Origin: Hoplostethus atlanticus
Lineage: Eukaryota > Chordata > Actinopteri > Trachichthyiformes > Trachichthyidae
NCBI GenBank assembly: GCA_034670405.1
Contig: JAXDDX010000001.1
Coordinates: 19,484,501-19,548,500 of the forward strand
Length of the DNA stretch: 64,000 bases
Direction of reading: 5' to 3'
Position numbers and translations under genes: made by a program. This document shows positions 1 to 64,000 of this stretch, piece after piece. A model generated the notes under the pieces. The model was not told the origin of the DNA, did no database searches, and worked only from the letters and a program-made list of their open reading frames with translations. Numbering within the stretch: the first letter of the stretch is position 1; each line of letters starts with the position of its first letter.

Positions 1-3000
1 TTCTCCTAAGTCGTTGCTGGTCAGCTGGTCTGGCTTGACCTCCAGCAGCTGAACTCCTCCTTTCATGGAGTTGGCTTCTAACACCTGCAGAGTACAATGC
101 AATGTAGCAGCAGTCCTTTGATTTCTTTCTTGTAGTTAATGCACTCTTTACATAAATGATGTACAGGGGTGGACAAAATAGTATACAGGAACATCAGGTA
201 TCTAATAAGGAGCAGGGCCACCGTTGGCCTTCAGAGCAGCTTCGGTCCTCCTGAACGGTGTCTAGTGGGATATTGGACATTTCTTCAAGAAGGAAAGTCT
301 CCAGTTCTCTGAGGGAGGAACCATACGGAAATCTACTTCCCATTGGGCTTTCTCTAAAAACACAAACCTGTGTGGATGTTGGAAAAAGGCTGAAAGATCC
401 ATTAGATCCAGATCCAAGATGTGAGAGACAGCCCTGCCATAAATACCACTGGTATGATTGGACAGTACTTTATAAAGGGATTAATTACCTGTTCGATGAC
501 CTGTTTAGACATTCTGGAGTTTTCCAAGCTGAAGACCTGAATGGAAAGGAGGTAAGCAGAAATTAGTGTGTGGCCATAATGACATAAAATGACAAATAAA
601 CAAAACGGTCTGAACATATCACTTGGTTTACAAAAGGCATGTTATGTGTCAAAGGGATACCTTCTTGGCGCCGAGCATGTGAGCGAAGATGGGTAGCAGG
701 CTTCCATCGCTGACCCCTAGACACACACTGTCTGCTTTCACCACCTGGAATTGGCACAGTGGTCGTTACCGAGATGAAACCCCAGGCATTACCCAGAAGC
801 ACCTCCGCCTCCCCGTCACTTACGCTGCGTAACGCGCTGACGTAGCTCTCCGTGCGGCGGCTGTCGTTGAGTTCGCCGAATCGCGGCCGGGTCCAGACCA
901 AAGTGGGCCTGGCAGGTGCAGCATGGCCGACGAGGAGGAGCATCGGTCTCTGTGTCCTGTTGTCTGAAAGAGACCGGCATCAAGACAGGCACAGACCGCT
1001 GATATACAAATACTTCAATAAAGTACAAAGTTACTTAGAGGTGCACCGATACCAATAAAAGTACAATGAAATGACTGTGGGCAGCAAGCGGTCCACCTCA
1101 GTGGTAGAGGAAACAGATTCGTACAGTATTTCTACAATGGGGGGAGGAAACATATGGTCTATAAGCTGGTGTACCTGTGTGTCTGCAGGCTGTACCACAG
1201 GCTGTAGTCATCGTGGCAGACCGTCAGACTCAGATCCTCTCCCTCTACCACCCTCCTCTCCACAGGCAGGAAGTAGACACTCTGCATCCAGTGGTCCCGC
1301 CACTGGAAAACACCACAAAGAGATCAACAGAGCGCGACAGGGACCGCCCACTTTTTTTACGGCTCTGGTTCCGGAAGTAAATTTCCCATTCATTTACTCC
1401 ATAGACATTTCAGAAAATCCTTCTATAAAGAGTTTTAAGGCTGGAACCAAGCCAACCAGCTAGACGATGAATCGTGACCATAAAACATTTGATTCTGAGC
1501 AAAAAAAAGATCAGAAAACGGAAGAAAAGGCAAAAGGTACAAGACTGTGTACATCATTATTTTATGAAGTGAAGGAACTACTCATCCCATAAACCATTGC
1601 GAATGATACTTTTCCAAAAAACCTCCAAACTAACGATAGTTTAGCGCGCTTCTTCTTGAATTTAACATTTGTCAATAGTAGTGTTGATATTGTTGTTGTT
1701 TTGTGAGCGTATATATAGTGTTTCATATAGTATAGTGTACTGTGTTGTCATCGACATGGTACAGTGATTCGTTCCAGCTGCATAGGATAAGCAGCTAGCT
1801 AGGTTACGTTAGTAGCTAGCGTTAACGTTAGCTGACAAGACGTTTCGCGGGTGCGGTAAACATTTCCATGGTAACAGCGAGCTCCACCAATCAGAGACGT
1901 CGCTGTTACACTTTAGGATTGTGGGTAGTGTAGTACTTCTCCATGACATCGCAAATAAAACATGTTTTTCTCAAAACAAGGTTGATATCATACAGACTTG
2001 TGGCTTCTACAGGAGCATACACTATCGTTTCACAACCTACTAGCTTGTGGTGAGTCTACATTGGATGGTTACGACATTATGGCTAATAATCAAAATCCCT
2101 ATGCAGAATATGAATGGGATCTTCACTTCCGGAACCTCACTGTTGAGCTCTACTGGCAGGGCAGAAATTCACACGTTAAGCCTCGGACTCCCATTTGATG
2201 AAATGTCATAGAATATTTTGAATATGAGTAAAAGTGAATGTGGTGAGGTAGGTTTGTGTGACTCAGTAAACTGTCTTGTCTTTAGCCCTAGTCTCTACTC
2301 CAAAACACTCTGAGTTGGAGCTGGAGAAGAGTCAGCTCAGTTAGCCTGAACAAACTGGTAGCTAGCTAACTAGCCACTGCTAACGCTAGCTTCTACTAGA
2401 TATGTTAGCTAGTGTGCTAATCAGATGTGTTAACAAGACAGTGATGGTTAGTCGACCAGATACTATGGTTACTACAAGCTACATGATCTAAACACAAAAA
2501 CAATCAGATGCATCAGTGATGAAATGATCAGTTCAGTCAGAAACAGATGAACCATGTTAACCACACATTAAGACACTGACTCACCGGTGACGTCTTGGGT
2601 TGCGGATAGGTCCAACTGGGAGCCATGGTGCAGACAATGGTTCCACTGGGGTCCATGTCGATGTCCCACCAGGACAGGACTACCTGGGCCCGACCGGTGG
2701 CCTGGGCCACAAACTGGGAGGAGTGGGACTGGGGCGCGCTGCTCACTGGCTTACTGAAGTCCACGCTGGGACGAGGACAGGAGTAGAGAAAGAGGAAAAG
2801 ACGATTTAGAACAGTTGGAATGGTTTCACTTTTAGTTGGGTTTCTTTGTCTGGGCTGAAAGCGTGACCTGACCCTGATCCCACTCCACAGGAGGCACTGA
2901 GCATTATGGTTGTGGTAAATATGTTTAGTTGGAAATTAGAAAATGTTCAGTTGCAGCAGACTCCCTGTTTCTACTAACGGAACAGTAAAGTTTATCCACC

Positions 3001-6000
3001 ACCAATGAAGAAACTTGTCCCCCGTCTCCCTCTGTAGTACCTGAACATGGTGTGGAGAGGGCTGAGGGGCGTGAAGCTGTGCGGGGGGACCTGGCTCAGC
3101 TGGATATCACAGACTGAATGGGCTCCGGCGCAGCGGCCCACAGCGGGCGGCGCCACCAGCTGGACCCCCTCCACCTCCGAGGGCTGCAGCTGGGCCCAGC
3201 TCCACAGCAGCTCTGACTCCACCAGCTGGGCGTAGACCGTGGCCCGGTGGGGCACCGCCTCACAGCCCTCCTATTGGGGGGGCAGGAGGAAACAGGACAT
3301 ATTAACAACTGATGCTGACGAAGGCTTGTAGCCGAAACGCGTCCATTCGCCCTAATAAAAGGATTCTCTTCCATTCCGTGAGTGCCGGTACCTTGCTTTT
3401 TCAAAATGATCTCCCTTACCGGGCACCCGTTACCAGACTTTATCTTTGGAGTTCTGCGCACTTTATACGCTTTTCATATTAACAACTACCTTGAAAACAG
3501 TGTGATTCCATGTGTAGAGGGGACGTGGGGAAGATTTACCCATGATGCTGTGTGTCTGTGAGTTTGACAGACAGCCAAAATCAAAAAGAGAAAGGAGTCA
3601 AACTTTTACATGCGTCGACCCAAAAGCCTCCATCTTTGTTTCTCCATTTCTGAGCCCAGGAACTCATATTTTTTCCAGGCGCTAAAGTCTCTCAGTGTCG
3701 TAGAAGCTAATGGCATCGCAGCATTAGCCGACTATTGCACTTCCTGAGTCTGATTATCGGGGGGGTTTCATTTCAAAGTGTCTCTCCATTCGGTTTGTGC
3801 CGGCACAGACGCACCACAACTCCAAGGAGCACAGGCACGCTTGGCAGTATGAAGTCTTGATTCCTGCAGGTTCCTGTAAAGTGACCCCATTTGTAAAATT
3901 TCCCGATATTCCCTGACTTTCCCTGCTTGGAATATACCTCTTAAAACTCCATGGAATCCTGAATTTCACTCCATCCTACTTTGTCTTTATCTAAACACAG
4001 GTAAATATACAAACACACACACACACACTCACCTGGACCAGATTGTGGTGGGCGTGTTCATAGCTGGGTAGGGCTCCCTCTCCTATCAGTTCAGTGTCAA
4101 ACAGCTCTGTGACCAGGACGTTGGCCCTGGTTTGCATGTCTCCATCTGTAATGAGTCACATATACAGCACACATCTCATCGACTGAAACAGTTTACTGGA
4201 CCTACTATTGTACTTGCGAGTCCGTGTGACTTTTTGTTTCCAAGTTTTGTTTCTTTTAGTTTGTAACTGGGCAGTGTGAACCTAAACAAACCAAATATGA
4301 AGAAGCAACAAAATGTACGTGTGACTGCACACCGCAACTATAGAACAGACAAAACAACACCAATATCCGTCTGATGTGTGCTGGTGTTGCCTGACCTGGC
4401 CCTACAGTGACTTCAGTGGAGTGTTTGTTAATGATCTTGATCTTGTCGGAGAAGCCATTCTTCTCCACAATGCACTGGGCTGCTTCGGCCATGGGCTTGA
4501 AAACCTGTAGCCAGAAAGAAAGAAAGAAGAAAGCAGAGAAGACGTCTGAAGCCTTGTGCGGAAATCCAATATGGCATCCACTGATAGCCATGGAGGCAAA
4601 TTTGTAGAGCAGGGACAGCTGGATATGTGAACCACATTTCATGACATTCACTCGTGTAGTGTGGGAGATATGAGAAGATATGGCACTTTATGCACGTTGG
4701 CGCCCCCCGATGGCAGCAAGAAGTAAGTGTCTGAAACGATACTAGACAGTGGAAGTACGGGAGGGAAATGATGGGTGCCGATTCGCCCTTTTACCAGAAT
4801 CAATGTGTGCAATGTAGGTCCTTGGATACCTGAACGCTTCCGGCAGATACAGGAAGACTAGCCCCTACCTCCACAGCGTAGCAGAAGTCAGCCCCGGCGG
4901 TGAGAGCCATCATGGAGAGCAGACCCGTTCCCGTCCCGATGTCCAGAACGATGACTTTCTCACCGCGGGCCTTGACTCTGGCCACCGCTGCCCGGATGCC
5001 CTGGTAGTACTTCTCATTCTGGGGGAAAGAAACACATAGGGTTGTTTTACTTTTGGTGTTCAGTCAACTTTCCCAAGAAAATAGAAATTCACACATGGAA
5101 TATGAAGTGGATATTAAAGGTCTACACACCCTAGGGAGAAGCCCTAGGGTTGCCTTGAGGCAATAAGAATTGGAACATTTGCAACGGTGTGTATGATACC
5201 CACTGTACACACGATATGGAGTCTTCCTTTGACGCAACAGTTATGGAATGAAACGTGCATCTCGTCATCACTCATTTGAACTCTATATTACATACACACA
5301 ACATTTGTAAATACTCTCAGGAGAGAAATATATGATATGCAGCAACACTCACCCTATCGTGATCGTGCAGCATATCCGCATAGCAGGACCTGAAAGAAAA
5401 ACATACTGCAATCAGGTTTGTTTTGCTGTTGTTGATGCTTTTGGTTCCTTGCTGCTACTGTTATACTGTGATAACCTAACACCTAACTCCATACAAAAAA
5501 TTGGCAATTTAATGCAATTTAATTTGTTTATCTGCAAAGGTACATACATGGTCAAACATGATGTAATACCCATTTTATTTTAATTTACAGTTTACACTAA
5601 ATTCCAGTATAGAGTTTTATTTCAGCAGCAGTTTATTTCAATTCAACTGTTTTAGTTCTGATTGCTTGCATCCCCCTTTCAGTATTTTGGTTAAATCTTT
5701 GAAGTTGAAACTTTAATGCTTATTAACTTTATTAAATGCTGCTTATTAGATATATGCCGAAATGAAGAGTGACTCCTACAATTCATGAAAAGTCAAGTCA
5801 ATTTCTACCACATACGTATTTTTGCCGACATAGCAAAAGATTATGGATGGCGTTTGGAATGACGTTATCTCGTATGGAGAAAAGTGACGGCAAACTCCAC
5901 TCAAAAATCTGGCAATTTAAAGTTGCCTTGCTTGTCGTCCGACGCGCACACTTAGTAGAACATGACTCAACACGTTTTAGGAATCATTAGAGGCCAATCT

Positions 6001-6496
6001 TCAGTTCGGCATAGTGGTGTATGCGATACACCAAGTAGCACTTACAAAAAATAAACATTTAGAATTAGTTGTCTGTTTCTCCCCCATGATCTTCTTCCAC
6101 TAAAACACACCGGCAGGGCGGTTGCGAGCAATGGGAATTCATTCTAAAAATGGAACTTTTACTGAATAAAATTACTGAAATGTGAAGAAATTGTACGCCG
6201 ACTTTACCAGTGGCTCCTAACAGGTTCGTAAAACGTATTCAGTTATGTTATACACGGCATGTATGTTCGCCGACGAGCAAGGCAGTTTTAAACTGACAGA
6301 ATTTTGAATGGCGTGACGTTCTATCCATACAGACACGAGACAACCGGACGTATCGAGGTTAGCATAACATACATGACAGCAGTGCTAGCCCGCATTGCTA
6401 CCTGGCAATCTCCTGATGATAGTCGTATTCCTCACTCTCCTCCACCCAGTCTAAAGCTCCCGTGGTCGGGTTGGCTCGTCCACAGAAGGTCTTCAT
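1..6496 (-). CDS. prmt7: Protein arginine N-methyltransferase 7 (5' two thirds; 3' end outside window)
   Basis: PRMT7 transfers methyl groups from S-adenosylmethionine to arginine, giving monomethylarginine (type III, known for the family). Exons read in the minus direction: 6496-6402 (ATG at 6496), 5389-5353, 5018-4869, 4504-4396, 4145-4033, 3270-3041, 2765-2585, 1302-1175, 963-824, 744-661, 536-489 and 84-1 (partial). All boundaries have AG/GT sites and consistent phases. Visible landmarks are an N-terminal [10 protein letters not shown], the SAM-binding motif [12 protein letters not shown] (exon 3), the double-E loop [11 protein letters not shown] (exon 5), WRDHWMQ in exon 8 and a second-domain VSDGSLL. 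About 466 residues of a roughly 690-residue family length are in the window. Exon 963-824 has one extra base in an AAA run at 900-902 that shifts the frame after CQAH. An AG just before the ATG suggests a 5' UTR intron. The match to vertebrate PRMT7 is from memory of the family and is strong. Confidence 0.95.
159..425. repeat. Probable dispersed repeat in a prmt7 intron
   Basis: This lies in the intron between exons 536-489 and 84-1. It begins with the phrase ggggtggacaaaatagta and has an open frame over part of its length, but no coding similarity that I recognise. It resembles the edge of common fish DNA-element repeats. The family is not determined. Confidence 0.3.
897..903 (-). other. prmt7: Single-base frameshift in prmt7 exon 9
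   Basis: Reading the minus strand, the exon encodes [10 protein letters not shown] in one frame and then [11 protein letters not shown] in the next. Removing one A from the AAA run at 900-902 (a T in the sense strand) joins them as HLVW, matching the HLLW of mammalian PRMT7. Exons before and after are intact and in phase. The coding length from the ATG through this exon is 1183 nt, one more than a multiple of three. This could be a sequencing indel or a real null mutation. Confidence 0.85.
3299..3475. repeat. Dispersed retroelement-like fragment in a prmt7 intron
   Basis: The segment contains a gacgaaggc...ccgaaacgcg block followed by AATAAAAG. That arrangement recurs in vertebrate dispersed repeats. 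No reading frame is preserved. Assignment to a family is not possible by eye. Confidence 0.35.
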
Positions 6497-6599
6497 CCCT
6501 GCGACAGCAATAAACCGACTCTAGGGCGACGTAGGGGCTGTTAAATAGATGTTTTTGTAAGAATATCCGGCAGAAGACACTAACTACATTGCACTACAG

Positions 6600-6675
6600 C
6601 AGCAGCGTTGGCTCAACGGGGGCAGCCATGTTTTCCCCGACTACGTCACAAACATTCCTGATCACGTGACTGGGG
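6600..6675 (-). promoter_or_regulatory. prmt7: Probable prmt7 promoter with CRE-like and E-box sites
   Basis: About 100-180 bp upstream of the prmt7 ATG is a short block containing a CRE-like TACGTCA (6642-6648) and a palindromic E-box TCACGTGA (6662-6669), typical of TATA-less housekeeping promoters. It sits next to AT-rich repeat sequence. Assignment as the promoter rests on position and motif content only. Confidence 0.45.
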
Positions 6676-7492
6676 TACCATAATAACCCTTTAGAGTCCC
6701 CTCCCCACATTTATTCCTAGTCAGTTTTCAAAGTTTGTTCAAAGATATATTTGGTTTTATCAAGGGAAATAATAGTTAATACTACTTAATTAACCTTCTT
6801 ATCTGACAAGCTATATATAAAATCCATAAAAATATATTAAAAAAAAACATTAATTTAACCGAACTTGTAAAAGATTTTTTAATTACTTTTATACTGCCCT
6901 CTGGCATACCCGTGTACTACAACTACTACTACTGCTACTAACAATGATAACAATAATAAACTATTTATAAAGCCCTTATATCAAAGCAGAGTTTACAGGA
7001 AACTCAACAATAGGAAGATAACACGATAACAATAGGAAACACTATCAAAAGAACATAGGTCAAAAGAAAAATACATAAATACAATATAAAAATAAGAAAC
7101 AACACTAGGTTAAAACTGGACAAAATCATAAACAATTACATAAAAGGAAGTGAATGAAAATGTATTTTAAGACGTGATTTAAATGTTTCACAGTCTTGGA
7201 GCCCTGATGGCAAAAACATTTTTAGTCTTGATTCTAGACTGTGATGTGATGATGTTCCTGCCTTACTAAACAAAAACCCTTCTTATTCTCCAGCTATTAA
7301 TACCTACGCCAAAGGCAAACCAAATACAGTTATCACACTAAACCCCTACAGTCTGCAAAACACCCATCAATACACTACATGGAGCAGCCTCATTTTGTTT
7401 CATCATTTAATTTCTCACTGAGTATAACCAGAAATTAGCACAAATGTGTTGAATATTGATTTTATTTTACGGCATTCCATCAGAATATATAC

Positions 7493-7532
<40 letters not shown>

Positions 7533-8041
7533 CTCAAAGGCCCAGCACAAAATGAAAATCACATCGGCCCACATGGCTAAATAAGTCAATGCAACATGCC
7601 ATCGTTGGTCTCTTCAGTAGGAATACATACAGAATTGAATTGAGAATTGAGACATCATAATTTGATATATAGTGGATACGTGATTGTCATAATTCTGATC
7701 GTCTATGAGTTTGTCCTAGTTAGTAAAGCCCTTTGAGACTTGTTTGTGATAAAGGGCTGTATAAATAAACTTGACTTGTGCTGTGTGCAGTTTACTGACG
7801 CCATCTTATAGGATTTCAGTTCAAATTGTTAACCAGTTCCTTCTCGCTGCCATTTGAGGCCGCCAACATGTGAAGTTTCCTAGTGTAGCTTTACTGTCCA
7901 AGAAAAGAAAAGGAGTGGATGTTTAGGAGTTTTACATCCAATATTGTTAGGGCTTGAAATCAACGTTTTTGTCAGCCAGCCACAGTTACTAACGGAGTCA
8001 GAATTTCATCAGGCAATTTAATTTTTCAGCAGCTGAAGTTA
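6676..8041. other. Intergenic, repeat-derived sequence between prmt7 and exoc3l1
   Basis: No gene is visible. The stretch holds AT-rich sequence, a (TA)n tract at 7495-7527 and a LINE/SINE-like tail around 7720-7780 (an AAGCCCTTTGAGA motif followed by a TAAATAAACTTGACTTG-type end). A short dispersed piece near 7858-7900 recurs near 15755-15785 in the exoc3l1 region. Confidence 0.6.
7495..7527. repeat. (TA)n microsatellite
   Basis: An uninterrupted run of TA dinucleotides, about 16 units, in intergenic AT-rich sequence. Confidence 0.95.
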
Positions 8042-8257
8042 AGGCAGCAGTAGCTTAGAGGTTAGAGAAGTGGGCTTGTGACTGTGGGTGAGAAAAGTGA
8101 ATGAGTCACACAACTACTGTCAAAGTGCCCTTGAGCAAAGCACTGAAACCCCCGACTGCTCCAGTGTTGCTGCTCTGTGGCCGTCAGTGTGAAGGTGTGG
8201 AACTGTGTGTTGCATGGTGCTCCGTCAACTTTCCCTGGACAAATAAAGGTTTAAAAA
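8042..8257 (+). repeat. tRNA-derived SINE
   Basis: The head resembles a tRNA gene: the RNA polymerase III A box TAGCTTAGAGG fits at 8051-8061, followed by degraded B-box sequence. The body has the core phrase common to teleost SINEs (tgcccttgagcaaagcactg, then ctgctccagtg). The tail ends in AATAAAGGTTTAAAAAAAAA. It lies just downstream of the exoc3l1 stop codon. It is a retroposon, not a functional tRNA gene. Confidence 0.85.
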
Positions 8258-8328
8258 AAAAGTGTGAGAAGCGGAATCCACCCTGATTCTACTCTGTAAG
8301 GCCTCACTTCTTTTTCTAGCCTCTGTAG

Positions 8329-11300
8329 TCACGCGCACTTGGCAGTTGGCAGGCAGAAGGGCATGGAGGAGTGAGGAACCAGGATGTCGGTGAAGATGGG
8401 TCGGTATCCTGCTGGGAGAGGGGGGGCGCTCTGCTCCAGCAGGTCCAGTACCGTCCCTCTGACATCCCTGGAGACGTCACCGCGGATGTCCAGCAGCACC
8501 GACACGTGCTCGTCGCTGAGGAAACGGGAGGAAGACCAGGTTACAGCACCATCGTGTGATGAGGCGCTGAAGCTTTACAAGTAACGGGGGAGGGGAGCGG
8601 GGATTACCTGATGTCAGGGTATTTTGCCACTAGTCCAGACACCTCCAGAGTGAGCATGCCGGGGTCTTTGAGTCGCAAGAAGTCGGCCAGGACAGGGTAG
8701 TAGGGCCAAGGGGTTCACCTCAGGCACTGACCCGTCACCCTCCTGCACAGACAAGACAGGTACACGCAAGTTTTCAGACAGTTGAGACAGAATTTCTGAA
8801 TCATACACTGGTTATTGGCGGTATGATAAAGCGCGATAAAAGTCCCTCCTCACCAGGCCGTGGAGGATCTCTCTGAACTGCTGGTCGTCCTGAACCATCC
8901 GCTGGGCCAGTTGCCTCCTTTCCTCAGCGCTGCGACACACCAGCCTCTTCTGCATTAGGGCCCTGACATACTCCACCACCACCAGCCACTGGGACTCCTC
9001 CTGGAGACGCTGCAGGGACACAAGGGGGAGGGTGGGGGGAGGGGGGTGATTTGAATAGGATTCAGCAGGACAGTACATGATGGATACGATGGAGGTTCTT
9101 CCCTGACCACAGCTACAGAAAAACATCTATGAAAACCTGCAATGAAATGTATGTTTTTTGCACATTTTACTCATTTATTCAATCTGGATTGTGGAATTTT
9201 GAATTTTGATTTGATCGACATAACCTTCATAAAGATCCCTGGTATGACAAATATTCATATACCTGCAGAGACTAGGCTCCGCAGCAGGCAGGCAGGTGTA
9301 TGTTGTAAATGCTGATGTACGCTACATACATACATACACAGTCTACACCATAAGATATCGCTACTAGTAGCTGCAACTACAACTGCATTTTATTTCAGAA
9401 TAACAACACTTTTTTTATTTGTTATTTTAAACTCTGCACCTTTTCTTGAATATGTTTTTAACTCCTACTTCACGTGCATTATGTTTTATTTTGTGAGTAC
9501 AGTGAGATCTGACATATGAGTCGTGTAACCCCAAATATCTGGAATATTTCAAATTGCTCACTACTGGATATAGGTTAAATGTACAACAACAGTCTGACAG
9601 TACAACTGTATAGAAGCAGGTAACAGTGATTTTACTGGCACTTGTGTTATCCAAAAGTAACTGACTGTAGTAAAACCTGTTGATCTGAATACCAGCACAA
9701 TTTTGCACATATTGTCTTTCTCATACCTTTTTATACTGATCTTTACATATTGCATATATACTGATTTTTCAATCTTAAAATATGACTATATATAAACCAC
9801 TAAGGTTTGACTCAACCAATAATATTATTTCCAGAGACATGTTTGTAGAACCAAAAGTCCGCTGTGCAGCTACGTCATAAAAACAGAGCAAAGCTGTGTG
9901 ACCTGCCGGCAGGGGGGGCGTACACGGCCGTACAGCTCCAGATGGTGCTCCAGGACCTGGCAGAGCTTGGGCGTGGGGTCGCCCTGGACCAGCCAGGATC
10001 GGGTCAGCAGGCCTTGGAGGAAAGGCTGAAGGTCCAGCAGGAGTTGATCCATCACCAGGCGACAGGCTCGTCTCACTGCCCGGTCCAGGGCCGCCAGCGG
10101 GTTGGGCGGAGTCCGGGAGAACTGGCCTGCCGACCGGGACGACTGCTGCTGCTGCAGGCTCTCTGTGGACATCCTGGAGAGAATGGAGGGATAAAGGGGT
10201 AGGTAGATTTTTTTTAGGCCTGATTTTGCCTCAACTATGGTCTGTTTTTATTTTAATTTGTATTTATTTTTATTATTTTTTTAAAATGTATCTATTGTTG
10301 ATTTGATTTTGAAAAAAAATAAATATATATATATATATATATGATAAACTAAAACAATGAAGGTGTATTTGACCCCAAAGGACTTGGATTATTATTTTAT
10401 TATGTTTTTTTCTTATTCTTATTTTAACAAGATAAGATAACCGTAGATACACAAGAGAGAAGCATGGCTGAGTGGGAAATTGTTTCAATTTAATTGAAAA
10501 AAGAAAATAGAACCAAAACAAATCTGAAACAAATAAAATGAACTAAAATGTCTGACTGTTATTGCATCTATGCAACCAGATAATACATAGTTTAATTATT
10601 TCAAACAGTTGATACGCTGTAACACAGTTGAATCTGCCATAATCTTACTTGAGGATGATGCAGTTGCTGATGGACGCCAGCAGATAGTGGAGGTAGAACT
10701 TGTTGTTGTTGTTGCTGCTCGGATTCCTGCGGTGCTCTTTCCCAAACTCCACCAGAGCCTCTCGAAACCTGCAGGTAAAGAGACGGAGGGCAGGAATGGA
10801 GCTGGATGACGGAAAAAACATGTTCAAAGCCAGTTTGATATATGAGTGCGCACACACACACACACACACACACGCACCTGTTGAGGAGGTTCTCCATCTC
10901 ATATAGACCCATCTGTATGGTCTGGTCTCGTAGGGATTCTCCGATCATCAGGGCCACCCGGGAGTTCTCCTCCAACATCTACCACATCCCAGAAAACACG
11001 ACCAAGCCACACAAAATAACCAGCATAATGGGCAAATGAGCGAGTAACAAAAGACATTTCTTACTAGAAAAGTAGTGTAGCGAGAAAAGGCAACATTGTT
11101 AAGTTCTCTGAAACTGTATTTGAAAGGGGAAATCCACCCTCAGATACTCTTGGATTGTTATTTATCATCAATCTGCGATGTTCTTGGCATTGCAGGATTT
11201 ATTTGTGATGAAGAATTAACTTTTTGGGTGCACCCACTTTCCCTCAACCTGCCTCGCCTACTTCGTGATTGCCTCCAATTCCCAGAATGCCTTTTGACAA

Positions 11301-14300
11301 CCCCCAGAGAAGGGGCGTGAACTTATTGCTTCAGCCGTTGTAAGTGTAGGGCAACACTCAAGGGCAACATTTCATTGCTTTTAAGATATTTCAAAATTGA
11401 TTTAATACAATTAAATTAAAAGCGTTTCAAGACTTTTTAAGGACCTGCAGACACTGCATGTCATGTTTACCTGTGTGATAATAGTCGGCAGGCAGGTCTG
11501 GTAGAAGCCTTCGTGGTCTGTGTCCGGCTCCTGGTCTCTCTGCCAGTCTGTCAGCTCCACCTCTAGAGCCTTGTGCATCCACTCTGATACACTCTTCTAC
11601 AACAGTAACAATAAAATGGGCACACACACACACACACTCTGTATTAAATGTAATAACATAAATATGCATGCGCCTTTCTCCACAGAGATAAAGACTGTAA
11701 CCTGTGTAATCTTCAACAAACATAGTTCAGTTGCCTCACCCGAACACTCTGCACATATTTGATCTGTAATTGCTCGAGTCCCGCCATGGAGATTAGCGGT
11801 CCCAGCTCTTCTTTCTCCATCTCAGCCTGCAGCTCTGGATGACCCATCATGTCTGGGCTGCCGAAACAAAGATATTAGATCCCAGCAAGCATTCCGATGG
11901 ACGTGCAGAAGGTTCAACATCAACCCAAAGGAGTACAAAAAGGTTGCAATATGATATTATAGCGTGGAAAAAATTCATATTAAAGCTGCGCTATAGGCAA
12001 CTTTGCACTTTGGCGGCCCCAAGTGGGAGCAGGAGATAACTGTTTGAATTTCTGAATGTTTGAAGGACTTCATTACCCAGAACTGCACCCCCTAGTGGCT
12101 TTAGCAAAAAATGTATGTAGGCTTTCAATTGTATGCTTGCCACTAGTAGTTTTGGGAATTGTATGAAAACAGTGTGGCAAACATGTAACTAGCAGTATGT
12201 TAGTTTTCACTTGTTTAAACTGAATTTGTCTAGTGTGGGCAATTTTAGAAAGTTATTGTAGAATATTTGACTGGCACAATGCCAAATTGGTCCATTCTGC
12301 TTTATTAAATAAAAGTGCATTAATTTCATGACAGTGGCATCCACATAAAAAACATTCAGAAAATTGCACACAGAGAGAAAAACAAAGAATAAACTATAAA
12401 AAAAAACCATAAAGCTAATGAACCTTTGTGGTTCCTCACCTGTTATAGATGTGCAGGACCCAGTTGAGCACAGCAAAGATTTCTCCACTCTCCAGCTCCC
12501 AGCTGCTAACCTGGGGACGCAGATATATATACTCACAATGTATACCGTGAGGTCAAAAAAGTGGGTAAACTGTGAAATCCATCATCACATGGCAAATAAG
12601 CAATGCAAGAAATGCTTTTAATTTGTTGAAAATAGCTTATTTTTGCTCTTAATATATGTATAACTGCCATGGATTCAGATTGTGCAGATTTATATTGGCT
12701 GTCACTTTTGACAGGCAGTTGTTGATGAACGGGGCAGAATTGGTTTGTATTTTCTCAAATCACTGACCTGTGCCAGGTGGGCATGTAAACAGCGGTGGCT
12801 GGCCCTCAGGTAGGCTCCCGTTAACCGGTAGTGTACTGGGACACAATGCTCCAGCAGGTGGCGTACGGTGGCCAGGTCGGCCATGATACCGTGCTGGAGA
12901 GCGGAGAGGTGACCCGCCAGTCCCGGACCACGTGTATGCAGGTAGGACACGCTACGAAATCGTGTGGAAACTGCCTCTTCAAGTACCTGGATTGCATGAA
13001 AAGTCAGAGAAGAAAAGGCTGTAGCCTACAGCACCATAGACATAGTGATATGGTGTAGGTGCATTCTCATGCTTTTGTTTGCTTTATTAGTTTGTCTTTA
13101 ACTTGTCATCTCTGTCTCAATTTTTTTTGAACACTCACCTACTATAATTTATAGATCCGATTTTAGACATTTTAGCTGATGCTCTAATAATTTAGAATGA
13201 GTGCAACAGTAGAATAAGCTTCAATTCCTAGATCACCAAAAATTACAAGAAGCCAAAAGAAGGAGTGCAAAGGTCAGGGCCTTAATGTCCTTACAATATT
13301 CCTGTAACAGTGCTACATCTTATTATAGAAATTGAAATGCCAATGGTAGGAAATTGAAATGCCAGTGGTAGAAAGAGAAATGCCTTTGGTAGAAATTGAA
13401 ATGCCTTTGGTAGAAAATTAAATTCTGTTTTAATCAGCTGATATTGACCTGGAAGAAGCGTTCTCTCCAGCAGCGAGGTCTTCCGGGGGGAAGGGGTCTG
13501 CTGTGGCCCCCAGCCTTTCCTCTCTCCTCCAGCAGGGCTCGGTCCAGGGCTTCCTCCCGCTCCACAATCCTCACCGCCGACACAAAAGGCGTGGGGTTTT
13601 GCCGGGCCAGAGCCAGACCACTGCTCACCACCGCCCATACCTCCTTTCCTGCAATGTGTGATGGCAGTTGAGGAAGTAAGTATTAGTGTTCAACCAATAT
13701 AAGGCCCGCCAAGGCTTTGCCCCTAGCTTTTAGATCCAAGTGCAGCCTTTGACACTGTGGATCCTCAGATTCTCCTTGACCATCTGGAAAGCCTTGTTAG
13801 TCTGTGGAGCATTGCTCTCAAATGGTTCTGTTCATACTGAACAAACAGAACACAATTTGTCATAGCTGATGTGAACACCTCTGCTCCTTCTGAGGTTCTT
13901 TTTGGCATCCCACAAGGTTCAGTTCTGGGTTCCCTTTTATTTTATTTTCACACGCATCCTATTAGTATGATTATCTAACAATGTTAATTTCCGTTAACAA
14001 ATAACTTCTTACTCCTGCAGACAAAACCGAATTGTTCATCTTAGGTCCAAAGCAACAACAATTGATGATTCCTCTCTCATTGTTGATGGCTGCATAATTA
14101 TTCCTAACAAATATGTGAAAAACTTTGGTATTATTTAGGATCCTGATCTGTCTTTCAACAATCACATCCAGGTAGTGTCCAAAATGGCATATTTACACCT
14201 CAGAAATATATCACGCTTTTCCTTTCCTGATCTCAAAGAATTGATCCATGCCTTTGTTTCATCAAGAATACATTACTGTAATTCACTACTGTCTGGCTGT

Positions 14301-17300
14301 CCACTTAACACTCAAAAACATTAAACTTAATCAAAACTAAATATGATAACATCACCCCGGTTTTAGTCCCTCTTCACTGGCTCTCAGTAACTGCAGGAAT
14401 TGATTACAAAAACCTACTTCTCACTTTCAAAGCATTAAATGGTCTTTCCCCTCAATACATCTCAGACCTACGTACTCCCTACAAACCTATGCAAACTCTC
14501 TGCTCACAAAATTCTGGAGTCCTTGTTATTCCACATATTCATAAGAAATGTGTTCTTTGGAATAAGCTTCCTGTCCCATGTCAGGGAATCAGACACTGTT
14601 ACTGAAACGCATTTATTTAGCATTTCCTACAACCTACCTTAACTTACCTAACAAACCGCCGTGGCACACATTCCCTATTCCTTCCCTCCTTTTGTTTGCC
14701 ACTTCCTCATCTATTTCCAGAGCTCTCTCATATCCATTCTCACTATGCACATGCGTACACATCCGACAAACTCAACAACTGTGTTGTTTTTAATTGTGTT
14801 TTTGTCTTTTGTTGCTCTGTAAAGCACTTCGCGAGGAACCTGTTTTGTTTGTCTATGAAATCTATTTGAAAGCCATATCTAAATGTGTCAGGGAGGGAGC
14901 ATTGAGGGCTAATGTTCCCTCTAAGTTTTGGAAGTTTTGGTGGCAATTGATATCAAATGCATGGACCTTTCCACATGTTAGGATGTAGTTAATTGACCCC
15001 TGGCATGTCTAATAAAATGACGGCACCATTAGAATGCCCATCTTTAACGTCTCCTTACCCAGCGCCTCCACCAACCGCCCAACACCGGAGAAGTATTCGG
15101 TCACCAGCTCCTCATCTTCAGCGCTGAGGGCGCTTCTTGTCGTCCCAGCATGCCCTGCTGCCCCACGGAGCTGCCAGAGGATGTCGTCCTGCCAGCGCTC
15201 CAGCTCCATTAGCCGTGCGTGGGCCTCCAGGAGCCGCCGGGACTCCACCAGGCGCTCGGTCTCCAATACCATGCTCCTCACTGGCAGGAAATGGAGGTCA
15301 AGAGAAGGGAGAATGGAGGGATGAGAGGGAGGACAGGGGAAAAGAGGAGAGAGTCAGTGGATGACGGATAGGCATGTAAAAATACACTCATCTTTTCAGT
15401 GTAAATCACAAAGTGGGGCTACATCAGAGAAGAGTTTCCCATCACCAAAGGTTCATCCTATTTGCCCAAATGAAATTCTGGTCTCAGGTATGGTGACTGA
15501 CACGGAAAACAAGTTTTCGAATTAAAACTTAAGAATGAAATACATAACTTTCTCCTAAACAGCAGCGAGCGAGAGCTGCATCCTCCGTCGATGACCAACG
15601 ATGGCTGAAACTCTTCACCACCTCCAGGAATTAGAAATTTAGGTCCGAGGAGAGCGACATTTACTGATGTCACATCAAATGATTTCTGGGTAATGAAGTC
15701 CTTCAAATTTTCAAAAATTCAAGCAGTTATCTCTCAGTGCCATGTGGGACTGCCAAAGTACGAAGTTTCCTAGTGCATCTTTAGAGGAAAAATCCACCCT
15801 ATAACATGCTAACACTGTTAAAACAGGTATTGGCGATGTACTTTCCATGTCTGTTGATTGGTGGTGTTTTTCTCTTTTTCCTGAATAATGTAATTCAGTT
15901 ACAAGAGATGTTGCGTTTTGAGTAAAGGGTACAATTCTCACTTTTTCTCCACTGGCTATGACAGCTAGCTCTAATGCTATCACTCTCTCCACCTACACAT
16001 AAAAAACAGAATTAAGCTAGTTTGATATTGGATATTAGGTGGATATTCATTTTTCTACTTTCAATAACTTGTAAAGCCAACAAGGAAAAGCACATTGATG
16101 GGAAGGGATGAAGTTGTGAAGTTGCACCTTTTATATGTTCAATATCTAAAAATCTATGATGATGTTACTGGTTGGAATTTTTCATTCTAGTACACAGTGC
16201 AGCGACCACTGAAAATGGGCGAAAACAAGGAAAGGAGAGGTGGGAAAAAGAGAAAACTGATGGGATGCTGTATCTTAAGACATTTAACTCACGGTCGCAT
16301 GCTCTGTGAGAAGAGAGTTCACTCGTGGTAGGATTAAGGCCACTGATGTGGTGGTAAATATAAAGGTGGGTAAACTAACACCTCCAATTGGTGATCATCA
16401 TAAGGCAAGTGACCACCAAAATAAACCAAAATGCTTTTTCTCCCCATAAAAACCATATCTTCATATAACTTCATATATCAGTTTGAACTACTATTATGAC
16501 ATGTAACATGAGTTTACATTACAAGATTTTCATTTAGGAGGGTTTACCATCCACTACGTGCTCAACTAAGCCCTTAAACTCAGGGTAGGATGCTGCTTGT
16601 TCATTTTGTTCATTTTCAGGCACTTCACCATAACATTGTGTCCAGAAGGCAGCATCTCACCAGAGAACAGTTGTGGTAGGTTGCTGACGGCAGCAAGAAG
16701 CTGACAATGGTTGACTGACACTTCTCTCAGGGTCTCCAGAGACTTGACCCCCTCGGCATTTCGGCTGGACTCCAGTCCTGCCTTCCTCAGGGCATGGGAA
16801 ACCTCCTTCAGCTCTGCCCTCGCCTCCCGGAGCTGCTCCAGACCCCAGCCCACTCCCTCCAGATACGACTGCACCATGGACTGGAAGGGAAGCAGCGGTA
16901 ACATGCAGTATGACACCAAGTTGTATCACTATTTATTATTTAGCTGTTCATTCCCCTTGTTGAAGACAAACTCAAACTACCTCAAATCTGAGTGCTGAAA
17001 ATCACTCCATTAGTCAGCCAATCAATCAATCAATCAATCAATCAAGATGTATTATTATAGCACCTTGCATGCAAGATTACAATCCAAGGTGCTTAACATT
17101 AAAGCTGCACTTTAACGGCAGTGAGAGGTAACTAACTAACCCAGAATAATCCTGTAAGGTGTCAGTGAACTGCACACAGCACGCTCATGTTTACCAACTC
17201 CGCCGGTCTGTGATGTCGTTCAATGTCAACCCAAATGAGCACATCATTTTCACAATGATATTATTGCATGGTAAAAATTCCTATTAAAACAGCTTTGGAC

Positions 17301-17757
17301 ACCGTTTTCAACTGATATCGGAAAGATACTGAAAGGTCTACAGACATTTTCTCAACTTTTATTTTGGTTTTCTTCTAAAATTTCATTGGGACACAAACAC
17401 TTAGCAAAATAAATGTATGAGAAATTTGATAAAGTCATAAACTCATATTGTAGCATGTCATGAGCATGCATGTACATGTGTGTATGTTGTGTGCGCTTGT
17501 GTTGCCACCTTGAGTCTGGAGTGTATGGAGGTGGTCCTCTGGCTCTCTCTCTTCCTGTACTGGCTCAGTCTCTCCAGATGCTCAGGCCGGCAGAAGACAC
17601 CCGACGCCCACTTCAGGGCGGCGCCCCGGGCCAAACGCTCTGCCCGCTCCACCTCTGGCCACACCTCGGCCGGCAGTAATGCATCTGGCGGTACAATGGA
17701 AAGAACATCAGGCAAGGGTAACATTTTGAAACAACGCTGAAGGGCAAATAGTCTCAT
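8329..17757 (-). CDS. exoc3l1: Exocyst complex component 3-like protein 1 (Sec6 family)
   Basis: This is a member of the Sec6/EXOC3 tethering family; its mammalian relative is linked to vesicle exocytosis. Exons in the minus direction: 17757-17509, 16880-16661, 15280-15059, 13648-13449, 12986-12768, 12510-12440, 11857-11740, 11596-11471, 10978-10878, 10768-10649, 10173-9903, 9009-8854, 8742-8608 and 8515-8329 (TGA at 8331-8329). Key matches to mammalian EXOC3L1 are ERAERLARGAALKWASGVF near the start, MVQSYLEGV, LEENSRVALMIGESL and VEYVRALMQKRLVCRSAEER. The length is about 797 aa from the upstream ATG at 17757, or 786 aa from the ATG at 17724; either may be the start. An acceptor-like cag at 17687-17685 leaves open an extra 5' exon. 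The summed exons are 2395 nt, one over a multiple of three, because of an extra base at 8710-8713. Confidence 0.93.
8710..8713 (-). other. exoc3l1: Single-base frameshift in exoc3l1 exon 13
   Basis: Exon 8742-8608 starts in frame with EGDGSVPEVN but the conserved continuation (PVLADFLRLKDP, then LEVSGLVAKYPDIS) is in the next frame. The switch falls at a run of four C in the sense strand (GGGG at 8710-8713). With three C the exon reads through and joins the last exon (DEHVSVLL) in phase. Confidence 0.85.
10848..10873. repeat. (AC)n microsatellite next to an exoc3l1 splice donor
   Basis: A run of CA/AC dinucleotides lies a few bases inside the intron after exon 10978-10878, whose donor is at 10877-10876. 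The sense strand therefore carries (GT)n right after the 5' splice site. Confidence 0.9.
11983..12200. repeat. Dispersed short repeat in an exoc3l1 intron
   Basis: The segment has an AAAGCTGCGCTATAGGCAAC start and a CACTTTGGCGGCCCCAAGTGG core. Related fragments occur at about 4684-4760 (prmt7 intron) and near 15755-15785 (exoc3l1 intron). It looks like a non-autonomous element family; no coding content is seen. Confidence 0.5.
13720..14640 (+). repeat. Decayed non-LTR retrotransposon (reverse transcriptase remnant)
   Basis: This lies in the exoc3l1 intron between exons 15280-15059 and 13648-13449, antisense to the gene. The plus strand gives broken reverse-transcriptase pieces: AAFDTVDPQILLDHLE, then PQGSVLGSLLF, then DKTELFILGPK and a final stretch typical of the C-terminal RT region, in changing frames with many stops. 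It is a CR1/L2/Rex-type LINE by these motifs and is inactive. Confidence 0.8.
17015..17045. repeat. (CAAT)n microsatellite at the end of a LINE/SINE-like tail
   Basis: Seven or so CAAT units are followed by an AGCACCTTGCATGCAAG phrase like the 3' ends of fish retroposons. It is intronic in exoc3l1. Confidence 0.8.
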
Positions 17758-17761
17758 TGTT

Positions 17762-18120
17762 TGAGTTAAACTTCAGTGGGTGGAGCCAAAAAAAATGATT
17801 TTTAGTAATGTCATACTGAAGCCCAGTGAAAAAGGCCAGGAGTAAGAGAGGAATTATGAAGCCCAGCACTGCTACCAACTGACAAAAATGCACTCTAGCC
17901 ATAATAAATTATCTAGGTTAGCTATTTAGCTTAGCAGACCTTCAATGTTTAAACTAGCTAAGCCAGTTAGCTAGTATTCTGACCCTCCGAGATCATGAAT
18001 GTCATGGTTATGAATGAATGAAAAAACTAAAACATTGCATTTATATTTTATTATATTTTGACCAGAGTGCTTTAGCTAGCTTTAGCTAACGTTCTCTGGC
18101 TCTGCCCATTGAGGTTTGAA
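17762..18120. repeat. MITE-like element with terminal inverted repeats
   Basis: The left end (TTAAACTTCAGTGGGTGGAG) is an imperfect reverse complement of the right end (CTCTGCCCATTGAGGTTTGA) near 18100-18120. A related end occurs at 47219-47250 and again at 53966-54000 inside the duplicated units. There is no transposase frame. It lies directly upstream of the exoc3l1 start. Confidence 0.6.
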
Positions 18121-18355
18121 TTCATATGAGTCTATTTCTGCCTCTGAGAAATGTTTGTAGAACTAAAACTCCAAAATGCTTTGATAAGATTTAGTCACAG
18201 CGCCACCATATGGGAAGATTTTTGTTGTTGTTGATGTAGTATTTATTATTAGTTTATTATTATATTTAGTTTTATTTCGTATTTATTACCTGTATATATG
18301 TAAATATGCTATCCACCCACTGTACATCCTGGTTCTACTTCATGTTTATTGTGTA

Positions 18356-19484
18356 CAGTGGTTCCAACTTTTCAAACCAAGGCACCCCTTCATAGTCAAT
18401 TTCTTTTCACGGCACCTCCCACCCCCCCACCCCCCCAAAGCTAAAAATGACACCATGAATATGTTATAAGAATGTATTTTAATGAACTGGCATCAATATG
18501 AAGTGAAATAAAATAACTTCTTAAAATGAAACATTATTCTCAACCACTCAGCTAATGATAAGAAAAAATAGATGTCAACCATTTTGATTGACTTGTTTGA
18601 ACTAAGGCTATATTTGTTGCTGTGTGATTTATGCAGATTTACAGATCAATGTTTAACTTAAAATAATAATAAATAATTATGTTAATTGGTAAAAAAATAG
18701 AAAAAAGTGCATATATTTTGCTTTGTTCAAAACGTAAAATAAGCCTACTTTTTAGGTTAATAAGAAAAACAAAGAAAGAAAATAACTCCGGTATGGAGCT
18801 ATCAGGCATTTTCAGTGTGACGTGTGAGCTGCTGTTGAGAGCACAGTCTCTTGATGCAGGGAGAGATTGAGGAGAGCGCAACGCGTAGATCTGACTCCAC
18901 TGACAGGCGATACCTTCTCTTGCTGTTCACGTATGTCAGGGATGAGAAAGCAGCTCACACAAGTATGATGTTGGGAACGGCAATAGCACACTGATCGCGC
19001 AGTTTGCCAGAGATGAATATTCGTGTCCCACAAGCAGCCAAAACTTGTCCGACGACATTTCCCCAAACTTCAATTTCAAAGTGCGATCCATTTTCAGTTC
19101 TGCAAGTTCTTCCTGGACTTTGATTGTCAACTTCTTTGCTGATTCTGATGATCGGGAGTTGAAAGGATCGCGGATCCAGTCATAGTCTTCATTCTTCGAA
19201 GCGGGGAAATAACACTCAGACCTTTCATCCAGCGTTTTCAGATGCGCCTGCTATCCCTTTGAATGCGCATTTTAACAGGTTTTTTTTTTAATATGAACGA
19301 TTTCGATGTTTATTGCTTCTTCTGTTTTTACAATGACATGTTTCAAATGTAATATAAAATGTAGTTCAAATGTAGCCTATTTTTATGTGATGAAACGTTA
19401 TTATAGACACAATAAAATATGGAAATTAACAGATCTTGCGGCACCCCTGGCCAGTCATTACGGCACCCACTTTGGGAACCACTG
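18356..19484. mobile_element. Degenerate hAT-type DNA transposon
   Basis: The ends are CAGTGGTTCCAACTTTTCAA on the left and an inverted CAGTGGTTCCCAAAGTGG on the right, a typical hAT terminal repeat. It splits an older retroelement 3' end: sequence at 18230-18355 continues at 19485-19610 with a GGGATCAATAAAGTATCTATC tail. Flanking 8-bp direct repeats are not recognisable, so the copy is old. Confidence 0.7.
18936..19240 (-). pseudogene. hAT transposase C-terminal remnant (dimerisation region)
   Basis: On the minus strand this reads YFPASKNEDYDWIRDPFN, then FGEMSSDKFWLLVGHEYSSL and VLLPFPTSYLCEL. The last two are the conserved W and LPF-TSYLCE signatures of the hAT C-terminal dimerisation domain, as in ZBED/SCAND3-like transposases. 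A stop follows at 18936, where the family normally continues, and the catalytic N-terminal part is absent from the 1.1-kb element. It is a non-functional fragment. Confidence 0.8.
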
Positions 19485-20084
19485 CTCTAGTATTTAGGCC
19501 TTGTATTTGATATTTTAATATTCTGTTTTTTTGTGATACTGTTATGCTGCTGCAACCCCAGAATTTCCCCCCAGGGATCAATAAAGTATCTATCTATTGA
19601 ATGGTAGAACTGTCTACAGTCAGTGTATGTGGGAGATAGGAGATCATAGTGGTGATAGTTAAACCTTCCATTAGAATAATTTGTAGTGAATGTATATTTA
19701 GTGAAATTAAACTATTCCTCATTTTACTGGGGACCCCCTTGAACCTTCTCAAGGACCCCACTTTGGGAACCACTGTTGCAGTCCACACTGCTACCCACAC
19801 TGCCTTTGTCCAAGTTGCCAATCCCCATCCCAATTTAAGACAACATTTTCCATTGGCTCAAAAAGTTTCACATTCATCATCTCCTTAAACAATATCACCA
19901 ATAAAAAAACAAACATTTTGAGCATGCTCAGCACCAAATTCTATTGATGTTAAGGGAATGGGATACCCCATACAATTTGAATCAAACATTTCTCTGTTTT
20001 CACGGAGAGAATCATTTTTTGCCTTGGATAAATTACATTCTGCTGTCAGCCAGCCAGTCAGGTAGGCAGGATATCACATCTCAT

Positions 20085-20229
20085 CTGGTAGTCAGCTAGA
20101 CAGGCAGTGAGCCAGTCACACAGTCTGTCAGCTAGACAGGCAGTCAGCCAGTCGCACAGTCTGTCAGCTAGACAGGCAGTCAGCCAGTCGCACAGTCTGT
20201 CAGCTAGACAGGCGGTCAGACAGGCAGCC
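20085..20229. repeat. Minisatellite, 36-bp unit
   Basis: About three and a half copies of a 36-bp unit starting gtcagctagacaggcagtca and ending in cagtct, with few mismatches. Each unit contains smaller CAGTCAG/CAGCCAG sub-repeats. Confidence 0.9.
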
Positions 20230-20390
20230 AGTCAGTCGTGCAACCATCAGTGTCACATGATGAAGCCTTTATTTGAATTACACTTCTTAATTGGTCTTAA
20301 TTGAATAACGTGCTGGTTAGTGACTCAGCATAGACTAATGTGCTGTGCCTGTGACTCAGCACAGAGCTGTTTTTCAGTAAGTCTGTCTGC

Positions 20391-20393
<3 letters not shown>

Positions 20394-20438
<45 letters not shown>
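20394..20438. repeat. (GT)n microsatellite
   Basis: An uninterrupted GT dinucleotide run of about 22 units. Confidence 0.95.
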
Positions 20439-20442
<4 letters not shown>

Positions 20443-21555
20443 TTGCATGTCTCAATTACGCAAACAGGGCCATCTCTGTCTCAGGGGTGGTCATGGGACA
20501 CTCGGCTATCGCCTTCCAACATAAAATATGAGCGCTGAATATGTCATCATCAGCTATTCTGCAAAACAATAAACCATGGAGCTGCCTCACAGGAGAGAGA
20601 TCCGCCTAATGCGGGCTAGTACTGCAACACCACGGTCAGAACACACAGCAGGGAGGATGTTATAGCAGCGGCACAAACTAAGAGAATTTACCTATGGCAG
20701 TGGTTCTCAGCCACGTGCCATTGAAACCACTGAGATTGTGCAGGTTTCCACGCCAAGCAAACACTACAGCAGCTTATTTCACTGATTAGTCCCTGCTCTC
20801 TGGTTGAAGGTGTGCTAGTCAGTGAGTTGCATGAAAACCAGCAGACTCTTCATTCTCAGCCACCTTACTTAGCAGCATTAATAGTTACTATTGTCTTTGT
20901 GGTCGCAGCAGGCAGGCAACATTCCTACGAGGGTTCAACCAATATGGGGGTTTGAAGGCTGATGCCGATATTTTTGGACTGAGGCTGCAGAGAAGACGAT
21001 ATTTTGAACAAATTCATCTCAAAATGACAAGTACTTCGTGTTTCCCCCCAGAATTTCATTCTCGTCAAGGTGGAAAAGCCTCTGAAACAGCATTTAGACC
21101 ATCATGGGACACTAAAACTCTCCATTGAAACCCAGGATATGGAAATTATTTTAGGGTTAGCAGCTCTTTCAGGCAGGGTGACTCCCCATACTGAAGAACT
21201 CAATTATGACAAACATTATCAAACAATTAAATGAATGAATAAACTGTGCAAAGTAAATGAAATGTCATGTCAGGCTTTACAGACATGCTTTTCTGTAGCT
21301 GTGGTCAGGGAGGAAACCTCCATCACATCACTGACCAGGCCAATTATCAGATATGTCATAAAAGTCCAATATCAACAAACCGATATATCGGTCCAACTCA
21401 AATTCCTGCATGTTAGAAATGGAAGAGTTCATTGACATTCATTCCTCTCACAGAAAAGCAACACTCCAGCCACGCACTGCTTTGTTGTGTTTCCAGCTGT
21501 TGAGGCTTTGGAAGAAGTGGGTGTTGGTCATTCAGCAATGTTGTCAGCTGGCAAA

Positions 21556-21558
<3 letters not shown>

Positions 21559-21605
<47 letters not shown>
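21559..21605. repeat. (GT)n microsatellite
   Basis: A GT dinucleotide run of about 23 units. Confidence 0.95.
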
Positions 21606-21606
<1 letters not shown>

Positions 21607-23663
21607 CATCTGCCCATTACCTTCTGGTTTGTCACCTCCATTATTCTGATCCCCGGCTGACATTGAAGTTCAGTTTTCAGCCACCCGTACGCCCGTCAAG
21701 TTTCCTCTTCCCCGAGCGCGGGCACTGAGGGTGCCCGGGGTGCAGCGCCGAGAACGGTGGGTGAAGAAAGGCAGAGATATGGGAGAGAGAGAGAGAAGAA
21801 AGGGTGGAGGAGAGAGGGCACATATCCATTCTACTGACGGCTTTCCTCTCACACACACTCTCTCTCCCAGACACATCCTCTAGTGAGAGGCCGGCAGGAA
21901 GGGAGGGAGGGAGGGAGGAGAGGAAAGAGAATAATGCTGGAGGGAGGGGGGGGGACTAGGAGGCAGAGAAGGGGGCTGGGACAGGGAGGGTATAGGGAGA
22001 TATGCTGCATTCACTTCCTACTAGAAAGTACCGTTCACCTCAGCTTTCAGGTGGTAAATACTACTTGTGGTTTAAGACTTCCTGATTTCTGACCACCTAG
22101 TGACTAGTTTCAAATAAATAAGTCATTTGGTGATCATAACTCTTAAAATGCCACGGCAGGACACAACCACTCGCTGGATTTTTGGTTTGTGGTTGACATT
22201 TCAATGTTTGGTTCACTGTAAAACATGAAGTCAAATGCATCACTCATTAAGTGTGTGTGTGTTAAGCTGATCAGGAGCAGCCAAAGTCTATAGAAAACTG
22301 CAACCTTTGGCGTCTGATGGCTTCAGACGGGCTTAAATGCATGGACAGTACCCCGAGTTACAGGAAGTGAACGCAACACTCGAGAGCGAGAGAGAGGGGA
22401 GTGAACCAGAGAAACAATCCAGATGGTCGAGAGAGAGAGAGAGAGAGAGATGGGTAGCGGTAAGTGGATCTGGTGCTCCTCAAATCCACTTGGGAGTCTG
22501 AGAGTCTCTCCTGCTAAACAAACAATGTATAATGCACGAGGCATTAGGACCCACTGTGGCTCTCAGCCCTCTCATAAACTTCCACTTGAGCTAGTCCCTA
22601 GTCGACGGTGCTCGTTTCTTTTTTTCTCCCCAAACCGGGGGAACAACTGAAGCTCTGTGATCCTGTGCAGCTGTTGTGCGGCGGTGCAGGTTCGACCCCC
22701 CACCCCTGTTAGGGACTTTTGTTTATTTGTGGAACAATCAAGTCTCTCTGACCCCCCTCCCCGCCGACCTGTTTACGTCTCCCCCCGGCTTCCCGGACCT
22801 CTTCGAAACATACCAGAGGAGCAGGCCAAGTTGCCTGGTGACCGGAGCCAGCACAAACACACACGGGGGGGGGGGGGGGGTTAAGGGGTTCCCATAGACA
22901 ACCTATGTAGTATTGATCAACTCTACAATAAGCATGTAACAAATTGAGGTGGACGACACTGACTGGACCACACCTGAAGGCTAATATCCCCATATATCGG
23001 TCTGGTCGTAGCTCTGTCAAGGCATTTGTCACAAGGACACTCTCTCCTCGGCGTTGCCTTTCATCTCGTTGCCACACAGGAACACCGCTTCCTCCAGAGC
23101 CATGTAAGGAGCAGCGGAGAGGCTGAGGCCGCAGGATGTTGTGCAGGACTCGTCCCTGCCAGGGCGGGACCAGGCCGGCGAGGACAACCAGGCCGCTGAC
23201 CTGCCCTCTCTAGTCTGAGGCTCACCAGAGTCAAGCATTACTTCCCCCGTCTGTGGCCCCTGGTGCTGATGTCACTCCCTCTGCTGTGGACCTCAGGACC
23301 AGTTTGCATTCATTGCCCCCCACGCCATTGAATTGTGGGTAGTGGACTATGGATGCCCTGCACCCCCCAATTAGATTACACCGATTGATTGGCCTGATAG
23401 GGGTGCTATAATTAAAAGGTCCCTAACTGATACACCACTGGTCTGATTTTGATGAAGGGGTGCCTGCATCATTCATAGGGAACGACACGTTTACTTGTTT
23501 CCCTTATGAACAAGCACCCTGGTGTTGCGTACTGAAAAGCTTAGAAGCAATTGCCAGTCGGTAGCCCCAAAGTATGGCCCTTGTACCGTATGTTATACAA
23601 AGCTGTGACAAAGTTGAAGGTGACCAACCTGTAGCAATGAAGTAAACCTAAACACCACCCAGC

Positions 23664-23732
23664 CCCCGGGGTGTCAGAGCCCAGGACCCCGGGGTGTCAG
23701 AGCCCAGGACCCCGGGGTGTCAGAGCCCAGGA
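23664..23732. repeat. Tandem repeat, 23-bp unit x3
   Basis: Three perfect head-to-tail copies of a 23-bp unit (ccccggggtgtcagagccca plus gga) at 23664-23686, 23687-23709 and 23710-23732. Confidence 0.95.
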
Positions 23733-25470
23733 CCCAGCTGTTGAGGTGTTGGCCGGCCCTGTGCTGTGTGTGCCCAGAAATCAGGCTGAAGTGACCCCCT
23801 CTCCCCTTCTTGTTGTCATCACCTTGAGCCCCATAACTCTCAGTGCTACCTCCACCCAGAGGGGCTCTGGGAGGAACAGGAAGTCTAATTCTAGACCACT
23901 TCCTGTATGACATTCCTGACCTGGGCTGCCTTCCTGCCAGACTCTCCCAGGCACCGTATATACAGTAGATCTACGGCCCATCCAGTCACACCAACCATAC
24001 ATTCACATACAAGGCCAACTGATAGTTACTCCCAATGCTAATGTAATTACATACAATGTGTGGTCAGGAAATATGGGATAGAAAGCATTTGATCCCATTT
24101 CAATTTTGCTGTTATGAATTTATTTTGTCAATATCAATGTTGTTACATGGCGTTTATTGTACCAACACTTTCAGGTGTATGACAAACCACTGACTGGATC
24201 AATTAAGGCTGCAGATTTGAATCCATTTCACTTGTTTTATTGGTAACTTCAGTTAAGTGCATAGAATGAGAGTTCACATGTATAACATCAGATAATATGT
24301 ATAACAGAACACGACAGACTGAAAGGTGGAAACACATGGAAAAGAACAGCAGCAAACAGAACAGGTAGAACAGACTACATACAATGCAGCATCACTATTG
24401 TCCCTTTTCTCTGAATACTCTCATCCACTGCAACAACATAAGTCTATACAAATGTGCAATAACTCAAACCCTTCGCTTTTAACCCATTAGGTAGAAGATG
24501 AGCCCATTTGGAAGTAAAACCCCAGGGCACCAGTGACCAGTGGATCGGGAAGCAACGGGTGCAGACTTTGACTCCTTTAGACAAAAGGCATAAAGTTGTT
24601 CTGTCAAATGTTTGGAAATAAGAATCTTAAAATCTCTGCTGGCGTGGTCTGAAGAACACAAGCCTGCACCAAATCCCTCCTAGCATACCGCTGGACATGA
24701 CCGGTCGCCCTAATCATGAACTTACATTACACACAATAGAATCAGATGCATCATTTATCACATCTGACTCACTAACTGCTCCCGTTCCATCACTAGCAGG
24801 CCTTCATTCTACACACTCATTGCAAATACATTCTCATCCTACTGGACTGATTAGTTGAGTAGAGTTAAGGATCTACTTGTCCTTCAATATTTATTAGTAG
24901 TGTATCTATATAAATTTATTTACCTTTCCAGTTCAAATGATACAAAACAGTATCCATACCTGAACACGTGTATATTATCCTTCAAAGACCCTAAGAGGAA
25001 GCTCCATGTCAGAGCTATTGAAAGTGAGCAATCCATATTGCCCAACAGAGGCTAAAGCAGCTGATTGCCAAAAGGAAAATAAAAACTGATTTCTGCAAAT
25101 TCATGATGAAAAATAATCATCTAAAAATAAACTAAAAATATTCCAGGTGTAACAATCAAATAAAAATGAATATCAGCGGGATTATATCTAACTCAAATCA
25201 GAAAACCAACAACAATGCAAATAGATCTCTCCCAAAGATGAATCGAAAGGAATACACACATAAAGCTCCGGCTAGCTATATTGGTAATTTGGTAGTGCCA
25301 TTGAAGCTGTAAAACAGAGCTGATATACAGGATGCTCTACTGGTATGGTGAAGGTAAAGAATTAAAACCCTGATGTCGGCAGCATCCGACTGGCTGGACT
25401 TGGCCACGTATGAAAGCTTGTTACAAGAGGCTCTCGCGTTCCCCAGCTGTGCAAAAGGTTAGCGATGTGC

Positions 25471-28400
25471 TTACAGTATGCTCTCCCTCATGTTGCTGCT
25501 AGAGGCCTTGGCCTGCTGCATTTCTGTTTGGGTCGGTGGCGGGCGGCTCCATGTGTGAAAGTCCAAAAGAACCTGGTTGAGTTTCTCCATCCAGTCCAAC
25601 CTCTCCTGCTTGGTGTCAGCTGAGAACCAACACCTGGGCAGCAAAGAACATAGATCAGTCCACGCATAGCAATGAGTGGAGCATTGCTAGAAATTGTATA
25701 AAATATAGTGGGAGTGTATCTGTTAGAGGTGCTATATGTAGCATTTTAACCATCAATATATAAGTATAATAAAAGTATAATTACTGTAAACAAATGAGAC
25801 AGCGGTGGAGACGATTGGTAGCCTCTATCTCACTCCAGTTGTCTTGTTAGTGCTTCTCAAAATTAAGACTACATTTCCCATAAACCCTGTTGCTAATTTG
25901 AATATCCCTCGTTAGTATCACTTAGGACATGTTTGATGAGGAATTCCTTAAAGTTACATTTGAGAAAAAAAAACAAAGTTATGGCCAAATTTCCATGTAG
26001 GTTAATAACTTACTTGGCTACGGCGTCCTGGCTGTCCTCCTGCTGCGGCGTCTGGATGCCGCTGACCAGCTCAAAGGTGAAAGGTCGAGCACAGGAGTCC
26101 CTCTTGACGGGCTTGACACACTGACTGGGAGAACCGGACAGAGAGATGGTGCCCTCTGCTGCCTGGGAGGGGGAAAATAGGGAAACAATAGACAAACAGA
26201 GGAGGAAGTGTCAGTGTAGTGTGTTCCATCCACACTCTGCACCCCCTGCCCATCATGGCCTCCCACTACCATAAATAAACCAAGAACCTATGGCCAACAC
26301 TGTAGCGATACACCAATGAGTATGAATACAGGTTGGGAGGATGACATACGTAAAAATCCAGGCTCTTCAGTAGATGAAGACTTTCAAAATTCTAGGCTTT
26401 TTATTTCAGTTTTTCGAAAAGGGTGAATAGCCTGGTTTCCACTACCGTTGGGCTAAAAAACACCATCTAATATAACCAATATATGAATCAAGTTGTAAGA
26501 TACATTCTACTATATTCCTGTAAAGTGATCAAAGTGATGAATTCCTTGAATTACCTCTCTAAATGATATTCCAGAAATTCCACGGCCAGTGGGGAACCTA
26601 TTTGGTTATTTGGTTGGGAGGATGAGGTGTATGGCATTCCGCTATTGACTTATTAATGTGAAATAGTCTATGACAGTGGTGCCCAACCCAGTCCTCAAGT
26701 GCCCCTTGTCCTGCAGGTCTTAGCTCCAGCTCTGCAGCTCTAACTTACTCAGGCACACCTGAACCAATTAGAGGCTTCACATTTTCATGATGATACTTGG
26801 TTCAGGTGTGCCTGAATAGAACTGGTCTATGATCTTACAGTTGCACTGAACACACAAAACATACATTTACTGTATAAATGTCTGATTTCAAATTAAAAAA
26901 AGAAAACATTATTCTTTGGGCATCTTTTGCCACCAGGACGCCCCATAAATATCAGATGTTTATAGAGAACCTATATGAGAGTAGCTCAAGCCACTAAACG
27001 ACTGATCTGTTTTGATCATGTTGATCTAGCCCTACCTTGGCTTCCCTGTCGTTGGGGTGGTTCCAGTAGTACATGCGATATCCCTCCAGGACGAAGTATC
27101 GGCGATGCCACACCCCGAATCCATTTATCACTTCAAACATAGTCTGGGGACAGAGCAATGAGGGAGAAAAATATTAATTTAATGGAACAGCGACTAAAAT
27201 GCAGCCAAAAAAAAGTTTGCCGAGCCATGATACAAAGGAAAGACATCTATTTTGTTTGTAATCTGACACTACCATGCTCTACCTCATGAACAAGAGCTGC
27301 TGCCAGTGGATGTGGAGTTTAGGAAAAACAGAGGACACATTTCCACAGGAGTGTAAATGCATACAAGTTAATCTAGTAATCTAAAAATCTCAGTCTTAAA
27401 AATGTGGTGATAATTTTACTTGTTTCCAATGCAAATAAACCTGTTTGAAAACGTTTCTTGTATGAAATGTCATTTTCTCTATACTCGTGGAGTGGCCTGC
27501 CTTATTTCAAGATACTGACACTTGATTCTAGAAAACTCTAGAAATTTCTTTTTTTTTTCCCCAATTGTCTGAATAACATTTTTAGACTGGAGACTAAATA
27601 ACGTGTTATGATCAACATTTTGGCAGTGTATTAATGGAGTTCAGGGGAAAAAAAAGCACAATTACTGACCAGGAACCCTTGGTGCTGCACATTGGAGTGG
27701 CTCTCACTCTCCAGCCGTAGGTAGATGTTGCCCTCTAGAGGCGACAGAAAGGGTACCTAGTCAGAAAAGGGAAAGAGAGGGGTCACACACTGATAAATTA
27801 TGTACTGGTGTCATGAAACAGGTCACAGAAAATATTTTGAAGAATTTCATTCCTAAATGCTATTCACCTCTTCTGTGGAAGAAGGCTACCTGAAATTCAA
27901 TTGTTCACTACTACAAAATCAGACGATTCCAGCATCATTACCTTGGTCTTAAGAGAGCTAGCAACTCTAACAGAGGAGTAGGCATCACCTTCTTCAAATA
28001 GTGCATATCACATTTTGGAGTGAAACTCTTCATTTATATACAGGACACATTATCCAGACTAGGTTGTTCATTTGTTTTTTTATGACTGAAGCCAAGAGTC
28101 AGAGGTTAGTCTTTCTTGGAGGAGCAGACTGAAATGGTGAGAGGTGACAGGCTGACAGTGTCATGAAACCTTTTCCTGAAATTCATCTCCCAGCAGCCTC
28201 CTGATTTTGCCTCCGAGTTTCATCTGAGTGGAGAAAGCAAGACACAGAGAGAGACGGGGAAGGACAGACATGTTACATCACCAGTGACCCCACCCATGTG
28301 TGGAAACTTAAAACACTGTAGTGCACAACCTGGTGACATTACATATTCAACACAAGCAGGTGCTCAGCCCGTAAGTGGTTCAAAAGAGACAAAGGGAGAT

Positions 28401-31400
28401 GATAAAAACCAACATGTTCACTGCAGAGATTCCCCTTTCCATTTCTCTACAATTCAAATTGGTTGTGGAAGATTAATTTCAAGTTCCCTAGTTTTCTGAT
28501 GAGGTATGTTGTGTCATTTTACATTAGACAACACTATTGCATAATGCATGTTAATCCAATAGTAAGTGGGCTTAAGAACTATTTGCTCAAAAGTCCTTTA
28601 ATTCATATGAGGACAACTCATATGAGGCCAGGTAAGGCCACAGCTCCTAAGTACCTTATCCAGAGGGAACTTGCTCTGTCCCAGTGAGGCCAGGGTGATC
28701 TTATGGGAGCCCACCAGACAGAAGTTACTGGAGCGACGAGTGTTTAGGGCGGGCATGGCGGCAGCTGGAGGATGAGGAAGGAGAGAGAATTACAATTCAT
28801 CACAAACCACTTTTGCTAAGGGTTTTCCCTTATCCCTTCCGCATGAAATATAGCCAACATTATCTGACACCACAGAACAACAACTTGCCCAATACTAATA
28901 AATTATTTTCTCTCATGAATGTGTTTGTTTTCTGTCTTTCAGGATGCCGATGTATTCACTTCAACCCACCTGATGGAAACACATCTAACTCACGTTTTAT
29001 TTCTTGTGACGGTTAAAAGGTTGCAGTACCATTTGCTTGGAAGTTGCATGGAAACATAGGCAATGATTGAGAAAACTAACAATGAAAACTTGTGTTCTAA
29101 AGACACCTTGACTAAGAGAAAAAGCTACTTACATGTCATACTGTTACTGGATCTCTGCTGAAAACAAAAGAAGAGGTTTAGAGAATACATACTGGAGAGA
29201 TGCAAGATACGTCCACATACTGTGTTGTTATTTCTCTGGGCAGGAAATAAAAACAGGATACTCACTGTGATAGTATTCAGAAGCTTTCTTGGAGTGACCT
29301 AAAGGTGTAAAAGACAACCCAAATTAACTAGATGCTCCTTCATGAGTACATATCCGCTCATTATTTGTCAGAAAAACAATAACAGATTTACCCTCGACTT
29401 GGTGGAGGTGCGGTCCACGCTACAGCTGCTCCCTGAAGTGTGGGACTGGATATCAGAAAAACAGAGGTAAAAGAAACAACACACACAAATTACTGTAAAT
29501 TCATCAATGCTACCTATTTTGCTGCATCTCCAGTGATGAAATAAAAAGGGATGAAATAACCAAAATTATAACAATTGAAATAATTTTATGTCAATTAATG
29601 TATTTAGAAAGAATGACAGCAAAATATATTGTTAAATGTTCCCGTCTCACCAGGCTGTAGACTTCCACATCAATCTCAAAGTTGGAGCGAATATCCTTCC
29701 TGAAATATTAAGGACATATAAGAAAAGCAATTACTTCACTCTGTGTGTGTATGTATGTATGTATGTATGTATGTATGTATGTATGTATGTATGTATGTAT
29801 GTATGTATGTATGAGGGATGGAACAGTTCAAGTAACAAATCCGAACCGTTCGGTTCGCTAGTCACGGTTCGGGGCATGCATGTATTGTTCGGTTCATTTG
29901 AATAGGCTATGAGGCCTACTGTGTGCTGTTTTTCATGTAGTTAGGCTACTGTTTCTATTTGTCACACTAGAAACGGGGAATAGCCTCACAGATTTGAGTC
30001 AAAAAGGCATGCGCAGAAAAAACCTTCAAATATAGTTATTGGAGTTTTATGTTTTTTTTTGGGGGGGGGGGGGAGATTTGTCCGTCACCCATACCCCCCG
30101 TATGGGTGACGGACAAATCTCCTTAACGAGTCCTACAGTGTATTTCTGTCAGCTCATATGAGTGAACTGCATTGAACAAAAAAAATTCTACTCAACTGTC
30201 AGGACCTGCTCTTAAGCAACAGCAGAGCAGACAATCTGCTTCCTGTTTACAACGGCACGCGCATGCCCAGTGTAGGTGAATGGTTACGTGATATGCGTTT
30301 TCAGGTGTATTAGCATGGACGGAGATCATTTCTGAAACGTAGGACGGAGGATGAAGATCCTTTTAGTTTCAAAACTCCGTTTTAAAACTAAAACGTATTA
30401 GTGTGGATGTAGCCTGACAGCAGCAAACGCTTGTCTGTGAACACACCACCCTCTCCCTGCACTGTATGGCTCATGTTGAGTGAGTGGCGAGATCACCTGA
30501 GGTAAGGACATTCGCTTTTTTCACTTGGCTGACTATTTTATATGGTTTTGACTAATATCATTAGCTCTGTAGGTTATGTATGTTATGTCTTTTCAGCTAA
30601 CGTTATTGTACTCCATGTCAGAGCAGCTTCTCTTATGCTAGATTTCCACTAATAAACTTGACGGATCCCATTCATTTATTAGTAAAAGAGTGCCATCTAG
30701 TGGTGGAAAGAGGCCAGGTTACCCTAACAAAAAACTGTCATAGTAGTTTGATGGTAATTTTAGTTTTACCATGGTAATTATTGTATAAATAATTTACCAT
30801 GGTACAGGCCCTATTTAAACATTGTTGATGTTGAGTAGTACAGGATGTACAAAAACTTAATTTACTACTTAACATCTGTCTGTCTCTTATTGATCTGAGT
30901 ATATTAAATAAAATGTCCTATTTATTTAAGCATATACCACAGGTCTTCATTATGCATTTTTTCGACTTCGGGTAGCTCTCTCTTTTTTCACCATACATGT
31001 GTTGGCATCCCTGCAAATAAATGAAAAGCATTTTGAAATTGGTAATGACCCCTTCCTGCTGTACCAAAAACGTACCGAACCGAAAACCGTGACCCCAAAA
31101 CCGTGATATGAACCGAACCGCGAATTTTGTGAACAGTTCCACCCCTAGTATGTATGTATGTATGTATGTATGTATGTATGTATGTATGTATGTATGTATG
31201 TATGTTTATAGCCCATTGCTATCACCCCTGAAAAAAATATACTGATGACTGTCAAAAACCTTGTATTTTCAAGAGTTAAGCTTTAAGGAATTTAGAAAAC
31301 TTTTCCACTGAAGCACATGGATTTTGAAACTGAGAAAATGGGCACATGAAAAGAAAGCACGTCAATTTTCAATTGAAGTAATAGAACAATTTTCCCCACT

Positions 31401-34400
31401 GATCCTCACCGTGGATTTTGAAGCTGAAAAAATAAGGGATTTATGTGCTCATGAAAAGCAGTACAAAGTTGCATCCAGGCTATTTAAAACACAATAGTAA
31501 TTGTAGTAGTCTTTAGTAACCAGTAACCATAGCTAAAGAGATGCTGGCTTACAGAGTGACAGAGGTGGAGAAGGATATGGTGTCTCCATTCTGGGCATCA
31601 GTAGCCGTGGCCAGTGGGGTGGCGACAATGTTGCAGGGCCCATAGCGGATCAGGACGAAGAAGTAGTGGCTGGGCCGACCTTTAGGGGCACAAAGACACG
31701 GAGACCGACCCTAATTTTAAATGAATGGATGGATGGACCACATTACCACATCAATACATTTCACATCGCTACAGACAGACAAAGAAGTAGTTCACAGATG
31801 TTCCCATGTTGCAGTACCTGTGCGGTTGCGTGAGGAGCAGACAAATTCCACCTTGAGAGGCAACTGGACGTTGCTGATGCTGATGGTCCCTCTGCATGGC
31901 TGCTGGGAAATATAGTCCCGGTCTCCTCCTGCTGCCTCCTCAGACTTTGAACCTCTCTCCTCCCTCAGTCTGGCCACCTCTGCCAGCAGGGCAGAGTGCT
32001 TCTCACCTGAGAAGGAGAGGAGCCCAAGAATAAAAATGAGCAGTTGAGGAAGGGCTGTTGAGGCAGCACTGTGAACAACTTAAATCTATGATACACAAAG
32101 ACATGAGTCTGCAGAAGGGACACAATACCAGTGGTCTACATACAGGAGACTAGAAGTAGTTTTTCAGCTTCAGCCTCCTCAAACGAGCCTCGCCCATGCT
32201 CTTCATCGGTACAGCAGCTCAGGGCCTGCAGGGTCTGGTTGATCACTGTCTGCAGCTTCCCTGCTTCTTCGTTTAGAGCCTGGACAACCACAGAAGGCAC
32301 AACATCAGGAAAAACAGTATTGCGACCTTCCTGAAATTTATTTCACAATTATTTAGGCACCAATAGGCCTTCAAAACCCAGCAGTTTATCAAAAACTCGA
32401 GTAGTACTTGATCTGTACTTCTGTATTGGCCAATCTGCTTAATAAAGTACTCGGTACTTGTATCAGTTCTGAAAAATTAAAAAAGAAGCAGCAGTTAAAA
32501 TCCTACTACATACCGTCATTTTGTCCTTGGTATTGATAGAGGGTTGAGGACGGGACTTCTCTGGGGCCCGCCTCTGCACTCCAGGAGTAACACTTTGAAT
32601 GGGAGGCAGCTTACTCTGTCTTTGAGTGCGGTATGCATCAATGCTGTCAATCAAATACAGACCAGCATCAAGGCCAAGTCAGAGTCCTGACCTTAACCCT
32701 ATTAAAATGTGGCATGACCTTAAGCAAGCCGTGTATGCAAGACATCCCAAAATTATCAATTAACTGAAACGGTTGGAGGAACAAAGGAACAGTCAAAAAC
32801 ACCTTCCTAAGTGTTGTGCAGCAACAACAGGAAACATTTGGTTGAGGATATTGCTGCTAAAGGAAGTTCCACCACTTACTAAACCTCATGGTTCATACTT
32901 TTTGCAATCAAAGCAGTTAACGTTTGAACAATATGTTCAAGACATGTGAAAGAACTCATTTTTGTGTGTTATCTTTTAAGTCATATTGTGTTCATCTGTG
33001 AGACCTTTTTTTTTTTCTAGGAGTCATTTATACAGGAATACAGCTAAGTCAAAATGGTTCAGACATTTTCTCACAACTGTATTTAAACTATGCTAAAGAG
33101 TATAAACACACAAGGTTTATTACTGACTGTAAAGCACTCTCTCATCATAGTATTGTATGCTCAGGTTGACTGGCCTGCCCTGTCCACATGTACACTTATT
33201 GATTGGTGCATTTCATCTATAATAGACCAGCCTGTGCCTGCTCCATCATGGTTTGTGCTCTTTTATCTCTAAAAAACCCAAAATGTTATGTAATTTACTG
33301 ATGGAATTGCTTTTTGTAAATTGCTTTAGCAAAACATATAGAGGATTCAGGACTGAATTCAGTCTGGGTTCAATACGAACCGAAACAAAATATGTGCAAA
33401 CGGCGATGCTGCTACTATGATTACCTGTATAGAGGAGCAGATTCGGGAGGAGGGGTAGTGGTCTCCCCTCCTTCTGGAGTCAGAAGTAGTGATGGAGGAT
33501 TGGACTGCTGACTGACTGCCAGTCGCTGTGGGTGGGAAGATGGAACATTTAGATGCCATCTAATCAAGGCATAAAACCACAATTACACTGGAGTACACTC
33601 AATAATCTTTCTGAAGTCTAAGAGGTGTACACAGATTCTCAGATGCAGCAGTGCATTTGTGAAGAACTGATAGAACTTACCAGAGGAGTGACCACAGCCT
33701 CTACAGACTTGCTGAGAGGAGAGAGGATCCCACTAGGAGGAAAAGTCAGCAGCTCATCTCCACTGGTTTCAAGCTCCTTGTTCTCATCACACCCTTCCTC
33801 CTCTTTTGCCTCTTCTTCCTCACTTTTCTCCTTCTCTGACTCTGTGTCCATCTTGTCCTTGTCTCCAGAGCAAGTGCCAATGCCACTATCGCGATCTTCA
33901 GTGTCTTCATCATCCCTTCTATCTTCCTCTATCCTTCCAGCATATTCCAGCACCTCCCCGAACATCTGGTCAATCATCTCAGCGGTGTTGGTCTCATCAT
34001 GAGAGCTCAGTTCAGCCTCTGTAGAGAAGAACGTCCCAATATGTACACAGTCACTTTCTGATACTAAGGACACCAATTTCAACAACCGTAGGTGGATGTA
34101 TGGTTCCCACACCAGTTATTATTCTAAAGCTAGATCTGAACACTCAAAATAAATGACCAAAGTGTTTCAAGTTCTTGCCCAGTTATCTTTATTTCCTCGT
34201 GTTCACCTATGCCATCAAAACTGTGTGAATTTGAATCCATATTGGCTTCTCTACTTAATAGCTTATGCCCATATGCATACTTCTCACCTTACTCAACCAC
34301 ACCAGTGTTTCTACAATCTTTGAAACAACACCAAATATGTATTGCCTTTAACTTAAACCCAGTGTGTGCAGTTTAACACAAAGGCCTCTTATTTACGCAT

Positions 34401-36554
34401 TACCAATCTTATGTATGCTTCACCCATTTCTGACCCACCTGCCCTAAAGTGTTCACAACCAGCAAAAGTGCTCAGGCCTGTCCTCCTAGTCAAGTCTCCA
34501 TCTCACCTGAAAAACTAGTCTCTCCCCTGGAGGAGGTATTCATCTCAGACAGGGTTGAGTCATTGATAAGCTCAGGCTCCAGGATGAAGGTGACTTTCTT
34601 TAGGCTTCCCCTGCCCTCTGACTGGTGAGCTTCTTCTGTCTGGTTTTCATGTGTTGGCCCATCTAGGTTAGCCTGCCCTCCATCTACTGCCTCAGGCTCC
34701 ATTTCTCCTGCCTCCTGAATGTCTTCGGGTGCCTGGACCTCTGTCGGTGTCTGAGCTACATTGTTTCTATCAGTGTCTGCTGGTCTGGTCTGAGACTCTG
34801 CCATACTCTGGGCTACATCTACAACATCCCTGTGGAGTACAACTGGAACTGACTCCAGTTCCATGTCGTCTTTCATATTGACTACCTGGGCCTCTTTGGA
34901 CTGTTGATCTTTCTCTGTGGTGTATCCTTCTATGTCTTTCTGGTCCTGGTTCATTGTATGGAGATCAGTGTCTCCTGTGAGCACTGTATCTGCTTTATGG
35001 GGCTCTATGTCTTGTTGATCTCTGTTAAAGGTGGGTTGCAGAGATTGCCCCATGGCCCCATGGTCTTTGACTGAGTCAATTAAACAGCTGATTTGTGACT
35101 CAATGTGTTCCTCTTTTGATCTGGATTTCATGTCCTTTTTAAGTTCCTGTGTTTTGGGAGACCCAGCAACCTCAGTATGTACATCACCTGCAGGACATCC
35201 CTCATTCTGGACATCAGACTGTTCACTGTGATCTGCAACATTGCCTCCTCTCTCCACTTTTTCAACTGTGGTTGGTTCCCACTCCCCTTGCTCTTTTTCT
35301 TCAGTACACCTAGCTTCCTCCTGTTCCTCAGGAATAGTAGGCTCTCCCTCTTTGTATGCCTTGTTTTGAGGGTATCTCCACAATCTCAATTCCTCATCTG
35401 TTGAAGACTCAATCTCCTCTTCGCTATATGAAAACCCATCAACCTCCTCATCTTCTTCAACTGAAAACGACTTTGATTCTCTCTTTCCAATTACTTTGGA
35501 AACCTCTTCGATCTCCTTCCTTTTGGACTCGTCACTAAGAGCCAACTCTAACAATCTTTGCGCCTCACCAATAGGAAACTCCGATACACTCTGAACCTCA
35601 TCAGTAAGTGACTCCACTATGCTCTGAGCCTCAGGTTGATGGGACCCTAGCACCTCCTTCTCTTTTCCACCAGAATCCTCCTGCTCTTCCTCCTCCCTTT
35701 GTCCTTGACCATTTGGAGCTCCTGACTCCTCCCATTCCATTTGCAGCTGCCCTTGATTAAAGCTTTTTAGCTCAACCGATGCAGCAGGGGCTGTGGCGTC
35801 ACATGGTGCCTTTTCACCTGTTGAAAAGTCAGTCTCACATCTCAACACTGGGGAATTGAGCTGCATACTTGATGATACTTATCAGCAGGCACTGAGCTTT
35901 GTTATCTATTGATTTTAACATATCAAGAGGTATTAAAAAAGGTACTGAAAATCCTCAATGTTTCTACTACTTTGTGTGCTTTTTCCATTGAGGAAGACAA
36001 CGGAGACATCATATTTGACATAATGGAGCATGCAAGGAACTACACAAAATTTAAGAAATGTTCTACAATTTTTTTTTAATTCCATGATTATAGATTAAGA
36101 CCTGCTCCAGATTTAATTCATACAGTCTTAAGTGTGTCTCTCCGAACCTTGGTTTCATTGATTTAAGGTGATTAAAATGCTTGTAATGCAGTTTAAAAGT
36201 TCTGGCATAGCTTGAATTGTGTCTGTGCTGTGGACACAATATGTATTCATTTCATTTATTAGGATTGCATGGGAGAATGCTGACTCTTCCTTACCTGTTG
36301 TATTTGCCTGTAGCGTCTCTGCACCAGATGCAGGAGCTTCAGTGAAGCTGCCATCGTTCATTCCAGCATCACCATCTACCTGCTGGAGGCAACACTATTA
36401 GCACCAAGACTCAAGAATAGGTGATAACTAGGACTGCACAGCAGTTTTATTTTCTGTTGAATTCAAATTAGAAGAATTAAAATTTGAACTGGATATGTAG
36501 CAGGATGTTGATGGTAAAAAGCATGCTTGACAACAGTTCCTGGAATACATAAAG

Positions 36555-36642
<88 letters not shown>

Positions 36643-39265
36643 AAGAATTATGTGGTGCAAGTTTATTTGCCGGCCATACACGGTACCAGAATACCTTGCT
36701 TAACAGGCCATCAGAAATACACTTTTCTACAGCTTTTGCAATTTGGAAATTGTAGTAACAGATGTTGCGATTCAGATTACATGCAGAGGGCACATGTATC
36801 CAAAACATGTACACATGAACAGCAGCAAAAACTGATCCACCTCCAAAAAACTGACATTGTTATCAGGCATACTGATATAATTTCAACAAAAGTGTATGTG
36901 ACAAGCCATGCATTTGCCTCTGTGAAATGGTCCGTGACATTGTGTGGCGCAGCTAATGACCCCACTTTGACACACCAAACAAGACATTCAATGATTCACT
37001 ACTGTTCATAACCAGAGAAAAGATAATCCCCAGTAACTTCAGTGACAAACCCACCAACCCAAAACCACAGCACTTATATAGGTGCACAATATAATAAGTG
37101 ACCTTTCTTCCTCTAAAAAGGCGAAGAAACTGGGGCCATGTAAATGGGACATTTTTGCCAATAGTGTTTTCATATTTTCTCCACGTGTAACACAAAATGA
37201 CCCAGACAGTGCAGAGCTATTGGGGACACTCACATCCCAGGGCTGTAAGGGAGGCCAATGGACTCTCCTCCTAGATCTAGGAATCCAAGATGAGGAAGAA
37301 TGGCCAGGAGGGGTCCTCCCCTGCTAACATGCACACAGGCTGGTGTATGAATCAGTCTATGGCAGCTGTTTACGAAATTCAAACATTTTTCACACAGGTT
37401 TTGCAGGCTACTGAATGATTTCCTCTCTCCACAAAGTTCGGGGAACCATTTTAATTTTCTTATGATCCACATTTAGGTCCAAAACAACACTTAACAAGAA
37501 TTGATTAGTATTGCACAAGTGGTAGTTCTTCTTTAGTGTCAGTTAATGTTGACTGTATTTCATACAGCCCATAGAAGAAAACAAAGAAATACACTTTTAT
37601 ATTCTAATACACCAAATAATGTTCATACAACACACAAGGGAGTGACAGCAAGTATGGCATTATCGCATAACTTCATTATGAACAAAAAATCTCTCAGACT
37701 CAAGGTGAGCAAGAAAACCGTGTGAATGGAAACACATCTAATCTGCATTTTTCTTTTTTTTAAACACTTGAGACAGTAAAAACTACCGTGGCTTTTAAAG
37801 AACCAGAGGGCATCCTGGTCTATCCTGCATGATGAGCAAGACAAATTAATCATACCAATTCTGACACTATTTAAAGCTAAGTACAAGAAATAACAGACAG
37901 CCATGACACACACATTTGAAAAGCAAAACTGGTAAGATGGTAAACATACCTCAGCCAATGAGGGATCAGAGCTGCTCCTTTTCAGCCAGGCGTTCTCAGT
38001 GATTGGTTGGGAACGCAACAGGTGCAACTCCTGCTCCCGCTCCTGATTGGTGGAAACAGAAATACAGCTCAACAAAAATCTGGAGAATTTAATGACTTCA
38101 ACATTTGAGTATGAAGTACAGGTCTGAAAAAACAAAACAAAAGAACAAACATAAAATAGTTGTCTGCGAGAAGCACAGTAGTGCTGAAAATATAAATCCA
38201 ATTTAAAATCCATATTGTTATAAAGGTTATTGCAGATCATTATAGCTTTAGGTACAGAACTTAGAAGTTCACCAGTACATTATTGAGCAGATCCAATCCA
38301 GTTTAGTCATTCAAGCTGCCAAGTATTGGCCTATTATAAAACAATTACAGGAACTGTAACTGGAATTACAGTGTCAATTACTTATGTATTCATTCAGTCA
38401 AATGAATCACTAACCATTGTATAACAATCCTGAGTCAAATAAAACAATGATGGTAATGATAATAAAATAGAAAATGGGCTACATAACATAGACTAGAAGC
38501 TATAGCTTCTCTTTTTGCCCCCACACTGGTTAACACAGTTTGACAGCTTCAAAAACAGCTTATTCAGAATAAGTCAATAGATACCAACAGAATACAAAAT
38601 AGGTTGATAAAGAACAGTGTGGTTGGTTAAGCCTCAAAGCCATGGTTCCTCTTTTAAACAACAGATGTCCTGCCTATGAACTTCACAAATACCATTTTCA
38701 CAGGATGTATTTTTCTTTCCACCGGAAAGGTTTTCATGCCAAAGCAAATATAAATAAAGCATGGATATCGGCTTTATTTGCCGATCTGAGCTTGAGCACT
38801 TGGCAGCTGGATCATCGCCAATCCCAATACTACAGGTACTATTGGTGCACCTCTAATATAAAGCCACAGATTTGTTTTCAGCAGAGTTGACTGACCAACC
38901 TGGCGAATGCGAGACGCTTGCTTGAAGCTTGGTGTCACACTGCCCTGGAGTTTCTGCTGGATGCCAGATACAAAGTTGGAGAGAGTGCGTGGGCAGGAGG
39001 TGCCTGGGCCCGGGCTGGGGCTAGCCTGGAAGACAGGGACTTTAAACCGCTCCATTCGCTGGTTGAACTCTCCCTTACCTGGAAGAAAAACGCATACGCA
39101 AAGATGTGGTATCAGATATCAGGCTGATATTGTGCTAAAATAGACTATCCTTGCTAAAAAGTGATTTCAAGAGGCTTGTGTTGGGGGTTGTTAGTGGAAT
39201 GATTACTTGGCCAGGTGAGATTTCTGGCTTTCTAAACTCTAAACTTTCAGGCCTGTACTATTTTG

Positions 39266-39341
<76 letters not shown>

Positions 39342-40301
39342 CCATCCATCCTCACCGAGGAGATGCTCTCTGAAGCCCTTGTCCTGGATGATGACTGACG
39401 GGCTGTCAGTCCCAGGATCTGACAGGCACCTCTGGGCCAAAACAGCCCCTCCTGAAATAACAAACATCTGCTATGACAGACCATCTCACTAATACAGTGT
39501 TTGGCATTCATGGATATATTTGTGGCAGTCAACCCCACTGTCACAGCAGCTCAAACACCTTGACAATGGTTCTCATTTTGCATGTAGATAATCCAGTTTG
39601 ACTGGGTTATCTGGAGCTCGGCCCAGTCTGTCACCACTACAAATACCTTTAAAAAAACCTGACGATTACACTGCAATACCATTTTACCTACATATATGCA
39701 GACATGCAGACAAAGACTGCCATCTACAGAAACTCAAACTTTATCAAGAGAAAATCCAAAGAAAAAGATGTCAACAGTACTGGCCTTGTGTACTGTGTTT
39801 GATTGACAAGTGATCTTACATGCAATACAGTGTCCCCTGAGCCTGCTTCAGGAGTAATGCCTGTCTTACCCTCTCCCTCTCTTCTTTGGGTGAGCTGTTG
39901 GACTCGGGACCGGACTGATTGGACGGCCGGTGTGTCAGGCTTCATCCCCAGCTCAGCTGAGCGTCCAGAAGAAGAAGGTTTAGGACTGCAGTTCTCCTGA
40001 CCAGTCCCCTCCAGGCGCCGCCGCTTTTGGCCATCATTCATCTCTGAGATTTAAGATGGAAAGACACACAATGACAAGACACGAGTCACAAATAGTAAAT
40101 AATTGCAAAGACCTCTGAGAATGTGTAGATGTACTGTATTCATGCACAAATGCCTACACGCCCTCACGGTCTTGTTAACACAGGCACAAGCAAATACACA
40201 CACACACCTGATGCTGAGAGGACATTGTCTTCGGAATCTGACAGAGGCGCTCTCTGCCTCTTCAAGGTTGAGTTACCACCGTTGTCCTCTCCCTGTTCCA
40301 T
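25471..40301 (-). CDS. anln: Anillin (actin-binding cytokinesis scaffold; anln or anln2-like)
   Basis: Anillin links F-actin, myosin II, RhoA and septins at the cleavage furrow (family knowledge). Coding exons: 40301-40208 (ATG), 40043-39870, 39451-39356, 39078-38900, 38042-37950, 36382-36295, 35817-34507, 34018-33681, 33525-33425, 32643-32514, 32279-32144, 32006-31818, 31679-31553, 29699-29651, 29445-29392, 29298-29266, 29157-29133, 28764-28655, 27756-27670, 27143-27036, 26162-26014 and 25633-25471 (TAA). These sum to 3834 nt, 1277 aa. The anillin homology domain covers about residues 825-1135 ([59 protein letters not shown]). The PH domain is about 1138-1250 ([34 protein letters not shown]). 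The N-terminus is short, with basic NLS-like KRQR and QKRRR, and lacks the DPFTEKLLERTRARRE opening of mammalian anillin. That points to a divergent or second paralog. Confidence 0.93.
26676..26825. repeat. Non-autonomous hAT-like repeat fragment
   Basis: The segment starts CAGTGGTGCCCAACCCAGTC and carries internal inverted CAGGCACACCTGAACCAATT and TTGGTTCAGGTGTGCCTGAA segments. It has the style of teleost short hAT elements. It lies in the anillin intron between exons 27143-27036 and 26162-26014. Confidence 0.6.
29746..29812. repeat. (GTAT)n microsatellite, left part
   Basis: A tetranucleotide run of about 16 units. The same tetranucleotide resumes at 31148-31205 on the far side of an inserted transposon. 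Confidence 0.95.
29813..31147. mobile_element. Non-autonomous hAT-like transposon inserted in a microsatellite
   Basis: The terminal inverted repeats match: the left end GAGGGATGGAACAGTTCA pairs with the reverse complement of the right end, TAGGGGTGGAACTGTTCA. Further inward both ends carry GGTTCGGTTC-type sequence. The element is about 1.33 kb with no transposase frame. Both flanks are (GTAT)n, so the insertion went into the microsatellite and its target-site duplication cannot be told from the repeat. It lies in an anillin intron. Confidence 0.75.
30072..30122. repeat. Perfect palindrome, 23-bp arms
   Basis: The arm ggagatttgtccgtcaccca plus tac (30072-30094) is followed by a 5-base CCCCC loop and its exact reverse complement (30100-30122). 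It sits right after a run of T and about 13 G inside the hAT-like element. Confidence 0.95.
31148..31205. repeat. (GTAT)n microsatellite, right part
   Basis: Tetranucleotide run of about 14 units continuing the array interrupted at 29812. Confidence 0.95.
32680..33085 (+). mobile_element. Tc1/mariner-like transposon 3' remnant
   Basis: The plus strand reads [22 protein letters not shown], the DDE-motif region of Tc1-like transposases around the last acidic residue. It is followed by degenerate C-terminal sequence and an end resembling a Tc1 terminal repeat (CACAACTGTA near 33080). The 5' part is missing. It is antisense to the anillin gene, in the intron between exons 33525-33425 and 32643-32514. 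Confidence 0.75.
36554..36641. repeat. (CTA)n trinucleotide microsatellite
   Basis: About 29 CTA units in the anillin intron between exons 38042-37950 and 36382-36295. Reading it as protein gives poly-Ser or poly-Val frames, which are artefacts. Confidence 0.95.
39269..39340. repeat. (GT)n microsatellite beside an anillin splice donor
   Basis: About 36 GT units lie roughly 15 bases beyond the donor of exon 39451-39356. On the sense strand this is (CA)n within the 5' part of the intron. Confidence 0.95.
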
Positions 40302-41100
40302 ACTGAGCTGTAAGCAGAGAAATATTTTTTTATATTTTTTAAGCTTTCTGCTCTGACCATTATCCAGAGTGGTGCAACACTGGAATAAACTTAAATTCAT
40401 CTGTAGCCAACATTGCAAATAACCAGTCTTAAAGAATCAAAGCCACAGTGTGTAGTCAGTTAGCATACTTCTGTGTCCCATTCTGTTTATTATAGATTAG
40501 TCCTCACTAAAAAGTAAAAGCCAGAGAAAAACGCCTACTACTATTTGAGCCAGCTTACAATCAATCAGCGCCCAGTTAAGCAATATGTTTTCGTATAGAA
40601 TGATTACAGAACAGGTAAGTAAGAAAAGACGCCAACATTAGGTACAAATGTTTCAACGTATTCTCCAAAATACAGTTGACAATATAGTTGACATTAATGT
40701 TAAAGTACGTTAATGTGAAATGTGGCAACGCCCAATTCAACAACACGGTCATTCAGTTTACAAAGTCAGAATAATAAAAGGCTCTCTAACATGAAACTGT
40801 GCTAACGTTAGTCAGGCGTTAAGCTAGCTAACGTTACCAAGCCAACATTAACTAGGTTTCGGTGAATTAACTTCATTCGTCTGCTATCCCAGGACACTGA
40901 CAATCGTTTCCAGAATTTGGCAAGTAGGTTAGTTAACATTAGCACCACCGCCATTTGCGTTAGCTCATTTCAAGCTAGCTGAAGTTTGTTAACGGTAAAA
41001 TAGTTGCCCTGTCGTCCGATAAGAGAGACAAAATGCTTGCTAGCAACTTAGCTTAAGACGTAACAGAGCTAATACTCCCTGAATCGTTGTGTTATCTTAC

Positions 41101-41232
41101 CTGAGAAGTGACGTTATTTGTGAAATTACAACAGCAAGGCAAAAGTTGACCCCAACTAACGTTAGCGAACTCCCGGAGACGTAGAAAACTCAACCTTCTT
41201 GTTTAATGCTTCTCAAGTCTCCTCCTTCAAAC
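41101..41232 (-). other. anln: Probable non-coding first exon of the anillin gene
   Basis: The minus strand ends in ACTTCTCAG followed by a strong donor GTAAGA at 41100. It would splice to the acceptor just before the CTCAGT-ATG of the first coding exon (about 40307). The upstream limit is an estimate from promoter motifs and could be tens of bases off. Confidence 0.55.
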
Positions 41233-41262
41233 TTTGAATTTCAGCGGGTCTTCTGACGTGGT
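41226..41262 (-). promoter_or_regulatory. anln: Candidate anillin promoter with paired CHR-like sites and CRE
   Basis: TTCAAA (41226-41231) and TTTGAA (41233-41238) form a head-to-head palindrome around one base, matching the TTYGAA cell-cycle homology region of G2/M genes. A TGACGTGG CRE-like site is at 41254-41261. Anillin is a known G2/M-expressed gene, so the motifs fit, but their use here is inferred. Confidence 0.4.
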
Positions 41263-43929
41263 GGCGCACGCACAATAAAGTTCCGTAAATACCAATGACC
41301 ACTGCTGATCTCGGATCAGATTTTATACCTCACACCTAACTTTCACAGCGACCTTTAGACTTCTTTTAATCTGACTCCAAATCTGCATCTGCTAGAAAAC
41401 CTGAAAAGCGAGGCAGTTTTACCGTAGTGCGAAGAGTAAACGCGCAAATCAAGTTTCAATCAGCTCATCGCGTCGATACTGGTTCAAAGGTTCAAAGGTT
41501 TTATTCGTCACGTACACAGTTATAGTGTTACAAAAGTGCAGTGAAATGCGTGGTGGCGTGCTCTGAGTAACTATGCTAAGGTTGAAAGGGAAAGGGGGCT
41601 AAAACTAGGAGATATATACAAAAAAGTGCTACAAGAACTAAAATAAAATTAACGATAGTAAAGTGAATATATCAGAATCAAATTTATTGGCCAAGTACAT
41701 TCGCACATACAAGGGATTTGACTCGGTGACGTTGGTGCGTTAAAAAAAATGCACATATATATATTATTATTATATATTATTAGATTATGATTAAAATATA
41801 CTAACAACTATAAGATGCGTGTGTGTGCGTGAGATATAGTGAAGTATACCTTCACTTCTATACAATTTACACTGAAAAAACATAGGCTATGGTATGGCAA
41901 AGTCAACAGGTAAATAGGTATTTATTGCCATTATGTTAAACAAAACGAAAACATTGCTAGTTTATTAGAGTTGAATCTCCTAGTGCCTATAGCCCAGGCG
42001 TCAGTTGGTTTAGGCAAGGTGTGGCACATATACGTTACCCTAAGTGAGTTCAAATTTGATCTTGCATTTTTTGGCTTTATTTGATAGTAAATAGTAAGAG
42101 ATACAGGGAAGATTGGGTAAGAGAGGAGGAATGACATGGGACATATGTCGCAGGCCGGATTCGACAGATCTCATAGTTTTTATTATTAGAGTGTAGGTCA
42201 AAGATCAAGCAAACCTGCCAGAAATGTATTATCTGACAGCCTCTAAAAAAAATCACATAAGGAGAGCATTCAGGACCAATGTTAGTAGTGGCCTATGTTT
42301 AATCATTTCAGTAATCAGTAATTTCTACACTTTGTTCCCTGAAATTGGCTATAAGTGGGTTTATAAGTTTTGGTGGCAAATGACATTAGATACACAGATT
42401 TCGTCTGTGTAGAAAGACACACAGTCAACACACACACATACACACACAACTACACTCAACACTGACCACACACGCCAGCAGACACACTCATTTCCCATTC
42501 ACTCAGACAACCAAGGAGACAATCAGTACTCATGTCGTCCAGTCAAGAGATCAAGAGCCCATGCAACGCTTTATAAGTTAAGAGAAGTAAACTAACAAAA
42601 AACGGTGCTGTATAGAACACATTGACCCTATAGTGCATAGTATACCTCAAAGCTGAAATCAATCAAAAGATGATATAAAGGGAATATATCAAAAGTCAGG
42701 TGACGCTGATCAGTCACAAACATTGGATTGTAACAACTTGATACTGACCCCGCTACAGATACTATTCTAACACAACACAGAGGTCCAAAAAGACCTGTAT
42801 TCAAAGGCTGGCAGTGAGTGCTTTTGCCTGTTGTTGTTCTGATCACAGATGCCAGATCATGAGGAAATTTGTGGGGTTGCAAATGCACGCAGCGAAGTGA
42901 TCTAAGTAGGTCGCTGTGAAGTAAATGTGAGAAAACAACTCCGATAAGATCTTTTCAACATCACGGCATCTCCATCACTCACAGTTCGGCCTGTACCACA
43001 TAGATTTGCATAAAGGAAATGATTCTTTGAAAACCAATAATATAGTCTGTGTGTGTGTGTGGGTGTGGGTGTGGGTGTGGGTGGTTGGTTGGGTGGGTGG
43101 GTGTAGGGGGGTGTTTCTGCTCGTACAGAATGAGAGAGCCTGTTAATGCTGATCCTGCAACTTTAATAATAAAGTCACATTTCCATGATAGAGTGGAGTA
43201 AGGTAGCTGATTACGACGTCACACAAAGCGAAAAATCAAGAAGAGCCAAGGCAACCTGCGCAGACCCAGCCATGATTTTACTCTCAGAAGGGGGTGAATC
43301 TTGAAGTGCATGTTGCATCTCTCTCTCTCCCTTTCACACTCACACACACACTGCATTGCTGCAGTCCGCTCAACAAGACTGATCACAGTAGTATTTATAG
43401 TTGACTGAGGAAATCACCCTTGAATGCATCGTGTCTAGAATGTCGTGCTAAATGCATAATTTGCTCTCTTTTTGTGTACATTTGAAACTAGAAAAGAGAT
43501 TCCTGTTACTGATAAAAACTGCCCTTGTATTCAGAAAAGCTTGTGACGCATTACTCAACTAACAAACTCTTAGGCCTAATCAACCAAGACAGATCAATCA
43601 ACAATTATTACAACAGAAGCACAAGAAAAGAAAGAAGAAAAAGGTTGTTCCTGCTCGCCAGGTAGTTTAGCTAACCAATGTAATGTTACTCACTTCATTA
43701 GTGTGCTTTATAGCTTAAGATATGAATTAACTGGCAGCTAGGAACATGATTATTACATTACTGTCACATCATATTGATTAGTAATCATTGTTGATCGTCA
43801 CGCCCGCCACGAATTACATACATTTCTTACTTACTTTTGGATTTACATGGTACAACAATGTTGCGCTGACAGTGACCTGTGTTTAGCTACAATCTGAAAC
43901 CTAGCCAAGGAGGATGAGTCATAGTTGAC
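41263..43929. other. Intergenic, repeat-rich, no gene seen
   Basis: This holds two retroelement 3' tails in minus orientation: one near 41480-41600, starting GGTTCAAAGGTTTTATTCGTC, and one near 41672-41740 with AAATTTATTGGCCAAGTACA. A G-rich GGGTGTGGGTGT tandem lies at 43030-43112. Open frames here are short and give no recognisable protein. Confidence 0.6.
43030..43112. repeat. G-rich GT/GGGTGT tandem repeat
   Basis: A (GT)n start grades into GGGTGT and GGTTGGGTGGGTGG units. The G-runs could form a quadruplex on the plus strand. Confidence 0.85.
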
Positions 43930-43939
43930 AACTGTAATA

Positions 43940-45392
43940 ATAATGTTCATAGATCAGACCGGTTTTATCAAAACACGCTTATCGTCAGACAACTTGCGCC
44001 ATCTGCTACATGTCATTCATGCTGCCAGAGACATTGACTCACCCTGTGCTGTCTTATCTCTAGATGCCGAGAACGCATTCAATCGTCTAGAGTGGGACTA
44101 CTTGCGGATGGTTCTTGAGGGGTTTGGCTTTGGCTCTGAATTTCTCGATTGACACAAGTGCTTTACTGTAACCCTTCTGCTGTGATTGTTACAGGGAATA
44201 ACACCTCCACTCAATTTCCCATTTCACGTTCCTGTCGTCAAGGTTGCCCTTTCTCACCATTGTTATTTGCCCTCTCGCTAGAGCCCCTAGCTCCCCCGCT
44301 AGCTCCCCCGGCCCCGGCGACCCGCTCAATATGTCTACCTTGCAGCGCCACAAATCTGAGGGTGGTCTTTCTGTCCCAAATTTCAAACGCTACTTCTGGT
44401 CATTCATGCTTCGTCCCCTCTCAACGTGGTTCAACCCTAATGCATCAGTCTCTTGGAGGCCTGTGGAGGAGAGACTCGCCTTTCCCCACAGGCTGCAAGA
44501 TTTGGTTTACCCTGCTGTACCACTTAAACGCTCCAAGCTACACCTAGGGCCTGTTGTTTCCTTCCTTCTCACTGTGTGGCGTGCAGCAGAGAAGATGTCC
44601 AAAACAGCCCAAAAGTGACATTTGAATAGCCCACTTTTTAACAACTACTCACTTCTCACTGGAAATGTTCTCGTGTCCTGCCTGGAGTGACAGAGGCATA
44701 CATGTCTTGAAAGATGTTTTTGATGATAATGGTCTCCGGACCTTTAATGACCTACCCACTACATATAACCTGCCTGAGTTCTCTTTCTGTATCTCCAGTT
44801 AAGGTCCTCCATGAGGGCATATGTTGTCCCTTGGAATACACCACTCATCCCTCAGGCTTTGCATAGCATTTTAGATAAGGAGGGTCAAACCAAGAGCTTG
44901 GTATCTGTATTGTACTCCCCATTCTCTTCGTCTTCCTACAAGACCCTACATGTACAACAAGTGTGGTCTAGGGATCTGGGTCTTCCTGTTGATGATGAAT
45001 CTATACTATGGAACAGAGTATGGGATACAGTGGTAGAATCCTCTAAGAACCCTGATCATCAGCAGATCCGCTTGAACTTTATCCATAGGACTTACCTTAC
45101 TCAGAGAAAACGGCACATAATGAAGATTATTCCCTCCCCACTATGTGACCTCTGCCCTGATGGACATAGAGGCTCTTTCATTCATGTTTTGGGAATGCAG
45201 TGATGTGGCGTTTTTTTGGAGTCAGGTGTCCTCTACACTGTCAGATGTGTTGGGAACTGTAGTACCATGTTCACCCACAGCCATGCTCTTAAATGATTTC
45301 CAGTTATCATATCCTGGAAAACGTGTATTGTTAGCAGGCCTGACCGCAGCTAAGAAGATGCTGGCTCGCCGCTGGCAAACTCCTCACACACT
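43940..45392 (+). mobile_element. L1-clade LINE remnant (broken reverse transcriptase)
   Basis: The plus strand gives IDQTGFIKTRLSSDNLRHLL, then AVLSLDAENAFNRLEWDYL. A frame change leads to QVLYCNPSAVIVTG and SCRQGCPFSPLLFALSLEPL. After an internal deletion there are C-terminal pieces such as LCPDGHRGSFIHV and FFWSQV. This is the order of an L1-type ORF2 with frameshifts and stops, and it is inactive. An L2 element abuts it near 45393, so the L1 3' end is missing. Confidence 0.8.
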
Positions 45393-45394
45393 CA

Positions 45395-47102
45395 CTCTGA
45401 CCCCTCTGAGGTCAAGAACTACAGACCGGTTTCCCTTCTACCCTTCCTATCAAAAACTCTTGAACGTGCTGTCTTCAAGCAACTGTCCTTGTACCTCCAC
45501 CAGAACAACCTCTTGGATCCCCACCAGTCTGGGTTCAAAGTGGGTCACTCGACCGAGACTGCCCTCCTGGCAGTGACGGAGTCGCTCCATGCCGCTAGAG
45601 CGAACTCTCTCTCCTCTGTCCTGATACTCCTGGACCTGTCTGCAGCGTTTGACACGGTGAACCACCAGATCCTCCTCTCCACCCTTGAGGGGATGGGTGT
45701 CTCAGGCTCTGCACTCTCCATGTTTGCATCCTACCTAACGGATCGCTCCTACCAGGTGACGCTGAGAGGGTCTGTGTCAGAACCACGCAGGCTCACTACT
45801 GGGGTTCCGCAAGGCTCGGTTCTAGGCCCTCTCCTCTTTTCCCTCTACACAACATCTCTTGGTTCTGTTATCCATTCACACGACTTTTCCTACCACTGCT
45901 ATGCAGATGACACCCAGCTGATCCTGTCATTTCCCCCCTCTGACACACAAGTGGAGGCACGCATTGCTGCGTGTCTGGCAGACATCTCGGAGTGGATGTC
46001 GATGCACCACCTGAAGCTCAACCTGGACAAAACTGAGCTGATGTTCCTCCCGGGGAAGGGCTGTCCGCACCGAGACCTGGCCATCACCATTGATAATGCT
46101 GTGGTGACGTCAAATCGGACTGCGAGGAATCTGGGTGTGACCCTGGACGACCAACTGTCGTTCTCGGCAAACATCGCATCAGTGACACGCTCCTGCAGAT
46201 TCCTCCTCTACAACATCAGGAGGATTCGCCCCTTCCTCACTGACAAGGCAGCGCAGGTGCTCATCCAGGCTCTTGTCATCTCCCGCCTGGACTACTGCAA
46301 CTCCCTCCTTGCTGGTGCCCCGGCGTTTGCCATCAGACCTCTGGAGCTTGTTCAGAAAGCTGCAGCTCGTCTGGTGTTCAACCGCCCCAAGTTCTCCCAT
46401 ACAACTACCCTTCTCCGTTCTCTACACTGGCTCCCTGTAGCGGCTCGCATCCAGTTCAAGACCCTGGTGCTAGCCTATAGGGCAGTGAAAGGAACAGCTC
46501 CTTCTTACCTCCAGGCTATGGTCAAGCCTTACACGCCCCGCCCTGACCACTTCGCTCTGCTGCCTCGAGGCGACTGGTTGTCCCCGTCGCTCAGAGGGCC
46601 CTGCGGCCGATCTACACGGTCACGGCTCTTCTCTGTCCTGGCCCCGCAGTGGTGGAATGAACTCCCCACTGATGTCAGGACAGCAGAGTCGCTGCCCATC
46701 TTTCGCCGCAGGCTGAAAACCCACCTCTTCAGGAAACACTACCCTGACTCTTCCCCTTAGCCATGCCTATTTGTCGTCAATTATGTGTCTGGGCTCTTGT
46801 TTATTGGCTCTTGTTCATTTGATAAACTTATTTGTCTTAGCTCTTGCTTATTTGGTTCACTTATTTGTCTTGGCTCTTGTTTATTTGATTCTCTTATTTG
46901 TCTGATTTGTTTAAGATATAGTAGGTTGCTAACTTATTGCACTCTTACCTTAACACTAGTTATGCTCTTAGTTGCTTGTTTAGGAAGGAAATGCACTTAC
47001 GATTTCTGGTGACTAGTAGTTTTCTTGCCTACCTATGTTGAATGCACTTATTGTAAGTCGCTTTGGATAAAAGCGTCTGCTAAATGACTGTAATGTAATG
47101 TA
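45395..47102 (+). mobile_element. 5'-truncated L2-clade LINE with intact C-terminal ORF2
   Basis: A continuous frame runs from about 45399 to the TAG at 46758-46760. It holds the reverse-transcriptase core: NYRPVSLLPFLSKTLERAVF, HQSGFKVGHSTETALLAVTE, LLDLSAAFDTVNHQILLSTL, GVPQGSVLGPLLFSLY and the catalytic YADDTQL. The L2-typical end LHWLPVAARIQFKTLVLAYR and WWNELPTDVR follows. The endonuclease half is missing. The 3' UTR has TTTATTTG/CTCTTG sub-repeats and ends in the shared GCTTTGGATAAAAGCGTCTG block and a (TGTAA)n tail, both characteristic of L2 elements in fish. It inserted in or next to the L1 remnant and looks recent. Confidence 0.88.
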
Positions 47103-47620
47103 ATATTGCATTTTTTTCACTTAGTAGCAGAACGCTAGGCTTCATAATATTAGCTAGCTCCTCACTTACCCCTTGTCTTTTTTATTGGGCTTTACTTAGA
47201 TAGGCTTTACTTAGATAGATCTTTGGCTCCGCCCACTGAGGTTTAACTCAACTAATTCTATTATTATTTCTGCCTCCAGGAAATGTTTGTAGAACTTCTG
47301 CATCTCGCAAACAGTTCCTAATAATGTTTTATCCTTTTTGTTCATCCAAACTGTTTTATTTTCTATTCTGACCTTCCTTGTATTTCTTCTATGAACTCAT
47401 CTCAAATGCACAGCCTTAATCAACATTATATTTGTAACTTTGACATATGAATACCATCTGATGCAAAGATGCTGCAGGGAAGTTGCAGAATGTAGACTGG
47501 TTTGCTGTGGGATGTTTAATCTCATCTTCACACTGTCACACCTCAAGTAACACTCACTCTGTGAATTGGCTGTTGGTTAAAGGGGGGGGGGGGGCTTTTC
47601 ATGGTATTGACTTGGTTGTT

Positions 47621-47648
47621 TTCTTGGAATTGCTTGAGTATGTATATT
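47621..47648 (+). promoter_or_regulatory. Chemokine copy 1 core promoter: STAT/GAS-like site and TATA box
   Basis: TTCTTGGAA at 47621-47629 fits the TTCNNNGAA STAT site. A TATATT box follows at 47643-47648, about 105 bp before the ATG, so transcription should start near 47675. The STAT-like site is absent from the second copy. Confidence 0.5.
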
Positions 47649-47750
47649 GAGAGACAGTAAGAATTTGACAGTAAGCATCAACCAGATCGGAAGAGACCTC
47701 TTGAGACAGCAAAGACTGAAGAACATCATCAATTTTACATTGAAGACACC

Positions 47751-49766
47751 ATGAGGACTCTCTGCTTGACACTGGGAGTGCTGCTGCTCTCTGTCTGCTA
47801 CTGCAACGCTATGCGTAAGTCTGTTTATTCAACTCTCCAGTCAACTCCAAAAAACTGTCGCACTTATTAACACTGGAAACTTTGCAGTGCATTTTCTTGA
47901 AATTAGTATTTCTTTACTGGTATTTGTTTCTGTAAAGCTGAAAAATACATTATGGAAAAAGGTATAACTATATAGCTAACATGCAATGCACATTTAAATG
48001 AAATGAAACTTCCATCTCATTGTAAATAGCCGAGGGAAACAGATTGTATTGTATTTGTATTGCCAGGACAGAAAGGATGTAGGTCAACACGAGAATGTAG
48101 GTTAAGTGACATTTAACTTTGTTTAACCTAACAAATTGATGCAACCAAGAACTTCCCTGGTAAAAAAAAACCAAACCCAAAACAACCTGTATATTACCAC
48201 CACAATTTAAATGATTTGGACAAGGATGAGCAAAATGTATGCCATTTAAATTCCATACAATCCCTAAAAGCAGCAGTGATGCAACACTAAATGGATCAGA
48301 GCATATAATAGTTGTCATATTATTACATCAGAAAATTACATGCATTATAGTACATTTATGTAATGCTATGACTCCATTGCAACATTGGTGTTACCAATAC
48401 AATTGTTGTTGTTTTTTGAAATGAATTGTTTTGTGTGTATTATACCAAACTATATCACATTATAATCATTATGATGAATGCAATATGTGCACACAATGTG
48501 CTTATGCTTCCCGGTAATGCCTCGTGAGCTACATATTTTTTTTAGAATCACGTGCAGCGTTAACTACGGTTCACTGTTGTAACTGTAACCAAGTCAAAGG
48601 TTCAGTCTGGTCTACGGTACTAAACGATCCCCGTTATTTTCACAGCTCACGGCGTGAACGCCTGGGCACCTGTACCCTGCTGCACAGAGTTCGCCGTGGC
48701 GAGGATACCAAAAGCGAAAATTGTCGACATCAGGAAGACCCACAGCAGCTGTCAGGAGATGGGATTTGTGTACGTCTGTGCTTCCCTCTAACGCCCGTTT
48801 CTTTTAGTAGAATGACCCTCAGCACTGAGGCGTTGTCATAAGCGCCGGGCACCCACGGACAAATCGTATTGCGGTTATAGTTATAGGTATAGTTATATAC
48901 TGCGGTCAAGTGAGTCGCGCTGTACATTTTACGGTACGGTATTTTTCATTTAGACGGCGTCGCTCCACCGTCTTTGGTCCAACGCTGCGTCTTTACGGTA
49001 ATAATATAAGTTGACGTACAATAAAAATTAAAGCGTGGCTTGATGTTTATAAGACATCAAATGTATTATAAACTGTGTAATTATTAATGTGCCACAGTGT
49101 CTACGTAACAGAAACGTGCAAACTCGCTTCCCCATGTACAGTACAAGCAGTAAATACAGAAATATAATAGTTCACACAAGGACAAGACCCCGCAGAGAAA
49201 ACGGCTCTCTTTCCCATGCAATGTAAATAATAAATCTATATCTATTCTTACAATTTATTATATTATAATATCACCGCTATATATCACCATAACCGCTATA
49301 TATGACGATAATCACATATAACGACCACAATAATTATTATAATGATGATTACTATCACGCATACAACATATAGTTAGTAAATATTAGAGTAGATCGCTCT
49401 TTATTGTCCCCGAGGGGAAATTGCAGTTAGGATGTAAGGGTGTAAAAAGAAAGAGAGTCACACAACACAATACAATCAGCAAAATTCAAAAACAAATATA
49501 GGAAAATACACAATAGACAAATTAGTGCATTCTAGTGGCAAGAAATAACCTAATTCGCTTTAGTTTAATTTACAGTATATGTCGGCCTATGAGTGTTCTA
49601 ATCGTAGCTTCTGTATTACAGTAACAGCAAAAACTTAGTCTGTTCACTTACAATGTTCCTCCTTGTATCATTCTATCCCTACAGGGTCCATACTGTCAAA
49701 GGGAGACAGATCTGCTACAGCCAGAGAGTGGAGTGGGTAAAGAAGGCTTTCAACGAGTATTACTAG
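47751..49766 (+). CDS. CC chemokine, copy 1 (89 aa, three exons)
   Basis: A secreted chemoattractant for leukocytes acting on G-protein-coupled receptors (family knowledge). Exons: 47751-47814, 48646-48769 and 49685-49766 (TAG), total 270 nt, with intron phases 1 and 2 as in other CC chemokine genes. Residues 1-20 form a signal peptide (MRTLCLTLGVLLLSVCYCNA). The four cysteines are at 33, 34, 57 and 73, with the adjacent CC pair and normal spacing. The N-loop is TEFAVARIPKAKI, and the 3rd strand and C-terminal helix hold GRQICYSQRVEWVKKAF. AATAAA is at 49928-49933, about 160 bp after the stop. Fish CC chemokines expand lineage-specifically, so no orthologous symbol is given. Confidence 0.92.
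49393..49470 (-). repeat. Retroelement 3'-end fragment in chemokine intron 2 (copy 1)
   Basis: The phrase CTTTATTGTCCCCGAGGGGA followed by AATTGC is the inverted 3' tail of a common fish retroposon. The same fragment is at about 57627-57700 in unit 2. Confidence 0.6.
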
Positions 49767-49927
49767 GACTTCGGCGGGTCTCGTTGTTAATGGACGAACA
49801 GCTTTGGTCACTCGGCTTCTTGTTTCAGACATGCCTGACATCAGCTTGTGCACTCTTTATTCAAGGGCATTTTTTATTATCATGAAAACATTTAAAATTT
49901 TTATGCTTTATGGGTGTTAGCCATTTT

Positions 49928-49933
49928 AATAAA
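49928..49933 (+). terminator. Polyadenylation signal, chemokine copy 1
   Basis: Canonical AATAAA about 160 bp downstream of the stop codon. It is conserved at 58157-58162 in unit 2. Confidence 0.7.
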
Positions 49934-51949
49934 CAATCAACGTAAAAATAGAACATAAATAAGACTGGAGCCCTGTTTTGCTCTCATCTTATTTCTATTT
50001 TTCTCTGATATACTGTTACTATTTGCTGCTGCTGGCAATCCAATTTCCCCACAGGGGATCATTAAAGTTTCAGCTTATCATAAAACATGACACATGCATT
50101 TATTAAATGAAAATGAGAAATATATATAACACATAAAATGCAGTATATAACATGCCCACAACTGCCACAGTGTCCACAAATTTCCATTCATCTTGTAGTC
50201 ATTGTTAGTGGAGCACCTCCAGAAAGTGTGTTGTGAAAGATTAGAGGCCTGCATCGTTTGTTTTTACCTTTTCGTATTCTCAAAACTAGATCAAAGAGAT
50301 TAATAGGGATTACATTAAAAATATATATTGGTGGGATGATAATCTGACCAGGATATACACAATGTTCAAAAAATGTTGGGGATTGAATACTTGAATACTA
50401 TGACACATAGTAATATGCATCTACTTTTATTATTAGTTGTACAATTATTATTGCATGACATCATATATTGTAACAGATCCAGTTTCAAGAGCTCCACTAT
50501 TCGCTGTGTTTATCTAAAGAATTACATTAACGATAATTTGAATTATATTTCAATTGTAAGGACAATGCAGGAGCTAGGCATCCGTAGGCTGTGAAAGCGA
50601 TGTCAGTGGACTGCTTAGTGGCTTTGGTTGAGGAGGAGGGACACGGGTGGGGGTACAAAGTAACCAAAGTAGGGGGCTTAGACTTCATATTTACTACATA
50701 TCCTATGAAACTATCATTTGCAGGCCCAATGCTGGACAGCTGAGCTGGCCCTGGAATCCATTGTGGAACTGCCAGTCAAGCCAGCAGGGTCAGCCACCGC
50801 ATTAGCTTAGCCTAGCAGACACAATGTGGTTGTCTGGAATAAGGTACAGGCCCAGCCAACCAGTCTCTGTTTAGGGTGCCTTCATTTTCATTCATTTATC
50901 TGCTTTAGCTTTAATCCCTTTTATAGCTGGAAAAGCTGAGTGGGCTTTAACATCAGAGCCATTACATTACATTACAGGGTCAGTCGGCGCATTAGCGTAG
51001 CCTAGCAGATACATTGTCTGGGATAAGGAACAGGCCCAGACAATCACTCTGTGTTTTGGCATTCGTTTTCTAGGGTAGGGAATGAGGCTAGTCTAGTGTG
51101 GAGCTGAGTATCTTAGCAGTGTTGAGTGTGGCTATCGAGGGGGGTGTTTCTGGGACACCGGAGTCTACTGCTGAGCCTCCTGGAGGTGTTGTGGGCCTAA
51201 TTCAACGAAATGCATCTAAGACGGGAGATACCCATTTGATGACTCCAATGACATCCCCACATTCCTTGTATATCCAAATTATGTCTCTACGTGTAGCACA
51301 AGCAACAGGAGAGAGTTTACAGGGCGGCATACTGTTTTATTTTACACGCACTACAAATACAATAAATTACACCACCAAGGAAATCAACATGAATCTATTA
51401 ATCTGGTCTTTAGCTTTTGAGCCGAGTCCAGGTCGGTGTGTCTTGACTGGAAAAGACAAACACAATTTAAATCAGTCCCAGGCTGCAGTTCTCCAATCAG
51501 CCTTAATTGGCCACAGCTGATGTCTGATGCAGGGAGAACCAGCCTACCAGTGTGATTCTCAACCCCTACCACCAGGAGGAGCTGTCCGACACCACGTCTT
51601 AAGTACCTCTTTGTAGCACATGTTTATACAAAGCTAAAGTGTAGCGTTCACTAGAAGTTAGCGAACTTGTTAGCAAACAACATAAAAGTAGTCGAACACA
51701 CACATGAACTACAAGAGCAAGATGATCGATATAGCACTATAATGCAAAACACTATTAAACAAGAAATCACAAAATATTTACAAATTAGAATTTCAATGCT
51801 AGAAGGAGAGAAATGGTAACCTTAAGCCATTGAGGGAAAAGGGAATCAATGACGCCAATCAATTTCCCAATGCTGTATGGGATGAGCAGTTCATTCCCTC
51901 TTAAAAGTGTTATGTACAGTCTTGTATCCATGGCTCTTTTTTCCCCCTT
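49934..51949. other. Unit 1 downstream non-coding region
   Basis: No recognisable gene. It contains a retroelement tail near 50032-50075, TTACATTACATTAC fragments of L2-type tails near 50960-50980, and two related segments (near 50790 and 50985) sharing a CATTAGC-TAGCCTAGCAGA core. A 140-codon open frame at 51098-51520 is kept in unit 2 but shows no known domain. Confidence 0.55.
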
Positions 51950-52057
51950 TTGTTCCAACCAAGCAGTAGCACACCTGATTCTACTAACCAACCACTAGAG
52001 TCTTTGCTAAGGACCTTGATGGGTAGAATCAGGTGTGCTACTGCTAGGTTGGAACAA
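51950..52057. mobile_element. Short inverted-repeat element (MITE-like), unit 1
   Basis: Arms 51950-51984 and 52023-52057 are 35 bp with one mismatch (left arm starts TTGTTCCAACCAAGCAGTAG). They are separated by 38 bp. The same structure is at 63490-63597 in unit 2. Confidence 0.8.
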
Positions 52058-52134
52058 CTGCAGCCACTGTGGCCCTTTCTGGGTAAGACTGGTGACCCCT
52101 GCTGTACACCCAAGAACCTGGAAAGAGGACACAG

Positions 52135-53846
52135 AGCACAGACCTACGGTTCAACCAAGAATTGTTTATTATAAGAGTGGGGGGAGAAGGGTAAGGGGTT
52201 CTCAAAGGCAACAGAAATTCTTCCCAGCCCGGGGTATCATCCATTGGGGTCTTCAGACTTATTTTCTGGGGAGAAACACATGCCACAAAAATCACTGAAG
52301 AGTCATTGGAGAGTTTTAGTGTCTCACGGTCTAAATGCTTTCAGAGGATGTTCCACCCTGACAAGAATCAAATGCTGTGGGACAAACTGAATGAAGAGAA
52401 GTGGCATGTCAATGCTCCAATTTAGTCCAAATAAATTTTCATGGTGTAATGTTAGCTAGTCAAAATGTTAGCTTTGTATGGAAAGTTCCCCGCTAAGTAT
52501 TTGGAATAGTCCAAACTAGGAAACTGTGACTTGTTTGTATTAAATGGATGCTGGGTAGTGTAGTGTGGTAAACATAAATACATTTAATCATAACTTCTAT
52601 TGATTGAATCCCACCGAAATCAGGCTGAGGAATAAATAGCACTTCGGTGGAGAATGTGATTCATAGTTTGCTACTTGCTACATACTTTGGCTCCCTATAT
52701 GCCAGTGAGTGGGTACGGTGGGATGGGTGGGAGTGTCTTGAAAGTCCAGTGGGTGGGGAGTTTTTGTTCCAAAACAGAGTAAGGACCAGAAAGTGATTTT
52801 TGAAACCCAGAAATCTCACCCCCTGGCCAAGTAATAGTTGGTCATTGGTATTGATCAACTCCCACAGATCTATTATAGTCATTTTATGCTAGGGCGCAGT
52901 AAAATCATACTCATTGCACCTTAAACACCTGCTTTTCTACCAGCCTCTTTGGCGTTTATTTATTTAACATGTATTTATTTATTTTTTTAATTTAATTTTT
53001 ATTGCCAAGAACAAAAAAGAGGTAGAGAAAAAACATAGTCATGACCAATAAAACGTTATACATTGCCAGAGGTTTTTTTGTTTTTCGACAATTGGCTCTT
53101 TGGCGGTTAAAGTTCTAGTTTTCTTTTGTTGTTGGGAAGAACAATAATAATAATAATAAGAGCAATGTATTATCAACCCTATCATTAGTAACAAAAAGGA
53201 TCAAATGTATGAGGTTACATCCTCTGCAATCATTTTCATACTTGCCACTGACTTTACATTAATATTTCAACGTTTGTATGTCAACGCCTGCATCTGCAAA
53301 TGTGCATGGAATGATGTTGATGAATGTGAGCTCATTTCATGCTATAAAAATAGAATAACAAAATAACCTTCAACAATACAAGATAGCCTTTCCACTGAGT
53401 CGAGATGGCCACAGATAAGAGAGACAGAAACAGAGAAGTTGCAGAGTCACTTCACAGTTCCGTGGTGGAGTGAATGATTTTTATCTTTAAACCAAAATAA
53501 TGTTGTGTCCCCTCAATTTCCCCCTAAAGTGACAGCAGCAACAGCAGCGGTGGGAAGCCGAGGGGGTGTGTGGGGACTTCTAGCAGTGATGATTCATGGC
53601 ACTGTCAACTTTATTGGCAATCATCTACTTCTTTCTGTTTGAGAAACTATCCAATTGATTTTTTAAAATTTGATTATTATTATTATTTTTGTATCATACA
53701 TTCAGAATGAACTGCTGCACCCAACGTGTTTGTATTTACTTTATCCATTTAACCATTTATCATAACTAGCTAGATAGCTGTAGACTAGTATGGCTAGTTT
53801 AGTTAACTTAGCTATGCTAACTAGCCAACCTAGGTAACTTAGTATG
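52135..53846. other. Spacer between the duplicated units, no gene seen
   Basis: AT-rich sequence with ATTTATTTATTTTTTTAATT near 52970-53000 and an (AAT)n tract near 53143-53158. A TAGCTAGC/GTTAACTTAGCTA-rich segment just precedes unit 2. No open frame resembles a protein family. Confidence 0.6.
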
Positions 53847-54470
53847 GCTATATTGCATTTTTTTCACTTAGTAGCAGAACGCTAGGCTTCATAATATTAG
53901 CTAGCTCCTCACTTACCCCTTGTCTTTTTTATTGGGCTTTACTTAGATAGGCTTTACTTAGATAGATCTTTGGCTCCGCCCACTGAGGTTTAACTCAACT
54001 AATTCTATTATTATTTCTGCCTCCAGGAAATGTTTGTAGAACTTCTGCATCTCGCAAACAGTTCCTAATAATGTTTTATCCTTTTTGTTCATCCAAACTG
54101 TTTTATTTTCTATTCTGACCTTCCTTGTATTTCTTCTATGAACTCATCTCAAATGCACAGCCTTAATCAACATTATATTTGTAACTTTGACATATGAATA
54201 CCATCTGATGCAAAGATGCTGCAGGGAAGTTGCAGAATATAGACTGGTTTGCTGTGGGATGTTTAATCTCATCTTCACACTATCACACCTCAAGTAACAC
54301 TCACTCTGTGAATTGACTGTTGGTTAAAGGGGGGGGCTTTTCATGGTATTGACTTGACTATGTATATTGAGAGACAGTAAGAATTTGACAGTAAGCATCA
54401 ACCAGATCGGAAGAGACCTCTTGAGACAGCAAAGACTGAAGAACATCATCAATTTTACATTGAAGACACC

Positions 54471-57400
54471 ATGAGGACTCTCTGCTTGACACTGGGAGTG
54501 CTGCTGCTCTCTGTCTGCTACTGCAACGCTATGTGTAAGTCTGTTTATTCAACTCTCCAGTCAACTCCAAAAAACTGTCGCACTTATTAACACTGGAAAC
54601 TTTGCAGTGCATTTTCTTGAAATTAGTATTTCTTTACTGGTATTTGTTTCTGTAAAGCTGAAAAATACATTATGGAAAAAGGTATAACTATATAGCTAAC
54701 ATGCAATGCACATTTAAATGAAATGAAACTTCCATCTCATTGTAAATAGCCGAGGGAAACAGATTGTATTGTATTTGTATTGCCAGGACAGAAAGGATGT
54801 AGGTCAACACGAGAATGTAGGTTAAGTGACATTTAACTTTGTTTAACCTAACAAATTGATGCAACCAAGAACTTCCCTGGTAAAAAAAACCAAACCCAAA
54901 ACAACCTGTATATTACCACCACAATTTAAATGATTTGGACAAGGATGAGCAAAATGTATGCCATTTAAATTCCATACAATCCCTAAAAGCAGCAGTGATG
55001 CAACACTAAATGGATCAGAGCATATAATAGTTGTCATATTATTACATCAGAAAATTACATGCATTATAGTACATTTATGTAATGCTATGACTCCATTGCA
55101 ACATTGGTGTTACCAATACAATTGTTGTTGTTTTTTGAAATGAATTGTTTTGTGTGTATTATACCAAACTATATCACATTATAATCATTATGATGAATGC
55201 AATATGTGCACACAATGTGCTTATGCTTCCCGGTAATGCCTCGTGAGCTACATATTTTTTTTAGAATCACGTGCAGCGTTAACTACGGTTCACTGTTGTA
55301 ACTGTAACCAAGTCAAAGGTTCAGTCTGGTCTACGGTACTAAACGATCCCCGTTATTTTCACAGCTCACGGCGTGAACGCCTGGGCACCTGTACTCTGCT
55401 GCCGAGGGTTCTCCATGGCGAAGATACCAAAAGCCCGAATTGTCGACATCAGGAAGACCCACAGCAGCTGTCAGGAGATGGGATTTGTGTACGTCTGTGC
55501 TTCCCTCTAACGCCCGTTTCTTTTAGTAGAATGACCCTCAGCACTGAGGCGTTGTCATAAGCGCCGGGCACCCACGGACAAATCGTATTGCGGTTATAGT
55601 TATAGGTATAGTTATATACTGCGGTCAAGTGAGTCGCGCTTAAAATTTTGTTGCGCATCTACTGGTGTCCGGTACGGTATTTTTCATTTAGACGGCGTCG
55701 CTCCACCGTATTTGGTCCAACGCTGCGTCTTTACGGTAATAATATAAGTTGACGCACAATTACATTACATTACATTACATTACAGTCATTTAGCAGACGC
55801 TTTTATCCAAAGCGACTTACAATGAGTGCATTCAACATAGGTAGGCAAGAAAACTACTAGTCACCAGAAATCGTAAGTGCATTTCCTTCCTAAACAAGCA
55901 ACTAAGAGCATAACTAGTGTTAAGTTAAGAGTGCAATAAGTTAGCAACCTACTTTATCTTAAACAAATGAGACAAATAAGAGAATCAAATAAACAAGAGC
56001 TAAGACAAATAAGTGTATCAAATAAACAAGAGCCAATAAACAAGAGCCCAGACACATAATTGACGACAAATAGGCATGGCTAAGAGGAAGGGTCAGGGTA
56101 GTGTTTCCTGAAGAGATGGGTTTTCAGCCTGCGGCGAAAGATGGGCAGCGACTCTGCTGTCCTGACATCAGTGGGGAGTTCATTCCACCACTGCGGGGCC
56201 AGGACAGAGAAGAGCCGTGACCGTGTAGATCGGCCGCAGGGCCCTCTGAGCGACGGGGCAACCCGTCGCCTCGAGGCAGCAGAGCGAAGTGGTCAGGCGG
56301 GGGTGTAAGGCTTGACCATAGCCTGGAGGTAAGAAGGAGCTGTTCCTTTCACTGCCCTATAGGCTAGCACCAGGGTCTTGAACTGGATGCGAGCTGCTAC
56401 AGGGAGCCAGTGTAGAGAACGGAGAAGGGTAGTTGTATGGGAGAACTTGGGGCGGTTGAACACCAGACGAGCTGCAGCTTTCTGAACAAGCTCCAGAGGT
56501 CTGATGGCAGACGCCGTGGCACCAGCAAGGAGGGAGTTGCAGTAGTCCAGGCGGGAGATGACAAGAGCCTGGATGAGCACCTGCGCTGCCTTGTCAGTGA
56601 GGAAGGTGCGAATCCTCCTGATGTTGTAGAGGAGGAATCTGCAGGAGCGTGTCACTGATGCGATGTTTGCCGAGAACGACAGTTGGTCGTCCAGGGTCAC
56701 ACCCAGATTCCTCGCAGTCCGATTTGACGTCACCACAGCATTATCAATGGTGATGGCCAGGTCTCGGTGCGGACAGCCCTTCCCCGGGAGGAACACCAGC
56801 TCAGTCTTGTCCAGGTTGAGCTTCAGGTGGTGCATCGACATCCACTCCGAGATGTCTGCCAGACATGCAGCAATGCGTGCCTCCACTTGTGTGTCAGAGG
56901 GGGGAAATGACAGGATCAGCTGGGTGTCATCTGCATAGCAGTGGTAGGAAAAGTCGTGTGAATGGATAACAGAACCAAGAGATGTTGTGTAGAGGGAAAA
57001 GAGGAGAGGACCTAGAACCGAGCCTTGCGGAACCCCAGTAGTGAGCCTGCGTGGGTCTGACACAGACCCTCTCAGCGTCACCTGGTAGGAGCGATCCGTT
57101 AGGTAGGATGCAAACATGGAGAGTGCAGAGCCTGAGACACCCATCCCCTCAAGGGTGGAGAGGAGGATCTGGTGGTTCACCGTGTCAAACGCTGCAGATA
57201 GGTCCAGGAATATCAGGACAGAGGAGAGAGAGTTCGCTCTAGCGCTCTAATAAAAGTTAAAGCGCGGCTTGATGTTTATAAGACATCAAATGTATTATAA
57301 ACTGTGTAATTATTAATGTGCCACAGTGTCTACGTAACAGAAACGTGCAAACTCGCTTCCCCATGTACAGTACAAGCAGTAAATACAGAAATATAATAAT

Positions 57401-57995
57401 TAACACAAGGACAAGACCCCGCAGAGAAAACGGCTCTCTTTCCCATGCAATGTAAATAATAAATCTATATCTATTCTTACAATTTATTATATTATAATAT
57501 CACCGCTATATATCACCATAACCGCTATATATGACGATAATCACATATAACGACCACAATAATTATTATAATGATTATTACTATCACGCATACAACATAT
57601 AGTTAGTAAATATTAGAGTAGATCGCTCTTTATTGTCCCCGAGGGGAAATTGCAGTTAGGATGTAAGGGTGTAAAAAGCAAGAGCGTCACACAACACAAT
57701 AAAATCAGCAAAATTCAAAAACAAATATAGGAAAATACACAATAGACAAATTAGTGCATTCTAGTGGCAAGAAATAACCTAATTCGCTTTAGTTTAATTT
57801 ACAGTATATGTCGGCCTATGAGTGTTCTAATCGTAGCTTCTGTATTACAGTAACAGCAAAAACTTAGTCTGTTCACTTACAATGTTCCTCCTTGTATCAT
57901 TCTATCCCTACAGGGTCCATACTGTCAAAGGGAGACGGATCTGCTACAGCCAGAGAGTGGAGTGGGTAAAGAAGGCTTTCAACAAGTATTACTAG
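54471..57995 (+). CDS. CC chemokine, copy 2 (89 aa, three exons)
   Basis: Exons: 54471-54534, 55365-55488 and 57914-57995 (TAG), again 270 nt. Signal peptide and the four cysteines (33, 34, 57, 73) are identical to copy 1. Compared with copy 1: P22S, then in exon 2 P32L, T35R, E36G, A38S, V39M, R41K and K46R (CCRGFSMAKIPKAR versus CCTEFAVARIPKAK), and in exon 3 Q71R and E87K. All other residues match. The exon 2 changes lie in 48 bases; the rest of exon 2 is identical. Intron 2 carries an antisense L2 insertion of about 1.5 kb, but splice sites are intact. The proximal promoter lacks the TTCTTGGAA site of copy 1; the TATATT box and AATAAA (58157-58162) are kept. It should encode a functional protein. 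Confidence 0.9.
55761..57246 (-). mobile_element. 5'-truncated L2 LINE inserted in chemokine copy 2 intron 2
   Basis: Absent from the matching place in copy 1 (near 49020). Read on the minus strand it begins inside the reverse transcriptase (SFSDILGPICSV-like decay followed by NHQILLSTLEGMGVSG at 57180). It has YADDTQL and runs to the shared GCTTTGGATAAAAGCGTCTG block, ending in (TGTAA)n at 55783-55761. It is nearly identical to the L2 at 45395-47102. Small deletions after MVKPYTP (near 56293) cause a stop, so the frame is broken. The target-site duplication is short or unclear (AAT at both edges). Confidence 0.85.
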
Positions 57996-58156
57996 GACTT
58001 CGGCGGGTCTCGTTGTTAATGGACGAACAGCTTTGGTCACTCGGCTTCTTGTTTCAGACATGCCTGACATCAGCTTGTGCACTCTTTATTCAAGGGCATT
58101 TTTTATTATAATGAAAACATTTAAAATTTTTATGCTTTATGGGTGTTAGCCATTTT

Positions 58157-58162
58157 AATAAA
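58157..58162 (+). terminator. Polyadenylation signal, chemokine copy 2
   Basis: AATAAA about 160 bp after the copy 2 stop codon, in the same place as in copy 1. Confidence 0.7.
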
Positions 58163-60053
58163 CAATCAACGTAAAAATACAACATAAATAAGACTGGAGC
58201 CCTGTTTTGCTCTCATCTTATTTCTATTTTTCTCTGATATACTGTTACTATTTGCTGCTGCGGCGATCCAATTTCCCCACGGGGATCATTCAAGTTTCAG
58301 CTTATCATAAAACATGACACATGCATTTATTAAATGAAAATGAGAAATATATATAACACATAAAATGCAGTATATAACATGCCCACAACTGCCACAGTGT
58401 CCACAAATTCCCATTCATCTTGTAGTCATTGTTAGTGGAGCACCTCCAGAAAGTGTGTTGTGAAAGATTAGAGGCCTGCATCGTTTGTTTTTACGTTTTC
58501 CGTATTCTCAAAACTAGATCAAAGAGATTAATAGGGATTACATTAAAAATATATATTGGTGGGATTATAATCTGACCAGGATATACACAATGTTCAAAAA
58601 ATGTTGGGGATTGAATACTTGGTGACAGTGTACTAGACAATATAAATGATCATAACTCATCATAACTGCACCAGAAAATGTCATAATACACTATGATGCA
58701 TTTTGAATCTGGCATGAGCAATGAGCAAAGATCATTATAAGTGAGGCATGACACATAGTAATATGCATCTACTTTTATTATGAGTTGTACAATTATTATT
58801 GCATGACATCATATATTGTAACAGATCCAGTTTCAAGAGCTCCACTATTCGCTGTGTTTATCTAAAGAATTACATTAACGATAATTTGAATTATATTTCA
58901 ATTGTAAGGACAATGCAGGAGCTAGGCATCCGTAGGCTGTGAAAGCGATGTCAGTGGACTGCTTAGTGGCTTTGGTTGAGGAGGAGGGACACGGGTGGGG
59001 GTACAAAGTAGCCAAAGTAGGGGGCTTAGACTTCATATTTACTACATATCCTATGAAACTATCATTTGCAGGCCCAATGCTGGACAGCTGAGCTGGCCCT
59101 GGAATCCATTGTGGAACTGCCAGTCAAGCCAGCAGGGTCAGCCACCGCATTAGCTTAGTCCTAGCAGACACAATGTGGTTGTCTGGAATAAGGTACAGGC
59201 CCAGCCAACCAGTCTCTGTTTAGGGTGCCTTCGTTTTCATTCATTTATCTGCTTTGGCTTTAATCCCTTTTATAGCTGGAAATGCTGAGTGGGCTTTAAC
59301 ATCAGAGCCATTACATTACATTACAGGGTCAGTCGGCGCATTAGCGTAGCCTAGCAGATACATTGTCTGGGATAAGGAACAGGCCCAGACAATCACTCTG
59401 TGTTTTGGCATTCATTTTCTAGGGTAGGGAATGAGGCTAGTCTAGTGTGGAGCTGAGTATCTTAGCAGTGTTGAGTGTGGCTATCGAGGGGGGTGGTTCT
59501 GGGACACCGGAGTCTACTGCTGAGCCTCCTGGAGGTGTTGTGGGCCTAATTCAACGAAATGCATCTAAGACGGGAGATACCCACTTGATGACTCCAATGA
59601 CATCCCCACATTCCTTGTATATCCAAATTATGTCTCTACGTGTAGCACAAGCAACAGGAGAGAGTTTACAGGGCGGCATGCTGTTTTATTTTACACGCAC
59701 TACAAATACAATAAATTACACCACCAAGGAAATCAACATGAATCTATTAATCTGGTCTTTAGCTTTTGAGCCGAGTCCAGGTCGGTGTGTCTTGACTGGA
59801 AAAGACAAACACAATTTAAATCAGTCCCAGGCTGCAGTTCTCCAATCAGCCTTAATTGGCCACAGCTGATGTCTGATGCAGGGAGAACCAGCCTACCAGT
59901 GTGATTCTCAACCCCTACCACCAGGAGGAGCTGTCCGACACCATGTCTTAAGTACCTCTTTGTAGCACATGTTTATACAAAGCTAAAGTGTAGCGTTCAC
60001 TAGAAGTTAGCGAACTTGTTAGCAAACAACATAAAAGTAGTTGAACACACACA
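58163..60053. other. Unit 2 downstream non-coding region
   Basis: Counterpart of 49934-51670. It differs by a 125-bp segment at about 58620-58745 that unit 1 lacks. The open frame 59447-59869 is the copy of 51098-51520 with two residue changes; no known protein. Confidence 0.55.
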
Positions 60054-60370
60054 TCAAATCAAAACAAATCACATTTATTTGTATAGCCCTTAATCACCGT
60101 TACAGTCTCTAAGGGCTTCACAGTGCCCAACATGTGAAAATAATAAATGGTTAGTACACGACATCCCCCAGCCTTAGACCCTCACAGAGGACAAGGAAAA
60201 ACTCCCACAAACCCTCATTGGGAAAATTGGGAGAAACCTTGGGAGGGGCTACTCAGAGAGGGATCCCCCTACCAGGACGGTTGGGCGTGCAATAGATGCC
60301 GAGTTTGGGCAAGCAGCGTATACACAATATATGAAAGTTTATTTTGGTGGGACGTCCAGATCTGATGGGG

Positions 60371-62087
60371 TCAGTGGCGGAGCCAGGCAATTTTCAATGG
60401 GGTGGCCAGGATGGGACCAGTGGTCATTTTGGGGTGGCACAGAAATCACTATTATATGAACATAAAAATGCGTCTAACTAGAAGGCACCTACAACACATA
60501 ACTCTACATTATTTGGAATTCAGGCAGTGGTGGAATAGATCAAATAATATTCAGTGTATCCAACATTGTTTTCTTATTCCTGCAGGTAAAGTAACAAAGA
60601 AGCTTACACTATAGGGACAAAGTACTAAGTAGTAAGTGTCCCAAGCTACAGAGTATTACTACTGTTCTGAGACAGATGTTCATCATCTTTTACATTTGAG
60701 GTCTGTTTCACAAACTGGCCCTCTGAGCTAGCACTAAAAAAGTAAACTTCTTATTCTTATTATAATTCTTATTATAATTATTCTTATTCTTAAACTTATT
60801 ATTCATTGTCAAAACACAAATTATATAATTGCAAAAACTCTATAATGCCAACATTATACTTATTACAAAGGCAATAATGTATTTTCTTTTTGATCCACCT
60901 GTCTCAAACTAATGCTCAAAGGCAATAATATTCCCCCTGTCTGCAACATATACATATGACATGACTGTGTCACGCATTCAGCTTACAACAGCTGTATTCT
61001 GCGATTATTATTGTTGTTATTATTGTGGTTTGTAGCAAAGCGATTCACAAAACCATCTAAGGCCAGGGACTGTGCTCGTCTAGACTCCACACTTAAACTT
61101 TGCTAAATAGATACAGTCGAAAAGCAATCTTCCTTCTGATATTATTAGCTTACATGTAATCATTTGCAGTGTTGGGCAAGCTACTTGGAAAGTGTAGTGA
61201 GCTAAGCTACAAGATTTATTTTTACATTGAACCAACTTCATTCCAAGTCACTGCTGATCAGTCAAACAGATAGGCAGGCAAACAATGTTCAGTTCAATTG
61301 TTTATTAAATTAGTGTTTGAGGTCTTGGAAGTTGAGAGCAGCTTCTCCTTGGGGTTGCACAGTGAGCACCTGAACGCATCATTTTTCTCTGTTGTTTAAC
61401 TTAAACTCATGTATTAGCTCGAGGTACGGCCACGGCGACTCCCTCGGGATCAATTCCTCTCCGTCCTCACCCTCTGCCATCTTTCCATCAAGCTCGCGGG
61501 TCTGTATTCGCCTGCAGCAGACAAGTCGCAGGCATCAGCCCAAGGATTGGTGCGTGATGTCACCGTCATGCGGAAGTGCTTCTGTCGGCTACACATACAG
61601 GTCCGTGTATGGCGGTGACGTCACTTACTGATCCTTAGCAGTTTTATTTCAGACCAGCAGAAAGCTCCGCTGCGCTTCAGCTTCAGGAATGCTTGGGGAA
61701 ATGTAGCTTGTGTGGACGCTACCGCACTACTTGATCAATAAAAGAGTTTCAATACTGAAAAGTTATTTGATTCAGAAAACAGCGACGCTACTGAGAAATG
61801 TAGTTGGACTAGTAACGCCGTAGCGACGCTACTGCCCAACACTGATCATTGGGTGGTTTACTGGACTTGCCAGTTGTAAAGTCAAGTCTCCAGAGACACT
61901 CGCGCACTAAGATGCATCCCAGGTGTGTTGCGGCTGTACAGAAATGGTTCCGCCTCTAAAAGAAACATTATTCTGCCCAAGAAAAATGCCCCCAAAAGGC
62001 AATTACGACTGGGGTGGCCAATAGGGTGGCCAGGCTTCAGTCCAGGGTGGCCACGGCCACCCCTTGCCACCCCGCAAATCCGCGCTT
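60371..62087. mobile_element. hAT-type transposon inserted in the LINE 3' UTR
   Basis: Ends are CAGTGGCGGA (60372) and, inverted, CAAGCGCGGA (62087). Flanking 8-mers TGATGGGG (60363-60370) and GGATGGGG (62088-62095) match at 7 of 8 positions, as expected for a hAT target duplication. GGGGTGGCC motifs are repeated near both ends. No transposase frame was recognised; it hosts a further element at 61169-61844. Confidence 0.75.
61169..61844. mobile_element. Second, nested hAT-like element
   Basis: Left end CAGTGTTGGGCAAGCTACTT and inverted right end CAGTGTTGGGCAGTAGCGTC. Flanking 8-mers ATCATTTG (61161-61168) and ATCATTGG (61845-61852) match at 7 of 8. It contains a CpG-rich centre near 61430-61620 but no transposase frame. 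Confidence 0.75.
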
Positions 62088-63489
62088 GGATGGGGTGGCA
62101 TCACAGCAACGGCAACTCAGTCAGCGTCATCATAGGACTAGGGGACCATGCAGGCACCAGCACTGCCCAGATAGGAGAACGCAACGTCCGCTCAGTCAGC
62201 ATCGTCCTAGGAGGGGGGACCAACCAGACGCCAACTCTGCCGGGCTGCAGCCTGGAACAGATAGGAGACACACCCACACACACCCATACACACACACTCT
62301 CACTCACACAGACAAACATGACCAGCGTCAGTGGACAGGAGCAGGTAGACCAGGAGAATAGGACATGTAGGCAGGATGCTAGTATCCATCGGCAGGACCC
62401 TGATCTAGGATGAGCTAACTGGTCTAGCCTTACTCTGAGAAGAGACTGAGCCACTCCCTCAAGGCTGGTCAAATGACAGAGAGAATAAATGGGTTTTTAG
62501 CCTTGACTTAAAGACTTCGATAGAGCCTGCCTCTCTGATTGAGGCAGGCAGACTGTTCCAGAGATAGGGAGCCCGGTAAGAAAAGGCTCTGTTACCTGCA
62601 GTTTTCTTTTTGACTGCTGGGATAGACAGGTAGCCAGCGTCCTGAGATCTGAGGGCGCGTGGCGGTTTATAAGGTTTAATCAAATTGGATAAATAGGACG
62701 GTGCCATCCCATGTAATGATTTATATGTAAGTAAAAGCACCTTAAAGTCACACCTGGCCTGAATTGGTAGCCAGTGTAATGAGGACAGGATGGGAGTTAT
62801 ATGGTCGAATTTCCTAGTTTTGGTCAGGATTCTGGCAGCAGCATTCTGGACCAGTTGTAGTTTTTTAGTGCGCCCAGTAGGTAAGCCCGAGAAAAGGACA
62901 TTGCAATAATCGATTCTGGATGATACAAAGGCATGTACTAAAATTTCTGCGTCTGCCTCTGTTAGCATGGGTCGAATTTTGGCAATATTGCGAAGATGAT
63001 AAAACGCTGATTTAGTGATCTCCTTAATGTGCAACTCGAATGAGAGGGTAGGGTCGAATTTTACCCCAAGGTTTTTAACGTATGGGCTCTGGGAGATTAC
63101 ACAACTATCAAAGTTAAGAGTACTATTCTCAAATAAGTGTCTATGTCTAGCCGGTCCCACAATCAGCATCTCAGTTTTGCTGCCATTAAGGAGTAGGAAG
63201 TTTAGGGACATCCAATATTTGACCTCTGATAGGCAGGCCTCTAGTTTGAACTACAAGAGCAAGATGATCGATATAGCACTATAATGCACACTATTAAACA
63301 AGAAATCACAAAATATTTACAAATTAGAATTTCAATGCTAGAAGGAGAGAAATGGTAACCTTAAGCCATTGAGGGAAAAGGGAATCAATGACGCCAATCA
63401 ATTTCCCAATGCTGTATGGGATGAGCAGTTCATTCCCTTTTAAAAGTGTTATGTACAGTCTTGTATCCATGCCTCTTTTTTTCCCCCTT

Positions 63490-63597
63490 TTGTTCCAACC
63501 AAGCAGTAGCACACCTGATTCTACTAACCAACCACTAGAGTCTTTGCTAAGGACCTTGATGGGTAGAATCAGGTGTGCTACTGCTAGGTTGGAACAA
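63490..63597. mobile_element. Short inverted-repeat element (MITE-like), unit 2
   Basis: Counterpart of 51950-52057, with the same 35-bp arms at 63490-63524 and 63563-63597. Confidence 0.8.
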
Positions 63598-63676
63598 CTG
63601 CACCCACTGTGGCCCTTTCTGGGTAAGACTGGTGACCCCTGCTGTACACCCAAGAACCTGGAAAGAGGACACAGAG

Positions 63677-64000
63677 GATTTTCTCTCTTGGTAAGCGTGG
63701 ATACCTCTTAGCATCATGGTTTGAAGGCCATTCGTCCTCTATGCCTGTCTCTCATCAAGGTTTGAATCATTGCTCATAAAGCATGCTGATTGATTACCCC
63801 ATCAGTCTTAAAGGGGAATTCCGGTATTTTTAAACCTTTTAAATTCGTCATCTATACCGCAAAATAGGTACGAAAACTTTTGGAATTGCTCCGGTAGATA
63901 GCCTCAGTCAGCAGTCATGAAACGGGCTGCTATGGCTGCAACGTAATCCGCAGGGGCAAGTGCGCCGATCAAAGTACGTCCACTAAAAGTGCTTGTTTTT
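63677..64000. other. Right edge, dispersed repeat, no gene seen
   Basis: Past the end of the duplicated unit the sequence runs into AAGGGGAATTCCGGTATTTT at about 63811. This is the start of a repeat type common in teleosts; the window ends inside it. Confidence 0.45.

Follow-up and report, generated by a model that had tools for sequence, protein, structure and literature searches.

Four intact copies of a CC chemokine gene are present in the genome of Hoplostethus atlanticus. Two of them, lying in tandem in the window (the whole stretch of 64,000 nucleotides analysed here), differ strongly in a short block at the N-loop. In and just after this block the four copies group differently from the rest of their sequence, and their replacement differences exceed the divergence of the noncoding DNA. 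We think it probable that this peak of divergence has been kept by selection amid exchange between the copies, as in the opsin genes. The original prediction had offered selection or conversion from a third copy as alternatives; the data favour both processes together, and neither of them in its simple form.

Gene structure and genomic copies

Hereafter, W1 and W2 are copies 1 and 2 of the gene, both in the window, while C20 and C2 are the copies on the contigs of those names. Judged by its sequence the gene is a CC chemokine, with a putative role in chemotaxis via a CC receptor. In a Pfam scan of the W2 protein, this protein matched the IL8 family (PF00048) with 43.1 bits against a cut-off of 21.3; its best relative of solved structure is CCL14 (2q8t, E 4.8e-8), and CCL3 is also among the closest. 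W1 and W2, both on the forward strand, each comprise three coding exons bounded by GT/AG splice sites, the open frame being 89 codons long. In W1, exon 1 (47751..47814), which encodes the signal peptide, runs from the ATG to a GT donor that splits codon 22 after its first base; exon 2 (48646..48769, with AG/GT flanks) encodes the CC motif and the N-loop, and exon 3 (49685..49766) includes the stop codon. The corresponding exons of W2 are exon 1 with the signal peptide (54471..54534), exon 2 (55365..55488, the coordinates originally predicted) and exon 3 with the stop codon (57914..57995). GT/AG splice sites and full frames are found in all four copies, each with a putative signal peptide, recognised by eye, on exon 1. 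The genes on C20 and C2 have complete frames and intact splice sites, the signal peptide of C20 being two codons shorter. The cysteines are C33 and C34 (adjacent), C57 and C73 in W1, W2 and C2, and stand two positions earlier in C20. The W2 product is more basic than the others, with a net charge (K+R-D-E, codon 22 onward) of +10, compared to +5 in W1, +3 in C20 and +2 in C2.

The genome assembly comprises 632.8 Mb in 1161 contigs. A DNA search of it with exon 2 and its flanks (301 bases) gave 15 matches, four of which were full length (W1, W2, C20:5258390-5258690 and C2:7184847-7185147), the remaining 11 being short and confined to the 3' end of the query. A search with the W2 protein at E<=1 listed 12 exon matches, accounted for by the three exons in each of the same four genes. 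The Pfam IL8 search of the genome gave 61 matches, including other chemokine exons. Among 30 of these 61, the nearest other chemokine is 46% alike over 28 residues, and the best matches (40-50% over 20-32 residues) proved too distant to serve as an in-genome outgroup for rooting. Weak chemokine-like matches below the family cut-off lie at C14:398, 6331 and 12293, spaced by about 5.9 kb at the contig start, and at C9:6730; when compared, these contig-start matches bore no resemblance to this gene.

Contig C1 stops 529 bases past the window (C1:19548501-19549029). Since this end is so close to the duplicated unit, more copies of the gene could be missing from the assembly. The duplicated unit spans kilobases around each of the four copies, and the outer flanks compared differ. 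Pairwise noncoding divergence between the copies is 1.0 to 2.5%. A check for doubled haplotypes covered the window flank and the C20 flank. A flank piece of 1377 bases from the window occurs once in the assembly, and the copies therefore look like paralogues, not unpurged haplotypes. The C20 flank (1800 bases) opens with ~375 bases of dispersed repeat; for the remainder, 40 of 133 candidates were scored, and it matched none of these but itself. Our data thus comprise four sequences from one assembly.

In the window, the unit occupies 47103..52439 for W1, whose left side is cut off by a LINE fragment (45489-47104), and 52432..64000 for W2, both on the forward strand; the latter carries inserts at 55764-57248 and about 60058-63246, and its similarity to C2 continues for about 197 bases beyond the window, stopping about 330 bases short of the contig end. 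The first insert, a LINE-type reverse transcriptase fragment on the reverse strand (55764..57248), lies in intron 2 of W2 and is absent at that place from the other three copies. The two related LINE-type fragments, 45489-47104 and 55764-57248, are in opposite orientation and 96% alike, and 45489-46760 matches RVT_1 (Pfam). The unit starts at the same base (TAAATTTTCATGG) in three places, namely window 52432-52439, C20 about 5246381 and C2 about 7188540; C20 and C2 share six more bases than the W1/W2 junction, and the bases further out look unrelated. Such a precise common edge, odd for random duplications, could mark the end of a mobile element or a reused breakpoint. To the right of the chemokine unit C20 and C2 share another 4.5 kb, 93% alike, with a long open frame (C20 5266321-5267715, 465 codons from stop to stop) that has a lysine- and glutamate-rich repeat end. 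Both unit copies in the window also contain an open frame of 140 codons (51098-51520 and 59447-59869), with a similar frame in C20 and C2; the copy at 51098 had no Pfam match.

The divergence block

Alignment of the 301-base exon 2 regions confirmed the ten differences between W1 and W2 that had been predicted. They fall in 43 bases, not in the 48 originally given, covering codons 32-46 around and after the CC motif (W2 55395..55437, W1 48676..48718, forward strand). In W2 they stand at 55395, 55403, 55404, 55407, 55412, 55415, 55422, 55435, 55436 and 55437, and a pair and a triplet of adjacent bases among them may each be a single event. Comparison of the translations gave the seven residue changes expected (P32L, T35R, E36G, A38S, V39M, R41K and K46R). 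The single silent change claimed, A45 from GCG to GCC, is also there; by path-averaged counting, however, the changes in codons 32-46 come to 8 replacement and 2 silent. As had been noted, exon 2 is otherwise identical, with 0 of 30 differences before the block and 0 of 51 after it, and the low divergence upstream was likewise found (5/621 in the 5' region and 0/830 in intron 1, well under 1%).

Across the unit, 57 of the 5001 bases that can be compared differ between W1 and W2, 47 of them among the 4958 outside the block (0.95%). The block is their densest 43-base window, and not even 9 differences were reached in any of 1000 shuffles. Three further replacements separate the two proteins: P22S, caused by the final base of exon 1, and Q71R and E87K in exon 3. 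The N-loop is a segment that contacts the receptor in related chemokines.

The block is not special to W2: all four N-loops differ (W1 PCCTEFAVARIPKAK, W2 LCCRGFSMAKIPKAR, C20 VCCQEFAMGRIPKAQ, C2 VCCIEFAVARIPKAK), and the mature protein varies in further places as well. In codons 32-46 the replacements number 8 between W1 and W2, 7 between W1 and C20, 3 between W1 and C2, 7 between W2 and C20, 8 between W2 and C2 and 5 between C20 and C2. The cysteines, Phe37, Ile42 and Pro43 are constant in all four proteins. Elsewhere in the mature protein, the varying codons are 22-24, 52, 68, 70-72, 82, 87 and 88. In an alignment with CCL3 and CCL14, codons 68-71 fall on the 40s loop, a binder of glycosaminoglycan in CCL3 and CCL5.

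The block is the densest 43-base window in two of the six pairs, W1-W2 and W2-C2 (0 of 1000 shuffles each); the remaining four pairs have theirs next to gaps, near alignment columns 4499 or 5490. Its density is unusual in W1-C20 (16/1000 shuffles) and C20-C2 (22/1000), and no higher than chance in W1-C2 (996/1000) and W2-C20 (405/1000). Note that the pairs with chance-like density are the same pairs that are grouped by the tree of the tract described below.

Mosaic history of the four copies

Across the whole unit there are 51 informative sites, of which 43 pair W1 with W2, 8 pair W1 with C2 and W2 with C20 (the flipped grouping), and none supports the third grouping. Six of the 8 flipped sites form one unbroken run, such a run being given by 22 of 200000 shuffles. 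The tract so defined (W2 55403..57256, forward strand) has its sites at 55403, 55415, 55435, 55436, 55650 and 57256, together with a 19-base indel at 55651-55669; the LINE fragment is an insertion within it. The N-loop block holds four of the sites; the other two lie in intron 2, as does the indel, which shows the same grouping. Convergence of residues alone is therefore no explanation. When just the noncoding sites are considered, the flipped grouping of the tract is supported by a pair of neighbouring sites, of which the second lies in A-rich sequence, and by one indel. The tract likelihood was lnL -742.18 for (W1,C2)(W2,C20) and -762.89 for (W1,W2)(C20,C2), a gain of 20.7 for the flipped tree. 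As judged from these sequences, either sequence has moved between copies or old alleles have been sorted unevenly.

Upstream of the block the picture is the opposite. Intron 1 and the start of exon 2 of W1 (47815..48675, forward strand) run for 860 comparable bases without a substitution relative to W2, with one 1-base indel; a stretch of this kind was given by 20 of 20000 shuffles, or by 105 of 20000 when the block differences were left out. Intron 1, used as a baseline by the original prediction, does have low divergence but is thus itself unusual, and in it W1 and W2 are each about 1.5% from C20 and C2. Because the substitution-free stretch runs up to the block, recently homogenised sequence gives way to older sequence at the block edge. 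When shared polymorphic sites were examined by a run test, the result pointed to exchange between W1 and W2 (p 0.010, upstream of the block) and between C20 and C2 (p 0.009). The same test detected no exchange between W2 and C20 (p 0.77) or between W1 and C2 (p 0.054, elsewhere in the unit), which is what would be expected with later private changes or with sorting of old alleles.

A near-identical donor, which conversion from a third copy predicts, was not found: the 48-base pattern, allowing up to 3 mismatches, occurred in the 632.8 Mb just in W2 itself. The DNA, W2 protein and Pfam IL8 searches also gave no third donor; all of these searches were prefiltered and not exhaustive. Conversion thus found no support in the simple form in which it had been proposed, but draws support from the flipped grouping of the block and the 5' part of intron 2 as against the rest of the unit.

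Tests of selection

In the block (codons 32-46), W1 and W2 differ by 8 replacement changes over 34.3 sites and 2 silent changes over 10.7 sites, giving a dN of 0.279 and a dS of 0.216 (dN/dS near 1). With 34.3 of 45 sites being replacement sites, at least 8 replacements in 10 changes are expected in over half of cases, and this ratio was rejected as proof of selection. Since 8:2 is near the random ratio, the replacement-only appearance of the block is by itself no evidence of selection. For codons 33-63 alone, fitted with separate branch lengths, an omega of 1 was not rejected (omega 1.9, p 0.38 on the flipped tree; 1.0 on the main tree). However, W2 differs from C20, the member of its own tract lineage, by 7 replacements and 0 silent changes in codons 32-46.

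The replacement excess appears when noncoding DNA is the yardstick, namely the intron 2 part of the tract for the tract codons and noncoding DNA outside the tract for the others. Ka/Ki was then 4.9 for the tract codons (p 2e-4), 6.3 for codons 21-32 (p 6e-4) and 4.1 for exon 3 (p 0.0016); the signal peptide, at 0.78 (p 0.8), had no replacement excess. Silent divergence in the block is higher than that of the noncoding DNA, which suggests age or a locally high mutation rate and weakens Ka/Ki as a test. Since exchange can also lower noncoding divergence, a further test was run without noncoding DNA. With a mixed topology, in which codons 33-63 follow the flipped tree and all other codons the main tree, omega for the mature protein was 3.95 (p 0.027); of 138 simulations under omega = 1, a single one gave so extreme a value. 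With one tree throughout, omega was 2.68 on the main tree (p 0.075) and 4.57 on the flipped tree (p 0.014). Thus, the selection that had been predicted found no support in the replacement to silent ratio of the block, but it did in the Ka/Ki values of 4 to 6 and in the omega of the mature protein. Selection on the mature protein is likely, resting on few sites.

Three groups of similar chemokine loci are present in the genome, and exon scoring covered the pairs on C33 and C82. The C33 pair had 0/96 differences in the exon match, 0/69 in the second exon and 6/3078 overall. In the C82 tandem pair (2155195-2159438; L035 and L046) there were 5/162 in the exon match, which contains stops and is probably in part intron, compared to 14/2966 around it. 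These counts suggest that a divergence peak is not general in recent chemokine duplicates of this genome, although the C82 pair may hold a weaker one.

Alternative explanations

In our preferred reading, a genome segment that bears an intact CC chemokine gene was multiplied recently, giving the tandem pair in the window and the single copies on C20 and C2. Diversifying selection would act on the mature protein at its N-terminus, in the N-loop and in the part encoded by exon 3, where the 40s loop and the C-terminus lie, while the surrounding DNA would stay similar through recent duplication and exchange between copies. The N-loop blocks of W1 and W2 would then be two older sequence lineages, W2 with C20 and W1 with C2, which conversion or unequal exchange brought or kept inside otherwise very similar neighbours, each lineage acquiring more replacements afterwards. 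What we infer from the sequences is a role of selection in the making of the block, beyond that of age or mutation, as well as the direction of the exchange and a functional difference at the level of the receptor. A bolder version, in which a pool of N-loop cassettes is moved among dispersed copies by ectopic exchange, so that ligand specificity is diversified by shuffling and not by point mutation alone, is speculative and in our view doubtful.

Another possibility, which we consider unlikely, is that the N-loop alleles predate the duplication and that the tandem pair arose by unequal crossing-over of divergent haplotypes, with neither later conversion nor recent selection. The raised silent divergence of the block, the flipped topology common to the block and the 5' part of intron 2, the absence of a donor elsewhere in the assembly search and a run test without W2-C20 or W1-C2 exchange would all fit. 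However, the 860 substitution-free bases upstream need a recombination or homogenising event at the block edge, and the replacement excess also lies outside the tract, in exon 3 and at the N-terminus. We regard as improbable a single conversion event, without selection, in which a distant, unsampled or lost chemokine copy wrote the W2 block. The runs of adjacent changes and the mixture of silent and replacement changes do look templated, and further copies may be missing, as C1 ends 529 bases past the window. Yet no other site lies within 3 mismatches of the 48 bases, the protein search (E<=1) gives exons of these four genes only, and since all four copies have different blocks, several donors would be needed.

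A local mutation hot spot or a cluster of multi-base mutations, again without selection, would account for the raised silent sites and for differences that neighbour each other. It seems highly improbable, because the 51 bases of exon 2 that follow the block are free of differences in W1-W2 and hold no more than 1 in any pair, the flipped grouping is not predicted by it, and the C33 pair has 0/96 in its exon match, though the C82 pair has 5/162. Least weight of all goes to an assembly artefact, with a collapsed or chimeric W2 exon 2. The repeated segment does adjoin a contig end, but the unique flank piece of 1377 bases occurs once with no doubled haplotype seen, the four loci have intact and distinct but related blocks, and the LINE insert marks W2 as a separate locus.

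Comparison with known systems

A divergence peak at a selected site in duplicates under gene conversion has been described for exon 5 of the human red and green opsin genes (Teshima and Innan 2008, via PMC3924837). As far as the consulted parts of that source go, the opsin pair and these chemokines have in common one diverged exon stretch, low divergence in the flanking introns and introns more alike between neighbours (PMC3924837). The opsin pair is dated there to ~30-40 million years, whereas here there are four copies, two of them on other contigs, with 1.0-2.5% noncoding divergence. In contrast to the opsins, our case is one of sequence alone, and recent homogenisation is indicated mainly by one stretch of 860 bases. 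The Tigriopus GOT1 paralogues, in the sections of PMC3728101 used here, are likewise a mosaic of high and low divergence with variation transferred between paralogues; GOT1 is, however, a metabolic enzyme studied with population data, while ours is an immune ligand in one genome.

Species-specific tandem expansions of CC chemokines are reported in zebrafish and catfish (PMC2416438, PMC4690017, in the portions consulted), and the recent lineage-specific duplication seen here resembles them. Those accounts, in the same portions, deal with copy number and phylogeny, whereas ours concerns divergence at the level of a block; the terms 'gene conversion' and 'positive selection' are absent from PMC2416438. 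Conversion between CC ligand genes, coding exons included, is described for the primate CCL cluster in the part of PMC3161012 consulted, a likeness to the exchange between CC ligands proposed here, but CCL had the least conversion of the five clusters compared there; an excerpt of PMC5627130 cites work without any conversion in CC ligands. Among the titles and abstract openings listed from the open-licence literature (for one query, 15 of 46 papers), we found no account of such an N-loop block in fish chemokines.

How new copies of fish CC chemokines come to bind differently is rarely caught in the act. The copies described here are 1.0-2.5% apart in noncoding DNA, and they already differ mainly in the putative contact segments for receptor and glycosaminoglycan. 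In known chemokines, these segments contact the receptor and glycosaminoglycan. If the binding of the four products does differ, they would show ligand change among duplicates at an early stage, brought about in part by exchange between loci.
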